Below are positions 1 through 64,000 of a stretch of DNA of 64,000 nucleotides, one piece after another (the first letter of the stretch is position 1; each line of letters opens with the position of its first letter). The position numbers and the translations under genes are program-made. A model generated the notes under the pieces. It saw only the letters and a list, made by a program, of their open reading frames with translations, was not told where the DNA came from and made no database searches. The stretch is from Loktanella salsilacus (GTDB lineage Bacteria; Pseudomonadota; Alphaproteobacteria; Rhodobacterales; Rhodobacteraceae), in assembly GCF_900114485.1 (NCBI RefSeq), contig NZ_FOTF01000002.1:1-64000 (forward strand). The letters run 5' to 3'.

Positions 1-2
1 TC

Positions 3-296
3 GCCTCGCGCTATCCATCATTGCGACATGTATTTGCGGATGGCGGGTATGCAGGGCCCAAACTGCGGGACGCGCTAAAGGCCCTCGGCCGATGGACCGT
101 CCAGATCGTCAAACGCTCTGACACCGCGGAGGGCTTTGAAGTGCTGCCGCGACGGTGGGTCGTCGAGCGCACCTTCGCCTGGCTGAACCGATGTCGCCGC
201 CTATCGAAAGATTGGGAAAAATCCATCGCAAGCGCAGAGGCTTGGATCCTCATCGCACACATCAGACGCGTCACACGGCATCTCGCAAGGGATTGA
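3..296 (+). CDS. IS5-family transposase, C-terminal fragment (5' end outside window)
   Basis: The protein would cut and join DNA for transposition of the element. The frame is open from the left window edge to a TGA at 294-296. Visible features are the FADGGYAG block carrying the second catalytic Asp of DDE transposases and the block RRWVVERTFAWLNRCRRL, which holds the catalytic Glu in the Y/R-x3-E-x6-R/K arrangement of IS4/IS5 enzymes. The C-terminal tail (HIRRVTRHLARD) looks like a normal end, so the visible part is not obviously degenerate. Whether the whole transposase is intact cannot be judged. Confidence 0.85.
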   Translation, partial: ASRYPSLRHVFADGGYAGPKLRDALKALGRWTVQIVKRSDTAEGFEVLPRRWVVERTFAWLNRCRRLSKDWEKSIASAEAWILIAHIRRVTRHLARD

Positions 297-307
297 GAAG
301 GTGCAGT

Positions 308-327
308 TAGTTTTGAATCAGACTCTT
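308..327. repeat. Terminal inverted repeat (right end) of the insertion sequence
   Basis: The 20 bases read TAGTTTTGAATCAGACTCTT and lie 12 bases after the transposase stop. They mark the boundary with the interrupted kinase gene. The partner repeat is outside the window. The exact last base is uncertain by one or two positions, because these elements duplicate a short TA-containing target. Confidence 0.65.
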
Positions 328-1480
328 AGAGGCGCAGTTCGTGCAAAGCCAGAAAATGCAGGCCATTGGTCAGTTAGCGGGCGGCGTTGCGCATGATTTC
401 AATAATCTGCTCACTGCGATTTCAGGGCACTGCGACCTGCTGCTGCTGCGCCACGATCAGGGCGATCACGACTATGGCGATTTGATCCAGATCCATCAAA
501 ACGCGAACCGCGCGGCAAGCCTTGTGGGGCAGCTTTTGGCATTTTCGCGCAAGCAAAACTTACAACCAGAGCGGATCGATCTGCGCGATACGCTGTCCGA
601 TCTGACCCATCTTCTGAACCGGCTTGTTGGCGAAAAAGTAACACTTATTCTGGACCACGACCCTGATTTGGCCGCGATCAAGGCAGATAAGCGGCAGTTG
701 GAACAGGTCATGATGAACCTTGTCGTCAATGCCCGCGATGCCATGCCGTCGGGCGGCGAAATTGGGATCAAGACCAATAATCGCGTGTTGGACATGCCCC
801 TGATCCGCGACCGGGTCACCGTGCCTGCGGGCGAATATGTCTGCGTGCGGGTCATCGACGAAGGTTGCGGTATTCCGGCCGATCGTCTGGACAAGATATT
901 CGAGCCGTTCTGGACGACCAAACGCCCGGGAGAGGGAACTGGACTTGGGCTGTCGACGGTTTATGGCATCGTGAAGCAGACTGGCGGCTATATCTTTGCG
1001 CATTCAGAGGTGGGGGTTAGCACGGAATTTGAATTGTTATTCCCAAGTCATTCGCTGCCCGTCGCCGACAAATCGCTGATCCCGCCGCCGCAGCACGCAA
1101 CAGTGGTGCGCCAAGGTGATGGCGTTGTGCTGCTGGTCGAGGACGAGGCCCCGGTGCGTGCCTTTGCATCCCGCGCCCTGCGTCTGCGCGGATATACCGT
1201 GCTGGAAGCGGATTGTGCCGAAGGCGCGCTAGAGATGCTTGCTGACCCAGAGCTGAAGGTCGATATCTTTGTGACCGATGTGATCATGCCCGGCAAAGAT
1301 GGTCCAACCTGGGTCAGAGAAGCGCTGATCGAGCGTCCAGCCACCAAGGTTGTTTTTGTGTCGGGGTATTCCGAAGACGCGTTCTCTGACGAAAGCGCAC
1401 GGATACCGGATGCGGTGTTCTTGCCGAAGCCATTCTCTTTGAACGAGCTGACATCGACGGTGCAGGAACAGCTGGCCTAA
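326..1480 (+). pseudogene. cckA: cckA hybrid histidine kinase, 3' part, cut off from its sensor region by an IS
   Basis: CckA phosphorylates ChpT and so controls the CtrA regulator. The remaining frame opens right at the IS end and reads L-E-A-Q-F-V-Q-S-Q-K-M-Q-A-I-G-Q, the usual lead-in to the CckA DHp helix. Counting from a GTG at 341, the phosphorylated His is residue 18 (HDFNN), the N-box is near 125 (NLVVNARDAM), the G1 box near 173 (DEGCGIP) and the G2 box near 197 (GEGTGLGLS). A receiver domain follows from about 262, with phospho-acceptor Asp313 (TDVIMPG) and the conserved Lys in LPKPF. Membrane segments and PAS domains that normally precede DHp are missing. A stop at 314-316 lies in the IS repeat, so only a short cytosolic kinase-receiver protein could be made, for example from GTG 341 or ATG 356. 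In Rhodobacterales this phosphorelay is generally dispensable and controls motility and gene transfer agents. Confidence 0.85.
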
Positions 1481-1513
1481 CAGTTAGCCGTTCAGGCCCA
1501 AATTTCTGCGCGA

Positions 1514-1557
1514 AAGCCTGCACCTTCCGCCTGCTATCAGGCGGAAGGTGCAGGCTT
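1514..1557. terminator. Perfect 20-bp hairpin between convergent cckA and glk
   Basis: Positions 1514-1533 and 1538-1557 are perfectly complementary with a 4-base loop (ctat). The site lies between the cckA stop and the glk stop, so it can serve as a bidirectional terminator. No clear U-run follows, but the stem is exceptionally long and GC-rich. Confidence 0.75.
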
Positions 1558-1589
1558 CAAAACCAGTCTTTGACTTGGCCGGACTTGAT

Positions 1590-2573
1590 TTAAGTTTCCG
1601 CGTTCGCCAGCGACACCAAATGCGCGGCAGATCCGGTCAGGGCGGCGTAATCGTCTTCGATCACAGAGACCGCGAAATTGCCCATAAACCCGGCAAACCG
1701 GCCCTTATCACGGAACGCTTCACCAAAGCCGAACTGGGTCAGGTAGGGGGCAAAGGCGCGTGCGACGCCGCCGACAAGGTAAACACCGCCGAACGGCAGT
1801 TGAATGAGCGACAGGTTGCCAGCAACCGTGCCCAAAATGCGGGTGAAAATCTGGGCTGCTTCAACGGCGCGCGGATCGCGGCCATCGGCGAGGGCGGCCA
1901 TGATCATATGCGCCCGCTCTTCACGCGGATCGCCGGCCTCTTGACCCAAGAAGGCATAAACCCGCTCTAGCCCGCGGCCGGACAGCACGTCCTCGACCGC
2001 CGGAAAGCCATGCGCATTGGACACGTATTGGCACAAACGCAGCTCTTGTTCGGTGCGGATTGGCAGGTTGGCGTGGCCGCTTTCCGAAGGGGTGACGAGG
2101 CGGCCATGTTCGGTGTCAAACACGGGGGCCGCGTTAAATCCGGTGCCGACGCCGATCACCAGCTTGGCGGCGTGTTCGTTACCTTCGGGGCCGGTCAGGA
2201 TCGGCAGGACGTTCTGCGGTGCCAAAAACCCCAGCGCATGGCCCTGCGCCTGCAAATCATTCAAAATCGCCACAGTATGTGACCGGGTTGCGCGCGCCAG
2301 CGTGTCTTTGTCGATCACCCAATCCAGATTGGTCATCGATGCTTGACCGTCGCGCACCGGACCCGCGACCGCGACGCAAGCGGCGTAGGGAGCCAGACCG
2401 CCGGAGTCCGCCTCGTACTGGCGGATCACGCTTTCAAGTCCGGGAAAATCGACGTTCTGATAGCGGCGCACTGTGTCGGCCAGCACGGTGCGGCCTTCGG
2501 CCAATGCGATCCGGGTATTCGTGCCGCCAATATCGGCGACCAGATTATAGGAGTTAGCAGCAGGCAAGGTCAT
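1590..2573 (-). CDS. glk: Glucokinase
   Basis: The 327-aa protein phosphorylates glucose to glucose-6-phosphate with ATP in the cytosol. It belongs to the bacterial Glk family (PF02685 type): the phosphate-binding loop VADIGGTNTRIALA is near residues 11-24, the catalytic Asp lies in the LNDL block, and GVGTGFNAA and ESGHANLP follow. A longer frame exists upstream, but the ATG at 2573 was chosen because it overlaps the TGA of the beta-glucosidase gene (ATGA) and puts the ADIGGTN loop at the usual distance from the N-terminus. It is probably co-translated with that gene, so glucose released from beta-glucosides is phosphorylated at once. Confidence 0.93.
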   Translation of the reverse strand: MTLPAANSYNLVADIGGTNTRIALAEGRTVLADTVRRYQNVDFPGLESVIRQYEADSGGLAPYAACVAVAGPVRDGQASMTNLDWVIDKDTLARATRSHTVAILNDLQAQGHALGFLAPQNVLPILTGPEGNEHAAKLVIGVGTGFNAAPVFDTEHGRLVTPSESGHANLPIRTEQELRLCQYVSNAHGFPAVEDVLSGRGLERVYAFLGQEAGDPREERAHMIMAALADGRDPRAVEAAQIFTRILGTVAGNLSLIQLPFGGVYLVGGVARAFAPYLTQFGFGEAFRDKGRFAGFMGNFAVSVIEDDYAALTGSAAHLVSLANAET

Positions 2574-3901
2574 ACATCGTTCTTTCGCGGGGCAATGGCG
2601 GACTTCAGCGCGTGATAAGAGGCTTTGGGCGTGCGGTCCAGCGTGTCGAAGTCGACATGCACCAGACCAAAGCGTTTTTCGTAACCGAAGGCCCATTCAT
2701 AGTTGTCGAGCAGCGACCAATAGAAAAAGCCCTGCAAGTTTGCGCCGCTGGTGATCGCGGCCTGCATGGCTTGCATATGGCGGTCGATAAAATCAATGCG
2801 CACATCGTCGTCGGTGCCCACCTCGTCTGGCCACGCCATGCCGTTTTCGGTGACAAACATCGGCAGATCGCCGACATAGTCGCGGGCCATGCGGGTCAGG
2901 GTGCGTTGCAGACCTTCGGGATAAACCTCCCAGCCCATCTGGGTTTTACTCAGCGGGCCGGTGACGGGTTTGGTCGCGGGCCAGGTCGCGTCCGGATCAG
3001 CGGCAACAAGGCCGCGGGTGTAGTAATTAACGCCTAGAAAATCGATCGGCTGGCTGATCTCGGCCATGTCGTCTTGCCAGCCTTGCGGCAGGTGGGGGCC
3101 GAACCCTACCAGCGCCTCTGCGGGGTAGGTGCCCTTGGTGATTGCCTCGATGAACCAGCGGTTATGGGTGGCGTCCTGCGTGGCGGCGGCGCGGGTGTCG
3201 GCGGCGCTGTCTGTGGCCGCCTCTGTCGCCTCGAAGTTCAGGACGATGCCGCAATTTTTCATGCCTAGGTCGCGCAGGCGGGTCATGGTGCGGCCGTGAG
3301 CCTTATTCACATGATGCATGGCGCGGGCGGCGGCGCGGATGTCGCGCAGGCCGGGGGCATGGTGGCCCAGAAAATGGGACAGGTAGGCGACGCACCAGCT
3401 TTCATTGATGGTCGCGATGGAATGGACCCGGTCGCCGATGCGGTTGGTGATCACCTCGGCGTAGTCCGCCATCCAGTCGGCGACATCGGGGTTGGTCCAG
3501 CCGCCCAAGTCCGCCAAAGCAGATGGCATTTCCCAGTGATACAGCGTTTGGAACGGCTTTAATCCGCGATCAAGGCAGCCATCGACCAAGCGGTCATAGA
3601 AATCGAGGCCCTCTTGGTTCACTTGGCCGCGCCCTTCGGGCAGCACCCGCGCCCAGCTGGTGGAAAAGCGGTAGGCGTCCATGCCTGCGTCTTTGAGCAG
3701 GTCCAGATCGGCGTCCATGCGGTGGTAATGGTCGCAGGCGATTGCGCCGTCTTCTGCGCGCACGACATTGCCCGGGCCTTTGGCGAAGGTGTCCCAATGG
3801 GTCGAACCTGCGCCGCCGAAAGATGACCCTTCGATCTGGTAGGCAGCGGTGGCGGCCCCGAACAGAAAACCTGCTGGGAAATCGGACCGGGACAGTTTCA
3901 T
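2570..3901 (-). CDS. Beta-glucosidase, glycoside hydrolase family 1
   Basis: The 443-aa enzyme hydrolyses beta-glucosides to glucose. GH1 hallmarks are visible: N-terminal FPAGFLFGAATAAYQIEG, the acid/base Glu in TINESW (about residue 165) and the nucleophile Glu in FVTENG (about residue 350), followed by YWSLLDNYEWAFGYEKRFGLVHVD. There is no signal peptide, so it acts in the cytosol on imported oligosaccharides. A strong Shine-Dalgarno (GGAGGAG) precedes ATG 3901. It is the first gene of a bgl-glk operon divergent from the GH13 gene, and a palindromic operator-like site sits at 3915-3926. The equivalent gene is often called bglA or bglB; I leave the symbol open. Confidence 0.93.
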   Translation of the reverse strand: MKLSRSDFPAGFLFGAATAAYQIEGSSFGGAGSTHWDTFAKGPGNVVRAEDGAIACDHYHRMDADLDLLKDAGMDAYRFSTSWARVLPEGRGQVNQEGLDFYDRLVDGCLDRGLKPFQTLYHWEMPSALADLGGWTNPDVADWMADYAEVITNRIGDRVHSIATINESWCVAYLSHFLGHHAPGLRDIRAAARAMHHVNKAHGRTMTRLRDLGMKNCGIVLNFEATEAATDSAADTRAAATQDATHNRWFIEAITKGTYPAEALVGFGPHLPQGWQDDMAEISQPIDFLGVNYYTRGLVAADPDATWPATKPVTGPLSKTQMGWEVYPEGLQRTLTRMARDYVGDLPMFVTENGMAWPDEVGTDDDVRIDFIDRHMQAMQAAITSGANLQGFFYWSLLDNYEWAFGYEKRFGLVHVDFDTLDRTPKASYHALKSAIAPRKNDV

Positions 3902-3914
3902 GGCGGCTCCTCCT

Positions 3915-3926
3915 GTTAGCGGTAAC
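3915..3926. promoter_or_regulatory. Operator-like palindrome GTTAGCGGTAAC in the bgl/agl divergent region
   Basis: The 12-mer differs from the perfect palindrome GTTAGCGCTAAC upstream of zwf (62053-62064) by one base. A third version lies upstream of eno (38774-38785). It sits 13 bases upstream of the bgl start and about 100 bases before the agl start, where a LacI-type repressor could act. The regulator gene is not in the window. Confidence 0.5.
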
Positions 3927-4027
3927 TTTTACGCAGGCTATCGCGAATGACAAGGCCGGGCGCGTGTGGCTTGTTGCGTTTAAACATGCGCGTTGCTAGC
4001 AAAAGACATAGCCAGACAAGGATAGTG

Positions 4028-5683
4028 ATGATGACCGGACATAGGATCGACAATGTGGCGAACCCCGACTGGTGGCGGGGGGCCGTGATCTATCAGATCT
4101 ATCCGCGCAGCTATCAGGACAGTAACGGCGACGGGATCGGCGATTTGCTGGGGATTGTGGGGCGCATTCCCTATATCGCGTCGCTTGGCGTGGATGCGAT
4201 CTGGATTTCGCCGTTCTTTACATCCCCGATGAAGGACTTCGGCTACGACGTCAGCGATTATTGCGACGTGGACCCGATGTTTGGCACGCTGGCCGATTTC
4301 GATGCGGTAATCGATACGGCACACCGCTTTGGCATTCGTGTGCTGATCGATCTGGTGCTCAGCCATACCAGCGACCAGCATCCGTGGTTCCAGCAAAGTG
4401 TGCAGGACCGCACGAACGACAAAGCGGACTGGTACGTTTGGGCCGATCCCAAGCCGGACGGCACGCCGCCGAATAACTGGCTGTCAATCTTTGGCGGGAG
4501 CGGCTGGCAGTGGTCGCCGCGGCGCGAGCAGTATTACCAGCACAACTTTCTGACCAGCCAGCCTGATTTGAACTTCCACTCCGAAGCGGTGCAGAACGCC
4601 TTGCTCGAGGTCGCGCAGTTCTGGCTGCACCGGGGCGTCGACGGCTTCCGGCTAGATACGATCAACTTTTACACCTGCGATTCCGAACTGCGGGACAACC
4701 CACCGCTGCCCAAGGATCAGCGCAACGCGAACATCGCCCCGGCGGTGAACCCCTATAACCACCAGCTGCATATCTACGATAAGAACCGGCCAGAAAACCT
4801 TGATTTCCTGCGTAAATTACGGGCCGAGATGAAGCCTTACGGTGCCGCTGCCGTGGGCGAGGTTGGCGATGCGCAGCGCGGGCTCGAGATTTTGGGCGAG
4901 TATACGCGCGGCGACGATCTGATGCACATGTGCTATGCCTTCGAGTTTCTGGCCAACACCCAGCCGACCGCCGCCCGCATCGTCGAGGTGATGGAGGACG
5001 TGGACCGCGTCGCCGGCGATGGCTGGGCGTGCTGGGCGTTTTCCAACCACGACGTGGTGCGCCATGTCAGCCGCTGGCAGTTGTCCACCGGGGCGCAGCG
5101 CATGTTCATTACGTTGATCATGGCGCTGCGTGGGTCGGTCTGCATTTACCAAGGCGAAGAGTTGGGCCTGCCAGAGGCAGAGGTGCGGTTTGAGGACTTG
5201 CAGGACCCTTACGGCATCGAATTCTGGCCAGAGTTCAAAGGCCGCGACGGCTGCCGCACACCGATGGTCTGGGACGCCGACGCGCAAAACGCCGGCTTTT
5301 CGAATGCGCCGCGCACGTGGTTGCCAATTGCAGAGGCGCACCGCAGCCTTGCCGTTGACAAGCAGGAACACGACCCAAGCGCCATCTTGCACCATTACCG
5401 CAAGGCAATCGCGTTCCGGCACAATCATCCTGCCCTGCGTGTGGGCAGCCATGATGGGCTGAAAGCGGACGGCGATGTGATCTATTTCACGCGGGAAACC
5501 GAAGGGCAAAAGCTGTTCTGCGTCTTCAACGTCTCGGACAGCCCCAGCAGTTTTCACATGCCGGATGGCGACTGGCGGTCAGTGGGGCAAGAGCTGGGCA
5601 GCGCCACGATTAACGAAGACGGCTGGCTGTATTTGGGGCCGTGGCAGGCCTGCATGGCGCTGGATCGCACAGATGCGCGCTAG
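4028..5683 (+). CDS. aglA: Alpha-glucosidase, glycoside hydrolase family 13
   Basis: The 551-aa enzyme hydrolyses alpha-linked disaccharides or oligosaccharides to glucose. The GH13 regions are all visible: YQIYPRSYQDSNGDGIGDL at the N-terminus, LVLSHTSDQHPWF (region I), GFRLDTIN with the nucleophile Asp (region II), VGEVGD with the acid/base Glu (region III) and FSNHDVVRH with the transition-state Asp (region IV). ATG 4028, or the next codon at 4031, follows an AAGG ribosome site. A longer upstream frame lacks support. It is divergent from bgl-glk and completes an alpha-plus-beta glucoside catabolic module. No sugar ABC transporter is present here. The symbol follows the alphaproteobacterial agl system and is tentative; the substrate may be maltose, sucrose or trehalose-like sugars. 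Confidence 0.9.
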   Translation: MMTGHRIDNVANPDWWRGAVIYQIYPRSYQDSNGDGIGDLLGIVGRIPYIASLGVDAIWISPFFTSPMKDFGYDVSDYCDVDPMFGTLADFDAVIDTAHRFGIRVLIDLVLSHTSDQHPWFQQSVQDRTNDKADWYVWADPKPDGTPPNNWLSIFGGSGWQWSPRREQYYQHNFLTSQPDLNFHSEAVQNALLEVAQFWLHRGVDGFRLDTINFYTCDSELRDNPPLPKDQRNANIAPAVNPYNHQLHIYDKNRPENLDFLRKLRAEMKPYGAAAVGEVGDAQRGLEILGEYTRGDDLMHMCYAFEFLANTQPTAARIVEVMEDVDRVAGDGWACWAFSNHDVVRHVSRWQLSTGAQRMFITLIMALRGSVCIYQGEELGLPEAEVRFEDLQDPYGIEFWPEFKGRDGCRTPMVWDADAQNAGFSNAPRTWLPIAEAHRSLAVDKQEHDPSAILHHYRKAIAFRHNHPALRVGSHDGLKADGDVIYFTRETEGQKLFCVFNVSDSPSSFHMPDGDWRSVGQELGSATINEDGWLYLGPWQACMALDRTDAR

Positions 5684-5734
5684 CCGATTTTTCGTCGAAA
5701 AATCGGAGAGTCCAAATTTTCGGCGAAAATTTGG
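5684..5734. repeat. Double AT-rich hairpin element, copy 1
   Basis: Two palindromes follow each other: 5684-5694 pairs with 5696-5706 (ccgatttttcg/cgaaaaatcgg) and 5712-5722 pairs with 5724-5734 (ccaaattttcg/cgaaaatttgg), separated by 5 bases. The same two-hairpin layout recurs at 51358-51407. The element begins at the agl stop and ends at the stop of the small minus-strand gene, so it may end transcription in both directions. Confidence 0.7.
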
Positions 5735-5956
5735 CTAGAACAGCAGCCGAATTCCGCCGGAATGGCAGATGACAATCAAGTGGGGACCGGTTTCGATCAG
5801 GTGGAAACCGCGCCTTCGCACCTCTGCCTCGAACCTGTCGCGGCCAATTTCGCGCGTAATCCAGTCCGATCTGCGTCGGATGACGCCGCCGGATTGGACC
5901 GCTTTCGCAGCAAAGATTTGGTCCAGCCAATTCAAGGGCGGGGTTGTGCGGGTCAT
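5735..5956 (-). CDS. Small conserved-looking protein at the end of the one-carbon operon
   Basis: The predicted protein has 73 residues (79 if translation starts at 5974) and is basic, with DWITREIGRDRFEAEVRRRGFHLIETG and a hydrophobic C-terminal stretch LIVICHSGGIRLLF. I do not recognise a characterised domain. Similar small proteins near methyltetrahydrofolate methyltransferases in Rhodobacteraceae are, as I recall, sometimes annotated as phosphoribosylanthranilate isomerase; nothing here resembles that TIM-barrel enzyme. It follows the methyltransferase gene by 26-45 bases on the same strand. No clear Shine-Dalgarno is visible, and both start candidates lie in or beside an inverted repeat (5948-5972), so translation may be coupled or controlled. 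Confidence 0.6.
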   Translation of the reverse strand: MTRTTPPLNWLDQIFAAKAVQSGGVIRRRSDWITREIGRDRFEAEVRRRGFHLIETGPHLIVICHSGGIRLLF

Positions 5957-5972
5957 GATATTCATGACCCGC
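5948..5972. promoter_or_regulatory. 11-bp inverted repeat over the start region of the small protein gene
   Basis: Positions 5948-5958 (gcgggtcatga) and 5962-5972 (tcatgacccgc) are perfectly complementary with a 3-base loop. The candidate ATG at 5956 lies in the stem on the minus strand. It could be an RNA hairpin that hides the start or a protein-binding site. Only the symmetry is seen. Confidence 0.45.
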
Positions 5973-6000
5973 ATCTGAGCACGACAAGGTGAAGACCGAC

Positions 6001-7068
6001 TTAATTCCGCTTGCGGCGGCCTGTCCGCGCGCGGCCTTCGCCGGGGGCGACGACAGCGCGGTTAAAGCGGATCCATTCACCACCCGACGGGTCGTTATCG
6101 GTCAGGAAGTTCGCGGCGCGGATCGCTTCCATTTCCGATCCGGCGCGGGATTTCATCGACCCAAGCCCGGTCAGTTGGCAAAAGATTTCCAGATCAATAT
6201 CGTCCGGCACGATGAAACCAGCGGCGGCCAGTTCCAGCTTTTTCGCCTCGATCTTAGCTAGGCTGACGGGCAGGGCGACCGGGTTCATAATGGCAGAGGT
6301 CATGCCCGTCGCCATCGCCATCGGCAAAAACGCGTTGTTGATGCCGTGGCGGTTCGGCAGGCCAAAGCTGATGTTGGACGCGCCGCAGGTCGTGTTCACG
6401 CCCAGTTCGTCGCGCAGACGGCGCACGAGGGTGAAAACCTGCAGGCCAGCGGTGCCCATTGCGCCAATCGGCATGACCAGCGGGTCAACGACGATATCAT
6501 GGGCGGGGATGCCATAGTCAGCGGCGCGTTCGACGATTTTTTTCGCGACAGCAAAGCGGACATCGGGGTCTTCGGAAATACCGGTGTCGTCGTTGGAAAT
6601 CGCCACGACCGGCACATTGTATTTCTTGACCAGCGGCAGCACCAGTTCCAGACGCTCTTCTTCGCCGGTGACAGAATTCAGCAGCGGGCGCCCTTCGCAG
6701 GCGGCAAGGCCAGCCTCGAGCGCGCCGGGGACAGAGCTGTCTATGCACAGCGGCACGTCGACGATCGCCTGCACGCGGCGGATCAGTTCGGGCATCAGCA
6801 TCGGTTCGACAAAGTTATTGTCGGCATAACGCGGATCGGTCGCCATTTTGTTGGTGAAAACCGCGCCAGAGTTGATGTCCAGCATTGTCGCCCCAGCGGC
6901 GACCTGCGCGATGGCGTCAGCCTCGACCCGGGAATAATCGCCTTGCTCCAGCTCGGCGGCCAAAATCTTGCGCCCCGTCGGGTTGATGCGTTCGCCGATG
7001 ACGCAGAACGGCTGGTCAAAGCCGATGATGGCGGTCTTGGTCTTGGATTCGACGATTGTACGGGTCAT
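6001..7068 (-). CDS. Methyltetrahydrofolate:corrinoid methyltransferase (pterin-binding domain protein)
   Basis: The 355-aa protein is a stand-alone pterin-binding TIM barrel, the part of MetH/AcsE-type enzymes that moves the methyl group of 5-methyltetrahydrofolate to a corrinoid. Visible blocks are FCVIGERINPTGRK near residue 20, then GATMLDINSGA, CIDSSVPGALEAGL, PLLNSVTGEEERLE and TTCGASNISFGLPNRHGINNAFLPMA. No B12-binding or homocysteine-binding domain is attached, which fits the split methionine synthase reported for Rhodobacteraceae. ATG 7068 overlaps the stop of the reductase gene by 4 bases, so the pair is translationally coupled. The C-terminal tail is rich in Arg/Gly. Its physiological partner proteins are elsewhere in the genome. 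Confidence 0.85.
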   Translation of the reverse strand: MTRTIVESKTKTAIIGFDQPFCVIGERINPTGRKILAAELEQGDYSRVEADAIAQVAAGATMLDINSGAVFTNKMATDPRYADNNFVEPMLMPELIRRVQAIVDVPLCIDSSVPGALEAGLAACEGRPLLNSVTGEEERLELVLPLVKKYNVPVVAISNDDTGISEDPDVRFAVAKKIVERAADYGIPAHDIVVDPLVMPIGAMGTAGLQVFTLVRRLRDELGVNTTCGASNISFGLPNRHGINNAFLPMAMATGMTSAIMNPVALPVSLAKIEAKKLELAAAGFIVPDDIDLEIFCQLTGLGSMKSRAGSEMEAIRAANFLTDNDPSGGEWIRFNRAVVAPGEGRARTGRRKRN

Positions 7069-8000
7069 GCGGGGTCCTTTTGCGGGTTGGCCGGACGGGC
7101 AGAGGCTCCACCGTTGTCCATGGCCCATTGGGCGTTGGTCTTGATCCCGCCAAGCGGGAAGAAATGCACGTTGGTCACGTTGAAATCGGGGTTTGCGGCC
7201 TTGTGGGCGGCAAGCGCCGTGATGACCTCGTCCGGGTTATAGGGCAGCAGCAGCTTGGTCACATCCATGGCGCGGCGTTGCAAGACGCGCAAGGATGGGC
7301 CAACGCCGCAGGCCATGGCGAATTTGATCATGGTTTGTAGCTTGGCAGGGCCAGCGATGCCGATATGGATCGGCAAGGTGATGCCGGCGTCTTTGAGCGC
7401 ATCAGCCCAAGCGATGATCGGGTCCGCTTCAAAGCAGAACTGAGTCGCCAGCGCCATCTGCGCGTCCGTCGTGTCGCTGAACCGCTGCTTCCAGCGCAGC
7501 GCGTCGGTCACATTTGCGTCAGAGCCGTCGGGGTCGATATCGCGGTTCCCCTCGGGGTGGCCAGCAACATGCAGGCGTTTGAAATCAGCAAAAGCGCCGC
7601 TTTCCAGCAGCTGCATAGAGTTTTCAAAGTCGCCGTGGGGCAGGGTGACGCCGCCCGCCAGCAGCAGCGCCTGATCGACGCCGGCCTCGCCGCGGTAGCG
7701 GGCGATCCAGTCAGTCAGGGTGGCGCGGTCTTTGATGATGCGCGCCGGAAAGTGCGGCATGACGTTGTAGCCGTCATTGGCCAGCCGCTTGGCCGTCGCG
7801 ACCATGTCGTCAATCGGTGTGCCGTCGATATGGGCGATGTAAACGCGTGTCCCTGCGGGCAGAAGCGATTGAAAATCGACGATCTTTTCCGCTGTGCGCG
7901 GCATCACCTCGATCGAATAATCCTTCAGGAATGCCTCCACCTGACTATCCGGTGCCGCGCTAGGTGCGGGTTTCTTACGCAGGAACGGCATTAGCGACAT
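7065..8000 (-). CDS. Methylenetetrahydrofolate reductase-like protein
   Basis: The 311-aa protein resembles MetF (a TIM barrel that reduces 5,10-methylene- to 5-methyltetrahydrofolate). Recognisable stretches are VYIAHIDGTPIDDMVATAKRL, NVMPHFPARIIKD, LLLAGG and FCFEADPIIAW, followed by HIGIAGPA and the C-terminal VHFFPLGG. It is divergent from canonical MetF and may use another electron donor. ATG 8000 has the ribosome site GGAG. It sits between the 98-aa 'virulence factor' family gene and the methyltransferase gene with 4-base overlaps on both sides. The order suggests methyl-THF is made and handed straight to the corrinoid methyltransferase. I do not use the symbol metF, because a canonical copy may exist elsewhere. 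Confidence 0.8.
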   Translation of the reverse strand: MSLMPFLRKKPAPSAAPDSQVEAFLKDYSIEVMPRTAEKIVDFQSLLPAGTRVYIAHIDGTPIDDMVATAKRLANDGYNVMPHFPARIIKDRATLTDWIARYRGEAGVDQALLLAGGVTLPHGDFENSMQLLESGAFADFKRLHVAGHPEGNRDIDPDGSDANVTDALRWKQRFSDTTDAQMALATQFCFEADPIIAWADALKDAGITLPIHIGIAGPAKLQTMIKFAMACGVGPSLRVLQRRAMDVTKLLLPYNPDEVITALAAHKAANPDFNVTNVHFFPLGGIKTNAQWAMDNGGASARPANPQKDPA

Positions 8001-8044
8001 GGCAGTCTCCTTTAGGCGATGAGGCAAGGGGGGTGGCGGCTGGG

Positions 8045-8341
8045 TCACGTCCAGCCGTCGTTTTCGATCAAGGCACGCAGGCGATCTGGCGTGAATTCCG
8101 CATCAAGGCGCGCGGCTTCGGCCTGCGCCACGGCGGCGTCTTCACCGTCCAGCGCATAAGGGTCGCCCCGGCGCATACCTGACAGGTATTCGTCTGTGCC
8201 TGCGGCACCGGATTTCATCGCAGCGCGGTCGATGGCTTGCTCAAACCGTTCTGGCAGTTGGATTTTGCTGGCCTTGCGCCCGCGGCCGACCATGACCTGA
8301 GCAGGCATATCGCGCCAATAGATAATCGTGACGTCGGGCAT
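8045..8341 (-). CDS. 'Virulence factor' family small protein (PF13769-like), one-carbon operon
   Basis: The 98-aa protein starts MPDVTIIYWRDMPAQVMVGRG and matches from memory the Rhodobacteraceae family labelled 'virulence factor' without experimental basis. It is mostly alpha/beta at the N-terminus, with an acidic C-terminal half. It is the first gene of the operon and its stop lies 44 bases upstream of the reductase ATG. ATG 8341 is chosen for an AAGGA ribosome site about 10 bases before it; in-frame upstream Met codons would add up to 53 residues with no similarity I recognise. Its constant company with folate genes suggests a role in corrinoid methyl transfer rather than virulence, which is inference. 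Confidence 0.7.
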   Translation of the reverse strand: MPDVTIIYWRDMPAQVMVGRGRKASKIQLPERFEQAIDRAAMKSGAAGTDEYLSGMRRGDPYALDGEDAAVAQAEAARLDAEFTPDRLRALIENDGWT

Positions 8342-8596
8342 TGTTTCGTTATCCTTGTTCCGCAGGGTGCGGCGTTTCATCGCTTCTAGCATCGCGCGGC
8401 GCGGCGCTTGGTCGGTTTTCGACATAACGCAGCACTTGCGCGACGGGTATCGCCCAAGGCCCGCCGCGATGCCAGCGCCGCGCACCCTCATATCCCGCAT
8501 GATGATGGTGAGGCGACCTCATGACGCAAAGGCTTCGCTTGCCAGTATGCGTCCAACAGCATAGCGTGGTGGCAACTCGAAATGGAGGGCGTGACT

Positions 8597-9709
8597 ATGG
8601 CGCCCAAGCGTCCCTTTGGTGCGGGCGCGTACCCGAAAGCGGTCGATACCCCCGCGCCACAATCTCCTGATCCGGCCACGCTTTATGCGGCCCTCGATCT
8701 GGGGACCAACTCTTGCCGCATGCTGATTGCCCAACCGAAGGGCAGCCAGTTTCATGTGGTCGACAGCTTCTCTAAATCCGTCCAATTGGGGCAGGGGTTA
8801 GAGAGCACTGGAAAGCTGTCTCGCGCGTCGATGAACCGCACGATTGCGGCGATGCGGATCTGTAAGCAAAAACTGGAACGTCACAATGTCACGCATATGC
8901 GGCTTGTGGCGACCGAAGCGTGTCGCCGTGCGCGCAACGGCGCGAATTTCGTGGCGCAAGTGCGGCGCGAAACGGGACTGAAGCTCGAGATCATCAAGCC
9001 AGAGGAAGAGGCGCGCCTTGCCGTCATTTCCTGCGCGCCGCTGGTCAGCACCAAGACCGAACAGCTGCTGGTTGTCGATATAGGCGGCGGCTCGACCGAA
9101 CTGGTTTGGATCGACATCAGCCATGTCCCCGCGCGCGAACGTCCCCGCGCGATTATGCGGCTGCATGCGGGCTTTACCGCCGACCCCGGTCCCTTTGCCG
9201 CGGCCAAGGTGGTGGACTGGATTTCCGTGCCGCTTGGCGTTGCCACCTTGCGCGATCAGTTCGCCGATGTGGAAGACGACGCCGCGCGCTTTGCACTGAT
9301 GAGCTGGTTCTTCGAAGAAAACCTCGCGAACTTTTCGCCCTATGGGTCAGAGCAGGCGCGAGAGAATTTCCAGATCATCGGCACCAGCGGCACTGTGACG
9401 ACGGTCGCGGCGTCCCATCTGGGGCTGAAGCGGTATGACCGGACCAAGGTGGACGGGCTGCGGATGACGACGGACCAGATCGACACTGTGATTCGCAATT
9501 ACCTGACGCTTGGCCCGTTGGGCCGGCGCAGTGATCCGCGCATTGGGCGCGACCGGCAGGCCTTAATCATGTCAGGGGCTGCGATTTTGCAGGCTTTGAT
9601 GCGGCTTTGGCCCACGGATCGCCTGTCTGTGGCGGACCGGGGCCTGCGCGAGGGGTTGCTTTATGCCCAGATGTCGGCAGATGGGGTACTAGAAGACGCG
9701 CCGTATTGA
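8597..9709 (+). CDS. ppx: Ppx/GppA phosphatase family protein (exopolyphosphatase)
   Basis: The 370-aa protein belongs to the ASKHA-fold Ppx/GppA family, which hydrolyses polyphosphate or pppGpp. The first phosphate loop is ALDLGTNSCRMLI (about residues 33-45) and the second is LLVVDIGGGSTELVWID (about 158-174); GTSGTVTTVAASHLGL follows. At 370 aa it is the short form lacking the C-terminal HD-like domain of E. coli Ppx. ATG 8597 is preferred over ATG 8582, because GGAGGG stands 7 bases before it. It lies 96 bases before rlmE, a frequent pairing in Rhodobacteraceae, and an AT-rich hairpin element lies between them. The choice between Ppx and GppA cannot be made from sequence alone. Confidence 0.88.
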   Translation: MAPKRPFGAGAYPKAVDTPAPQSPDPATLYAALDLGTNSCRMLIAQPKGSQFHVVDSFSKSVQLGQGLESTGKLSRASMNRTIAAMRICKQKLERHNVTHMRLVATEACRRARNGANFVAQVRRETGLKLEIIKPEEEARLAVISCAPLVSTKTEQLLVVDIGGGSTELVWIDISHVPARERPRAIMRLHAGFTADPGPFAAAKVVDWISVPLGVATLRDQFADVEDDAARFALMSWFFEENLANFSPYGSEQARENFQIIGTSGTVTTVAASHLGLKRYDRTKVDGLRMTTDQIDTVIRNYLTLGPLGRRSDPRIGRDRQALIMSGAAILQALMRLWPTDRLSVADRGLREGLLYAQMSADGVLEDAPY

Positions 9710-9717
9710 GAGCCGGC

Positions 9718-9770
9718 CGATTTTTCGTGCGAAAAATCGCAGATGAAGACGTTTCAAGTGAAAGGTCTTC
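9718..9770. repeat. AT-rich hairpin element between ppx and rlmE, with a second unrelated hairpin
   Basis: Positions 9718-9727 (cgatttttcg) pair with 9730-9739 (cgaaaaatcg). Five bases later gaagac (9745-9750) pairs with gtcttc (9765-9770), with a further tttca/tgaaa inner stem. The first hairpin belongs to the family seen at 5684, 33078 and 51358. The two-hairpin layout is kept although the second hairpin has a different sequence. Confidence 0.6.
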
Positions 9771-9805
9771 CGGTGGCAAACGGTAGGAATTGAGAAGAAA
9801 CGAAC

Positions 9806-10552
9806 ATGGCAAAGACACCCAGCAAAAATTCATCGGGCCGCGGACAGCGGGATCTGACGGTCAAGGTCAAGACTGCGCGGGGCCGCTCTTTGTCGTCTAC
9901 GCGTTGGCTGCAGCGGCAGTTGAACGACCCCTACGTGAAGAAAGCCAAGATCGAAGGCTATCGCGGCCGGGCGGCGTTCAAGATCTTGGAACTGGACGAT
10001 AAATATCGCTTTCTTATCCCCGGCGCGCGCGTCGTCGATCTGGGCTGTGCGCCCGGCGGTTGGTGCCAAGTCGCGGTGCGCCGCGTGAACGCCTTGGGCG
10101 AGCGGACGTCAAAGGCCGTGGGCCGCGTGCTGGGCGTCGATCTGCAAGAGGTCGAGCCGATTGCTGGCGCTGAAATTCACCAGCTTGATTTTCTGGATGA
10201 CGGTGCCGACCAGTTGGTGATGTCGTGGCTGGATGGCCAAGCCGATGTGGTGATGTCCGACATGGCGGCCTCTGCGTCGGGCCACAAGCAGACCGACCAC
10301 TTGAAAATCATCGCGCTGTGCGAAGCGGCGGCTTATTTTTCCTTCGACGTGCTGACGCCGGGCGGCACCTTTGTCGCCAAGGTTTTGGCGGGCGGGGCAG
10401 AAGGCAATTTGCAAAAGCTTCTGAAATCGCGATTCGAGAAAGTGTCGAACGTCAAACCGCCTGCATCGCGGTCTGACAGTTCGGAAAAGTTCGTCGTCGC
10501 GACCGGTTTCAAAGGACCGCTGCCGGACGATCCAAACGATCAGGACGACTGA
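9806..10552 (+). CDS. rlmE: 23S rRNA 2'-O-methyltransferase RlmE (FtsJ)
   Basis: The 248-aa enzyme methylates the 2'-OH of U2552 in 23S rRNA during late 50S assembly. The SAM site [16 protein letters not shown] is near residues 75-90. The catalytic K-D-K-E residues are visible in [28 protein letters not shown] and SEKFVVAT. The N-terminal extension (about 30 basic residues) is typical of alphaproteobacterial RlmE. In most relatives the Asp motif is SDMAPN; here it is SDMAAS, a mild variation. It follows ppx and converges on the sulfotransferase gene with a 13-base overlap of the ends, leaving no room for a separate terminator. Confidence 0.94.
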
Positions 10553-11142
10553 CGCGCGGCCTGCCAAACCTCAAACTCCGCCGCCCGCTTGTCGCGCAGC
10601 TTTGCCTCTACCGCGGGGCTAAGCACCGCTGCGCGCGGGGGCGAGACATTGAGGCGAGGCAGGGTCAAGGTCACGTCAAGCCGTTGTTCTAAAAACGCAA
10701 TCAGGCGATCCTGGTCCTCGTAGGCGAACAGGTGATCGACCGCGATCTGCCCCTCGCCGTCGCAGACAAACTTTGCCTGACTGCCGACATTGGCAAAGGG
10801 CTCAGGCTTGCCCTTCACGTATTCCAGCACGAATTCGTCAAAGCTGACGTCTTTGGTGCTGTTCGGATGCCCGTCCAGATCGGCGCGCGCGCGGTAGCGA
10901 TACCAGCTGCCCAGCCAGTCGATTGGATCACGCACGACGGCCATCGTTTCTGGTTCTTGCCCACCCGCCTGGACAAAGAACGGTTTCAGAAACCGGCGAT
11001 AGCGGTAAATTGGCGCATGCTTGATGGTCGGCGGATCGCGCAGGACCATCGCGGCCTTGGGGCCAAGCGCGCCCTCGATCGCGGTGGTGCCGGTTTTTGG
11101 CACGGCCAAAAAGACCAAGTTTTCTTTCCAAAAGACCAGCAT
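10540..11142 (-). CDS. Sulfotransferase family protein
   Basis: The 200-aa protein has the two PAPS-binding signatures of sulfotransferases: [13 protein letters not shown] (5'-phosphosulfate loop, residues 14-26) and [16 protein letters not shown] (3'-phosphate site, near residue 70). It would transfer sulfate from PAPS to an unknown acceptor such as a carbohydrate or lipid. It is shorter than most family members, and no membrane segment is visible. The gene stands alone between rlmE and recA, transcribed towards rlmE, with a 200-base region upstream that also holds the recA promoter. Similar proteins are numerous in Roseobacter genomes; the acceptor cannot be predicted. Confidence 0.8.
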
Positions 11143-11235
11143 GGCGGCTCCGTTTCGCTATTCTTGGGCAGACCCTAATTCATGCACAAATTTTTAACCA
11201 CTCTGGGTGCAGGTTTAATTTGGTTAAGAAATGAG

Positions 11236-11288
11236 TTGAAATGTTCTCGCTTTGGTCTCATATAAAGCGTTAAGAACAGATCAAGAAC
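11236..11288 (+). promoter_or_regulatory. recA promoter with SOS (LexA) box
   Basis: A direct repeat GAAC-N7-GAAC occupies 11274-11288, the LexA box described for several alphaproteobacteria. A plausible -35 (ttgaaa, 11236-11241) and -10 (tataaa, 11261-11266, 19-base spacer, or catata at 17) lie just upstream, so LexA would cover the transcription start. The recA start codon is 55 bases further on. Confidence 0.75.
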
Positions 11289-11342
11289 ACATACCGGCGA
11301 TTGCGGCCCCCCCACCGGGCATGACATAAGGACGCGACTGAC

Positions 11343-12422
11343 ATGGCAACGGCAGAACTTCTGAAAATGACTGACAAGAAAACCGCCGACAAGCAAAAGG
11401 CGCTGGAAAGCGCGCTGGCGCAAATCGAACGTCAATTCGGCAAGGGGTCCATCATGACCCTTGGCGGCCAAAACCAGATGCGCGACATCGAAGCGACCAG
11501 CACTGGATCGCTTGGACTCGATATCGCGCTTGGCATTGGTGGCCTGCCCAAGGGCCGCATCATTGAAATTTATGGTCCGGAATCATCGGGTAAGACGACG
11601 CTGACCCTGCATTCCATCGCGGAAGAGCAGAAAAAAGGCGGCGTTTGCGCCTTTGTTGATGCGGAACACGCCTTTGATCCGGCCTATGCGAAGAAGCTGG
11701 GCGTCAACCTGGACGAGCTGCTGATTTCGCAGCCCGACACCGGCGAGCAAGCGCTTGAGATTGTTGACACACTGGTCCGCTCTGGCGCGGTCAGCTTGGT
11801 GGTGATCGACTCTGTCGCCGCCCTGACACCGAAGTCGGAAATCGAAGGCGATATGGGCGATAGCAGCGTTGGCGTGCACGCCCGCCTGATGTCCCAAGCG
11901 ATGCGCAAGCTGACCGGTTCGATCAACCGCTCTGGCTGTATGGTGATCTTCATTAACCAGATTCGGATGAAGATCGGCGTCATGTTCGGCTCGCCCGAGA
12001 CGACGACCGGCGGAAATGCGCTGAAGTTCTATGCCTCCGTGCGTTTGGATATCCGCCGCATCGGTTCGATCAAGGACCGGGACGAGGTTGTGGGCAACCA
12101 GACCCGCGTGAAGGTTGTTAAGAACAAAGTCGCGCCGCCGTTCAAGCAGGTCGAATTCGACATCATGTATGGCGAAGGCATTTCCAAAAATGGCGAGCTG
12201 CTGGATCTGGGCGTGAAAGCTGGCGTCGTGGAAAAGTCCGGCGCTTGGTTCAGCTACGGCGACGAGCGTATGGGGCAGGGCCGCGAGAACTCTAAGCAGT
12301 TCCTGAAGGATAACCCTGCAGCCGCGATCGAAATTGAAGACAAAATTCGCGCGGCTCATGGCTTGGACTTCGCGATGTCGGATAACGATTCTGGATCAGA
12401 CGACGATCTGGTTGAAATGTAA
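11343..12422 (+). CDS. recA: Recombinase RecA
   Basis: The 359-aa protein forms the ATP-dependent filament for homologous recombination and triggers LexA self-cleavage. It is full length: core start [21 protein letters not shown], Walker [11 protein letters not shown] (about residue 79), [18 protein letters not shown], Walker [11 protein letters not shown], loop L1 [16 protein letters not shown] and loop L2 [22 protein letters not shown]. The acidic C-terminus [13 protein letters not shown] is the usual regulatory tail. ATG 11343 has an AAGGA site 11 bases upstream. An SOS box controls it and a terminator hairpin (12492-12522) follows, so it is monocistronic. A second internal start at residue 10 (MTDKK) is possible but less well placed. 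Confidence 0.98.
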
Positions 12423-12491
12423 GCCACTTCGAACGGTGCGGGGCGACACCAGAAACGCCTGACGCGCAGCGATGCGCGGACAATATCCGGG

Positions 12492-12522
12492 AAAGGGTGC
12501 GGCGCAGGCTGCACCCTTTTTC
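12492..12522 (+). terminator. Rho-independent terminator after recA
   Basis: The stem aaagggtgc (12492-12500) pairs with gcacccttt (12511-12519) and continues into a T-run (ttttt). It lies 70 bases after the recA stop and about 70 bases before alaS. Confidence 0.8.
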
Positions 12523-12589
12523 GTTATCGCTTTACGGTGCGGCGCTAGGGGTCTATTTCATCCCAAACCACCGCATTGAAGGCCCTGAT

Positions 12590-15240
<2,651 letters not shown>

Positions 15241-15244
<4 letters not shown>

Positions 15245-15528
15245 AAACAGCGCTTTGGGTGGCCCACGTCACCGTGACGGATAACGATTCCTACGCGAAA
15301 TACGCTGCCCTCGCGACGGGCGCGATTGCGGACCACGGCGGCGTCTTTCTGGCGCGTGGCGGGGCCTATGAGACGCTGGAAGGGCCAGTCCGTCCGCGTA
15401 ATGTCGTCGCACGGTTTCCGTCGATGCAGGCGGCGCATGATTGCTATTATTCTGATGCCTACCAAGAAGCACTGGGTCACGCCAAAGGCGCGGCGCAGCG
15501 TGAATTGAGCATCATCGAAGAACTTTGA
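15241..15528 (+). CDS. DUF1330 family protein
   Basis: The 95-aa protein is a dimeric alpha-beta barrel of the DUF1330 type: [40 protein letters not shown], then [26 protein letters not shown]. Members are small cytosolic proteins of unknown reaction, structurally like EthD/antibiotic monooxygenase folds. Its ATG overlaps the alaS TGA (ATGA), so it is co-translated with alaS, and its own TGA overlaps the MOSC gene start. The physical coupling is clear; a functional link to alanylation is not. Confidence 0.9.
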
Positions 15529-15995
15529 AAGGCGCACTTGGCGCTATGATGTCCCGCCATGCGCAGGCGGGGCATCTAGACTGGATCGGCCTGCGGGCCG
15601 TACGGCGGGGCGACGTCGAGAGCACGTTGCGCGCCGCAGTGACTGAGGCTGGCCTAGATGGCGATCACGGCCGCCCCGGCAAGCGCGCGGTGACGCTGAT
15701 ACAGGCAGAGCATTTGCCCGTCATCGCTGCCTTGATCGGGCGCGATGATGTTGCAGCCGCTGACCTGCGGCGTAATTTAGTCATTTCAGGCATTAACCTA
15801 GCCGCCCTGCGCAAGGGTGCGGTGCGGATCGGCGAGGTTACCTTGCTGATCGAAGGACCCTGTCCGCCGTGCAGCCGGATGGAGGAAACCTTTGGTTCCG
15901 GCGGCTATAACGCCGTGCGCGGGCATGGCGGATGGTACGCCTCTGTCGTGCAGGGCGGAATACTGCGGGTCGGGGATACGGTCGCGGCGGGCTGA
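15525..15995 (+). CDS. MOSC domain-containing protein
   Basis: The 156-aa protein is a compact MOSC beta-barrel. It has GLDGDHGRPGKRAVTLIQAEHLPVIAAL, the DLRRNLVISGINL block, and the conserved Cys in EGPCPPCSRMEE that in MOSC proteins is thought to bind sulfur for metal-sulfur cluster or molybdenum cofactor chemistry. The start is uncertain: TTG 15525 overlaps the previous stop (TTGA), while ATG 15546 or 15549 lack a ribosome site. The protein could assist molybdopterin enzymes such as the formate dehydrogenase 6-10 kb away, but that is speculation. It ends the alaS group; a GC-rich repeat element follows. Confidence 0.85.
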   Translation: MKGALGAMMSRHAQAGHLDWIGLRAVRRGDVESTLRAAVTEAGLDGDHGRPGKRAVTLIQAEHLPVIAALIGRDDVAAADLRRNLVISGINLAALRKGAVRIGEVTLLIEGPCPPCSRMEETFGSGGYNAVRGHGGWYASVVQGGILRVGDTVAAG

Positions 15996-16027
15996 GGGCG
16001 ACGTATTTTTACATAATATCGGTCAGA

Positions 16028-16086
16028 GGGGGGCCAGCCCCCCGTCGCTGCGCGACGCCCCCCGAGGTATTTTTGACCAGAAGAAG
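16028..16086. repeat. Dispersed GC-rich double-hairpin repeat, copy A (59 bases)
   Basis: The copy reads as a ggggggccagcccccc palindrome (16028-16043), then a small hairpin gtcgc-tgc-gcgac (16044-16056), then a cccccc-gaggtatttttgaccagaagaag tail. An almost identical copy lies inverted at 33010-33068. The small hairpin differs by two compensating bases between copies. It is intergenic, between the MOSC gene and the typA terminator. Confidence 0.8.
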
Positions 16087-16098
16087 ACGTTAAATACA

Positions 16099-16132
16099 AA
16101 AAGGCCCGCTCCGATGTTGGAGCGGGCCTTTT
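16099..16132 (-). terminator. Terminator of typA
   Basis: The stem aaaaggcccgctcc (16099-16112) pairs with ggagcgggcctttt (16119-16132) around a 6-base loop. On the minus strand it follows the typA stop by 7 bases and ends in a T-run. Confidence 0.85.
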
Positions 16133-16139
16133 CATGTGT

Positions 16140-17957
16140 TTAGGCGGACTTTGCGTTCCGCTTACGCTCGTGCGGGTCAAGGTAGCGCTTACGCAGGCGG
16201 ATCGCGTTTGGTGTGACTTCGACCAGCTCGTCATCGTCGATATAGGCGATGGCCTGCTCTAGCGACATCGTGACGGGGGTCGTCAAGCGGACCGCTTCGT
16301 CTGTGCCGGAGGCGCGGACGTTGGTCAGCTGCTTGCCCTTGAGCGGGTTCACTTCCAGATCGTTATCGCGCGAATGCTCGCCAATGATCATGCCCTGATA
16401 GACAGCTTCCTGTGCGCCGATGAAGAACTTGCCGCGGTCTTCCAGCTTCCACAAAGCGAAGGCGACCGACGTGCCATTTTCCATCGAGATCAGAACGCCC
16501 TGACGGCGGCCTTGGATCTTGCCCTTGTAAGGGGCCCAGCCGTGGAACAAGCGGTTCAGGATGCCAGAGCCGCGGGTGTCGGTCAGGAATTCGCCGTGGT
16601 AGCCGATCAGGCCGCGGGACGGGACGTGGGCGATGATGCGGGTCTTGCCTGCGCCAGCTGGCTTCATCTCGACCAGCTCACCTTTGCGGGGGCCTGTCAG
16701 CTTTTCGACGACGGCGCCGGTGTACTCGTCATCAACGTCGATTGTCGCTTCCTCGATCGGCTCCATACGGACGCCATCGATGGTTTTGTAGATAACCTGC
16801 GGGCGAGAGATCGAAAGCTCGAAACCTTCGCGGCGCATGTTCTCGATCAGAACGCCCATCTGCAATTCGCCGCGGCCAGAGACCTCGAAGGCGTCGCCTT
16901 TTTCGGTGTCGGCGATTTTGATTGCGACGTTAACTTCAGCCTCTTTCATCAGGCGGTCACGAATGACGCGGGACTGCACTTTTTTGCCGTCCTTACCAGC
17001 CAGTGGCGAATCGTTGATGCCAAAGGTCACGGTGATGGTGGGCGGGTCGATGGGCTGGGCAGGGATCGCGGTGTCGATGGACAGATCGCAGATCGTGTCG
17101 GCCACGGTTGCCTTGGTCATACCGGCCAGCGTGACGATGTCGCCAGCTTCTGCCACGTCAATCGCGGTCTGGGATAGGCCACGGAACGCGAGGATCTTAG
17201 ACACGCGGAACTGTTCGATCTTGGTGCCATTGCGCGACAGCGCCTTGACGGTTTCGCCTGCGCGCAGCGTACCAGCCTCGACCCGGCCGGTCAGGATGCG
17301 GCCGATGAAGGGGTCAGCGGACAGGGTCGTTGCCAGCATCTGGAACGGCTCTTCGCGGCGGGAAATCTGGGCGGGCATCGGGACGTGCTTGAGGACCATG
17401 TCGAACAGCGCGTCAAGGTTTTCGCGTGGGCCGTCCAGTTCGTTGTCGCACCAGCCAGCACGGCCAGAGGCGAACATCACTGGGAAATCAAGCTGTTGGT
17501 CGTTGGCTTCCAATGCAGCGAACAGGTCGAACACGTTGTCGACAGCCTGATCAGGCTCGCCGTCGGCCTTGTCGACTTTGTTCACGACGACGATGGGGTT
17601 CAGGCCCAGTGCCAGCGCCTTGGAGAGCACGAATTTCGTCTGTGGCATCGGGCCTTCGGCCGCGTCAACCAACAGCACAACGCCGTCGACCATCGACAGG
17701 ATGCGTTCGACTTCGCCGCCAAAGTCGGCGTGGCCGGGCGTGTCAACGATGTTGATGCGCGTGCCTTTCCACTCGACCGAGGTACATTTGGCCAGAATGG
17801 TGATACCGCGCTCGCGCTCGATATCGTTGCTGTCCATGGCGCGTTCGGTCGTCGCCTCGTTTTCGCGGTAAACGCCCGATTGCTTCAGAAGCTCGTCCAC
17901 CAACGTGGTTTTGCCGTGGTCAACGTGCGCGATGATCGCAATATTGCGAATGTCCAT
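16140..17957 (-). CDS. typA: Translational GTPase TypA/BipA
   Basis: The 605-aa ribosome-associated GTPase aids 50S assembly and stress or cold adaptation. G-domain motifs are G1 [12 protein letters not shown] (residues 10-21), G2 with RGITI, G3 DTPGHADF and G4 [12 protein letters not shown]-like domains II, III and V follow, and the BipA-specific C-terminal region has [32 protein letters not shown]. The length is normal. ATG 17957 starts [16 protein letters not shown], the family norm. It is monocistronic with a strong terminator. Confidence 0.97.
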
Positions 17958-18020
17958 GATATCAGCCTTTGTCCGGAGTTGCCGCGCGAATACAATGCAT
18001 ATGCAGCAAAGGCTAGTCCC

Positions 18021-18356
18021 TTAGTGCGGTGACGCGGTGGAGTAAAGCTGGATGACCACAATTCCTGTGATAATCAGGCCAAGTCCGATCACCGCGGGCA
18101 CATCTAGGCGCTGGCCAAAGATCACAAAACCGAAACCAGCGATCAGCACGATGCCAAGGCCGGACCAGATCGCATAGACGACGCCGACGGGCATGACCCG
18201 CAGCGCCTGCGCCATGAAATAGAACGACGCGCCATAGAACACGACAGTAATCACGGCGGGCAGGGGCTTGGTAAATTGCTGGCTAGCTTGCAGCGCCATG
18301 GTGCCGATGGTTTCAGCGACGATGGCGATCAGCAGGGCGATGTAATGATATGGCAT
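18021..18356 (-). CDS. Small multidrug resistance (SMR) family transporter
   Basis: The 111-aa inner-membrane protein has four hydrophobic helices. The membrane-embedded Glu essential for proton/cation exchange in SMR proteins is in helix 1 (IAIVAETIGTMAL, about residue 15), and PVGVVYAIWSGLGIVLI forms helix 3 with the GVVYAIWSG signature. Such proteins export quaternary ammonium, guanidinium or other organic cations. It stands alone, upstream of typA on the same strand with a 63-base gap. The sequence does not discriminate between EmrE-like and guanidinium (Gdx) subtypes. Confidence 0.92.
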   Translation of the reverse strand: MPYHYIALLIAIVAETIGTMALQASQQFTKPLPAVITVVFYGASFYFMAQALRVMPVGVVYAIWSGLGIVLIAGFGFVIFGQRLDVPAVIGLGLIITGIVVIQLYSTASPH

Positions 18357-18510
18357 CGGCTAGGCATCGCGCGGCGGGCTTGGCTTGTCAATTAGCGCCA
18401 AGCCGAGGACTAAGCCGCGAAACGTCTGTGTCGTTAGCCCTGAACCTGACGTTTGGCTTAAGAAAGCAGAGGGTTTGGTTCGCGGGAGGGCCGGCAATCA
18501 CGCTAAGGGT

Positions 18511-18906
18511 CTAGGTATTCGCCATTTCGTTTAGCACCTTCATAGCGTCGTCCTGACGTCCATCGGGCACAAAGAGATGATCGTGGAAGTAGCCAGAAAC
18601 TGGATTTACGCCCATGTCATGCTTTGCAAGTTCCGTCGCAATGCGCGCCATAAAGCCGACAGCCTCTAGGGACGAATGAATATTGAGCGTGATCATCCGG
18701 CATGGAAATTCGTAAGAGAGCCCATGCGTTTCTGCCTCGGACTTTAGAAGTATATAGGTGGTTCCTTCTGCTTCTCTGAAGGTCATACGCGGCTCAATGC
18801 CGTCCAGCTTTTGATCGTGCTGAGCGGTCACGAAAACATACAAGCCTTTAACTAGGATGGCCGACATGGACCTAACGAGTTCGTCCAAATTTGTCTCGCC
18901 GGTCAT
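18511..18906 (-). CDS. ACT domain-containing protein
   Basis: The 131-aa protein carries a tandem ACT-like fold. It has RSMSAILVKGLYVFVTA at the N-terminus, a central FREAEGTTYILLKSEAE strand region, and the C-terminal half CRMITLNIHSSLEAVGFMARIATELAKHDMGVNPVSGYFHDHLFVPDGRQDDAMKVL. The family (DUF2241/ACT_7 type) is thought to sense amino acids; the ligand is unknown. ATG 18906 begins MTGETNLDELVRSM. The frame continues 41 codons upstream but shows nothing familial there. It is monocistronic. Base composition is a little more AT-rich than its neighbours. Confidence 0.8.
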   Translation of the reverse strand: MTGETNLDELVRSMSAILVKGLYVFVTAQHDQKLDGIEPRMTFREAEGTTYILLKSEAETHGLSYEFPCRMITLNIHSSLEAVGFMARIATELAKHDMGVNPVSGYFHDHLFVPDGRQDDAMKVLNEMANT

Positions 18907-19096
18907 TTTCGATCCACTTCGCAACATTTGCCTGATGCATCTGTATGCGGCCCAAAATCGAGGGTGTCGAGAAGGCCGGTGTTCCCGCGATAATGTCCGC
19001 CGGTTTAAGCTGAACAAGCCGTTCGCCAAGCAACCGTTTCCGAAGCCACCTATGTGGGCCAGAAGGCCGGGTTCGCTGGGCGTCTGACACCCGCGT

Positions 19097-19699
19097 TCAG
19101 GTCGCGATATAACGGTCGCGGCGGTGGTTGAAGGTGATGATCAGGTTCAGCACAACCGCGCCCAGCAGTGACCACATCACGATGGTCGCGGGGAACAGGA
19201 ACAACGCTGCGGTAAAGATCACGGCGTCGACTGCCAGCTGCACATAGCCCGCCTTGAAACGGGTCGTGTCCTGCACCAGCAATGCGACCACGCCCAAGCC
19301 GCCAAGGCTGCCGTTGTGACGAAACAGCGCCAGCAGACCCAGTCCGGTAATCGCGCCAAAGGTGACGGCGGCGAAGGCGGGGTTCAGGACTTCAAACGTC
19401 ATGCCGCGGGGGATCAAGGTCGTCATGACCGATAGCGCCGTGACCGAGATAAGCGATTTGATCGTGAAGGCGCGGCCTAGCCGGTACCATGCCAGCACAT
19501 AAAACGGGATGTTGATGACAAAGAAGACAACGCCAAAGGACCAACCGGTCAGATAGGCGATGATCACCGCGACGCCCGCCGTCTGGCCTGTGATCAACCC
19601 CGCAGAGGTCAGGATCGCAAGACCCAAGGCACATAGGAACACGCCAAGGCCCATGCCTTGCGCATCTTCGAGGAGGGAGTGTTTGTTGGCTGGTGACAT
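19097..19699 (-). CDS. YitT family membrane protein
   Basis: The 200-aa protein has five to six transmembrane helices and the YitT/DUF161 pattern: GLGVFLCALGLAILTSAGLITGQTAGVAVIIAYLTGWSFGVVFFVINIPFY, then GAITGLGLLALFRHNGSLGGLGVVALL. The C-terminal cytosolic domain seen in many Firmicutes relatives is absent, so it is the short form. The function is unknown; transport of small compounds is often guessed. ATG 19699 was chosen over a start 24 codons upstream that lies in the icd terminator. It is transcribed away from icd with the terminator between. Confidence 0.85.
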   Translation of the reverse strand: MSPANKHSLLEDAQGMGLGVFLCALGLAILTSAGLITGQTAGVAVIIAYLTGWSFGVVFFVINIPFYVLAWYRLGRAFTIKSLISVTALSVMTTLIPRGMTFEVLNPAFAAVTFGAITGLGLLALFRHNGSLGGLGVVALLVQDTTRFKAGYVQLAVDAVIFTAALFLFPATIVMWSLLGAVVLNLIITFNHRRDRYIAT

Positions 19700-19742
19700 G
19701 TCTTGCCGATAGGACAGCAAAGTTGACCTGTCTAGACGAAAA

Positions 19743-19767
19743 CGGCCGCTCCTATCAGGAACGGCCG
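19743..19767 (-). terminator. Terminator of icd
   Basis: The stem cggccgctcct (19743-19753) pairs with aggaacggccg (19757-19767) with one G-T pair. On the minus strand it is followed by tttt and lies about 40 bases after the icd stop. Confidence 0.75.
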
Positions 19768-19808
19768 CCACGTCAGCATAACCGGTGGGTCATGCCTGTA
19801 ATTTAAGC

Positions 19809-21017
19809 TTACATCGCTTTTTGCAGGTTCTGATCGACGGCATCAAGGAAGCCTTCGGTCGTCAGCCACTTTTGGTCCGGGCCAACCAGCAGGGCCAGGT
19901 CTTTGGTCATCTGGCCAGATTCGACCGTATCCACGACGACTTTTTCCAGCGTCTCGGCGAAGGCCATCAGCTGTGCGTTGTCGTCCAGCTTGGCGCGGTG
20001 CTTGATGCCGCCGGTCCATGCAAAGATCGACGCGATAGAGTTCGTGGACGTCGCCTTGCCAGCCTGGTGCTGACGGTAGTGACGGGTCACGGTGCCGTGG
20101 GCGGCTTCTGCTTCCACGATTTTGCCATCGGGGGTCATCAGCTGGGACGTCATCAGGCCAAGCGAGCCGAAGCCCTGTGCCACGGTGTCGGACTGCACGT
20201 CGCCGTCGTAGTTTTTGCAGGCCCAGACGTAGCCACCGGACCACTTCATGGAGGCCGCGACCATGTCGTCGATCAGGCGGTGCTCGTAAGTGATGCCAGC
20301 GGCCTTGAACTTGTCCTCGAACTCGGCGTCAAAGATCTCTTGGAAGATGTCCTTGAAGCGGCCGTCATAGGCCTTGAGGATCGTGTTCTTGGTCGACAGG
20401 TACACCGGATAGCCGCGCTTGAGGCCATAGTTCATCGATGCGCGGGCGAAGTCGCGGATCGATTCGTCCAGGTTGTACATCGCCATCGCGACACCGGCGG
20501 CGGGTGCGTCGAACACTTCGTGTTCAATCGTCTGGCCGTCGTCGCCGACGAACTTGATCGTCAGCTTGCCCTTGCCGGGAAAGCGGAAGTCGGTGGCTTT
20601 GTACTGGTCACCAAAGGCGTGACGGCCAACGATGATCGGCTGGGTCCAGCCGGGTACAAGGCGGGGCACGTTTTTGCAGATGATCGGCTCGCGGAAGATG
20701 ACGCCGCCAAGGATGTTGCGGATCGTGCCGTTCGGGCTGCGCCACATCTTCTTCAGGCCGAATTCTTCGACGCGCTGCTCGTCCGGGGTGATGGTCGCGC
20801 ATTTCACGCCAACGCCGACTTCGGCGATTTTGTGGGCAGCGTCGATGGTGATCTGGTCGTCGGTGCGATCACGCTCTTCCATGCTCAGGTCGTAGTACAG
20901 CAGATCCACGTCCAGATAGGGCAGGATCAGCTTTTGCTTGATGAAATCCCAGATGATGCGGGTCATTTCGTCGCCGTCGAGTTCGACGATCGGGTTAGCT
21001 ACCTTAATCTTGGACAT
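19809..21017 (-). CDS. icd: NADP-dependent isocitrate dehydrogenase
   Basis: The 402-aa enzyme oxidatively decarboxylates isocitrate to 2-oxoglutarate in the TCA cycle and supplies NADPH. It is the eukaryote-like homodimeric type found in alphaproteobacteria: [26 protein letters not shown], the substrate segment KSPNGTIRN as [26 protein letters not shown], and the metal-binding [22 protein letters not shown] with [17 protein letters not shown] 21017 has GGAG before it; an upstream in-frame ATG six codons earlier is less likely. A 9-bp inverted repeat at 21081-21102 lies upstream and may be its operator. Confidence 0.96.
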
Positions 21018-21080
21018 GATGTCTCCGGTTGGCACGTTGCGATTGCACTCCTCCTAACGGAAAACTTAGCGTTCGGGAAG

Positions 21081-21102
21081 GCGGTATACGTCGGTATACC
21101 GC
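21081..21102. promoter_or_regulatory. Inverted repeat gcggtatac-N4-gtataccgc upstream of icd
   Basis: The 9-base arms 21081-21089 and 21094-21102 are perfectly complementary around gtcg. The site lies 64 bases upstream of the icd start and is not followed by a T-run, so it reads as a dimeric repressor or activator site rather than a terminator. Confidence 0.5.
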
Positions 21103-21124
21103 AAATAGATCGGGTGCTAAATGC

Positions 21125-21162
21125 AAAACAGGCGCGGCACCGATGGGTGCCGCGCCTGTTTT
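21125..21162 (-). terminator. Terminator at the end of the formate dehydrogenase operon
   Basis: The stem aaaacaggcgcggcacc (21125-21141) pairs with ggtgccgcgcctgtttt (21146-21162), 17 bp with a 4-base loop. It follows the 53-aa gene on the minus strand and shields icd from read-through. Confidence 0.9.
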
Positions 21163-21180
21163 TATAGGTTTGAACTGGCG

Positions 21181-21342
21181 TCAGTCGATTTTGGTTGTGA
21201 CGCTATCTGCATCGCCAACACGCACGCTGCTGCCCACGGTATAAGCCTCTTGCGAGGACAGAGGCACCGCATCGCGCAGGATGAAATGCGAGCCAACCAT
21301 GACAACCACAGCGGCGACACAAGAGAGTAGGAAAACCTTCAT
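21181..21342 (-). CDS. 53-aa membrane peptide, last gene of the formate dehydrogenase operon
   Basis: The protein begins MKVFLLSCVAAVVVMVGSHF, a hydrophobic segment with a Cys at position 8 and one Lys in front, and ends with a polar tail containing EAYTVGSSVRVGD. It could be a single-span membrane peptide or a secreted one. ATG 21342 lies 3 bases after the stop of the cytochrome b subunit gene and the terminator comes 19 bases after its own stop. It is therefore clearly part of the operon. I do not recognise the family. A role as an extra small subunit of the membrane complex is inference from position and topology. Confidence 0.65.
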   Translation of the reverse strand: MKVFLLSCVAAVVVMVGSHFILRDAVPLSSQEAYTVGSSVRVGDADSVTTKID

Positions 21343-21345
21343 CGC

Positions 21346-22569
21346 TTAAACCTTTCGCCGTGGTGTTGTCTCGGCCTCGACCTCTGCGGCCCAGATCGAG
21401 TGGTGCTCGCGTGCCCATTCGACGTCAACTTCGCCTTTGCCCATCGCGTCAAACGCGCCTTCCATACCGAGCGTGCCGATATAGATGTGGCCAAAGATGA
21501 TCGCCGTCAGGACCAACGCCAGAATGGCGTGCCAAAGCTGCGCCAGCTGCATTTCCTCTTGCGGGGCAAGGTTCACGGGCAGGGGCCCTTGACCGAACCA
21601 ACCGGGCGCGCCGATATCATTCAGCAAGCCGAAGGTGTGACCGAACAGGTTGATCTGGAACGGAAACAGCATCGACAGGCCAGAGACGGAAATCGAGGTG
21701 CCGAAGATGATCACCGACCAGAAGATCAGCTTTTGCCCGGCATTGAACTTTTTCGCCGGTGGATGGCCACCGCCAAACATGCCGCCGCCGCGCAGGATCC
21801 ACTTGATATCGGTCCGGTCCGGCAGGTTATGCGCGACCCAGAACACAAAGATCATGACCAGCGCGATGATGAACGCCCAAGAGATGTTGTCATGCACCCA
21901 CTTGGTCACGCCAGCCACAGCCGCAAAAGCGTCGTGGCCAAAGATCGGGATGAACACCTTGCGGCCAAACAGTGACAGCAAGCCGGTGATGCCAAGCGTG
22001 ATAAAGGACGCGGCCAGCAGCCAATGGGCGAAACGCTCAATCGCTTTGAAACGTTCGATGTAACGGCCCTGCGGCGCGTGATCGAGCTTTACCTTGCCGC
22101 GGATCAAATAGAACAGCGCCAGCACGGCCAGCGTGCCGCCAAGACCGATGGCACCCCAAAACAGCAGGGGACCACTGCGGAATTCCAGCCAGCGCATGCC
22201 GCCATCTTGGATTAGCGTATGTGATGCGGGGCCGTTGTTTTGCGTGCGGATGTCCGCCTCGTCATAGCGCATGGCGCGCCACAGATCGGCATCGGACGGG
22301 CCGCCGCGTGTGAACAGCGGGCTATCGGTTGGATAGACTGGCTTGTCTTGGCCAAGGTTTTCGGACCGATAGCTGTCGTCGACAACCTCGCCGTTTTGGC
22401 GGGCAAGGATGTCTTCTAGCGTTGTGGCCCCGCCGGTGGACGCGCGCGGGGCGGCTTCGCTTGCCCCCTCCGCGACCGGGGCCTGCAGAACATCGGGGTC
22501 GACGTATTGCGCCAACGCCGGCCCGGACAGGCCGATCGTCAGCAAAAGGGCAGTGAGGGCGCGCAGCAT
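21346..22569 (-). CDS. fdhI: Formate dehydrogenase gamma subunit (cytochrome b556)
   Basis: The 407-aa protein takes electrons from the Fe-S subunit and reduces quinone at the inner membrane. A signal-like N-terminus (MLRALTALLLTIGLSGPALA) and a periplasmic stretch of about 130 residues precede the cytochrome b domain: ERFKAIERFAHWLLAASFITLGITGLLSLFG, KWVHDNISWAFIIALVMIFVFW, KLIFWSVIIFGTSISVSGLSMLFPF and LWHAILALVLTAIIFGHIYIGTLG. These give four membrane helices with paired His for two hemes b. ATG 22569 has AGGAG 8 bases before it. It is 63 bases after fdhB. The long N-terminal region is typical of Roseobacter FdhI and longer than E. coli FdnI (217 aa). Confidence 0.93.
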   Translation of the reverse strand: MLRALTALLLTIGLSGPALAQYVDPDVLQAPVAEGASEAAPRASTGGATTLEDILARQNGEVVDDSYRSENLGQDKPVYPTDSPLFTRGGPSDADLWRAMRYDEADIRTQNNGPASHTLIQDGGMRWLEFRSGPLLFWGAIGLGGTLAVLALFYLIRGKVKLDHAPQGRYIERFKAIERFAHWLLAASFITLGITGLLSLFGRKVFIPIFGHDAFAAVAGVTKWVHDNISWAFIIALVMIFVFWVAHNLPDRTDIKWILRGGGMFGGGHPPAKKFNAGQKLIFWSVIIFGTSISVSGLSMLFPFQINLFGHTFGLLNDIGAPGWFGQGPLPVNLAPQEEMQLAQLWHAILALVLTAIIFGHIYIGTLGMEGAFDAMGKGEVDVEWAREHHSIWAAEVEAETTPRRKV

Positions 22570-22632
22570 GGGCAGGCTCCTGTCTGGATCACAAAGGGAA
22601 AAGGGGCGGCACTTGGCCGCCCCGCACAAACC

Positions 22633-23226
22633 TTACTGGCCTTTCAGGCCGTAAGCAGTGCCCCAACCCCATGCGCCAGCGCCAAAGCCGCGGGCCACGG
22701 TGCGTTCGCGATAGATTTCCGACACCACATTGCCGTCGCCGGCTAGCAGTGCCTTGGTGGAACACATCTCGGCGCAGATCGGCAGCTTGCCTTCGGCGAT
22801 CCGGTTGCGACCGTACTTCTGGAACTCTGCCTCGGAGTGGTTTTCTTCGGGGCCACCGTTGCAGAAGGTACACTTGTCCATCTTGCCGCGGCTACCAAAG
22901 TTGCCAGCCTGCGGGTACTGCGGCGCGCCAAACGGGCAGGCGTAGAAGCAGTAACCGCAACCGATGCACAGGTCCTTAGAGTGCAGAACCACACCGTCGT
23001 CGGTCTGGTAAAAGCAATCCACCGGGCAGACGGCCATGCAAGGCGCGTCAGAGCAGTGCATGCAGGCGACAGAGATCGAGCGTTCGCCCGGCTTGCCGTC
23101 CTGAATGGTCACAACTTTCCGGCGGTTGATGCCCCAAGGCACCTCATGCTCGTTCTTACAGGCGGTAACGCAGGCGTTGCATTCGATGCAGCGTTCAGCG
23201 TCGCAGAGAAATTTTGCGCGTGCCAT
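22633..23226 (-). CDS. fdhB: Formate dehydrogenase beta subunit (four [4Fe-4S] ferredoxin)
   Basis: The 197-aa protein relays electrons from the catalytic subunit to the cytochrome. Four cysteine groups are visible: CIECNACVTACKNEHEVPWG (residues 14-33), CMHCSDAPCMAVCPVDCF, CIGCGYCFYACPFGAPQ and CTFCNGG near residue 115. It lacks a C-terminal membrane anchor of the FdnH kind and lacks its own Tat signal, so it should be exported with FdhA as a hitch-hiker. ATG 23226 has AAGGAG in front and lies 12 bases after fdhA. There is 'GFGAGAWGWGTAYGLKGQ' at the C-terminus. Confidence 0.94.
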   Translation of the reverse strand: MARAKFLCDAERCIECNACVTACKNEHEVPWGINRRKVVTIQDGKPGERSISVACMHCSDAPCMAVCPVDCFYQTDDGVVLHSKDLCIGCGYCFYACPFGAPQYPQAGNFGSRGKMDKCTFCNGGPEENHSEAEFQKYGRNRIAEGKLPICAEMCSTKALLAGDGNVVSEIYRERTVARGFGAGAWGWGTAYGLKGQ

Positions 23227-23238
23227 ATATAGTGCTCC

Positions 23239-26199
23239 TTACGCTACGCTGATTTTGCAGAGGGTGGCTTTGGTTTCCTGCATTTGGGTCACCGAGTCGT
23301 AGCCGTATGTCTGCGCTGTGTTTGTGGATTCGCCCAGCACGATGGGGTCTGCACCTTCGGGATATTTGTCCCGCAGATCAACACCTTCGCTGACGCCGCC
23401 AAAGTGGAATGGCATAAAGGCGACACCTTCGCCGACCCGTTCGGTGACCATGGCCATAACTTTGACCTTGCCGCCCTCAGGACCTTCGACCCAAACATCT
23501 TTGCCGTCGCGCACACCAAGGTTGTTGGCATCACGCGGGTTGATTTCGACAAACATGTTCTGCTGAAGCTCGGCCAACCAAGGGTTGGACCGGGTTTCAT
23601 CGCCGCCACCTTCGTATTCAACAAGCCGGCCAGAGGTCAGCACGATGGGGAAGCCTTCGGAAAAGTCGTTTTCCTGAATGGACTTATACATCGTGGGCAG
23701 ACGCCAGAACTTCTTGTCTTCATAGGTCGGATAGTCGGCAACCAGATCGCGGCGCGCGGTGTACAGCGGCTCGCGGTGGATTGGGACTGGATCGGGGAAG
23801 GTCCAGACGACGCAGCGGGCCTTGGCGTTACCGTAAGGGGCGCAGCCATGCAGGATCGCAACGCGCTGGATGCCGCCCGACAGGTCGGTCTTCCAGTTCA
23901 CGCCGCCGACATTGTCGACGTAATCGGACGGGATCTCTCCGGTCTGGCTTGTCTCGCCGACTTCTTCGGTGCCCGGACGGGTGTCACGGAAGCCCGCGAC
24001 CCATTCGATCATGTTCCGCTCGTAGGCGGTCAGGTCTTTGTCCCAGCCCAGTTCGATCAGCATTGCCATGGTGAATTCAGGGTAACCGTCCTGAATTTCG
24101 GACCCGACAGTAAAGCTGCCTTCGGCAAGCAGGTTGTCGCCATTGCGTTCGACACCGTAACGGGCGCGGAACGGCAGGCCGCCTTCGGCCACGGACAGCG
24201 ATGTATCGTACAAGTTCGCCGAACCGGGGTGGTTCATTTCGGGCGTACCCCAAGCTGGCCATGGCATGCCGTAGAAATCGCCGTCAGCCGGGCCACCATT
24301 CGCGCGCAGCGTTGTGCGGTCGAATGTGTGCTGGTTTGCCATGTGCATTTTCATGCGCTCTGGCGATTGTGCGGTATAGCCGACTGTCCACATGCCGCGG
24401 TTAAATTCGCGGGTGATGTCCTCGATGTTCGGCTCGTCGCCGTCGATCGCGATGTTGCGGAACAGACGATCGGTGAACCCGAACTTGTCTGCGAACAGCT
24501 TCATGATCGTGTGGTCGACCTTGGATTCGAACAGAGGCTCGACCACTTTGTCGCGCCACTGCAGCGAACGGTTCGACGCGGTGACAGAGCCGCGGGTTTC
24601 GAACTGCGTCGTGGCGGGCAGCAGGTACACGCCATCGGTGCGGTCGTTCATGACGGCAGAAACGGTGGGATACGGGTCAACGACGACCAGCATGTCCAGC
24701 TTTTCCATTGCCGTCTTCATTTCCTTCATCCGCGTCTGGCTGTTTGGGGCGTGGCCCCAGAATACCATCGCGCGGGTGTTGGCGGGTTGGTCAATGTTAT
24801 CAGCATCTTCCAGGACACCGTCGATCCAGCGGCTGACGGGAATACCGGTCAGGTTCATCATGCTGGTTTCGTCATAGGTCGCGTCAGAGAAGTTGCCCTT
24901 GAGCCAGTCCAGATCTTCGTCCCAGACCCGTGCCCAATGCGCCCAAGCACCCGGTGTCAGGCCGTAGTAGCCGGGCAGGGTGTCGGCCAGCACGCCAAGG
25001 TCGGTCGCGCCTTGCACGTTGTCGTGGCCGCGGAAGATGTTGGTACCGCCGCCGGCGGTGCCCATGTTCCCCAGTGCCAGCTGCAGGATGCAGTATGCGC
25101 GGGTGTTGTTGTTACCGTTAGAGTGCTGCGTGCCACCCATGCACCAGATCAGGGTGCCGGGACGGTTGTTGGCCAGCGTCTTTGCGACGCGCTCTAGCTG
25201 CTCGCCGGGGACGCCGGTGACGCGCTCGACTTCTTCGGGGTTCCAGCTGGCAACTTCTGTGCGGATTTGATCCATGCCCCAGACGCGCTGGCGGATGAAT
25301 TCAGTGTCTTCCCACTTGTTTTCAAAGATGTGCCACAGGATGCCCCAGACAAGAGCCACGTCCGAACCGGGCCGCATCCGCACAAATTCATCCGCGTGGG
25401 CGGCGGTGCGGGTAAAGCGTGGATCGCAAACGATCAGCGGTGCGTTGTTCTCTTCCTTGGCCTTCAGCACGTGCAGCAGCGACACGGGGTGCGCCTCTGC
25501 AGGGTTGCCGCCGATGATCAGGATGGCTTTGGAATTGTGGATGTCGTTGTAGCTGTTGGTCATGGCGCCGTAGCCCCATGTGTTCGCGACGCCAGCAACG
25601 GTGGTCGAGTGGCAGATCCGCGCCTGGTGGTCGACGTTGTTCGTGCCCCAATAGGCGGCGAACTTACGGAACAGATAGGCCTGCTCGTTGTTGTGCTTGG
25701 CGGAGCCCAACCAATAGACAGAATCCGGACCGGACTCTTCTTTGATTTTCATCATGCCGTCGCCGATCTCGTTGATCGCCGTCTCCCAGCTGATGCGTTC
25801 CCAGTTGCCGCCGACTTTCTTCATCGGGTACTTCAGGCGACGTTCGCCGTGGGCGTGTTCACGCACCGCAGCACCTTTTGCGCAATGCGCGCCAAGGTTG
25901 AACGGGCTGTCCCAACCGGGTTCCTGACCGGTCCAAACGCCGTTCTGCACCTCTGCAATCACGGTGCAACCCACGGAACAGTGGGTGCAGACGGATTTGA
26001 TGATCTCGGCGTTGGTGTTCGCCTGCGTCTGCGCGCTGGCAGCGGTGACGCTGCCGCCCGTGGCCGCGATGGCGGTCAGACCACCGATGACAAGACCAGA
26101 GCCCGCCAGAAAGCTGCGGCGGTTCACGGTCTTGGCCCCGTCGCGGGCAACGATGCCCGGACGGCTTGAGGCGGTCGATGTTGTCTTTTTACGAAGCAT
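23239..26199 (-). CDS. fdhA: Formate dehydrogenase catalytic subunit (bis-MGD Mo/W enzyme, Tat-exported)
   Basis: The 986-aa subunit oxidises formate to CO2. A Tat signal (NRRSFLAGSG, residues 26-35) and a hydrophobic stretch to about 56 place it in the periplasm. A [4Fe-4S] site is formed by Cys71, Cys74, Cys78 and Cys106. The metal ligand is Cys196 followed by His197 (ARICHSTTV), so it is a Cys and not a selenocysteine enzyme. MGD-binding stretches include ILIIGGNPAEAHPVS, GTLIWCMGGTQHSNGNNNTRAYCILQLALGN and a C-terminal molybdopterin dinucleotide domain (GFPIVLTSGRLVEYEGGG). ATG 26199 has a GGGAGGA site. The nearby tungstate-type transporter suggests tungsten may replace molybdenum, which sequence cannot prove. 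Confidence 0.94.
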   Translation of the reverse strand: MLRKKTTSTASSRPGIVARDGAKTVNRRSFLAGSGLVIGGLTAIAATGGSVTAASAQTQANTNAEIIKSVCTHCSVGCTVIAEVQNGVWTGQEPGWDSPFNLGAHCAKGAAVREHAHGERRLKYPMKKVGGNWERISWETAINEIGDGMMKIKEESGPDSVYWLGSAKHNNEQAYLFRKFAAYWGTNNVDHQARICHSTTVAGVANTWGYGAMTNSYNDIHNSKAILIIGGNPAEAHPVSLLHVLKAKEENNAPLIVCDPRFTRTAAHADEFVRMRPGSDVALVWGILWHIFENKWEDTEFIRQRVWGMDQIRTEVASWNPEEVERVTGVPGEQLERVAKTLANNRPGTLIWCMGGTQHSNGNNNTRAYCILQLALGNMGTAGGGTNIFRGHDNVQGATDLGVLADTLPGYYGLTPGAWAHWARVWDEDLDWLKGNFSDATYDETSMMNLTGIPVSRWIDGVLEDADNIDQPANTRAMVFWGHAPNSQTRMKEMKTAMEKLDMLVVVDPYPTVSAVMNDRTDGVYLLPATTQFETRGSVTASNRSLQWRDKVVEPLFESKVDHTIMKLFADKFGFTDRLFRNIAIDGDEPNIEDITREFNRGMWTVGYTAQSPERMKMHMANQHTFDRTTLRANGGPADGDFYGMPWPAWGTPEMNHPGSANLYDTSLSVAEGGLPFRARYGVERNGDNLLAEGSFTVGSEIQDGYPEFTMAMLIELGWDKDLTAYERNMIEWVAGFRDTRPGTEEVGETSQTGEIPSDYVDNVGGVNWKTDLSGGIQRVAILHGCAPYGNAKARCVVWTFPDPVPIHREPLYTARRDLVADYPTYEDKKFWRLPTMYKSIQENDFSEGFPIVLTSGRLVEYEGGGDETRSNPWLAELQQNMFVEINPRDANNLGVRDGKDVWVEGPEGGKVKVMAMVTERVGEGVAFMPFHFGGVSEGVDLRDKYPEGADPIVLGESTNTAQTYGYDSVTQMQETKATLCKISVA

Positions 26200-26253
26200 G
26201 TTTTCCTCCCTCAGCCGCGGCCCATTTCAGGACCGGACTGGTGTTGCATCTGA

Positions 26254-26445
26254 TCAGAAACGGGCGCTGGCGAAATACGCGCGGGTGTGGTCGGTGTCCT
26301 GCATGACGCTGGACGACAGATCGACCGGGTTCGCCGCAGCGGTGGTTGGTGCGGCTGTTGCGGCGGCGACAATGGCTGCCGGCGCGGCGGTGCCTGCCAG
26401 TTTCAGGAAACCGCGGCGGTTTGTGCCTTTGGTATCATCAGTCAT
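26254..26445 (-). CDS. Formate dehydrogenase region Tat-target peptide
   Basis: The 63-aa protein has a twin-arginine signal (NRRGFLKLAG, residues 9-18), then an Ala-rich hydrophobic run to about residue 38 and a short tail. It matches the small 'formate dehydrogenase region TAT target' family (TIGR02811 type) that accompanies Fdh operons. Its role is unknown; a decoy or co-export partner for FdhA maturation is one idea. ATG 26445 has GGGAGG before it and overlaps the chaperone gene stop by 4 bases. fdhA starts 54 bases downstream. Confidence 0.85.
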   Translation of the reverse strand: MTDDTKGTNRRGFLKLAGTAAPAAIVAAATAAPTTAAANPVDLSSSVMQDTDHTRAYFASARF

Positions 26446-27095
26446 GTCGATCCTCCCAGATGCCGGGTATTTGGCCCGTTTGTGTGTTGTTCTTCATTCG
26501 AAAGCCGAAAGGCTTCTTTTTCGATAGTCATAAAGGCTTGGCCGACGGCCCCAACCCCTGCGTAAAAGACCGAACCCTTGGCTGCGGTCAGATCGCCAAA
26601 AAAGTGACCAGCCCATGGGCCGATATGCTTGGCGAAGAAATCGTTCTGTACGCTTAACGTCGCTGGTGCGCCAAAGCGGCCAACGATCAAGCCGCCCATC
26701 ATCTCCATCAAGGATGCGATGTTGTCCTCAGGCTCGAACACATTGTCGGACCGTGCGATGCGCAGGGCCGCCATATCGCCGCGCAGACGCGCCAGCGGCT
26801 TTTCGTTCAGAAAACCCGTTAGGTAGTAGCTGACGTAGGGCAGCAATTCGCCCCGGCCAAGGCCAATGAACAGCGCGTTATATTCGGTGATGACGCCCTT
26901 GGGCTTGGTCACTTTTGCCACGGCGGCCAGTTGGTCGATCGCGCGGCCCAGTTCGGACGTATCGCCCGACAGACCGGCGGTCTGGTCTAGCAGCATCTGC
27001 TCCGGCGGGGCGGACAGGATCAGTCCCAGATAATTGTACAGATCCGCGCGCAGGCGGTCCTCTGCATCAATCCGGGGCAGGGTGTCAGCAGTCAT
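26442..27095 (-). CDS. TorD/DmsD-family molecular chaperone for formate dehydrogenase
   Basis: The 217-aa all-helical protein has the TorD-like signature: RADLYNYLGLILSAPPEQMLL, EYNALFIGLGRGELLPYVSYYLTGFLNEKPLARLRGDMAALRI and EDNIASLMEMMGGLI, ending FFAKHIGPWAGHFFGDL. Such chaperones bind the Tat signal and hold the apo-enzyme until MGD is inserted. It is fused by 4-base overlaps to the DUF3306 gene upstream and the Tat-target peptide gene downstream, so it is co-translated with its likely clients. Confidence 0.88.
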   Translation of the reverse strand: MTADTLPRIDAEDRLRADLYNYLGLILSAPPEQMLLDQTAGLSGDTSELGRAIDQLAAVAKVTKPKGVITEYNALFIGLGRGELLPYVSYYLTGFLNEKPLARLRGDMAALRIARSDNVFEPEDNIASLMEMMGGLIVGRFGAPATLSVQNDFFAKHIGPWAGHFFGDLTAAKGSVFYAGVGAVGQAFMTIEKEAFRLSNEEQHTNGPNTRHLGGST

Positions 27096-27739
27096 GTACG
27101 GTCTCCGAATTCAAATCGCATGCGGCGCGGCGCACGGGCGGCAGGGGCGTCTGCATCATCTGCATCGTCCACACCATCTTGCGCTGCCGTATCTTCGTTA
27201 ACGTCTTCGGTTGGAACGCTGGCGTTTGCAACCGACGCAACAACTGGTGCGACATCTTCGCGCAGCGGGTCCTGCGTGTCGGCCTCAGCGTCTGCTATGG
27301 CAACTTCGGCCGCAGCGTCTTTGGCCGCGGCTTCTTCTGCCATCTTTTCCACATGGGCCAGCAACCCGCGGCCCACCTGATAGCTTGTCTTGATGACGCC
27401 TTGTCCGGTCGATCCGGTCAGATAGTCGGTGTCGTAATCGTTCAGCCCGTCCAGACAGGCCAGCACAGGGTCCGACCGCCACAGATTGCGCAGGGCGCGG
27501 TTGCGCAGGTGCATCGGGACAGCTTTGGCCATGAAGGCTGCAAAGTTGTCGCCTTTGCGCAAAGTGTCCGGGTCGGGCAGGTCAAGCAGTTCCAGAATAT
27601 CGGTATCCGACATCTCTGACAGGTCAGGCTCGACCTCCTCAGGCGTAACGGGCTCTTCTGGAACACTGACGAGTTCAGCTTCGCGCTCTGCTTTCAGGCC
27701 AGCGCGGCGGCGGGCGAAAAAGGATTGCTCCTGACTCAT
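27092..27739 (-). CDS. DUF3306 family protein, formate dehydrogenase accessory
   Basis: The 215-aa protein has the DUF3306 pattern FFARRRAGLKAEREAE near the N-terminus and then LSEMSDTDILELLDLPDPDTLRKGDNFAAFMAKAVPMHLRNRALRNLWRSDPVLACLDGLNDYDTDYL. The C-terminal half is low complexity, acidic and Ala-rich, ending in a basic tail. No catalytic motif is visible. The family is almost always next to DUF3305 and Fdh genes, and the same holds here with 4-base overlaps on both sides. A role in assembly or quality control of the Mo/W enzyme is inferred from context. Confidence 0.85.
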   Translation of the reverse strand: MSQEQSFFARRRAGLKAEREAELVSVPEEPVTPEEVEPDLSEMSDTDILELLDLPDPDTLRKGDNFAAFMAKAVPMHLRNRALRNLWRSDPVLACLDGLNDYDTDYLTGSTGQGVIKTSYQVGRGLLAHVEKMAEEAAAKDAAAEVAIADAEADTQDPLREDVAPVVASVANASVPTEDVNEDTAAQDGVDDADDADAPAARAPRRMRFEFGDRT

Positions 27740-28347
27740 TCCGTCACCTCGTGCCGGGTCGGCGCACGGTAAACGTCAGTGGTCTGCGCAATCCGGCGAT
27801 CACCGATGCCGTCCTGCACGCCGTCCGTCTTTTGCCGGTCGCGGCGGCGCTTGATAAAGGCTTCTTCGGTATGATGCTGTTCAACGAAATCGGTGATCCA
27901 CGCCAAGACAGGGGCGGGCATCACGACCTTTTCGACCAGCTCTTCACCGGAGTCGGCGTAGTCCTGCGCCTCGTAAGGGGATGCAGTGACCATCACCACA
28001 TCGAGCGGCGCATTAGGGCGATCATCAACGCGGCGCAGAATGACATAGACCGACGGCTGGCGCGTTTGCAGTTCGTGCACATAAGCTTGGGTATCGGATG
28101 GATACAGGCGCACTGTGCGCGTGGCGGCATGAAACAAGGTCGCCTCGCCATCCTCGCGCAGCACTTTCCAATCGGCAGGGGCCGCGCCCGGCAAGACGTC
28201 CACGGCCAGCCACGCCCATTTAGCCCAGCGGGTGACCCCGGGGCTGCGGCGAATGACAACGCCCATCGGCATCGTTTGGCTGTCTGGCGTAGTGAAGGGC
28301 AATGCCCGCTCCTTGCTGGATGGCTGGGGTCGGCTTTTGTTGATCAT
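27736..28347 (-). CDS. DUF3305 family protein, formate dehydrogenase accessory
   Basis: The 203-aa protein carries the DUF3305 core MPMGVVIRRSPGVTRWAKWAWLAVDVLPGAAPADWKVLREDGEATLFHAATRTVRLYPSDTQAYVHELQTRQPSVYVILRR, then SPYEAQDYADSGEELVEKVVMP and a basic C-terminus. Its function is unknown. It is the first gene of the fdh operon and overlaps DUF3306 by 4 bases. The start is uncertain: ATG 28347 gives a 25-residue basic lead, while ATG 28272 would start at the family core; neither has a clear ribosome site. The promoter should lie in the 170-base region shared with the divergent ferredoxin gene. Confidence 0.83.
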   Translation of the reverse strand: MINKSRPQPSSKERALPFTTPDSQTMPMGVVIRRSPGVTRWAKWAWLAVDVLPGAAPADWKVLREDGEATLFHAATRTVRLYPSDTQAYVHELQTRQPSVYVILRRVDDRPNAPLDVVMVTASPYEAQDYADSGEELVEKVVMPAPVLAWITDFVEQHHTEEAFIKRRRDRQKTDGVQDGIGDRRIAQTTDVYRAPTRHEVTE

Positions 28348-28517
28348 GCGCTAAATGCCGCCGAAGGCCAAGGTGAAATTTCTATGCAGTAGGACAGGTT
28401 ACGCGGTAAATCGTGCTGCGCTGCGGCATTTTTGAGCGTTCTGTGAATCTAGGTTAGCAGTTTACCTTTCTGTGTATTGATGATGAAAAAGGCGCTGCAC
28501 GCTATAGGAGCCAGCCG

Positions 28518-30467
28518 ATGTCCAAGACCGTTATGATTTGCGACTGCCTTGGCAGTCAGCGTGTCGATGGCGCAGCGATTACCGCCGCCACGGGACTGCC
28601 GTGCTCTCGGTTGCACACCAGCCTGTGTGACCGTCAGATTAACATTGCCGCCGCCGCGATGGCCGATGGCGATGTCATCATTGCCTGCCAGCAAGAGGCC
28701 CCCCGTTTTGCCGCGCTGGCCGAAGAAATTGGCGCAGAAGTCCCGCAATTCGTCGATTTGCGCGACCGTGCTGGCTGGACAGAGGCCGGTGATCCGACCG
28801 CAAAACAAGCCGCGCTGCTGGCCGAAGGGCTGCTGCCCATCGCCCCTGCGCGCAGCCTTGATGTCGTGTCCGAAGGCACCTGCCTGATCCTTGGCCGCGA
28901 CCAAGTTGCTGTTGATGCGGCGTTGGCGCTGGCCGATACCCTTGGCGTGACGCTGCTGATGCCGACAGGCTGGGACGTGGAACTGCACCCGGGCTTTGAT
29001 ACGGTCACCGGCACGCTGACAAAGGCCACCGGCTCGCTGGGGCAATTCGACGCAGGCATTGACGCACTGCAGCAAATCATCCCCGGCGGGCGCGGCACTG
29101 TGTCGCTGACGCCGCCGCAAAACGGGGCGCAATCGCAATGCGATCTGATCCTTGATCTGCGCGGGCAGGGGCCGCTGTTTGCCGCTGATGCCAAGCGTGA
29201 CGGTTATCTGCGGGCCGACCCGGCCAGCCAGCCAGCCGTGGCTGCTGCAATCCTTGCTGCCAGCCAGATGACCGGCACATTCGAAAAGCCGCTTTATGTC
29301 CGGTTGGAACAATCCTTGTGTGCCCACAGCCGGGCCGAACAGGTCGCCTGTTCCAACTGCCTTGATCTGTGCCCCACTGGCGCGATCAGCCCGGACGGCG
29401 ACCATGTCACCATCGACCCGATGATCTGCGCAGGCTGCGGGGCATGTTCTGCCGTTTGCCCATCTGGCGCGATCAGCTTTGATGCGCCCTCCGTCGACAG
29501 CATCTTTGCCCGCCTGACCACGCTGGCGCAGACCTACCGCAAAGCGGGCGGCACCGCGCCGCGCTTGCTGGTCCACGACACAGAGCACGGGGCAGAGATG
29601 ATCGCCTTGGCCGCCCGCTTTGGCCGCGGTCTGCCCACTGATGTCATCCCGCTCGAAGTCGCCGCGCTGGCGGCCTTTGGCCACGCCGAAGCCGTCGCCG
29701 CCCTTGGCGCAGGCTTTGCCGATGTCGCGGTGCTGCTGTCGCCAAAGACGGAAACAGAGGCACCGGTGCGCGAGACGTCCCTCGCCAATGCCATCGCCGG
29801 GCGCGAGGCCGTGGTCCTGCTGGACATGACCGACCCCGACGCGCTGTCTGACCACCTGTATGCCGCCGTCGTCGGCCCGGTTGTCAAAACGCCCACCTTG
29901 CAAATCGGTACCCGCCGCCAGGTCGCGCGCCTTGCCGCCCGCACCCTGCGCCCGCAGTCAGAGGTGATCGAGCTGCCCGAAGGCGCCCCTTATGGCGCTG
30001 TGCTGGTCGACACCGACGCCTGCACCCTGTGCCTGTCATGCGTGTCGCTTTGCCCGTCCGGCGCGCTGGGGGACAACCCCGACCTGCCGCAATTGCGCTT
30101 TCAAGAGGACGCCTGCCTGCAATGCGGCCTTTGCGTGAACATCTGCCCAGAGGACGCGATCACGCTAGAGCCGCGCCTGAACCTGACGCCAGAGGCGTTC
30201 CGGCAGGTCATCGTCAACGAAGAAGAGCCCTTTGCCTGCATCGAATGCGGCACGCTGTTCGGCGTAAAATCCACGATTGAAAACATCACCGCCAAGCTGA
30301 CAGGGCATTCCATGTTCTCGAACCCTGGCGCGCTGAAGATGATCCAGATGTGCGACAACTGCCGTGTTGGCGCGCAATATCACTCTGAAAATAACCCCTT
30401 CACCGGCGGCGAGCGGCCAAAGCCGCGTAGCACGGACGATTATCTGTCCAAGCGCCGCGATCATTAA
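28518..30467 (+). CDS. Multi-cluster 4Fe-4S protein in the formate dehydrogenase locus
   Basis: The 649-aa cytosolic protein has two ferredoxin regions. The first, near residues 275-330, has CSNCLDLCPTG and CAGCGACSAVCPSG; the second, near 500-555, has CTLCLSCVSLCPSG and CLQCGLCVNICPEDA. A further Cys set follows (CIECGTLFG and MCDNCR). The N-terminus (MICDCLGSQ with Cys at 41 and 49) adds more potential ligands. No signal peptide, flavin or membrane motif is seen. GGAG stands before ATG 28518. It opens the operon divergent from fdh. It could pass electrons or Fe-S clusters for FdhA maturation; no tested function is known to me. Confidence 0.85.
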   Translation: MSKTVMICDCLGSQRVDGAAITAATGLPCSRLHTSLCDRQINIAAAAMADGDVIIACQQEAPRFAALAEEIGAEVPQFVDLRDRAGWTEAGDPTAKQAALLAEGLLPIAPARSLDVVSEGTCLILGRDQVAVDAALALADTLGVTLLMPTGWDVELHPGFDTVTGTLTKATGSLGQFDAGIDALQQIIPGGRGTVSLTPPQNGAQSQCDLILDLRGQGPLFAADAKRDGYLRADPASQPAVAAAILAASQMTGTFEKPLYVRLEQSLCAHSRAEQVACSNCLDLCPTGAISPDGDHVTIDPMICAGCGACSAVCPSGAISFDAPSVDSIFARLTTLAQTYRKAGGTAPRLLVHDTEHGAEMIALAARFGRGLPTDVIPLEVAALAAFGHAEAVAALGAGFADVAVLLSPKTETEAPVRETSLANAIAGREAVVLLDMTDPDALSDHLYAAVVGPVVKTPTLQIGTRRQVARLAARTLRPQSEVIELPEGAPYGAVLVDTDACTLCLSCVSLCPSGALGDNPDLPQLRFQEDACLQCGLCVNICPEDAITLEPRLNLTPEAFRQVIVNEEEPFACIECGTLFGVKSTIENITAKLTGHSMFSNPGALKMIQMCDNCRVGAQYHSENNPFTGGERPKPRSTDDYLSKRRDH

Positions 30468-30479
30468 GGAAATACAAAG

Positions 30480-30692
30480 ATGTCTGATGACACATTCAAC
30501 ATGTCCATGCGCAAATTCCTGAAACAGGTGGGGGTGACCAGCCAGCAAGCGATCGAAGAAGCGATGCGCGCCAAAGGCGGGACCGAAGGCCAAACCTTCG
30601 AGGCCAAGGTCGTGCTGACCGTGAACGGTCTTGATCTGGAACACACCGTCACCGGCCAGATCGCTGGCGCATCCTCGGACGCCTCCGCATGA
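30480..30692 (+). CDS. DUF6494 family small protein
   Basis: The 70-aa protein begins MSDDTFNMSMRKFLKQVGVTSQQAIEEAMR and continues with GTEGQTFEAKVVLTVNGLDLEHTVTGQI, the pattern I associate with DUF6494. It looks like a small helix-plus-beta protein with no Cys or metal ligands. It sits 12 bases after the ferredoxin gene and overlaps the Mrp ATPase start by 4 bases, so all three are made together. The function is unknown. Confidence 0.8.
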   Translation: MSDDTFNMSMRKFLKQVGVTSQQAIEEAMRAKGGTEGQTFEAKVVLTVNGLDLEHTVTGQIAGASSDASA

Positions 30693-31753
30693 GCGTGACT
30701 CGCGACGACGTGCAGGCCGTTCTGGCAGGCATCACCGATCCCGCAACGAACGGCCCGCTCAACGCATCCGGCGCAGTCAAGGCACTGACCGTGGACGGCG
30801 GCACCGTGCGCTTTGTTCTGGAAATCGCAGCCAGCCGGGCGGCAGAGTACGCCCCCGTGCAGGCCGAGGCGGAAAAGCTGATTGGCGCGCTGGACGGCGT
30901 GGAAAAGGTGACGGTCGTGATGACCGCGCATTCCAGCCCCGCCGCCCCGCCGGATTTGAAATCCGGCCGCGCGGCCCCCTCTGGCCCGCAAAAAATCCCC
31001 GGCATTGACCGCATTCTGGCTGTCGCGTCCGGCAAAGGCGGCGTTGGCAAATCCACCGTCGCGTCCAACCTTGCCTGCGCGCTGGCCGCGATGGGCCGCC
31101 GCGTTGGTCTGCTGGACGCTGATGTCTACGGCCCCAGCCAGCCGCGCATGCTTGGCGTATCTGGCCGCCCGGCCAGCCCCGATGGCAAAACAATCCTGCC
31201 CCTGCGCAACTACGGCGTGACGATGATGTCCATCGGCCTGATGACGAACGAAGACCAAGCCGTCGTCTGGCGCGGCCCCATGCTGATGGGCGCATTGCAG
31301 CAGATGATGAACCAGGTGCAATGGGGCGCGCTAGACGTGCTGATCGTCGATTTGCCACCCGGCACGGGTGACGTGCAGATGACCCTTGCGCAAAAGGCGC
31401 AGGTCGACGGCGCGATCATCGTGTCCACGCCGCAGGACGTCGCCTTGCTAGATGCGCGCAAGGGCATCGACATGTTCCAGCAGCTGCACGTGCCGATCAT
31501 CGGCATGATCGAAAACATGAGCACGCATATCTGCTCTGAATGCGGTCACGAAGAACACGTCTTCGGCCATGGCGGCGTCGCGAAAGAGGCCGCAAAGCTC
31601 GGCGTGCCTTTGCTGGCGGAAATTCCGCTGCACTTGTCGATCCGCCTTGCCGCGGACGGCGGCGCACCCATCGTGGTGTCCGATCCCGAAAGCGCGCAGG
31701 CTAAAGCATTCCTTGATGTCGCCAAGCATCTGATCGACGCAGGATCCGCGTGA
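30689..31753 (+). CDS. Mrp/NBP35-family Fe-S carrier ATPase
   Basis: The 354-aa protein has an N-terminal MIP18/DUF59-like domain (residues 1-90) and a P-loop ATPase domain with the deviant Walker A SGKGGVGKSTVASNLA near 115. Switch motifs are LLDADVYGPSQPRMLG and DLPPGTGDVQMTLAQ, and the CxxC pair in CSECGHEEHVFG binds a bridging [4Fe-4S] cluster in the dimer. Such proteins load Fe-S clusters into apo-enzymes. A housekeeping copy usually exists elsewhere, so this one is probably dedicated to the formate dehydrogenase or its ferredoxin. It starts in a 4-base overlap with DUF6494, and its stop overlaps the next GTG. Confidence 0.9.
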   Translation: MSVTRDDVQAVLAGITDPATNGPLNASGAVKALTVDGGTVRFVLEIAASRAAEYAPVQAEAEKLIGALDGVEKVTVVMTAHSSPAAPPDLKSGRAAPSGPQKIPGIDRILAVASGKGGVGKSTVASNLACALAAMGRRVGLLDADVYGPSQPRMLGVSGRPASPDGKTILPLRNYGVTMMSIGLMTNEDQAVVWRGPMLMGALQQMMNQVQWGALDVLIVDLPPGTGDVQMTLAQKAQVDGAIIVSTPQDVALLDARKGIDMFQQLHVPIIGMIENMSTHICSECGHEEHVFGHGGVAKEAAKLGVPLLAEIPLHLSIRLAADGGAPIVVSDPESAQAKAFLDVAKHLIDAGSA

Positions 31754-32454
31754 CCGACGCCGATTTTCCACCGTTGTTTAACGGCTACGCCAGCGCGGGG
31801 GACGACCCCCTTGCGCTGGCCTGCAACGCTGCGCAGGGCGGCACCGAAGCCGGACTTGTCATCCACGACGCAGGCCCAGACAGCCTGCGCGCCGCCGTCG
31901 TCTTTGCGCCAGAGGTGCCGCTGCGCGAAGCCGCGATCATGCTCCCGCTGTGCGGTCTGGGCTTTCAAAACGCCCTTGGCGTGCTGGCCCCGCCGGTGGT
32001 CGCGATCCACCTTGGCTGGGACGGCGCGATCTACGTCAATGGCGGCCGCTGCGGCCAGCTGACGATGATCGCCAGCACCGATGATCCGGATGCTGTGCCG
32101 GATTGGCTGGTGATCGGCCTTCACCTTGACCTGACCCCGCTCGGGGACGACGGTGGCACTGACCCGGATCGCACGGCGCTTTACGCCGAAGGCTGCGGCG
32201 ATGTGGCGGCCCCTGATTTGTTGGCAGCATGGCTGCGCCATTCGCTATCTTGGCTGGATACTTGGGACAACCAAGGTACCGCGCCGCTGCACCGCGAATG
32301 GTCCGGCCTTGTGCATGGGCTGAACGAAACCGTCACCCTCGCGGGCCAGACGGGCACCTTGCTTGGCACGGATGAGCATCTGAACGGGCTGCTCAAATCC
32401 GGCGACACGACCACCCTGATCCCGCTGACCCGCCTGTTAAAGGACGCCCCATGA
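31750..32454 (+). CDS. Biotin/lipoate protein ligase-fold protein, probably non-catalytic
   Basis: The 234-aa protein resembles the catalytic domain of biotin ligases over much of its length: VVAIHLGWDGAIYVNGGRCGQL matches the KWPNDV...G.K..GiL block, LVIGLHLDLTP matches the hydrophobic strand near it, and LAGQTGTLLGTDEHLNGLLK matches the C-terminal barrel. The GRGR biotinyl-AMP loop is not visible and the Lys of KWPND is replaced (HLGWD), so ligase activity is unlikely. GTG 31750 overlaps the Mrp stop, and the protein's own stop overlaps the DUF6505 start. Its constant place in this operon suggests a binding or scaffold role in maturation. Confidence 0.72.
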   Translation: MTDADFPPLFNGYASAGDDPLALACNAAQGGTEAGLVIHDAGPDSLRAAVVFAPEVPLREAAIMLPLCGLGFQNALGVLAPPVVAIHLGWDGAIYVNGGRCGQLTMIASTDDPDAVPDWLVIGLHLDLTPLGDDGGTDPDRTALYAEGCGDVAAPDLLAAWLRHSLSWLDTWDNQGTAPLHREWSGLVHGLNETVTLAGQTGTLLGTDEHLNGLLKSGDTTTLIPLTRLLKDAP

Positions 32455-32993
32455 AACTTGCCCGCGCCATCCACTTTGACGAAAGCGACACCCGCGTCTT
32501 TCACAGCCCGGCCCGCACCGGCGAATGGTGCATCCCGGGCGGCTTCGAGTTTTCGAACTGGTCCCAAGGCGACCTTGTCGGCAAGGCGCGGCAAGCCTTC
32601 ACCAATGGCTGGATGGGCGTCGAAACCTATGGCCGCACAACCTTTGTCGCTGTCACGCCGATCACCCCTTCAGAACTGGATGCGCTGGCAGACGCCCTTG
32701 CCGCACATTTTGTGACGATTTACGGCGCACCCGATCCTGAGACCGCGCGCCCGACAGCCCTAGAAGAGCTGCACCACATGGCCGATCTTTGCGCCGATCA
32801 CGACACCAATACACTGCTCACCGTGACCCGAGAGCTCACGGAATCCGGCGTGCGCGAAAGCTTCCGCGCGATCCCGCCACAAGACGCCGGGCTAGAGCAG
32901 TTCGCGATCCACGTCACCGATGATGACGCGGGCCACGATCATGCCCACGACCATCACCACGACCATCACCACGGGCACGACCACAAGCATTAG
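32451..32993 (+). CDS. DUF6505 family protein with His-rich metal-binding tail
   Basis: The 180-aa protein has a globular part (MKLARAIHFDESDTRVFHSPARTGEWCIPGGFEFSNW, GKARQAFTNGWMG and TFVAVTPITPSELDALADALAAHFV), then an acidic helical region. It ends in a tail of about 20 residues made almost wholly of His, Asp, Gly and Lys, with 12 His. Such tails bind divalent metals in nickel, zinc and cobalt chaperones. It is the last gene of the operon; a GC-rich repeat and AT-rich hairpin follow. I place it in DUF6505 from memory. The metal and partner are not known. Confidence 0.78.
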   Translation: MKLARAIHFDESDTRVFHSPARTGEWCIPGGFEFSNWSQGDLVGKARQAFTNGWMGVETYGRTTFVAVTPITPSELDALADALAAHFVTIYGAPDPETARPTALEELHHMADLCADHDTNTLLTVTRELTESGVRESFRAIPPQDAGLEQFAIHVTDDDAGHDHAHDHHHDHHHGHDHKH

Positions 32994-33009
32994 CGCGCCA
33001 CGTCCACAA

Positions 33010-33068
33010 CTTCTTCTGGTCAAAAATACCTCGGGGGGAGTCCCGCAGGGACGGGGGGCTGGCCCCCC
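33010..33068. repeat. Dispersed GC-rich double-hairpin repeat, copy B (inverted)
   Basis: Read on the minus strand, this copy matches positions 16028-16086 over 59 bases, with three differences. Two of them are a matched pair inside the small hairpin (gtccc-tgc-gggac here against gtcgc-tgc-gcgac). It lies between the DUF6505 gene and tupA. Confidence 0.8.
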
Positions 33069-33077
33069 GCCTTTACT

Positions 33078-33096
33078 GATTTTTCAGCGAAAAATC
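33078..33096. repeat. AT-rich hairpin (gatttttc/gaaaaatc)
   Basis: Positions 33078-33085 pair with 33089-33096 around agc. It belongs to the same short hairpin family as 5684, 9718 and 51358, here as a single hairpin. It ends 9 bases before the tupA stop and can act as a terminator for tupA. Confidence 0.55.
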
Positions 33097-33104
33097 GGTG
33101 CGCG

Positions 33105-33914
33105 TTACTCAGCCGCCGCGTTGAATACAAACAGGGGCTCGCCGCCGATTTCATAGGCTTCGATCAGGTCTTTGGCGGCATCAGAGACCAGCCAACCTTC
33201 TAGCTTCATCGCTAGATCATTGCGCACGCCGGGGTGTGCTTCGGGGCTGACGGGAATGTAGGCGTATTGGTTGAACAGCGCCGGATCACCCGCAAACAGC
33301 AGCGCCAGATCGCCCTTGTTGCCAAAGTTGAGCCAGCTGGCCCTGTCCGCAAGGATATAGGCGTTCAGGCCCGACGCGGTGTTCAGCGCAGCCCCCATGC
33401 CTGCGCCGACGGCCTTGTACCATGGGCCAAAAGTGGCGGGATCAAGTTCGGCGGTTTTCCACAAACCCAGCTCTGCCTTATGCGTGCCGCTGTCGTCGCC
33501 GCGGCTGACGAACTCTGCCTCAACCGCTGCAATCGCCTGCAACGCGCCTGCGGCGGTTTCAGTCTGCGCAATGCTGGCGGGGTCGGTGTTTGGGCCGATC
33601 AGGACAAAGTCGTTATACATAATCTCGCGGCGGTGGGTGCCATTGCCGGATGCGACAAAGGCTTCTTCGGCGGCGCGCGAATGCACCAGCACCGCATCGA
33701 CGTCGCCGTTGTTACCCAGCTCGATCGCCTGGCCTGTGCCAACAACCAAAAGTTGAAGGTCGATATCCAGATCGGTTTTAATCGCAGGCAGCAGAACGTC
33801 GGCCAGACCTGAGTTTTCAAACGACGTCGTCACCGCCATCTTCATCTCTTCCGCCTGCGTTTGTGCGCCAAACAGGGTGGCAATGGCCGTCAGGGCCAAA
33901 ATGGGGCGTGTCAT
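33105..33914 (-). CDS. tupA: Tungstate-type ABC transporter, substrate-binding protein
   Basis: The 269-aa periplasmic protein binds an oxyanion for import. A signal peptide (MTRPILALTAIATLFGAQTQA) is followed by MAVTTSFENSGLADVLLPAI, close to the TTTS-x-S-GLL start of TupA proteins. Next come VGTGQAIELGNNGDVDAVLVHSRAAEEAFV, VLIGPNTDPA and FVSRGDDSGTHKAELGLW, where ligand-contacting Thr/Ser/Arg residues lie in TupA. It is the last gene of tupBCA, with its start overlapping the tupC stop by 4 bases. Tungstate is favoured over molybdate by family and by the adjacent formate dehydrogenase; the two anions cannot be separated with certainty by eye. Confidence 0.85.
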   Translation of the reverse strand: MTRPILALTAIATLFGAQTQAEEMKMAVTTSFENSGLADVLLPAIKTDLDIDLQLLVVGTGQAIELGNNGDVDAVLVHSRAAEEAFVASGNGTHRREIMYNDFVLIGPNTDPASIAQTETAAGALQAIAAVEAEFVSRGDDSGTHKAELGLWKTAELDPATFGPWYKAVGAGMGAALNTASGLNAYILADRASWLNFGNKGDLALLFAGDPALFNQYAYIPVSPEAHPGVRNDLAMKLEGWLVSDAAKDLIEAYEIGGEPLFVFNAAAE

Positions 33915-34621
33915 GTCACGATGTCTCCGTTCAGGAATGATGCAAGCGCCGGGTGCTGCGGGCGGTCAAAGAATCGATCCCGCGATGCAGCCTCAGCGAT
34001 AGTGCCACCCAATACAAACAGCGCGTCATCCGCAAGGCGGCGTGCCTGTCCCATGTCGTGTGTCGCCATCACGATCCGCACGCCCGCGTCCCGCGCGTCG
34101 CGCAGCAGCCCCTCAATCGCAAGGGTCGCGGCCCCGTCCAAGCTGGCGCAAGGCTCGTCCAAGAACAGCACCTGCGGTTTGCCAATCAGCGCGCGGGCCA
34201 ATGCCAGCTTTTGCCGCTCGCCGCCGGACAGGCGCGGGGCAGGGGTTGTCAGCGCGTCGCTCAGCCCGATCTTGGCGGCCCATTCCGTGACAGCCACGTC
34301 CTGATCGGCGCGCGCCACGCCGTGCAGTGCCAGCGGATAGCGCAGATTGGCGGCGACCGACCGGCGCAGCATGATCGGGCTTTGGAACACAAAAGCCTGC
34401 CGCGCCTGCGCATCGCGGTCGGGCACGGCCCAGTTCGCGCTGCCGGATGACAGCCGTTCCACGCCGTGCATCACGCGCAGCAAGGTAGTCTTGCCCGAAC
34501 CATTGGGGCCGACGATGACTGTGACACCGCCGGTGCCAAGCGTCAGGTCCACGGGGCCCAGCAGACGCTTGCCCCGGCGGCGCACTTCGGCTGCGGTTAG
34601 GCGCAGGGGCAGAATATTCAC
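33911..34621 (-). CDS. tupC: Tungstate-type ABC transporter, ATP-binding protein
   Basis: The 236-aa ATPase powers anion import. Walker A is VGPNGSGKTTLLRVM (about residues 36-50), the Q-loop lies in AFVFQSPIML, the signature is LSGGERQKLALARALIGKPQVLFLDEPCASLD with Walker B, and the H-loop is in IVMATHDMGQARRL. There is no C-terminal TOBE/mop regulatory domain as in ModC, which suits the Tup type. ATG 34621 overlaps the tupB stop by 4 bases, and the stop overlaps tupA. Confidence 0.88.
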   Translation of the reverse strand: MNILPLRLTAAEVRRRGKRLLGPVDLTLGTGGVTVIVGPNGSGKTTLLRVMHGVERLSSGSANWAVPDRDAQARQAFVFQSPIMLRRSVAANLRYPLALHGVARADQDVAVTEWAAKIGLSDALTTPAPRLSGGERQKLALARALIGKPQVLFLDEPCASLDGAATLAIEGLLRDARDAGVRIVMATHDMGQARRLADDALFVLGGTIAEAASRDRFFDRPQHPALASFLNGDIVT

Positions 34622-35322
34622 CAGCGTCCCTCCCGCTCTGTGCCAGACAGGGCGTGGATCGCCAGATTAACGGCAATCGCCATGCCGATCAGGACGAACC
34701 CAAGGCCAAGGGCCAATGCAAAATCGCCTTTGCCAGTCTCTAGCGCAATTGCTGTGGTCAGCACGCGGGTTGCGTGTTCGATATTGCCGCCGACGATCAT
34801 GATCGCCCCGACCTCTCCGATCGCGCGGCCAAAGCCGGCCAGCACGGCCGTCAGCAAGGTGCGCCGCCCGTCATAGATCAGCGTCATGATCCGCTGCCGT
34901 TTCGTCGCGTTCAGCGATATCAGCAGGTCATGGTAATCCGCCCATAGATCGCGCATCGCCTGATGCGTGACCGAGGCGATCAGCGGCGTGATAATGACGA
35001 CCTGCGCGATCACCATCGCGGTGGGCGTAAACAGCAGCCCGAGCACGCCCAGCGGCCCAGCCCGCGACAACAGCACATAAATCACAAGGCCCACGACGAC
35101 GGGCGGCAGACCCATAAAGGCATTGAGCAGCGCAATCACCGTGCGCCGATAGCGAAAGCGCTGGATCGCCAGCACGGTGCCCAGCGGTATCGCGATGATG
35201 CTGGCCACGACCAATGCGGTCAGGGTGACGCGCAAGGATCGCAGGCTAATCTCGACCAGGTCTGGGTCCAGCGTCACGACCAGTTTTGCGGCCGACAGAA
35301 GACCTTCGGTAATCGTGTTCAT
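34618..35322 (-). CDS. tupB: Tungstate-type ABC transporter, permease
   Basis: The 234-aa inner-membrane protein has five to six helices and the EAA loop (GFGRAIGEVGAIMIVGGN) of binding-protein-dependent permeases. The N-terminal LRVTLTALVVASIIAIPLGTVLAI and FMGLPPVVVGLVIYVLLSRAGPLGVLGLLFT match TupB proteins. It is transcribed after the cupin gene with 36 bases between, then tupC and tupA. No good ribosome site stands before ATG 35322. Instead the bases GGCAGACG next to the ATG can pair with CGTCTGCC at the end of the cupin gene, so its translation may depend on ribosomes finishing the cupin frame. Confidence 0.87.
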   Translation of the reverse strand: MNTITEGLLSAAKLVVTLDPDLVEISLRSLRVTLTALVVASIIAIPLGTVLAIQRFRYRRTVIALLNAFMGLPPVVVGLVIYVLLSRAGPLGVLGLLFTPTAMVIAQVVIITPLIASVTHQAMRDLWADYHDLLISLNATKRQRIMTLIYDGRRTLLTAVLAGFGRAIGEVGAIMIVGGNIEHATRVLTTAIALETGKGDFALALGLGFVLIGMAIAVNLAIHALSGTEREGRW

Positions 35323-35358
35323 CGTCTGCCGATCTGTCCCTGCATCCTGCCCAACGTG

Positions 35359-35787
35359 CTAGGCAGACGCGCGCGGAATGTCAAAGCCCGCAGGGGCCAA
35401 ATGAAAGCCCGCGAAATCAAAGCCCGGCGATACGGTGCAGCTGACCAGCGTCCAGTCGCCTGTGCTGCGCGCAGATTGCCAATGATGTGGCGGCACGATC
35501 AACTGCGCCGACTGTCCAGCCAGCACGTCAGGCCCCAGCACATCATCTGTGGCTGGCCCCGCGTCAGTCGCAGACCGCGACAGGATCAGGGGGCTGCCGG
35601 CGTGGTAAAACCAAATCTCTGTCGCGTCGACGGTGTGCCAATGGCTGACCTCACCCCGCGGCAATAAAAACAGGATCGCGGTGCCACTGGGACGGCCTGT
35701 GTTCTCGGCCACCCAAGTCTGGCGATACCAACCGCCTTCGGGGTGGGGCGACAGGTTGAGGGCTGTAATAATAGCTTCGGCGCTCAT
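35359..35787 (-). CDS. Cupin domain-containing protein (DUF985)
   Basis: The 142-aa protein has the DUF985/cupin_5 pattern: LNLSPHPEGGWYRQTWVAE, TAILFLLPRGEVSHWHTVDATEIWFYHAGSPL, LAGQSAQLIVPPHHWQSARSTGDWTLVSCTVSPGFDFAGFHLAP. The barrel has the His/Glu pattern that could hold a metal. The reaction is unknown; related proteins are sometimes thought to act on sugars. It heads the tup operon, which may be chance or may reflect a role in metal handling. No other candidate partner is near. Confidence 0.85.
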   Translation of the reverse strand: MSAEAIITALNLSPHPEGGWYRQTWVAENTGRPSGTAILFLLPRGEVSHWHTVDATEIWFYHAGSPLILSRSATDAGPATDDVLGPDVLAGQSAQLIVPPHHWQSARSTGDWTLVSCTVSPGFDFAGFHLAPAGFDIPRASA

Positions 35788-35932
35788 CGGGTTCCCCAGA
35801 AATTAGCTGATATTTAAGAAATTGTATAATCGTTAAAGCAGGTTAAAGAAACAAACGTTTGCGCTGCGTCAGGTGCAACCAATTGTCGCTTCACCCTGTT
35901 GTGATGGCAGATGAAGACAATAGGAGATGACA

Positions 35933-36493
35933 ATGAACATCCTGAAAACAAGCACCGCCGCAATCGCACTGACCGTCGCTGGTTCCATGGCATTCGCTGA
36001 AAGCCACGTCACCGCAGACGAGGCAATGGAAAACGACGCAGCACAGGTCGAGCAGTCGGTCGAAGGCGCAGCAGACGCAACCGGCAACGCCGTGTCTGAC
36101 GCAGCAGAGTCGGTCGACGATATGCAGAACTTTGACCTGAGCACGTCGGAAAACCTGATCCGCACCCGCGATATCGTTGGCGGTGAAGTGTGGCGCATGG
36201 ACCCCGAGGCCGACAACGTCACATGGACGGAAAACGGCACCTATGAAGGCACCGGCGAAGGCTGGGAGCGTATCGGCTCTATCGAAGACATCGTGCTGTC
36301 CAAAGACGGCCAGATGATCGGTATCGTCGGTGAAGTCGGCGGCTTTCTGGGCCTTGGCGACAAAATGGTCCTGATGCCCGTCGAGAACGTGCGCCTGACC
36401 GCAATCGACGATGGCCAGTATGCGTTCGTCACACAGATGACGCAGGAAGACATCGAAGCAGCGCAAGACGTTGACGAAGGCTTCTGGGACTAA
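35933..36493 (+). CDS. Secreted PRC-barrel domain protein
   Basis: The 186-aa protein has a clear signal peptide (MNILKTSTAAIALTVAGSMAFA, cleaved after A-F-A). An acidic helical stretch (residues 24-70) follows, then a PRC barrel: LIRTRDIVGGEVWRM, GSIEDIVLSKDGQMIGIVGEVGGFLGLGDKMVLMPVENV and a C-terminal acidic tail. It should act in the periplasm, perhaps binding membranes or RNA/protein partners; the task is unknown. ATG 35933 is preferred over ATG 35927 because TAGGAG directly abuts the latter. A terminator follows, so it is monocistronic. Confidence 0.87.
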   Translation: MNILKTSTAAIALTVAGSMAFAESHVTADEAMENDAAQVEQSVEGAADATGNAVSDAAESVDDMQNFDLSTSENLIRTRDIVGGEVWRMDPEADNVTWTENGTYEGTGEGWERIGSIEDIVLSKDGQMIGIVGEVGGFLGLGDKMVLMPVENVRLTAIDDGQYAFVTQMTQEDIEAAQDVDEGFWD

Positions 36494-36518
36494 TCTTTAG
36501 GGTCCGATTGACGACAGA

Positions 36519-36545
36519 GGGGTGGCTTCGGCCGCCCCTTTTTCG
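36519..36545 (+). terminator. Terminator after the PRC-barrel gene
   Basis: ggggtggc (36519-36526) pairs with gccgcccc (36531-36538) with a ttcg loop and one G-T pair, followed by six T. It is a standard rho-independent terminator. Confidence 0.85.
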
Positions 36546-36633
36546 TTCTAAGGTGACAAAAAAACGCGCTGCGTCAAATTGCGGCCTTAATACACGCCTA
36601 GCGTGTTCGGTGAAAAAGACACAGGAATCTGAC

Positions 36634-37407
36634 GTGACCGAACCGCGCATTGCTCTGTTCGTTGATGGCGACAATATCAGCCCGGTACATGCCGATCTTA
36701 TTCTGAAGGCTGTCAAACGGCGTGGCCGTGTTGATGTCTCTCGCGTTTATGGACAGGCGAACCGGACATCCGATTGGCTAACTGCGCCTGGGTTTCGCAT
36801 GATCCATGCTGGGTGCGGAAAAAACGCAGCTGATGTTTTGCTTTGCATCGACGCGATTGAAATGGCGATAACCGGGGTGTGGGATACATTTGTGATTGCG
36901 ACGTCCGACGGCGATTTTACGCATCTGGTGCAACGATTGCGCGAACGTGGAATGACCGTCTGCGGGATCGGAGAAGCGAAAGCCCCGATATCCTTTCGGA
37001 CCGCGTGCAGCGATTTTGTTCAGGTCGGTGCACAGTCGAAATCTGCGGCAAAACCTAACGTGAGCCCAGAGATAAAAACTGAGAAACCTCCAGAATTACA
37101 GCCTAAACCAAAATTACCAGATCTGAGCTGTTTCGGGCAAATTTCCAAATTGGATCACGATATTATCTACATGATGATGTCGCAGAAAACTCCGGCCCAA
37201 GGGATGAAGATCACCGACGTAAATATTCGAATGAAATTCGATTTAGGGGTTCTGATTGGCGCAGTTGAAGAAAAGACCTGGCGAGCGTATTTTTCAAAAC
37301 GGCCCGATCTTTATAGCCTTGATCCCAAAGGCCCAGATGCAAAAGTCCGATATCGAAAACCAGCGATTTCTAGAGCATTCCAATCCGTAACCCTTGCTGC
37401 CGAGTAA
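36634..37407 (+). CDS. NYN-domain protein (LabA/DUF88-like) with C-terminal helical domain
   Basis: The 257-aa protein starts RIALFVDGDNISP, the NYN signature of PIN-like RNases, with acidic residues in VDGDN (about residue 12), NAADVLLCIDAIEM and IATSDGDFTHLVQRLRERG. Together these form the metal-binding pocket. A Lys/Pro-rich linker (about residues 130-160) leads to a C-terminal domain with WRAYFSKRPDLYSLDP, reminiscent of the winged OST-HTH/LOTUS domains often fused to NYN. GTG 36634 has AGGAA before it; earlier in-frame starts run into the terminator. The DNA is visibly more AT-rich than its neighbours, suggesting transfer or low expression. An RNA-cleaving or RNA-decay role is expected. 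Confidence 0.8.
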   Translation: MTEPRIALFVDGDNISPVHADLILKAVKRRGRVDVSRVYGQANRTSDWLTAPGFRMIHAGCGKNAADVLLCIDAIEMAITGVWDTFVIATSDGDFTHLVQRLRERGMTVCGIGEAKAPISFRTACSDFVQVGAQSKSAAKPNVSPEIKTEKPPELQPKPKLPDLSCFGQISKLDHDIIYMMMSQKTPAQGMKITDVNIRMKFDLGVLIGAVEEKTWRAYFSKRPDLYSLDPKGPDAKVRYRKPAISRAFQSVTLAAE

Positions 37408-37426
37408 CCACCCATCACCCACAAAA

Positions 37427-37458
37427 AAGCCCGCCGCGCAGTGCTGCACGGCGGGCTT
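37427..37458 (-). terminator. Terminator of eno
   Basis: aagcccgccg (37427-37436) pairs with cggcgggctt (37449-37458), with an inner gcag/ctgc stem. On the minus strand the hairpin is followed by a run of T (37423-37428 read as A on plus). It lies 16 bases after the eno stop. Confidence 0.8.
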
Positions 37459-37473
37459 CGCTTAGACTAAACC

Positions 37474-39680
<2,207 letters not shown>

Positions 39681-39737
39681 AGCCGGACTCCAATTCAGGA
39701 ATGTTACAGGTGGGTTACGCCCCGGCCGCGCAATTGC

Positions 39738-40187
39738 CTAGTCTGGATCGCCGCTTTTTTGCACCTTTGCCGTGTTTCGCGGCGCAATGCGCTCGCCGAA
39801 CAACGACAGGCGGTGGCCCACCAGACGATAGCCAAGGCGCTTTGCAATTTTGTCCTGCAGCGCCTCGATTTCTGGGTCGACAAATTCGATGACCTGTCCG
39901 GTGGCCATGTCGATCAGGTGGTCGTGGTGGGCGACGTCTGCCGCCTCGTACCGCGCGCGGCCATCGCCAAAGGTGTGCTTTTCCAGGATGCCTTTTTCCT
40001 CGAACAACTTCACCGTGCGGTACACCGTTGCAAGAGAGATGCGCGGATCAACCTGCGCGGCGCGCGCGTGCAAGGCTTCGGCGTCGGGGTGATCGCTCGC
40101 GGCGTCCAGCACGCCGGCAATCACCCGCCGGGGGGCGGTCATGCGCAGGCCCGCTGCGGCGGCGCGGGTCAAAATCGAAGTTGTCAT
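39738..40187 (-). CDS. Fur-family metal regulator, Mur type
   Basis: The 149-aa DNA-binding repressor has a winged helix (LRMTAPRRVIAGVL, HARAAQVDPRISLATVYRTVKLFEEKGIL) and the metal-sensing HHDHLIDMATGQVIEFVDPEIEALQ. No Cys occurs anywhere, so the structural CxxC zinc site of many Fur proteins is absent, as is usual for alphaproteobacterial Mur. In this group the protein usually answers to manganese more than iron, hence Mur rather than Fur. It could equally be named fur. It is divergent from the TerB-like gene. Confidence 0.87.
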   Translation of the reverse strand: MTTSILTRAAAAGLRMTAPRRVIAGVLDAASDHPDAEALHARAAQVDPRISLATVYRTVKLFEEKGILEKHTFGDGRARYEAADVAHHDHLIDMATGQVIEFVDPEIEALQDKIAKRLGYRLVGHRLSLFGERIAPRNTAKVQKSGDPD

Positions 40188-40333
40188 GGCAGGAATCCCC
40201 CGGGAACTGACTTATGGTCTTAGCGTTATTCCGCCAGATCGGCCACCGATGTGATGACATCTGGCTGCAATTCCCATGGCAAAGTGTTGGCCCCCGTGCC
40301 AGCCTGCCGCAAAGTTTAACCGGAGGACGTCAC

Positions 40334-41083
40334 ATGAGCCTAATGAAAACACTAACCCGCGTCGCTGTCGGCATTGCTGTCGCAAAAGGGGCCAGCGCCC
40401 TGACACGCAACGCGCGTGCGGGCAAATCGGGCACGATGCTGGATGATTGGATGGCCCCAAAGGGCGGCACATCGGCGTCCACTGGCAGCGGTATGGGCGG
40501 CGGTTTGGGCGGTCTTTTGGACAGCTTGCAGGGCAAGCAGACCGGCGATCGGCGCACGCAGCCGTCCTCTGGCGGGTTGCAGGATATGCTGGGCGGTTTG
40601 GCTGGCGCTGGCGGTCTTGGCGGGTTGCTGGGCGGTTTGGCCGGCGGGGCCAGCGGCGGCGGTTTTGGCAAAGCGCTGCAATCGCAATTCGACACCACGC
40701 CAGAGCCTGCACAAGAGCCGACCGCTGACCAAGAAGGCCTGGCCGCTGTGATGCTGCTGGCCATGGTGCAAGCGGCGCAGGCTGACGGGCATCTGGACGA
40801 CACCGAACGTGGCCGCATCATGGACCACCTGAACGAGGCGACACCGGCAGAGCGTGCCTTTGTCGAACAGGCCATGGCGCAGCGCATGTCGGTCACCGAT
40901 CTGGCCGCCCGCGTCCCCGCAGGCGCAGAGGCGCAGGTCTATTCCATGGCCGTCATGGCGATTGATCTGGACCACCCCGCAGAGGTTGATTTCCTGCGCG
41001 GTTTCGCAGACGAGCTTGGCCTGCGGTCCGGCGATGTGAACGACATTCACGCCCAGATGGGCGTGGTGCCGCTGTATAGCTAG
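40334..41083 (+). CDS. DUF533 / TerB-like protein with Gly-rich N-terminal half
   Basis: The 249-aa protein starts MSLMKTLTRVAVGIAVAKG, a short hydrophobic stretch. It has a Gly-rich segment (residues 40-115, many GGL repeats) and a C-terminal TerB-type helical domain: EGLAAVMLLAMVQAAQADGHLDDTERGRIMDHLNEATPAERAFVEQAM, then a SMAVMAIDLDHPAEVDFLRGFADELGL motif with acidic residues that may bind metal. ATG 40334 has GGAGG 7 bases upstream; a longer frame exists but lacks support. Family members (YebE-like) are stress-related membrane-associated proteins of unknown task. Confidence 0.85.
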   Translation: MSLMKTLTRVAVGIAVAKGASALTRNARAGKSGTMLDDWMAPKGGTSASTGSGMGGGLGGLLDSLQGKQTGDRRTQPSSGGLQDMLGGLAGAGGLGGLLGGLAGGASGGGFGKALQSQFDTTPEPAQEPTADQEGLAAVMLLAMVQAAQADGHLDDTERGRIMDHLNEATPAERAFVEQAMAQRMSVTDLAARVPAGAEAQVYSMAVMAIDLDHPAEVDFLRGFADELGLRSGDVNDIHAQMGVVPLYS

Positions 41084-42057
41084 AACCAGCGCAGCCAGCG
41101 CATGACGGCGGCAGATACGACGCCGATCACCGCCATGCCGATGCACAACAGCAAAAAGGCATGCCCGCTTTGAACGCCGGGCATGCCGCCGACATTGACC
41201 CCGAAGAGGCCGGTCAAGAAGCCAAGCGGCAGAAAAATCGCCGCCACAACGGACAAGCGATAACCGTTCCGTTCCAGCCGCATATTTTGCACCGTATCCA
41301 GATGGTCCGACATCGCTGTCAGGCGGTCGTGCACCTCTGACAGCTCTTCTAGCGCCCAGCGGCACCGGCTGGCGGTATCACGCAGGCGGTGGCGCAGATC
41401 GTCCTTGATCAGGTCGGTATTCAGTTGGGCGACCTGCGTCAGCGCCTCGGCCAAAGGGGCGACATGGCGGCGGAACTTGATGATTTCACGCCGCAGCGGT
41501 GCCAGATCGTCCAAGGGCGCGCGGTCATGCTCGTAAACATCGTCTTCCATGTCGTCGGCGGTGTCTTCACGGGCAAAGGCGATGTCTTCGAGCCGTTCCA
41601 CCAACCCTTCGGTGATGCGCGCGAGCATGTGGCCGGGGCTGTGGGGCGCGTTATTATCCAGAACCTGCGCGCGCAGGTCTTCTAACGCGAAAATCCGTTG
41701 ACGGCGCACGGTGATGATCAAATCGGCGGTCATCCAGATGCGCAGGGACACCATGTCGGCGGATTCCTCGCCCGCGTTCAGGTTGATGCCGCGCAGGGTC
41801 ACGGCCATGCCGTGCCCGTCGTAATCTAGCCGCGGCCGGGTTTTATCGGCCAGCAAAGTGCGCCGCGCCAAGCCGGGCAGATATTGCGCCGACCAACCGG
41901 GCAGGGCCAGATCGGACAGATCGAAATGCAGCCAGCGATAGGCCGCGCCGCTGGCCGGGACAGCTTGCAGGTCGGACGCCGGGCGGGCGGTGCCGTCGTC
42001 CCAGATGTCAAAGGCGGACAGGGGCGTGAGGGTCGAGGATTCGTTATTTGTGTCCAA
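41080..42057 (-). CDS. zntB: ZntB-like CorA-family zinc/cation transporter
   Basis: The 325-aa protein has a cytosolic alpha/beta funnel (residues 1-255) and two C-terminal helices with the LFGVNVGGMPG loop. The GVN signature (instead of GMN) is that of ZntB, which moves zinc with protons. The length is normal and the N-terminus (FDIWDDGTARPASDLQ) is soluble. ATG 42057 overlaps the phzF gene by 14 bases, so it ends the nhaP-phzF-zntB operon. Its end overlaps the TerB-like gene by 4 bases on the opposite strand. Confidence 0.88.
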   Translation of the reverse strand: MDTNNESSTLTPLSAFDIWDDGTARPASDLQAVPASGAAYRWLHFDLSDLALPGWSAQYLPGLARRTLLADKTRPRLDYDGHGMAVTLRGINLNAGEESADMVSLRIWMTADLIITVRRQRIFALEDLRAQVLDNNAPHSPGHMLARITEGLVERLEDIAFAREDTADDMEDDVYEHDRAPLDDLAPLRREIIKFRRHVAPLAEALTQVAQLNTDLIKDDLRHRLRDTASRCRWALEELSEVHDRLTAMSDHLDTVQNMRLERNGYRLSVVAAIFLPLGFLTGLFGVNVGGMPGVQSGHAFLLLCIGMAVIGVVSAAVMRWLRWF

Positions 42058-42892
42058 AAAACTGCCCCTCCATCACGCGGACGGCTTGGCCAGAGATCGT
42101 CACACCAGCGGCGTGTGCGCGGGCGTGAATAACCGACGGGCGGCCCATATCGTCGCCTTGGTGGATCGTCAGGTCCTGCGCCGCGCCTGTCACATCAAAC
42201 AGCAAAGCGGCAAGGGCGGCCGCGGCGCTGCCGGTAGCGGGATCCTCTGGAATATTGTCGAGGGGGGCAAACATGCGGGCGTGGATCAGATCATCCGCCA
42301 CGACATAGGCAAGCACGGCGAAATCGAACTTGCTGGGATAGCGCGCCGCACCGATGCGCATGGCGGCCACATCAGGTTGGCAGCGCGACAGCGCCGCGCG
42401 GTCCGTCAGTTGCGCAATGACAAACGGCACGCCGACGCCCGCCTGCACCGGGGCGTGAACCTGCACCGCGATATCGTCCGGCGCCAGCCCAAGTGCGTCC
42501 GCCACAAGGGCCACATCCGGCGTATTATCGCGCGTCAAAGGCACCGTGGCGGTGAATTGCGCCCGGCCATCCGCAACGCTGCACGGCACGGGGCCAATCC
42601 CCAGCTCTAGCGTCATATCTGCAGGAAAGCCGATATCCGCCAGCGCGATAGCCGTGCCAATCAAGGGGTGGCCCGCAAAGGGCAGCTCTAGCGTTGGTGT
42701 GAAAATCCGTACCTTGGCGGTGTTTCGCAGATCGTCCGGGGGGTAGACAAAGGTGACCTCGGAAAAGTTGAACTCTGCCGCGATGGCCTGCAATTTGTCC
42801 TGCGGCAGCGCCTCTGCGTCGGGGAAAACCGCCAGTTGGTTGCCGCCAAAGGGGGTGTCGGTAAAGACGTCGTAGACAAGGTATGCGGTCAT
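42044..42892 (-). CDS. PhzF family isomerase/epimerase
   Basis: The 282-aa protein has two similar halves as in diaminopimelate epimerase folds: YLVYDVFTDTPFGGNQLAVFPDAEALP and FNFSEVTFVYPP with the catalytic Glu near residue 45, then FAGHPLIGTAIAL and EDPATGSAAAALAALL. Members have varied isomerase substrates; a phenazine role is not implied. ATG 42892 overlaps the nhaP stop by 4 bases; the upstream extension lies inside the antiporter gene and is rejected. It is the middle gene of the antiporter operon. Confidence 0.9.
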   Translation of the reverse strand: MTAYLVYDVFTDTPFGGNQLAVFPDAEALPQDKLQAIAAEFNFSEVTFVYPPDDLRNTAKVRIFTPTLELPFAGHPLIGTAIALADIGFPADMTLELGIGPVPCSVADGRAQFTATVPLTRDNTPDVALVADALGLAPDDIAVQVHAPVQAGVGVPFVIAQLTDRAALSRCQPDVAAMRIGAARYPSKFDFAVLAYVVADDLIHARMFAPLDNIPEDPATGSAAAALAALLFDVTGAAQDLTIHQGDDMGRPSVIHARAHAAGVTISGQAVRVMEGQFFGHK

Positions 42893-44145
42893 GGCAGCAG
42901 CTCCGGTTGCGGGTTCACATGGCGGGCCAGCCGCGCGACGGTCAAACCTTGGACGATGATGGAAAACACGACAACCATATAGGTTGCGGTCAGGATCACG
43001 GGCTTCCATTCGCCGTCAGGTAGGGAGAGCGCCAGCGCCACGGAAATCCCGCCCTTTAGCCCGCCCCAAGTCATGATGCGGATCACACCCGTGCTATAAT
43101 CGCGGAACGGGCGCAGCAGGGTGATCGGGACGGCCACGGCCAGGAACCGCGCGAAAAGGCCCAGCACGATGGCGGCAAGGCCCGCCATGACATTGGCTGT
43201 GTCAAAGACGATGGCGAAAACTTCGACCCCGATCATCAAGAACAGCACCGCGTTCAGGATTTCGTCGATCAGTTTCCAAAACGCCTCTACGTATTTGCGG
43301 GTTTCCTCTGACATGCCAAGGCGCGTGCCGACGTCGCCGATTAGCAGACCTGCGCAGACCGCCATGATCGGGGCTGACACATGCAGCGCGACTGCCAGTT
43401 CGTAGCCGCCGAACGCTAGGCCAAGGGTCAGCAGAACCTCTAGCGAATAGTCGTCGATATGGCGCATGACGCGAAAGGTCAGGAAGCCAAGGACAAGGCC
43501 CAATGCCGCGCCGCCGATGGCTTCTTGTGCGAATAAAGCTGTGGCCGAGGCTACGCTGGTGTCGCTATCCCCATGCGCCGCCCCGGTAAACGCCGCACCG
43601 ACAAGGATAAGATAGACGACATAACCGACGCCGTCATTAAACAGGCTTTCCCCCGCAATTTTGGTTTCCAGCGATTTGGGCAGGTTGGTTTCGCGCAAAA
43701 CGCCCATCACGGCGACCGGATCCGTTGGGGAAATCAGCGCGCCAAACACCAGCGCCACCAGCAGCGGCATGCCCGTCACATAGGCAAAGCCGTAGCCCAC
43801 CACGGCTGTCGATATCGCAATGCCCATCGTCGCCATCAGCGTGACCGTCGGCCATTCGCGTTTCAGATCAGAGGTTTTGACATGGAGCGCGCCCGCAAAC
43901 AGCAGCAGTCCTAGCATGCCTTCCAACAAGGCATCCGAAAACTCGATCCCCACAACCTGCGCGCGGATCGTGTCCGCGATGCCAAGGGACGGCACAATCA
44001 GGTCCAGCCCCATCATGATGACAGAGGCCAGCAGGGCAACGATCAAGATGCCGATGGCGGACGGTAATTTGAGCACAAGGTAATTGATCGCGCCAAAGGC
44101 CCCGGCCAATACAATCAGGGTAGAGGCGATTTGCAGCAGGGACAT
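42889..44145 (-). CDS. Sodium/proton antiporter (CPA1, NhaP type)
   Basis: The 418-aa protein has 12-13 membrane helices. The ion-binding regions are VFGALISPTDPVAVMGVLRE (two Asp/Glu sites in the discontinuous helix) and GESLFNDGVGYVVYL (ND motif, near residue 168). There is no long cytosolic C-terminal tail. The protein exports Na+ in exchange for H+, relevant to a marine lifestyle. It is the first gene of the operon with phzF and zntB. Its promoter lies in the short 42-base gap to the GNAT gene end, or upstream within it. Confidence 0.92.
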   Translation of the reverse strand: MSLLQIASTLIVLAGAFGAINYLVLKLPSAIGILIVALLASVIMMGLDLIVPSLGIADTIRAQVVGIEFSDALLEGMLGLLLFAGALHVKTSDLKREWPTVTLMATMGIAISTAVVGYGFAYVTGMPLLVALVFGALISPTDPVAVMGVLRETNLPKSLETKIAGESLFNDGVGYVVYLILVGAAFTGAAHGDSDTSVASATALFAQEAIGGAALGLVLGFLTFRVMRHIDDYSLEVLLTLGLAFGGYELAVALHVSAPIMAVCAGLLIGDVGTRLGMSEETRKYVEAFWKLIDEILNAVLFLMIGVEVFAIVFDTANVMAGLAAIVLGLFARFLAVAVPITLLRPFRDYSTGVIRIMTWGGLKGGISVALALSLPDGEWKPVILTATYMVVVFSIIVQGLTVARLARHVNPQPELLP

Positions 44146-44187
44146 GGCGGCTCCGATCAGCGGTTAACCTTGCCTATCACGGCGATT

Positions 44188-45057
44188 TTACCCTCGCCAC
44201 CCCGGCAGACGCGCCCATGTACCCCCTAAAAGCTGTGCAGTAGCGCCGCTGCCCAGCTTGAACCGCGCCAAACCCGGGGCGTTCTGCGTATCCAACGTGC
44301 CAAGGTCCAATTGCGCCACCCCCATCGCGGCTAACCTGCGGGCGGCGTCGATCAGCAAAGCATGATGCGCGCGCAGGACGCGTCCGCGCGGACCGGACCA
44401 GCCGATCTGATAAGTCGCCATCGTGCCGTGCCGCAAGAACAACATCGCGGCGACTGGGGTGCCGCCTTCGCTGGCGGTCATGATCAGCGCGTCGCCGGCA
44501 TTCGCCTGCGCATAGGCGAGCGACAGCGCATGGGGCAGGGCGCGGAACCGCTTCGCCCGTTGCTGCGCCAGATCGGCGTCCAGTAACCAGCCATCGCGGG
44601 ATGGGCACAGAATCCGCTGCCGCAGCCGCAGGCCCGCCGCCATGCCCTGCCGCGCGGCGTTGCGCCATTTGCCAAAGGCGCGGTCCAGTTGGGCGTTCGG
44701 GTCCGCATCTAACTGTAAGATCGCAGCCGTGGCGGGGGACATGATCTGCACAAACCCCGCTTGGCGCATGACCTCTGCATCGCCGGGACCTGCATTCACC
44801 AGATGCAGGCGGGCCGCGCGCAGCGCTGTGGCGCGGTCGCAGATACTGAAATCAGGGGAAAACACCGGGCCGCGCGACGCAAAGCGCATATGACCCAAAC
44901 CGCGCACCGCGCGGCGCACAACAAGAACCTGACCGCAGCCTTGCAACGGTTCAATCCCGGCATCGCGGCCCAGCAGGGTCAACGCCTGCGCAAAGCCGGG
45001 CGACTGCTGCAATGGCAGGGGGTGATCGATCAAATCGGTGGCGGGGCGCATCAACAT
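44188..45057 (-). CDS. GNAT/FemAB-like acyltransferase family protein
   Basis: The 289-aa protein resembles FemAB/GNAT double-fold proteins. Visible parts are FAQALTLLGRDAGIEPLQGCGQVLVVRR, the LQLDADPNAQLDRAFGKWRNAARQGM helix and the second GNAT half ALSLAYAQANAGDALIMTASEGGTPVAAMLFLRHGTMATYQIGWSGPRGRVLRAHHALLIDAARRLAAMGVAQLDLGTLD. The C-terminal GARFKLG-like segment (GLARFKLGSGA) matches FemAB folds. The substrate is unknown; aminoacyl transfer to cell-wall or lipid precursors is possible. ATG 45057 begins MLMRPATDLIDHPL. It stands alone. Confidence 0.8.
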   Translation of the reverse strand: MLMRPATDLIDHPLPLQQSPGFAQALTLLGRDAGIEPLQGCGQVLVVRRAVRGLGHMRFASRGPVFSPDFSICDRATALRAARLHLVNAGPGDAEVMRQAGFVQIMSPATAAILQLDADPNAQLDRAFGKWRNAARQGMAAGLRLRQRILCPSRDGWLLDADLAQQRAKRFRALPHALSLAYAQANAGDALIMTASEGGTPVAAMLFLRHGTMATYQIGWSGPRGRVLRAHHALLIDAARRLAAMGVAQLDLGTLDTQNAPGLARFKLGSGATAQLLGGTWARLPGWRG

Positions 45058-45127
45058 GGCCGCCGTTAAATCAATCGAAACCTAAGGTCCGATTAATAGC
45101 GTCAATGATAATGACGTTAGGATTGCC

Positions 45128-45250
45128 ATGATGACACCGCGCAAAATCCACGGCGTCGCGGCCGCAGCGCCGCGTCTTACAAAAATTGCGGCGGCCATAT
45201 TAGCCGCCGCAACCTGTTTGCCGCTTCTGATCTATGTGCTGCTGACTTAG
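45128..45250 (+). CDS. 40-aa predicted single-span membrane peptide
   Basis: The peptide starts [19 protein letters not shown] and then has the hydrophobic run [21 protein letters not shown] to its C-terminus, so the N-terminus would be cytosolic and positive and the C-terminus in the membrane. ATG 45128 (or 45131) follows an AGGA site at good distance. Its TAG overlaps the tyrS stop on the opposite strand by 4 bases. I recognise no family; the pattern of a basic head plus one hydrophobic segment is consistent with a real small protein, but proof would need conservation. Confidence 0.5.
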
Positions 45251-46497
45251 GCCAGCCGCACCAGCGCGTGACGCTTTTTACCAGCCGACAGCTTGATCGG
45301 CGCGGCCAGCATGTCTGCCGTCACCATCAGGCCTGCATCTGTCAGCGGCTCATCATTCAGGCGGGCACCGTTGTCGGCGATCAGGCGCTTTGCCTCTTTG
45401 CCGGATGCGGCAAGGCCCGCGCGCACGATGATCTGGGCGATGGACATGCCATCACCCAGCTCTGCTGCCGTCAGGTCGAGCGTTGGCAGATCGTCACCGA
45501 CGCCGCCTTGCTCGAACACTTCGCGGGCGGTCGCCTCGGCGGCCTCGGCTGCGGCGCGGCCATGCAGCAGGGCGGTGACTTCGTTGGCAAGGATGATCTT
45601 CGCCGCGTTGATGTCAGCGCCTTGCAGGGCACCCAGACGGTCGCATTCCGCGACAGGCAGTTCGGTAAAGATTTTCAGGAACTTCGCCGTGTCCGCATCC
45701 GTCGTGTTGCGCCAGAACTGCCAGAAGCCATAAGGGGCCAGCATGTCGCCGTTCAGCCAGATCGCGCCGCCTTGGCTTTTGCCCATCTTGCGGCCATCGC
45801 TGGTGGTCAGCAGCGGCGTAGTCAGGCCAAAAATCTCGTTATCCAGAACACGGCGCGTCAGGTCGATACCGTTGATGATATTGCCCCACTGGTCCGATCC
45901 GCCCATCTGCAACACGCAGCCATAGCGACGGTTCAGTTCTAGAAAGTCGTAGGCCTGCAGAATCATGTAGTTGAATTCAAGGAACGACAGCGATTGTTCC
46001 CGGTCGAGGCGCGATTTCACCGATTCAAACGCCAGCATCCGGTTCACACTGAAATGCCGCCCGATATCGCGCAGGAAATCGAGGTAGTTCAGCTGGTCGA
46101 GCCATTCTGCGTTGTTCAGCATGATCGCATCGGTCGCGCCGTCGCCGTAGGACAGGTATTTGGCAAAAACCTGACCCATGCCGTCGATATTGGCCTGAAT
46201 CTGCTCTGGCCCCAGCAAGGGACGCTCGTCACTGCGGAAGGACGGATCGCCCACCTTGGTCGTGCCGCCGCCCATCAGGGTGATCGGCTTATGGCCGCAT
46301 TTTTGCAGCCAGCGCAGCACCATGATGTTCATCAGATGGCCAACATGCAGTGACGCCGCCGTGGCGTCATAGCCGATATAGGCGGGAACCACACCGTTGC
46401 TCAGGGCGTCATCAAGGGCTTGATAGTCGGTGCAATCGGCTAAAAAGCCACGCTCCATCATCACAGCCATGAAGTCTGATTTCGGGTGGTAGGTCAT
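45247..46497 (-). CDS. tyrS: Tyrosine--tRNA ligase
   Basis: The 416-aa class I synthetase charges tRNA-Tyr. The HIGH-type motif is HVGHLMN near residue 52, the KMSKS motif is KMGKSQGG near residue 238, and substrate motifs [24 protein letters not shown] and [11 protein letters not shown] are present. A C-terminal S4 RNA-binding domain is seen ([18 protein letters not shown]). ATG 46497 begins [18 protein letters not shown]. It is divergent from anmK with a 105-base gap that carries two imperfect direct repeats of GGCTAAGGG. Confidence 0.96.
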
Positions 46498-46602
46498 GTC
46501 TTGTTCCCATTCTCGTGGCGGGGCATCAATAATCCGGGCATCAATAGCGGTGCGCTCTGGTAAGGGCTAGTGGCTAAGGGCCAGAGGCTAAGGGAAATAA
46601 CC

Positions 46603-47700
46603 ATGAAGATCAAAGGGCCGATCAGGGCACTTGGGGCGATGTCAGGCACGTCGCTGGACGGAATTGATGGCGCGGTGCTGGTCACCGACGGCGAAACGAT
46701 CACCAGTTTTGGCGAAACCGACTATCGCGAATACTCTGACCGCGAACGCGCCAGCCTGCGCAGCGCGCTGGGTCTGTGGCATGACGACAACGTGGCAGAG
46801 GCGGCCAAGGTTGTGGAACATGGGCATTATTCCTTGCTGGCGGGGTTCGAGGATATCGCGCTTGTCGGCTTTCACGGCCAGACGCTAGCGCATGATCCGG
46901 GCGGACGCGGCACGCATCAGGTAGGCGACGGCGCGGCCTTGGCGGATCGTTTGGGCTGGCCCGTGGTCTGGGATTTCCGCAGCGCTGATGTGCAATTGGG
47001 CGGGCAGGGTGCGCCGCTGGCACCGTTCTATCACTTTGCGCTGGCCCGCTGGATGCAGGCTGATGCACCTGTCGCGTTCCTGAACCTTGGCGGCGTGGGC
47101 AATCTGACGTGGATTGATCCCGGCAAAGCCCGGCCAGAGGATGACGGCGCTTTGCTGGCCTTTGATACGGGTCCGGCCAATGCGCTGCTGGACGACGCGA
47201 TGTTCAAACGTTTGGGCAAGGCGCTGGACGAGGGCGGGGCGCTTGCTGCTGCGGGAACCATCAACGACGATATTATTGCTGAGTTTCTGGCGCATCCGTA
47301 TTTTTACAAGATGCCGCCAAAGTCGCTTGATCGCGATACGTTTGAACGACTCGCCAAAGCCGTGGAAAAGCTATCCGATGCAGACGCTGCCGCGACTCTG
47401 ACCGCAGCAAGCGCGCTGGCCGTGTCAAGTGCGATGCAACACTGCCCAACTGCCCCCAGCACGATCTGGGTGGCAGGCGGCGGGCGTCACAACCCCGTTC
47501 TGATGCAGATGATTGCCGCCGCTGTCGATGTGCCCGTGCGCCCGGTGGACGAGGCCGGATTAGACGGTGATATGCTTGAAGCACAGGCATTTGCCTATCT
47601 TGCGGTGCGTGTCGCGCGGGGGCTGCCGACGTCCTGCCAAGGCACCACGGGTGTGCGTGCAGCCGTGAGTGGCGGCACCCTTAGCCGCCCCGGTGCGTGA
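46603..47700 (+). CDS. anmK: Anhydro-N-acetylmuramic acid kinase
   Basis: The 365-aa cytosolic enzyme hydrolyses and phosphorylates anhydroMurNAc, feeding murein recycling. The ATP-binding ASKHA fold is seen in [54 protein letters not shown] and [16 protein letters not shown]. The length is normal. ATG 46603 has an AAGGGA site; eleven codons further upstream there is a frame start with poor context. It is monocistronic. Confidence 0.94.
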
Positions 47701-47836
47701 CTGCACACATTCGCGTGAGTGTTGCAGACTTGCATCCACAATCTTGTGTTTCGTTTTTCTGGACCCTGGCGTGCTAACCAAACTCAATCCGGAGGGTTAA
47801 CTCACCGGAACGACCAAACTCCCAAAGGAATACAAA

Positions 47837-48427
47837 ATGAAAAACGTAATGATCGCAAGCGTCGTCGCTTCGCTGACCGCAACTGCATCCTTCGCTGGTG
47901 GCATCGCTGAGCCCGTCATGACCGTTGCACCCGCAGCGCCCGTGGCTGTTGCTGCTCCTGTCGTCATGACCAACGACTGGTCCGGCTTCTACGCTGGTGC
48001 ACAGGTTGGTTTTGGTCAGCTGGAAGCTGAACTTGACGACGTATCCGCTGACGAAGACCTGACTGCATACGGCGTTCAGGGCGGTTACCTGTACGACCTG
48101 GGCAAGTTCGTTGTCGGTGCAGAAGCTGCTTACACCCAGCTGGACGTTGATGGCGCTGACGACAACGCTGACGTGCTGCGCGCTGGTGTGATCGCTGGTT
48201 ACGACGCTGGTCGTTTCCTGCCATACGTGACCGCTGGTTACGCCAACGTTGATGCCGATGGCGTCGATGACGATGGCTACTACTACGGTGCTGGCGTTGA
48301 CTACGCTGTGACTTCCAAAGTCCGCGTTGGTGTTGAGTACCTCGAGCACAAGTTCGACAACTTCAACGACTCCGATGTCGACCTGACTGCAAAGACAACT
48401 TCGCTGAAAGTGTCCTACGTATTCTAA
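47837..48427 (+). CDS. Outer-membrane beta-barrel protein (OmpA/porin-like)
   Basis: The 196-aa protein has a signal peptide (MKNVMIASVVASLTATASFAGG) and a Pro/Ala-rich stretch, then DWSGFYAGAQVGFGQLEAEL, YGVQGGYLYDLGKFVVGAEAAYTQLDVDG, FLPYVTAGYANVDADG and VRVGVEYLEHKFDNF, ending in a C-terminal Phe as in BAM substrates. An eight-strand barrel of about 150 residues is likely. The codon use is even and the Shine-Dalgarno (AAAGGAA) is strong, so it may be highly expressed. A U-tract terminator follows directly. The ligand or role is unknown. Confidence 0.9.
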   Translation: MKNVMIASVVASLTATASFAGGIAEPVMTVAPAAPVAVAAPVVMTNDWSGFYAGAQVGFGQLEAELDDVSADEDLTAYGVQGGYLYDLGKFVVGAEAAYTQLDVDGADDNADVLRAGVIAGYDAGRFLPYVTAGYANVDADGVDDDGYYYGAGVDYAVTSKVRVGVEYLEHKFDNFNDSDVDLTAKTTSLKVSYVF

Positions 48428-48457
48428 TGACGTAGCGCCGAGCATCGTTTCGGCGGC

Positions 48458-48485
48458 AAAGGGCACCCTTCGGGGTGCCCTTTTT
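48458..48485 (+). terminator. Terminator after the outer-membrane barrel gene
   Basis: aaagggcaccc (48458-48468) pairs with gggtgcccttt (48473-48483) with a ttcg tetraloop, followed by a T-run. It is a classic rho-independent terminator. Confidence 0.92.
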
Positions 48486-48497
48486 GTTTGTGCGACC

Positions 48498-49670
48498 TTA
48501 ACGCACCAGCGTTCCAGCAAAGCTGGCAATGCGGCGCAACGCATCGGCTAGCAGATCATCGGCCACAGTCATGGCCACGCGGATATGCCCCGCGCCGCCC
48601 GCGCCAAAGCTTTCGCCGGGCATGACGCCGATCAGCTCTGCATCTAGCAAGGCATTGGCAAAGTCTTCGCCGCTCATCCCCGTGGCGCGCACGTCCAGCA
48701 TCGCGTACATCGCCCCGCTGATCGGTGCTGCGCGCACCGCGTTTTGCCCGGCCAGCGCGTCCATCACAATTTGGCGGCGGCGGCGGAACGGGGCGGCGAC
48801 GGCCTCTTCTGCGGCGGCCCCTTGGCCAAGGGCGAACAGCGCCGCATCCTGCACAAAGCCCGCAACGCCGTAAGTGTTGTGCGTCGCCAGGTTGTGGATC
48901 GCGTGAATGACCTCCGCTGGCCCGCAGACCCAGCCGACGCGGCTGCCGGTCATCGCGTGGCTTTTCGACATGGAATTCACGATCAGCGTCCGCTCTGCCA
49001 TGCCGGGCAGGGCGCGGGGGCTGATATGGGTGCCGTCCCAAACCTGCGTGTCGTACACCTCGTCCGAGATCAGCCACAGGTCATTGTCGCGGCACACATC
49101 GGCGATGTCATGCATCGTCTGTTCGGAATAGACCGCGCCAGTGGGGTTGTTGGGCGAGTTCACCAGCAGCGATTTTGCGCCCTTGGCGGCCGCGTCCAGA
49201 TCGGCGCGCAGCGGTTGAAAACCGTTGTCCGCATGGGCCAATACCGCACGCGGCACAGCGCCGACGGCGCGGATCGTGCCGGGGTAGGTGGCGTAATAGG
49301 GGTCGATAAACACTGCCGTATCGCCGGGGTCACAAACCGCGTGATGGGCTGCAAACAGCGCCGCTTGGCCGCCGGGCACAATGATGACGTTGTCTGGCCC
49401 GGTCGGCACGCCCGTCTGGCGTTCAATCCGCGCGGCCACAGCCTTGCGCAGGCTGGGAAATCCCGGGACCGGGGAATAGCCCGTATTGCCGCCCCGGGCC
49501 GCGGCGTCCATCGCCGCCAAAATCGACGGGTCGGTGCGCGTGTCGTGTTCCCCCATCGATAGCAGTGTGACAGGTGCGCCAGAGGCTTTCAGGGCCAGCG
49601 CGCGGTAATGCACGCTCCACCCGTCAGAGCCGCCGCCAGTGATATGCGTGATGCGAGATGAGAGTTTCAT
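48498..49670 (-). CDS. PLP-dependent class I/II aminotransferase
   Basis: The 390-aa enzyme transfers amino groups. PLP-fold motifs are GNTGYSPVPGFPSLRKAVA (aspartate aminotransferase N-terminus), VPGGQAALFAAHHAVCDPGDTAV, VNSPNNPTGAVYSEQ, ISDEVYD and the Schiff-base Lys in NSMSKSHAMTGSRVGWV (near residue 235). Arg in GHIRVAMT binds the carboxylate. The N-terminal SSRITHITGGGSDGWSVHYRALAL differs from standard AspC, so the amino acid substrate is open. ATG 49670 is chosen over a TTG four codons upstream. A duplicated 'ggcgaagtcaagc' pair lies in the 240-base gap upstream. Confidence 0.9.
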   Translation of the reverse strand: MKLSSRITHITGGGSDGWSVHYRALALKASGAPVTLLSMGEHDTRTDPSILAAMDAAARGGNTGYSPVPGFPSLRKAVAARIERQTGVPTGPDNVIIVPGGQAALFAAHHAVCDPGDTAVFIDPYYATYPGTIRAVGAVPRAVLAHADNGFQPLRADLDAAAKGAKSLLVNSPNNPTGAVYSEQTMHDIADVCRDNDLWLISDEVYDTQVWDGTHISPRALPGMAERTLIVNSMSKSHAMTGSRVGWVCGPAEVIHAIHNLATHNTYGVAGFVQDAALFALGQGAAAEEAVAAPFRRRRQIVMDALAGQNAVRAAPISGAMYAMLDVRATGMSGEDFANALLDAELIGVMPGESFGAGGAGHIRVAMTVADDLLADALRRIASFAGTLVR

Positions 49671-49909
49671 ACCCGCACCCAATCGGGGCAGATCGGCGAA
49701 GTCAAGCGGGGCGGGGGCGAAGTCAAGCAGGGTAGGCCAAGACTACTCGACAGGCGCAGGCGTCGGTGCTAAAGCAAGGATATGAACAAGCGCTGCACCC
49801 TTATTTGCTGCATTATTCCCTGCTGATCCAGTCCGCGGGCCGCTTTTTCACGTTTCTTTCCTGAACTGATGATCTAGGCCCGCAGGCGTAACGCCCGTGC
49901 GAGGCCCAC

Positions 49910-51355
49910 ATGACGACCGACCAGCCCATCATCCGTCTGCAGAACACCAAATCCCGCCGCCGCGAGGAGTTTGAGCCGCTCGATCCAAAGCGGGTCGGCA
50001 TCTATTTGTGCGGCCCGACGGTCTATGACCGGGCGCACCTTGGCAATGCGCGGCCTGTGCTGGTGTTCGATGTGCTGTATCGCCTGCTGCGGCAGACCTA
50101 CGGCGCGGAACACGTTGTCTACGTGCGCAATTTCACCGACGTTGACGACAAAATCAACGCCCGCGCCGCCGAAGCTGGCCGCGAGATTGGCGATATCACC
50201 GCCGAGACGATCCGCTGGTATCACGACGACATGGACGCGCTGGGTGCGCTGCGCCCGAACCACGAGCCGCGCGCGACCGATTTCATCGGCGCGATGGTCG
50301 ATATGATCAACGAGCTGATCCTGCGCGGCAATGCCTACGAGGCAGAGGGCCATGTCCTGTTCGCGGTCGACAGCTATGACGCCTATGGCGCGCTGTCGGG
50401 CCGGTCGCTGGATGATATGATCGCGGGCAGCCGGGTCGAGGTCGCGCCGTATAAGCGCAATCCGATGGATTTCGTACTGTGGAAACCCTCTGGCGCGGGC
50501 CAGCCGGGCTGGGACAGCCCGTGGGGCGTTGGTCGTCCGGGCTGGCATATCGAATGCTCTGCCATGTCGCGCGCGCTGCTGGGCCCTGCGTTCGACATCC
50601 ACGGCGGCGGCAACGATCTGCTGTTCCCACACCACGAAAACGAGATCGCCCAGTCCTGCTGCGCCGACCCTGAGGCGGGCTTTGCCACCTATTGGCTGCA
50701 CAACGAGATGCTACAGGTCGAGGGCAAGAAGATGTCCAAGTCGCTGGGCAACTTCTTTACCGTGCGCGATTTGCTGGACGAAGGCATCAGCGGCGAGGTG
50801 ATCCGCCTTGTGATGCTGGGCACGCATTATGGCAAGCCGATGGACTGGACCGCGAAAAAGCGGGACGACGCGGATGCGACCCTGCGGCGCTGGTATGGCA
50901 TTCTGGCCGGCCACGGTTTCGGCCCTGCGCTGATCAAGGCGCTGAAGGCCGATGGCCAGTGGGAACCGGATGCGGAATTCCTTGGCGTGCTTGCCAATGA
51001 CCTTAATACCCCCGGCGCGATTGCCCGGCTGCATGTGCTGGCCAAGGGTAAGACCCCGGCGCAGCTGGCAGGCTTTGCCCACGGGCTGGACCTGCTGGGG
51101 CTGGTCCCTGATTGGGCCGACCTGCCGCGCCTTGCGGGCGGTGAAGGCGGCGCGCAGGTGGATGACGCCATTGCCCAGCGGATCGACGCGCTACTGGACA
51201 CGCGCGCCAAGGCGCGGGCGTCCAAGGATTGGGATATGGCCGACCGGGTGCGCGACATCCTGACCGCCGCTGGTGTGGTCGTCACCGACGTCGGCGGGCA
51301 AGCCAGCTGGGCCGCCGGTCCTAATTTCGATGCCGCAGCACTCGTAGATCTGTAA
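49910..51355 (+). CDS. cysS: Cysteine--tRNA ligase
   Basis: The 481-aa synthetase charges tRNA-Cys. The zinc ligands are visible: Cys in YLCGPTVYD (near residue 28), Cys in WHIECSAMS and His/Glu in [11 protein letters not shown]. The HIGH motif is HLGNAR and the KMSKS motif [10 protein letters not shown]. The C-terminal part [23 protein letters not shown] is the usual tail. ATG 49910 begins [22 protein letters not shown] double-hairpin repeat and the cimA gene follow on the same strand. Confidence 0.96.
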
Positions 51356-51357
51356 TG

Positions 51358-51407
51358 CCGAATTTTCGTCGAAAATTCGGAAAAGGCAAATTTTCGGCGA
51401 AAATTTG
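51358..51407. repeat. Double AT-rich hairpin element, copy 2 (between cysS and cimA)
   Basis: 51358-51368 pairs with 51370-51380 (ccgaattttcg/cgaaaattcgg) and 51387-51396 pairs with 51398-51407 (caaattttcg/cgaaaatttg), with aaaagg between. Relative to copy 1 (5684-5734) the first stem has a T-to-A and matching A-to-T change, so pairing is kept. It ends 18 bases before the cimA ATG. Confidence 0.75.
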
Positions 51408-51425
51408 TACGCCAGAGGAGAAGGT

Positions 51426-53045
51426 ATGACCAAGGAACGTTTGTATCTGTACGACACCACTTTGCGCGATGGCCAGCAAACGCAGGGGGTGCAGTTTTCA
51501 ACCTCTGAAAAGCTAAAGATCACTGCGGTGCTGGACGCTCTTGGCGTGGATTACATCGAAGGCGGCTGGCCCGGCGCGAACCCGACCGACAGCGAGTATT
51601 TCGAGCAGGTCGGCCCGATGCGTCCGGTGCTGACCGCCTTTGGCATGACCAAGCGGGCTGGCCGGTCTGCGGAAAACGACGATGTGCTGGCGGCGGTGCT
51701 GAATGCCAATACGCCTGCGGTTTGCCTTGTCGGCAAGTCGCATTCGTTCCACGTGTCCACCGCGCTTGGCATCACCAACGACGAGAATACAGAAAACATC
51801 CGCGTCTCTGTCGCGCATATCGTGGCCCAAGGGCGCGAGGCGATGCTGGACGCAGAGCATTTCTTTGACGGCTATGCGTCCGATCCGGCCTATGCGCTGG
51901 AAGCGGTTCACGCCGCCCATGACGCCGGCGCGCGCTGGATCGTGCTGTGCGATACCAACGGCGGCAGCTTGCCCGATGATGTGGGCCGAGTGGTGGCCGA
52001 GGTGATCGCCAGCGGCATCCCCGGCGATAAGCTGGGTATCCATACGCATAACGACACGGAACACGCTGTGGCAAATACGCTTGCGGCGGTGCTTGCAGGC
52101 GCGCGGCAAGTGCAAGGCACGCTGAACGGTCTAGGAGAGCGCTGCGGCAATGCCAACCTGACCACGCTGATCCCGACACTTTTGCTCAAAGAACCCTTTG
52201 CCAGCCGGTTCGAGACGGGCGTGACGCTTGAGGCGCTGAAAGGCCTGAAAAAGGCCAGCCGCGTGCTGGATGATATCCTGAACCGGGTGCCCGCCAAGCA
52301 AGCCGCTTACGTCGGCAGTTCGGCCTTTGCCCATAAGGCAGGGCTGCATGCCAGCGCGATCGCCAAAGACCCTACGACCTATGAGCACATCGATCCGGCG
52401 CTTGTCGGCAACGCGCGCATCGTGCCGATGTCCAACCAAGCTGGCCAGTCGAACCTGCGCGAGCGGTTGATGCAAGCCGGACTAGAGGTGGAGCGGGGCG
52501 ATCCGCGTCTGCCGCGTATCCTTGACCGTATCAAAGAGATGGAATCGCAGGGGTATTCCTATGATACCGCGCAGGCCAGTTTCGAGCTGCTGGCGCGTAA
52601 AGAGCTGGGGATGCTGCCAGAGTTCTTTGAGGTCAAACGCTACCGCGTCACGGTCGAGCGGCGCCGCAACAAGCGCGGCAAGATGGTCAGCCTGTCCGAA
52701 GCCGTCGTCGTGGTGAAGGTCGCGGGCGAGAAGGTCCTGAATGTCTCAGAATCCATCGGACCCGACGGGTCGGACCGCGGCCCGGTGAACGCGCTGTCGC
52801 GCGCCTTGGCCAAGGATTTGGGGCCATATCAGGCAATCATCGACGATCTGCGCCTTATCGATTTCAAGGTCCGTATCACCGATGGCGGCACAGAGGCTGT
52901 GACCCGTGTCATCATTGATAGCGCCGATGCACAGGGCCGGACATGGTCGACTGTGGGCGTCAGCGCGAATATCGTCGATGCGTCCTTTGATGCGCTGCTT
53001 GATGCGATCAATTGGAAGCTGATCCGTGATGGGGCGACTGTTTGA
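51426..53045 (+). CDS. cimA: (R)-citramalate synthase
   Basis: The 539-aa enzyme condenses pyruvate and acetyl-CoA into citramalate, an isoleucine route from pyruvate. The TIM barrel has DTTLRDGQQTQGVQFS, IEGGWPGANPTDSEYF, the LGIHTHNDTEHAVANT metal His pair and NGLGERCGNANLTTLIPTL. The C-terminal LeuA dimerisation/regulatory domain is present (FEVKRYRVTVERRRNKRGKMVSLSEAVV, ITDGGTEAVTRV). Isopropylmalate synthase is excluded by the start MTKERLYLYDTTLRDG and the GGWPGANP segment of CimA. ATG 51426 has AGAGGAGAAGG. The gene follows a hairpin repeat element, not cysS directly. Confidence 0.93.
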   Translation: MTKERLYLYDTTLRDGQQTQGVQFSTSEKLKITAVLDALGVDYIEGGWPGANPTDSEYFEQVGPMRPVLTAFGMTKRAGRSAENDDVLAAVLNANTPAVCLVGKSHSFHVSTALGITNDENTENIRVSVAHIVAQGREAMLDAEHFFDGYASDPAYALEAVHAAHDAGARWIVLCDTNGGSLPDDVGRVVAEVIASGIPGDKLGIHTHNDTEHAVANTLAAVLAGARQVQGTLNGLGERCGNANLTTLIPTLLLKEPFASRFETGVTLEALKGLKKASRVLDDILNRVPAKQAAYVGSSAFAHKAGLHASAIAKDPTTYEHIDPALVGNARIVPMSNQAGQSNLRERLMQAGLEVERGDPRLPRILDRIKEMESQGYSYDTAQASFELLARKELGMLPEFFEVKRYRVTVERRRNKRGKMVSLSEAVVVVKVAGEKVLNVSESIGPDGSDRGPVNALSRALAKDLGPYQAIIDDLRLIDFKVRITDGGTEAVTRVIIDSADAQGRTWSTVGVSANIVDASFDALLDAINWKLIRDGATV

Positions 53046-53075
53046 TTTTGAGTGTATTTGGCAAGGTGAAATCCG

Positions 53076-53843
53076 ATGAGCTTTGAGGCCTGCGCGCAGC
53101 TGGTGGAGCGGGGCGATCCGGTGCGGTTTCGCGCTGCGATGGCTGCGCCCGTGGCAGCGCGCCGCGTCTTGTTTCCGCTTTATGCCTTTAACCTAGAAGT
53201 CGCGCGGGCCCCTTGGGTGACCAAGGAAGCGATGATCGCCGAGATGCGGCTGCAATGGTGGCGTGACGTGCTGGAGGAAGTGGCGTCGGGTCAAACTGTA
53301 CGGCGCCATGAGGTTACCGATGCTTTGGCGCAGGTGCTTGATCCCGAAGGCGCGCGGGCATTGGATGAGCTTGTCGCGATGCGGCGCTGGGATGTCTATT
53401 CCGATGTGTTCGAGGATCGCGCGCATCTGGACAGCTATATCGCGGCGACCTCTGGCGCGTTGATGGGGGTTGCGGCGCGGCTGCTAGGGCCAGCGGATGC
53501 GGATGTTGTCGCCGATTATGCTTACGGTGTCGGCGTTGCGAATTTTCTGCGGGCTATTCCGGCGCTGGAAGATGCAGGGCGCAAGCCTTTGATCGATGGC
53601 ACGCCGGACGGTGTGCGCGATCTGGCGCGGGATGCGCTGGCGCGGCTTGACAGAGCGCGGGGGATGCGGCGCAAGGTGTCCAAGGCGGCAGGCGCGGCGT
53701 TGCTGCCGGGCTGGCAAGCGCGGGGTGTTCTGGTTCGCGCCGCGCAAGAGCCCGCGCGCGTGGTCGAGGGGCTGCTGGAGCCCGCGCCCGTCGCGGATCA
53801 GCTGCGCCTGGCGCGGGCCGCGACCTTTGGTTGGTGGCGTTAA
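53076..53843 (+). CDS. Squalene/phytoene synthase family protein
   Basis: The 255-aa all-helical protein belongs to the trans-isoprenyl synthase family: ALYAFNLEVAR-like FPLYAFNLEVARAPWVTKEAMIAEMRLQWWRDVLEEV, YIAATSGALMGVAARLLG, and ANFLRAIPALEDAGRKPLIDG. The two DxxxD motifs expected in genuine phytoene synthases are poorly kept (WWRDVLEE for the first; no clear second), so it resembles the NDUFAF6-like group tied to respiratory complex I assembly more than a carotenoid enzyme. No other carotenoid genes are near. It follows cimA by 30 bases and converges on the MFS gene. Confidence 0.82.
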   Translation: MSFEACAQLVERGDPVRFRAAMAAPVAARRVLFPLYAFNLEVARAPWVTKEAMIAEMRLQWWRDVLEEVASGQTVRRHEVTDALAQVLDPEGARALDELVAMRRWDVYSDVFEDRAHLDSYIAATSGALMGVAARLLGPADADVVADYAYGVGVANFLRAIPALEDAGRKPLIDGTPDGVRDLARDALARLDRARGMRRKVSKAAGAALLPGWQARGVLVRAAQEPARVVEGLLEPAPVADQLRLARAATFGWWR

Positions 53844-55054
53844 GCGAGCGGCCTGCGGGCGCTAAAGATCAGCCAGATCAGCGCGCCGCCCGCCAGCACC
53901 AGCAGCGGGATCATTGCCATATTGACCATGTTCCAGCCTTGCACCGCAGAGCCGCCAGCGCAGTTCATGAGCCCGCCAGAGGCAAGCGACGCGACGGTGA
54001 CCATGCCAAACACGATGGTATCGTTCAGGCCTTGGACAACGCCGCGCTCTGCCGTGTTATGGCTGCCGGCGAGCATTGTGGTGGCTCCGATGAAGCCGAA
54101 GTTCCAGCCAATTCCTAGCAGCACCAGCGCGCCAAAGAAGTTGCCAAGCGTCACGCCGGACAGGGCGACCATGCCGGCAAGGCCAAGGATCACAAGACCT
54201 GCGCCGACGATTTTCGTTACGCCAAAGCGGGCGATCAGGTGGCCGGTGAAGAAGCTGGGCAAATACATCGCGATGACGTGGGCTGACACGATGTCGTTGG
54301 CGTTATTCTTGGTAAAGCCGCAGCCGACGACGGCCAGCGGGGTCGAGGTCATCACGAGGTTCATCAGCGCATAAGACACCATGCCGCAGACGATCGCGAC
54401 GACGATGCGCGGGTCACGCAGCAGCTGCCCCCGCGTGCGGGGCGGGATGGCGTGAAGGACCTGAGGCTGGCCGCGGGTGCCTTTCGGCAGGTCGAGGAAA
54501 AAGAACAGGCTCATGCCGACCAGATTGATGCCAGCGACCGCTAGGTAGGTGCCAAGGAAGGGCACGACCAACGCGTCTTGGACCAGTTTGTTGAGTTGCG
54601 GGCCGATCAGGGCCGAGATTAATCCGCCCGCCAGCACGTATGAAATCGCCTTGGGCTTAAAGCTGTCAGAGGCGGTATCGGCGGCGGCGAAGCGGTAAAA
54701 GCCCTGCGCGCTCATGTAGATGCCGGTGAAGAATGAACCGAGCAGCAAGATCGCGAAGGAGCCGACATAAAGGCCGTATGCTGCAATCAGCGCACCCAGC
54801 GCGCCAGCGGCGGCCCCAAGGACAAAGCCAAAGCGGCGGCCTCGGCGCTGCATCAGCGGGGATAGCCAAGGGGCGGTGGTCATGGAGCTGAAGACGATAA
54901 AGGTGATCGGCAAGGTCGCGAGGCAGATAATTGGCGACAGCATGCCACCTGCAAGGCCGCCAATCACAAAGATCATCGGCATCTGCGCGCCCAGTAGCGC
55001 CTGCGCGGCAACCAGCACCGCGACGTTTCGTTTGGCGCGCGAATCGTCGATCAT
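53840..55054 (-). CDS. Major facilitator superfamily transporter
   Basis: The 404-aa inner-membrane protein has 12 predicted helices; the loop between helices 2 and 3 has LSPLMQRRGRRFGFVLG, the usual GxxxDRxGRR-like motif. Substrate cues are absent; it has no drug- or sugar-specific signature. It is divergent-free: its start at 55054 is 28 bases from the cobB end, and its 3' end overlaps the phytoene-synthase-like gene by 4 bases. Because it trails the cob genes on the same strand it may be co-transcribed with cobB, but a link to B12 transport is guesswork. Confidence 0.9.
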   Translation of the reverse strand: MIDDSRAKRNVAVLVAAQALLGAQMPMIFVIGGLAGGMLSPIICLATLPITFIVFSSMTTAPWLSPLMQRRGRRFGFVLGAAAGALGALIAAYGLYVGSFAILLLGSFFTGIYMSAQGFYRFAAADTASDSFKPKAISYVLAGGLISALIGPQLNKLVQDALVVPFLGTYLAVAGINLVGMSLFFFLDLPKGTRGQPQVLHAIPPRTRGQLLRDPRIVVAIVCGMVSYALMNLVMTSTPLAVVGCGFTKNNANDIVSAHVIAMYLPSFFTGHLIARFGVTKIVGAGLVILGLAGMVALSGVTLGNFFGALVLLGIGWNFGFIGATTMLAGSHNTAERGVVQGLNDTIVFGMVTVASLASGGLMNCAGGSAVQGWNMVNMAMIPLLVLAGGALIWLIFSARRPLA

Positions 55055-55081
55055 GGGGGAGTCCTTATATCGTTGCCGATC

Positions 55082-56344
55082 TTATGCCCCGTCGATGATG
55101 TGGGCGAAAGACCCCGCGACCCGGCCAAGGCGCAGGCCCATCGGCGGCAGGGCATCGCCTGCGGCGTCTTGGGCGGTGAACAGCGGATCACCTGCGGCGC
55201 GGCTGGTGGTGGCATAGTGAAATTCGTGACCGCGCCATGCGCCGGCAAAGGGGCCATGCATGGCGTGCAGCTGGCGATAGCCAAGGTGCAATTTGCGTGC
55301 GGCAAAAGAGGTGTCGAGCCGCAGCAGCCCTGCCATGGCGTGCACGGTGCCATCGGCGGTCGTCAGGCTGTCGCCAAGGGTCATATACCCGCCACATTCT
55401 CCATATATATCAGTTGATTGTGCGGCGTTCTTCAAGCTTTGCATGAAGGTCTGGGCAGCAGCAAGCTGGGGGGCGTAAAGCTCTGGGTAGCCGCCGGGCA
55501 GGATGATCAGATCGGCGTCAGGTACAGGGTCATTGGCGAGTGGCGAGAAGGGCGTGATCTGCGCGCCAGCGGCCTGCCAGTCTTGCAGCTGGTGGGGGTA
55601 GAAAAAGGAAAACGCGACATCCTGCGCGATGGCAATGCGTTGCGCGGGCGGCGGCGCGGTCCGGGTGCTTGGCGCGGGCAAAGGCTGCGCCAAGGCCGTC
55701 AGCGCTGCCAGATCGCAGCCCGCTGTGACCCAATCGGCGGCGCGGTCCAGAAATGCGGGCAATGCGGGGTCTTCCATCGCTTGCTCTAAGCCAAGGTGCC
55801 GGGACGGGCGGGCCAGATCATCGCGGCGGGGCAAGGCCCCCAAGATCGGCAGGCCAAGGGGGCCAAGCGCGCGGCGCAGCATGGCGGCGTGCCGGTCTGA
55901 TCCGACCTTGTTCAGGATGATGCCAGCGATGCGGACAGCGGGGTCATGATGGGCAAATCCCGCCACCAGCGGCGCAATGGACTGCGCCATGCGGGCGGCG
56001 TCGACAATCAGGACGACGGGCAGGCCAAGGATCCGCGCCAGATCAGCGCTGGAGCCTGCCCTGTCCGGCGGGGCGCCGTCGAAAAGGCCCATGGCCCCCT
56101 CGATCAAGAGTAAATCCTCGGTCGCCGCGCGGGACTGGGTGGCGGCGGCGGACATCGCCCAAGCGTCAAGGTTCAGGCAGGGCTTGCCCGTGGCCGCGGC
56201 ATGATAGGCGGGGTCAATGTAGTCGGGGCCGGATTTCGCGCCGCGCACGCAGACGCCAGCGCGGGTGAGGGCGCGCAGCAGCCCAAGCGTGACGGTGGTC
56301 TTGCCGCTGCCGGACGCGGGGGCCGCGAGGATCAGGCCCGGCAT
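55082..56344 (-). CDS. cobB: Cobyrinate a,c-diamide synthase (CobB/CbiA)
   Basis: The 420-aa enzyme amidates the a and c carboxyls of (hydrogeno)byrinate using glutamine and ATP. The N-terminal P-loop is APASGSGKTTVTLGLLRAL, followed by KSGPDYIDPAYHAAATGKPCLNLD and LLIEGAMGLFDG. The C-terminal glutamine amidotransferase domain has the nucleophile Cys in YGECGGYMTLG (near residue 345) and LPGGYPELYAPQLAAA. Whether it amidates hydrogenobyrinate (CobB, aerobic) or cobyrinate (CbiA, anaerobic) depends on cobalt insertion timing, which is not visible here. It is the last of the minus-strand cob genes, 57 bases after cobA. Confidence 0.93.
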   Translation of the reverse strand: MPGLILAAPASGSGKTTVTLGLLRALTRAGVCVRGAKSGPDYIDPAYHAAATGKPCLNLDAWAMSAAATQSRAATEDLLLIEGAMGLFDGAPPDRAGSSADLARILGLPVVLIVDAARMAQSIAPLVAGFAHHDPAVRIAGIILNKVGSDRHAAMLRRALGPLGLPILGALPRRDDLARPSRHLGLEQAMEDPALPAFLDRAADWVTAGCDLAALTALAQPLPAPSTRTAPPPAQRIAIAQDVAFSFFYPHQLQDWQAAGAQITPFSPLANDPVPDADLIILPGGYPELYAPQLAAAQTFMQSLKNAAQSTDIYGECGGYMTLGDSLTTADGTVHAMAGLLRLDTSFAARKLHLGYRQLHAMHGPFAGAWRGHEFHYATTSRAAGDPLFTAQDAAGDALPPMGLRLGRVAGSFAHIIDGA

Positions 56345-56401
56345 CGGGCCACTGATGCCTCCGGCGGGAGTATTTTTGGCAAGATGATGAGGGGCATGGG
56401 C

Positions 56402-57253
56402 TTAGGCCGATTCTGCAGGCAGGCCGCGGCCGAGAGGGTCGAGGTTGCGCGGCCCCTCGCCCTGCGCCATGCCTTGCCAGTCCAAGACTTGGCGCATCAG
56501 CACCGAGCGGCCGATGCAGATGATGGCGGGCGGCTCGAAATTGCCCGCAGCGATGTCATCGACGATGGTGCCAAGCGTGGTCTCTAACACTTGCTGGTCC
56601 GGCGTTGTGGCATTGGTGACGACGGCGCAAGGTTCTGACGCCGGGCGGCCAGCGGCGCGCATATGGGCGGCAATTTGGGCGACGTGTTTCATGCCCATAT
56701 AAATCACGATGACCTGGCTGCCCTTGGCAATCGAAGCCCAGTCGAGGGCGCTGGGGGTATTGCCGCTTTGGTCGTGGCCGGTGACGAAGGTGACAGATTG
56801 GTTCACGTCGCGGTGGGTCACAGGGATGCCCGCATAGGCCAGCCCACCGATGCCCGCGCTGATGCCGGGAATAATACGCACGGGGATGCCGTGCTGCACG
56901 AGGGTCTGCGCCTCTTCTCCGCCGCGGCCAAAGACGAAAGGATCGCCGCCCTTGAGGCGCAGCACGCGTTTGCCTGCACGGGCCAGATCAACAAGGCGCA
57001 GCGAGATATCGCGCTGCACGGCAGAGGGTTTTCCGCCGCGTTTGCCCGCGTAGATGTGTTCGGCCTGCGGGGCCCAGTCCAGGATCGCCTCTTGCACCAG
57101 CGCGTCGTAGATCACGACGTCGGCTTGGCGCAGCGCGTTCAGCGCATGCAGCGTCAGCAGGCCCGGATCACCGGGTCCAGCGCCGCAAAGCCAGACCCAG
57201 CCGGGTTGCAATGTGGGCCAGTCAAAAGCGGGAAGGTTTACGGTTTGAGTCAT
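56402..57253 (-). CDS. cobA: Uroporphyrinogen-III C-methyltransferase
   Basis: The 283-aa SAM enzyme makes precorrin-2, the entry to cobalamin and siroheme. The family motifs are VWLCGAGPGDPGLLTLHALNALRQADVVIYDALV near residue 20, then KRGGKPSAVQRDI, RVLRLKGGDPFVFGRGGEE, IPVTHRDVNQSVTFVTGHD and a C-terminal PAIICIGRSVLM. There is no fused CysG oxidase/ferrochelatase part. ATG 57253 starts MTQTVNLPAFDW, the usual opening; an upstream in-frame ATG would add 19 residues. It is divergent from cbiD with an inverted repeat (57282-57310) upstream of both. Confidence 0.93.
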   Translation of the reverse strand: MTQTVNLPAFDWPTLQPGWVWLCGAGPGDPGLLTLHALNALRQADVVIYDALVQEAILDWAPQAEHIYAGKRGGKPSAVQRDISLRLVDLARAGKRVLRLKGGDPFVFGRGGEEAQTLVQHGIPVRIIPGISAGIGGLAYAGIPVTHRDVNQSVTFVTGHDQSGNTPSALDWASIAKGSQVIVIYMGMKHVAQIAAHMRAAGRPASEPCAVVTNATTPDQQVLETTLGTIVDDIAAGNFEPPAIICIGRSVLMRQVLDWQGMAQGEGPRNLDPLGRGLPAESA

Positions 57254-57281
57254 AGGATTGTTATGGAGCGAACCGGGATGA

Positions 57282-57310
57282 TTGAAAAGTGCGGGATGCG
57301 GCATTTTCAA
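57282..57310. promoter_or_regulatory. Inverted repeat in the cobA/cbiD divergent region
   Basis: ttgaaaa-g-tgc (57282-57292) pairs with gcattttcaa (57301-57310), with the G at 57289 bulged and an 8-base loop. It sits midway between the cobA and cbiD starts, so it could be a shared operator. No cobalamin riboswitch fits in the 85-base gap. Confidence 0.4.
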
Positions 57311-57338
57311 GTGCCGCTGCGGCGGCTAAGGTCGCGAT

Positions 57339-58391
57339 ATGACACGCAAGCCCGATGGCCCTTTGCGCCGTGGCTGGACCACGGGCGCCTGCGCGACAGC
57401 GGCCACGCGGGCCGCCTTGCTGCGCTTGTGGGGCGGCAGCTTTCCAAAAGATGTGCAGATCACCTTGCCCAAGGGCGAGGTGCCGGTCTTTGCCTTGGCG
57501 CATACGGACGCCGGCGATGGCTGGGCCGAGGTAGGTATTACCAAAGACGCGGGCGATGATCCGGATGTCACCCATGGCGCGCTGATCATTGTGCGCGTCG
57601 CGCAGAGCGCAGGCGGCGGCGGTGTGACGTTTCATGCGGGCGAGGGGGTCGGCATGGTCACAAAAGCGGGCCTGCCGATTGGGGTGGGCGAGCCTGCGAT
57701 CAACCCGGTGCCGCGCCAAATGATGACGGCGCAGGTCGAAGAGCTTGCGGCTGAGTTTGGCCAGCCTGCCGATATCGCGATTACGGTCAGTATTCCGGGC
57801 GGCGCGCAGATTGCGCAAAAGACGTGGAACCCGCGTCTGGGGATTCTTGGCGGGCTGTCAGTGCTTGGGACCACAGGCATCGTGCGGCCGTTTTCATGCG
57901 CCGCTTGGATTGCGTCGATCCACCGCGGTGTTGATGTGGCGCGGGCGGACGGCGTGCACCATGTGGCTGGCTGCACCGGATCGACCAGCGAGGCGGCGGT
58001 GCAAAAGCTGATGGGGCTGCCCGATCACGCCATGCTGGATATGGGTGATTTTGCCGGGGGTATGTTAAAATACCTTAAACGCCATCCGGTCCCGCGTGTG
58101 ACCATCGGCGGCGGCATAGGAAAGCTGACGAAACTGGCGCAGGGGGCGCTTGATCTGCACTCTGGCCGCAGTCAGGTTGATTTTCAGGCGCTAGCTGTGA
58201 TGTGCGGCGATCCGCGACTCGCGCAGGCGAACACCGCCTTGCAAGCCTATGAGATCGCAGGAAAACCAATGGCGCAAGCGGTCGCGGACCGCGCGCTTGC
58301 AGTCGTCCAAACCGGATTTGGGGGCGAGATGCAGTTCGACATCGTGGTGATCGACCGGGCTGGCACCATTTTGGCGCGGGCCGGCGCATGA
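57339..58391 (+). CDS. cbiD: Cobalt-precorrin-5B C1-methyltransferase
   Basis: The 350-aa enzyme methylates C1 of the corrin ring and is the type used in the anaerobic pathway; aerobic genomes usually use CobF instead. The family start RRGWTTGACATAATRAALLRLWGG is visible, followed by VTFHAGEGVGMVTKAGLPIGVGEPAINPVPRQM and GGLSVLGTTGIVRPFSCAAWIASI. Together with CobK and CobB it makes a mixed gene set; such mixtures are known in alphaproteobacteria that lack cobF. Its stop overlaps the cobK ATG by 4 bases. Confidence 0.92.
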   Translation: MTRKPDGPLRRGWTTGACATAATRAALLRLWGGSFPKDVQITLPKGEVPVFALAHTDAGDGWAEVGITKDAGDDPDVTHGALIIVRVAQSAGGGGVTFHAGEGVGMVTKAGLPIGVGEPAINPVPRQMMTAQVEELAAEFGQPADIAITVSIPGGAQIAQKTWNPRLGILGGLSVLGTTGIVRPFSCAAWIASIHRGVDVARADGVHHVAGCTGSTSEAAVQKLMGLPDHAMLDMGDFAGGMLKYLKRHPVPRVTIGGGIGKLTKLAQGALDLHSGRSQVDFQALAVMCGDPRLAQANTALQAYEIAGKPMAQAVADRALAVVQTGFGGEMQFDIVVIDRAGTILARAGA

Positions 58392-59119
58392 CGCTGTTGC
58401 TACTGGCCGGATCGGGCGAGGCGCGGCAGATCGCGGCGGCGCTGGCACAGGCCGGCGTCGATGCGGTTGCCTCCTTGGCCGGGGCGACGCAGCGGGCGAA
58501 ACCCTTGCCCCTGCCAATGCGCGTCGGCGGGTTTGGCGGGCGGGGCGGGTTCATTGCCTATGTGAAAGAGGCCGGGATTACCGCCGTGCTGGATGCAACC
58601 CATCCTTTTGCGGACCAGATCACCGCGCGTACCGCGGCCATTTGCGCGGAACTGGGATTGCCGTATCTGTATCATCTGCGCGCGCCTTGGGTGGCCGGCA
58701 CGGGCGATAACTGGCAGGAAATTGCCCGCGAGGAAGACGCCGCCGCGCTCATTCCACAGGGCAAGACTGTCTTCCTTGGCACCGGGCGACAGACGTTGGA
58801 CCGCTTTGCCAATCTGGCAGGGCGGCGTTTGATTTGCCGCCAGATCGATCCGCCGACCGGGCCTTTCCCCTTTGAAGGGGGCAAATTCCTGATCGGGCGG
58901 CCGCCGTTTTCGGTAGAGCATGAAATGGAACTTTTTGCCGCCCTTGGCATCGACTGGATTGTTGTCAAAAACGCTGGCGGGGACGCCAGCCGCACCAAAC
59001 TGACCGCTGCGCGCGCGCTTGGGATACCTGTCTTGATGATCCGCCGCCCGCCGCCGCCCGAAGGGGCGCAGATCACAGATTCTGTTGATGCGGCAGTGGC
59101 TTGGGCGCTCTCGCAGTGA
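58388..59119 (+). CDS. cobK: Precorrin-6A/cobalt-precorrin-6A reductase
   Basis: The 243-aa NADPH-dependent enzyme reduces precorrin-6A. N-terminal LLLAGSGEARQIAAALAQAGVDAVASLAG and IGGRPPF-like IGRPPFSVEHEMELFAALGIDWIVVKNAGGDASRTKLTAARALGIPVLMIRRP match CobK/CbiJ. The dinucleotide site is of the flavodoxin-like kind. ATG 58388 overlaps cbiD, and its TGA overlaps the following GTG start (GTGA). It ends the plus-strand cob pair. Confidence 0.93.
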   Translation: MTLLLLAGSGEARQIAAALAQAGVDAVASLAGATQRAKPLPLPMRVGGFGGRGGFIAYVKEAGITAVLDATHPFADQITARTAAICAELGLPYLYHLRAPWVAGTGDNWQEIAREEDAAALIPQGKTVFLGTGRQTLDRFANLAGRRLICRQIDPPTGPFPFEGGKFLIGRPPFSVEHEMELFAALGIDWIVVKNAGGDASRTKLTAARALGIPVLMIRRPPPPEGAQITDSVDAAVAWALSQ

Positions 59120-59745
59120 CGGGGCGTATCATCCAAGGCGACGCCTGTGTCGCAGAAGGCGCCGCATGGCTGGCTGCCCGCGATCCGCGCTTTAAACGGG
59201 CGCTTGGGCTGGTCACACCGCTGCCTTTGCGGCTGCGCAGCGACGGTTTCGCGGCGCTTGTGTCCGCTATTTGCGGCCAGCAGGTCAGCGTCGCCTCGGC
59301 CAATGCGATTTTTGGCCGGCTAGATGCGGCGGGCATGACGGACCCGCAGAATGTGCTGAAAAGCAGCGAAGACGATTTGCGCGCCCTTGGCCTGTCGCGG
59401 CCCAAGGCGCGTTATGTCCACGCGCTGGCGCAGGCGCAGCTGGATTACGCCGCCCTGCGCGCGATGCCGAGCGATCAGGTCATCAGCACGCTGGTCGCTG
59501 TCCCCGGCATTGGCATCTGGACCGCCGAGATTTACGCCATGTTTAGCCTTGGCCGCGCCGATGTCTTTGCCCCCGGCGATCTGGCCTTGCAAGAAGGGGC
59601 GCGGCAGCTGTTTGATCTGCCCGCCCGGCCCACGGATAAGGCCCTGCGCGTCATGGCAGAAGACTGGTCGCCTTGGCGCTCTGTTGCGGCGCGGCTGCTC
59701 TGGGCCTATTACGCGCATATGAAATCACGCGAGGGAATTCGATGA
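59116..59745 (+). CDS. DNA-3-methyladenine glycosylase, HhH-GPD superfamily
   Basis: The 209-aa repair enzyme excises alkylated bases. It has the helix-hairpin-helix LVAVPGIGIWTAEIYAMFSLGRADVFAPGDLALQEG with the catalytic Asp in FAPGDLALQ, preceded by SAICGQQVSVASANAIFGRL. This is AlkA-like without the N-terminal beta domain, so it resembles AlkA/MAG short forms. GTG 59116 overlaps the cobK TGA; a TTG 5 codons earlier is possible. Its TGA overlaps the esterase ATG (ATGA). It bridges the cob genes and the esterase in one transcription unit. Confidence 0.9.
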   Translation: MTGRIIQGDACVAEGAAWLAARDPRFKRALGLVTPLPLRLRSDGFAALVSAICGQQVSVASANAIFGRLDAAGMTDPQNVLKSSEDDLRALGLSRPKARYVHALAQAQLDYAALRAMPSDQVISTLVAVPGIGIWTAEIYAMFSLGRADVFAPGDLALQEGARQLFDLPARPTDKALRVMAEDWSPWRSVAARLLWAYYAHMKSREGIR

Positions 59746-60410
59746 CACGCGCACTTAACGCAGGCCGCAAGGAACCGGCATCAGGCGAGGTCCGCGCAGC
59801 GGTCGTCTTTTTGCACGGTTACGGCGCGAACGGGGCTGATCTGCTGGGGCTGGCCGATCCGCTGGCCGACCACATGCCCGACACGCTGTTCATCGCCCCC
59901 GACGCGCCAGAAGACTGCGCAGGATCGCCCATGGGCTTTCAGTGGTTCCCGATCCCGTGGATCGACGGATCATCCGAAGAGGAATCAGAGGAAGGCATGC
60001 GCCACGCCGCCGACGATCTGAACGCCTTTCTGGACGGCATTATGGTCGATGAAGACCTGCTGCCTGAACAGGTCATGGTGCTGGGCTTTTCCCAAGGCAC
60101 GATGATGGCGCTGCATGTGTTGCCCCGGCGCGAAGACCCGGTGGCGGGCATCGTCGCCATCTCTGGCCGCCTGTTGCAGCCGGACTTGCTGGTGGACGAG
60201 GTCGTGTGCCGCCCCCCCGTTTTGCTGATCCACGGCGATCAGGACAACGTCGTGCCGCCCCAATCCCTACCGCTGGCGGCGGAAGCGCTGCAAGGCGCAG
60301 GCTGGACCGAAGTCTTTGCCCACGTCATGAAAGGCACCGCCCACGGCATCGCGCCGGACGGATTGCAGGTCGCGCTGGCCTTTATGGCTGACCGTTTGGG
60401 CATGGATTAA
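59742..60410 (+). CDS. Carboxylesterase / phospholipase-type alpha/beta hydrolase
   Basis: The 222-aa cytosolic serine hydrolase has VFLHGYGANGADLLGLADPLADHMPDTLFIAPDAPE at the N-terminus, the nucleophile Ser in LGFSQGTMMALHV (about residue 117), Asp in HGDQDNVVPPQSL and His in GTAHGIAPDG. It belongs to the LysoPLA/carboxylesterase family (COG0400 type), which is usually 210-230 aa. The physiological ester is unknown. ATG 59742 overlaps the glycosylase stop by 4 bases. Confidence 0.92.
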   Translation: MTRALNAGRKEPASGEVRAAVVFLHGYGANGADLLGLADPLADHMPDTLFIAPDAPEDCAGSPMGFQWFPIPWIDGSSEEESEEGMRHAADDLNAFLDGIMVDEDLLPEQVMVLGFSQGTMMALHVLPRREDPVAGIVAISGRLLQPDLLVDEVVCRPPVLLIHGDQDNVVPPQSLPLAAEALQGAGWTEVFAHVMKGTAHGIAPDGLQVALAFMADRLGMD

Positions 60411-60434
60411 GACTTTATTCGTAATGTCCCTGTA

Positions 60435-60470
60435 ACGATCCCCTTGCCGCATCAATGGCAGAGGGATCGT
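60435..60470 (+). promoter_or_regulatory. Hairpin that hides the ribosome site and start of the GGDEF gene
   Basis: acgatccc (60435-60442) pairs with gggatcgt (60463-60470), extended inside by tgcc/ggca (60445-60448 with 60457-60460) around an 8-base loop. The GAGGG ribosome site (60461-60465) and the first bases of GTG 60469 lie in the 3' arm, so the fold would block translation until it is melted. Confidence 0.55.
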
Positions 60471-61215
60471 GGACAGACTTGTAAAGATCATCGCACCACG
60501 CAACGCCTTTGACTTCGTCTTTAAGGCGGTTGTTTTGCTGTTAATCATCGGTTTGATGAACTGGGGCCGCGACTTTTTGAAAGCTGGGGCGAACCACAAC
60601 GGCTTTATGTACAACTTCCGCGACGGTGCGATTGTTGGAACGCCGTTTGTGATCCTAAGCCTTGCCTTGGTTGGGCATTTGGCCCGTTTGCAGGCCAAGC
60701 TGCTTCGCTTGGCCACAACGGATATGTTGACGGGGCTGCCGAACCGGCGGGCGTTTTTGGATGGTATTGCGGGCGACGACCAGTTGCGACAGCGCGGCGC
60801 GCTGCTGATGATCGATCTGGATCATTTCAAGCGGATCAATGATTCCTATGGCCATCAGGTTGGCGATATCTGCCTGCGGGCCGCGGCCGATTTCCTGCGC
60901 GAACAGGTGAAATCCAACATTGCCTGCGCCCGTTTGGGAGGAGAGGAGTTTGGCATCTTTGTGCCCGGTGATGCGCCGGGAAGCGCTGCCTTGGCCGGGC
61001 ATCTTGCCAATGGTCTGGTGGTCGATTTGCCCGATGCGGGCATGATCGCATTGACGATGTCGATTGGCCTGACCAAAGGCGACGCAGGCCAAGGCATCGG
61101 TATGGTCATGGCCCGCGCCGACCGCGCGCTATACGTGGCCAAGGCGCAAGGGCGCGCACGGGTTGCCAAGTGGACCCCGCAGATTGAAGCACAGCCTTTT
61201 CCCAGGGCGGTTTGA
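60469..61215 (+). CDS. Membrane-bound GGDEF diguanylate cyclase
   Basis: The 248-aa protein makes cyclic di-GMP from two GTP. Two hydrophobic segments (about residues 18-36 and 54-73) anchor it, then the GGDEF domain: TDMLTGLPNRRAFLDGI, LLMIDLDHFKRINDSYGHQVGD and the A-site ARLGGEEFGIF, a GGEEF active variant. The allosteric I-site RxxD five residues upstream is not present (sequence KSNIACARLGGEEF), so product inhibition is unlikely. GTG 60469 has GAGGG but lies in a hairpin (60435-60470). No EAL domain is fused. It is monocistronic. Confidence 0.93.
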   Translation: MDRLVKIIAPRNAFDFVFKAVVLLLIIGLMNWGRDFLKAGANHNGFMYNFRDGAIVGTPFVILSLALVGHLARLQAKLLRLATTDMLTGLPNRRAFLDGIAGDDQLRQRGALLMIDLDHFKRINDSYGHQVGDICLRAAADFLREQVKSNIACARLGGEEFGIFVPGDAPGSAALAGHLANGLVVDLPDAGMIALTMSIGLTKGDAGQGIGMVMARADRALYVAKAQGRARVAKWTPQIEAQPFPRAV

Positions 61216-61221
61216 TTTATC

Positions 61222-61311
61222 TTTAGGCTGTCACACAGGCTTTACCTTGTGCAGTCAGACCTGCGACATCTGGCGCCTAAAATAACTGTTGGTTTTTGAA
61301 GGGCACCAGAT
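61222..61311 (+). other. Leader with two mutually exclusive pairings upstream of the HNH gene
   Basis: tttaggc (61222-61228) can pair with gcctaaa (61275-61281), and atctggcgcc (61268-61277) can pair with ggcaccagat (61302-61311) with one G-T pair. The two pairings compete for 61275-61277. The region is a 176-base gap before the HNH start and carries no frame I can support. It may be a terminator of the upstream gene or a switchable leader. Confidence 0.35.
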
Positions 61312-61391
61312 ATAGTTTTCCCGACGCGGCCGGTGCGGTCCCGTGGCAAGGGTGCCGTCAGCCGGCCGCCAGCAGATGGGTGCAGGCGGTG

Positions 61392-61976
61392 ATGGACGGT
61401 GATTTCAGAACGGATTTTGTGCGCGAACCGGGGGCGTTGAAACACTTCCCCGCCTTGGTGCTGAACGCGGATTACAGGCCCTTGTCCTATTACCCGCTCT
61501 CGCTTTGGCCTTGGCAAGAGGCGGTCAAGGCGGCGTTTTTAGACCGGGTCACGATCATATCCGAATACGACGAAGAGGTGCACAGCCCTTCGACGCGGAT
61601 CAGGATCCCTTCGGTCGTCGTCCTCAAAGATTATGTCAAACCTCAAAAGCGCGTGGCCTTCACGCGCTTTAATTTATTTTTAAGGGACGAATTCTGCTGC
61701 CAATACTGCGGCAGCCGGGGCGATCTGACCTTTGACCACGTTCTGCCGCGCGCGCGGGGCGGGGTCACCAGCTGGACCAACGTTGTTGCCGCGTGCAGCC
61801 CTTGCAACCTGCGTAAAGGCTCGCGTTTGCTGAAGCAGTCTGGGTTGAGCCTGCGCAAACCGCCGCGCCAGCCCATGGCATCAGAGCTGAACAATATCGG
61901 GCGCAAGTTTCCACCGGGGCATCTGCATGACAGCTGGATGGACTACCTTTATTGGGATGCAGAGCTGGAGGCGTAA
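61392..61976 (+). CDS. HNH endonuclease family protein
   Basis: The 194-aa protein has the HNH zinc-finger nuclease fold: CCQYCGSRGDLTFDHVLPRARGGVTSWTNVVAACSPCNLRKGSR, with CxxC pairs binding zinc and the His of FDHVLPR plus Asn in WTNVVAAC as catalytic. The N-terminal part (ALVLNADYRPLSYYPLSLWPWQEAVKAAFLDRVTIISEYDEEVHSPST) is the family's usual companion. It is a housekeeping HNH of alphaproteobacteria rather than a restriction enzyme; the true target is unknown. ATG 61392 begins MDGDFRTDFVREPG; the longer upstream frame is not family-like. Confidence 0.88.
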   Translation: MDGDFRTDFVREPGALKHFPALVLNADYRPLSYYPLSLWPWQEAVKAAFLDRVTIISEYDEEVHSPSTRIRIPSVVVLKDYVKPQKRVAFTRFNLFLRDEFCCQYCGSRGDLTFDHVLPRARGGVTSWTNVVAACSPCNLRKGSRLLKQSGLSLRKPPRQPMASELNNIGRKFPPGHLHDSWMDYLYWDAELEA

Positions 61977-62050
61977 ACCAACCTGTGAAAAGCGGTTGGC
62001 ACGGGGGCGGCATGCGCTAGACTTTCCCGGCCTTGCTGGGTATCAGAAAG

Positions 62051-62066
62051 GCGTTAGCGCTAACGC
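62051..62066. promoter_or_regulatory. Perfect 16-bp palindrome GCGTTAGCGCTAACGC upstream of zwf
   Basis: It is fully symmetric and lies 23 bases before the zwf ATG, between the HNH gene and zwf. One-base variants of its core (GTTAGCGCTAAC) stand before eno and between bgl and agl. The symmetry and size suit a LacI-family regulator such as CceR/PckR-type carbon regulators of alphaproteobacteria; the regulator is not in the window. Confidence 0.65.
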
Positions 62067-62089
62067 GCCCATCAGCAGCCGGAGTCTCC

Positions 62090-63544
62090 ATGGTTTCTCG
62101 CGTCATTCCTGTCGATGAATTCGACCTTGTCATCTTTGGTGGAACCGGCGACTTGGCCCGCCGCAAAATCTTGCCGGGCCTGTTCCGCCGCTTTCTAGCA
62201 GGGCAGATGCCGGTGGGCAGCCGGATCATCGGCGCGGCACGGTCCGATCTGGATAGCGCCGGATATCGTGACATGATCAAAGACGCGATTACCGAGTTTG
62301 GCGGCGCAGAAAAGAACGATTCCAAAGGCTTGCAGGACTTTCTTGATGCGCTGCATTACGTCACGATCGATGCCACTGGCGATGCGGGCTGGTCTGATCT
62401 GGCGGCGCTAAATCGCGACGGGGTCGTGCGCGCCTTCTACTTCTCGGTCGCGCCCTCGCTGTTCGGTGCTTTGGCGGAACGGCTGCACAATCATGGCATC
62501 GCCAATGCAGACAGCCGGATCGTTGTCGAAAAACCCTTTGGCCGCGATCTGGAAAGCGCCAAGGCGCTGAACGACACGCTGGCCACCCACTTTGCCGAGG
62601 GCCAGATTTACCGCATCGATCATTATTTGGGCAAGGAAACCGTCCAGAACCTGATGGCGGTTCGCTTTGGCAACGTCTTGTTCGAGCCGCTTTGGAATAG
62701 TCACTACGTCGATCACATCCAGATTACGGTTGCTGAAACCGTCGGTGTTGGCGGGCGCGGCAGCTATTACGACAAGTCTGGCGCGATGCGCGATATGGTG
62801 CAGAACCACCTGATGCAGCTGCTGTGCCTGATCGCGATGGAGCCGCCAAGCGTCTTTGGTGCCGACGAGGTGCGCGACGAAAAGCTGAAAGTTATCCGTG
62901 CCTTGCAGCCCGTGGAAAGCCACCACATCGTGCGCGGCCAATATGACGCAAGCGGCGACAGCCCCGGCTATCGCGCCGATGTCGAAGACCCGCGCAGCTT
63001 TACCGAAAGCTTTATCGCGATGAAGGTGAATGTGGCGAATTGGCGGTGGGCCGATACGCCGATCTATCTGCGCACCGGCAAAAAGATGAAGGTTCGCACG
63101 TCGGAAATCGCCGTGGTGTTCAAGGACCTTGGCCATTCGATCTTTGAAGGTGACACGGCGCGGCACCGCAACATTCTGGCGATACGTTTGCAGCCGAACG
63201 AGGGCATGGACCTGCAGGTCACGATCAAGGAACCCGGCCCCGGCGGCATGCGTTTGATTGATGTGCCGCTGGACATGACCTTTGCCGATGCGCTTGGCGA
63301 AGATAGTGAACCAGCGACCGACGCCTACGAGCGTCTGATCATGGACGTCATTCGCGGCAACCAAACGCTGTTCATGCGCGGAGACGAGGTCGAGGCCGCT
63401 TGGGCTTGGACCGACCCGCTGATCAATGGCTGGGAGGCGCGGAACGATGTGCCGAAATTGTACGATCAAGGCAGCGCCGGGCCAGAGGACGCGATGATGC
63501 TGATGCACCGCGATGGCCGGCGTTGGCGCGACATCAAAGGATAA
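62090..63544 (+). CDS. zwf: Glucose-6-phosphate 1-dehydrogenase
   Basis: The 484-aa enzyme oxidises glucose-6-phosphate to 6-phosphogluconolactone with NADP(+). It has [22 protein letters not shown] at the N-terminus, the substrate/active-site block [21 protein letters not shown] with the catalytic His, and [21 protein letters not shown] 62090 follows GGAG by 5 bases; a start 19 codons upstream lies in the palindrome region and is unlikely. The pgl gene follows 4 bases later, so the two form the start of the Entner-Doudoroff/pentose phosphate entry, beginning from glucose-6-phosphate that glk (1590-2573) can supply. Confidence 0.96.
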
Positions 63545-63547
63545 GTC

Positions 63548-64000
63548 ATGGAATTCATTGAATACCCCGATGGCGAGATGATGATGATTCAGCTGGCCAA
63601 CCGCTTGGCCGGTGAATTGCGTCAGGTGCTATCCACCCACGACCACGCGTCCTTTGCCGTGCCGGGTGGCACGACGCCGGGGCCGATTTTCGACAACCTG
63701 TGCTCGGCCAATCTGGACTGGGCACGCGTGCATGTGATGCTGACCGACGAACGCTGGGTGCCTGAAACATCAGAGCGGTCAAACACCCGCCTGCTGCGCC
63801 AGCGCCTGCTGACGGACCGCGCGGCAGAGGCCAAATATGTGCCGCTGTATGCCGATGCGCCGACGCCAGAGGATAAATTGGCAGACCTGCAAGAGGCGCT
63901 GACGCCGGAGTTGCCGCTGTCGCTGGTGCTGCTGGGGATGGGCGCTGATATGCATACCGCCAGCATTTTTCCCGGGGCGGATCAGTTGGATTTGGCGCTG
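63548..64000 (+). CDS. pgl: 6-phosphogluconolactonase, N-terminal part (continues beyond window)
   Basis: The visible 151 residues show the Pgl (DevB/NagB-like) fold: LANRLAGELRQVLSTHDHASFAVPGGTTPGPIFDNL, WARVHVMLTDERWVPETSERSNTRLLRQRLL and SLVLLGMGADMHTASIFPGAD. This enzyme hydrolyses the lactone made by Zwf to 6-phosphogluconate. The gene starts with ATG 63548, 4 bases after the zwf stop, and is in the same operon. The 3' end is outside the window. Confidence 0.95.
   Translation, partial: MEFIEYPDGEMMMIQLANRLAGELRQVLSTHDHASFAVPGGTTPGPIFDNLCSANLDWARVHVMLTDERWVPETSERSNTRLLRQRLLTDRAAEAKYVPLYADAPTPEDKLADLQEALTPELPLSLVLLGMGADMHTASIFPGADQLDLAL

Follow-up and report, generated by a model that had tools for sequence, protein, structure and literature searches.

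The CckA-ChpT-CtrA phosphorelay of Loktanella salsilacus has very probably been lost in the recent past through the insertion of mobile elements, and the relay as a whole is most likely non-functional. The preliminary description, which was confined to the window (the whole 64,000-nucleotide stretch analysed here), read an IS5-type insertion inside cckA that separates the sensor from the kinase core. That reading is borne out at both junctions, one on the contig that carries the window (C42) and one on a second contig (C57). Position 1 of the window is base 1 of C42 (280,372 bases), and consequently the left portion of the insertion sequence (IS) and the opposite junction lie outside the window, within an assembly of 4,125,589 bases in 76 contigs. 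The response regulator gene ctrA is itself broken, and the loss of the CtrA phosphorelay, earlier given as one of two possible outcomes, is now strongly favoured.

Table 1. Coordinates of the features discussed in the text (window positions unless a contig is named).
Feature	Position	Strand	Details
Right end of IS5-family insertion sequence	1..325	+	same right end at 16 places in own genome
IS5 transposase, C-terminal part	3..296	+	Pfam DDE_Tnp_1, 70 bits; NF033580 (IS5 family) positions 169-257
Right terminal inverted repeat	308..325	+	15/18 bases pair with GAGCCCGATTTAAAACTA of the left end
In-frame stop TGA within right terminal inverted repeat	314-316	+	sequence
TTA target duplication, right copy (target CTTAG)	326..328	+	left copy TTA at C57:11538-11540
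cckA 3' part, 384 codons and stop	326..1480	+	Pfam HisKA, HATPase_c and receiver domains
AGAGG, candidate ribosome-binding site	328..332	+	8 bases before GTG 341
Possible new frame, soluble kinase core from GTG	341..1480	+	379 aa
cckA 5' part	C57:10347-11540		ATG at 10347, TTA at 11538-11540, then IS left end
IS left end after cckA 5' part	C57:11541-11873		same IS as in the window; NF033580 positions 2-68
ctrA junction regions	C33:211916-212285 and C58:48175-48808		labels L160, L161, L010, L155

An IS5-family element lies within cckA

Judged by its sequence, the element at the left edge of the window is a member of the IS5 family, with a DDE transposase, terminal inverted repeats and a short duplication at a preferred target. 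It may belong to an IS427- or IS1031-like subgroup. Its terminal sequence, TAGTTTTGAATCAGACTC, finishes at position 325. The left and right parts of the transposase score 74.8 and 90.3 bits, respectively, against NF033580, both below the whole-protein cut-off of 110 because each piece is a fragment. Other copies of the element, which had been suggested as worth looking for, are present in number: 16 left and 16 right ends are found in the genome, they sit at or close to contig ends, and no place among them spans a whole copy. C-TNA precedes every left end (16/16) and TNA-G follows every right end (16/16). The duplicated bases are TTA nine times, TAA six times and TCA once at the left ends, and TTA nine times, TAA five times and TCA twice at the right ends (n=16 each), an inequality suggesting that some copy has been rearranged or that some contig is missing. 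Further IS5 copies at contig ends (L006/L123, L011/L122 and L017/L118) seem to split three genes, with equal duplications on both sides; from pairing by eye, these are presumably genes for an oxidoreductase-like protein, a LysR-type regulator and a large membrane protein. A near copy of the IS right end, with 96.6% identity over query 1-326, is found on plasmid NC_020909.1 of Octadecabacter arcticus 238. The two elements have in common the terminal inverted repeats and a 3-base TNA duplication, which in L. salsilacus are read from the two ends alone.

The 5' part of cckA and a matching duplication, proposed earlier as things to be sought beyond the left end of the IS, are located on C57. A query with the 405 N-terminal residues of the Loktanella atrilutea CckA returns one place in the genome, C57:10380-11549, at 67% identity in an open frame of length 425. 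At this place the cckA TTA is followed by GAGCCCGATTTAAAACTA and the start of the transposase, and the contig terminates at 11,873. In the window, cckA continues in frame from the second TTA as LEAQFVQSQKMQAIGQLAGG; the frame from position 326, LEAQFVQSQKMQAIGQLAGGVAHDFNN, stays open until the stop at 1478-1480. A junction near position 327 had been proposed, and its location inside cckA and in frame holds, but the boundary itself has to be shifted, as the IS ends at 325 and positions 326-328 are the TTA duplication. The stop codon noted earlier in the IS repeat is present as TGA. Intact cckA genes do occur in relatives: that of L. atrilutea (L018) encodes 779 aa, the codons flanking the insertion are adjacent in it, and the C57 and window parts share only TTA when placed on it. 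The surroundings agree on both sides, with C57:7597-10151 matching the stretch upstream of L. atrilutea cckA and the two genes downstream of cckA in the window being the same as in L. atrilutea. We take the upstream genes to be guaB and a gene for an rRNA methyltransferase, and the two downstream genes to be glucokinase-like and glycosidase-like. Directly past the cckA stop, window positions 1514-1557 can be read by eye as a hairpin with perfectly matched 20-base arms and a 4-base loop, a possible terminator.

The domains of CckA are distributed over the two parts. The 5' part contains a PAS domain (residues 291-392), a weaker PAS_8 stretch (95-135) and hydrophobic, membrane-like windows between residues 16 and 66, and the 3' part matches HisKA (36.8 bits), HATPase_c (81.6) and Response_reg (57.5). 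A membrane-like segment and PAS before the kinase are thus found on C57 and the HisKA, HATPase_c and receiver domains in the window, but one continuous gene is not. Among the 80 relatives returned, the closest to the 3' part is L. atrilutea CckA, at 89% identity; the NCBIfam CckA models score 478.6 and 389.1 bits on this part, below their full-length cut-offs of 1000.

These features suggest the following course of events. An IS5-family element would have transposed into CTTAG over cckA codons 397-399, in the stretch that links the final PAS domain to the DHp helix, in the same orientation as cckA and with duplication of TTA. The first part would now encode a 406-aa protein with membrane and PAS regions whose end lies within the IS, and the second a kinase-receiver core with neither membrane anchor nor sensor, probably poorly expressed. 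CTNAG occurs at the insertion place in none of the 67 relatives read there, which implies that the target CTTAG exists through the codon choice of this lineage. Because no contig found spans a whole copy, we infer the physical join of C57 to C42 through one IS; recombination between IS copies is a possible alternative to a direct join.

Chance resemblance or a random mis-join at the cckA junctions is very unlikely. Since TTA is the commonest duplication (9/16 on each side), the 3-base match would by itself be weak evidence. The contigs might simply end in a repeat with cckA truly intact, or reads of another strain might have produced the junctions, as the position of the IS ends at or near contig ends and the want of a spanned copy would allow. 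The sequenced culture may also have been a mixed one. Against such an artefact, which is extremely improbable, C57 and C42 each carry more than 300 bases of the IS, which abut a single site in cckA from its two sides, the target preference is present at all 32 ends examined, the assembly has a completeness of 100 and a contamination of 0.02, and junctions of the same kind occur in ctrA on two other contigs. The contig-join error that the preliminary description had held against its own reading is likewise made unlikely by the matching second junction.

Neither part of cckA is visibly decayed. The two parts were compared separately with 67 relatives whose frames exceed 700 residues, using columns in which at least 95% of the 68 sequences (own included) agree. 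At these near-invariant columns, the L. salsilacus core deviates at 1/213 (rank 23 of 68, median 1) and the sensor part at 0/30 (rank 22 of 68, median 0). This fits a recent insertion, as had been surmised, and would also fit parts that are still under selection.

ctrA is broken, probably by elements of two types

The CtrA model NF045991 (cut-off 350 bits) has no match over its cut-off in the L. salsilacus genome, where the best match reaches 207.8 bits and covers model positions 119-224 only (C58:48175-48492). All five relatives examined (L. atrilutea, L. fryxellensis, Loktanella sp. SALINAS62, Loktanella sp. DSM 29012 and G006) have one full match each, at 419.6-431.9 bits. The 3' part of ctrA, which reads KGHAQSIIKTG, starts at codon 118/119 on C58, right at an IS5 right end with TAA. 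A DNA search with the region upstream of L. atrilutea ctrA matches C33:205847-211965 and ends inside ctrA, whose 5' end on this contig reads MRVLLVEDDPTTSKSIELM and passes after codon 19 into GTAAGCG and a frame resembling IS66 TnpA. We take GTAAGCG to be an IS66 end. The best NCBIfam match of this frame, which is cut by the contig end, is NF047595 (IS66 TnpA) at 54.4 bits with a cut-off of 74; an IS3 model scores weakly on the same frame, at 21.8 bits. DNA similar to the IS66-like element underlies plasmid 'transposase' genes. Otherwise C58 (over about 15 kb) and C33 (over about 6 kb) retain the arrangement of genes found around ctrA in L. atrilutea.

As read from these junctions, ctrA carries at least two insertions: the gene would enter an IS66-like element near its 5' end, and its 3' part would begin where a further IS5 copy ends. 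Codons 20 to 118 were not found in the assembly, and this middle portion may be deleted or may lie on a small contig absent from the assembly. When the 16 right and 16 left IS5 flanks are compared with the ctrA regions of relatives, only one (L010) matches. Two ends are missing from the picture of ctrA, whose structure is thus incomplete: none of the 16 left flanks could be assigned to its IS5 copy, and no right end was found for the IS66-like element.

The detached kinase core

The preliminary description noted that the remaining cckA fragment keeps its kinase motifs and the receiver Asp313. Both are confirmed when the frame is counted from GTG 341, with HDFNN beginning at residue 18 and the receiver Asp at residue 313. 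From the letters at its 5' edge, AGAGG is a possible ribosome-binding site for this GTG, and with a start codon and a reasonable ribosome-binding site still in place some kinase could be made. A conserved native internal start in cckA was considered and rejected: at the corresponding position, GTG is found in 29/67 intact genes of relatives and an SD-like sequence in 10/67. This comparison began with 80 loci, of which a strict motif yielded 71 cores and 67 readable sites, the other 13 being dropped; an alternative motif reads 75/80 loci and gives the same codon mix at the GTG-341 position.

A soluble core translated from GTG 341 on a read-through transposase transcript could act on ChpT and on a further response regulator, as a kinase or phosphatase free of control. 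The shared orientation of the IS and cckA, the AGAGG placed 8 bases ahead of the GTG, the presence of the kinase and receiver domains with their motifs, the open chpT frame and the lack of decay in the core are all consistent with such a protein. We nevertheless consider it unlikely, given that the known output is gone with the broken ctrA, that relatives conserve neither the start codon nor the ribosome-binding site, that no sigma-70-like promoter directed outward from the IS end is found in window positions 1-500 (0 against 0.2 expected), and that the activity of Caulobacter CckA on liposomes requires the PAS sensor, as the available part of that study describes (PMC4853435). The same study, in the sections available, reports that c-di-GMP control depends on PAS-B and that, within the PAS sensor, it is mainly PAS-A that activity on liposomes requires (PMC4853435).

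The constitutively switched CckA put forward in the preliminary description is accordingly unsupported, there being no promoter-like site in positions 1-500 and, from the accessible text, a need for the PAS sensor in Caulobacter (PMC4853435). Because of this need, a PAS-less core would be expected to show weak activity and not a switched-on state, an expectation carried over a large distance from Caulobacter to Loktanella. Phosphorylated CtrA, the known output of the core, cannot arise from a broken gene, and a sensor-less constitutive kinase is therefore the less likely half of the earlier reading. The absence of decay in the core would also fit selection acting on it. For the preferred explanation, loss of the relay through insertions, we infer that there is no useful kinase output, that CtrA control of its target genes is gone and that the loss is recent.

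Spare copies and distribution of cckA in the family

An intact second cckA elsewhere, a possibility raised in the preliminary description, was sought in the assembly and none was found. A search with the kinase core hits 35 places in the genome; leaving aside cckA itself, the top hit has 38% identity. This place (C54:65812-66873) was rejected as a second CckA on account of its 5TM-LYT sensor and its other PAS domains. The gene concerned (L163:2361-4943, on C54) encodes a hybrid kinase with a CckA-like core (38%) and 5TM-LYT and PAS_3 sensor domains.

Across the family, a CckA match at 1e-60 or better is present in 270/295 genomes, and in 240/260 of those of good quality. Among the survey matches listed, which are the stronger ones, L. 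salsilacus alone has a short frame (387), all others being at least 752 aa long; weaker matches may include further truncated genes. The 25 of 295 family genomes that yield no CckA match at 1e-60 (20 of the 260 good-quality ones) may reflect loss or divergence of CckA in other lineages.

chpT and the checked gene transfer agent genes remain open

The third relay gene, chpT, is an open frame of 199 aa with an HPTransfase domain. The gene transfer agent (GTA) cluster is located on C33, at about 126,386-140,448, and its checked frames are open. Eight of the nine frames scanned have a Pfam match and one has none, the matches comprising terminase, portal, prohead protease, capsid, head-tail connector, tail completion, tail tube and DUF2460; the cluster also includes a 1308-residue frame with a GTA TIM domain. 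ChpT could serve another receiver. It is conceivable, though very improbable, that selection in a natural roseobacter lineage took the relay apart step by step, with the sensor-less core and chpT kept for another response regulator and the GTA cluster running without CtrA.

Origin of the insertions

A random model with 16 IS5 insertions on 4.13 Mb gives a chance of ~1e-4 that at least two fall in the three relay genes, or 9e-4 with a tripled rate that allows for genes tolerating no insertion; the model took the lengths of cckA and ctrA from L. atrilutea and that of chpT from L. salsilacus. The estimate is a rough guide, as the three genes were singled out only once the data were known, and the IS66-like insertion comes in addition. 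The clustering hints that the relay was dispensable or disadvantageous, and once a first insertion had struck the relay, later ones would be neutral. The likely cause is that the relay had become less necessary or was selected against.

Viable relay mutants are known from other roseobacters. In the available portions of the respective reports, the relay is essential in Caulobacter crescentus and not in Ruegeria sp. KLH11, whose null mutants grow normally and are non-motile (PMC3692519); transposon insertions in all three relay genes yield non-motile mutants of Phaeobacter inhibens (PMC12363192); and Dinoroseobacter shibae, in which CtrA is a master regulator of flagellar biosynthesis, has mutants with nearly homogeneous cells and slightly reduced GTA expression (PMC4046655). 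Loss of the relay is thus viable in Rhodobacterales. As far as the accessible text of these studies goes, the genes affected are the same as in L. salsilacus and the mutants are likewise viable. Unlike in these experimental mutants, the losses described here are in the genome as sequenced, and two relay genes have been struck, ctrA by two elements.

The insertions could have been selected during laboratory passage, for instance through the loss of costly flagella, an origin that concerns the cause alone and is compatible with the preferred explanation. The normal laboratory growth of Ruegeria sp. KLH11 relay mutants, as given in the available part of that report (PMC3692519), and the lack of decay in either cckA part would agree with it. 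It is still rather unlikely, as one culture history would have to include three or more insertions by elements of two types, the later of which bring no obvious extra gain after the first. That many insertions, spread over two genes of the relay, speak rather against a single culture event.

Implications for the relay in Rhodobacterales

Inactivation by IS elements is a known type of event; it is the repeated strikes on one relay, beside an intact GTA cluster, that make this case of interest. The polar Octadecabacter genomes are IS-rich roseobacter genomes in which most pseudogenes are associated with elements or contain an insertion, and the portions available of that report describe element-inactivated genes like those seen here and make no mention of cckA or ctrA (PMC3646047). 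The literature searched, most subscription journals being outside its scope, yielded no description of cckA or ctrA being lost or struck by an IS in nature, and the available part of PMC8116508 contains no natural insertion in either gene.

The fragment on C42, taken alone, could be listed as 'CckA' in annotation, which calls for caution. L. salsilacus appears to be a natural double mutant, with cckA cut once, ctrA cut by two elements, and chpT and the checked GTA genes open. Such a mutant could show the real functions of the relay outside the laboratory and the order in which regulator and target genes decay.
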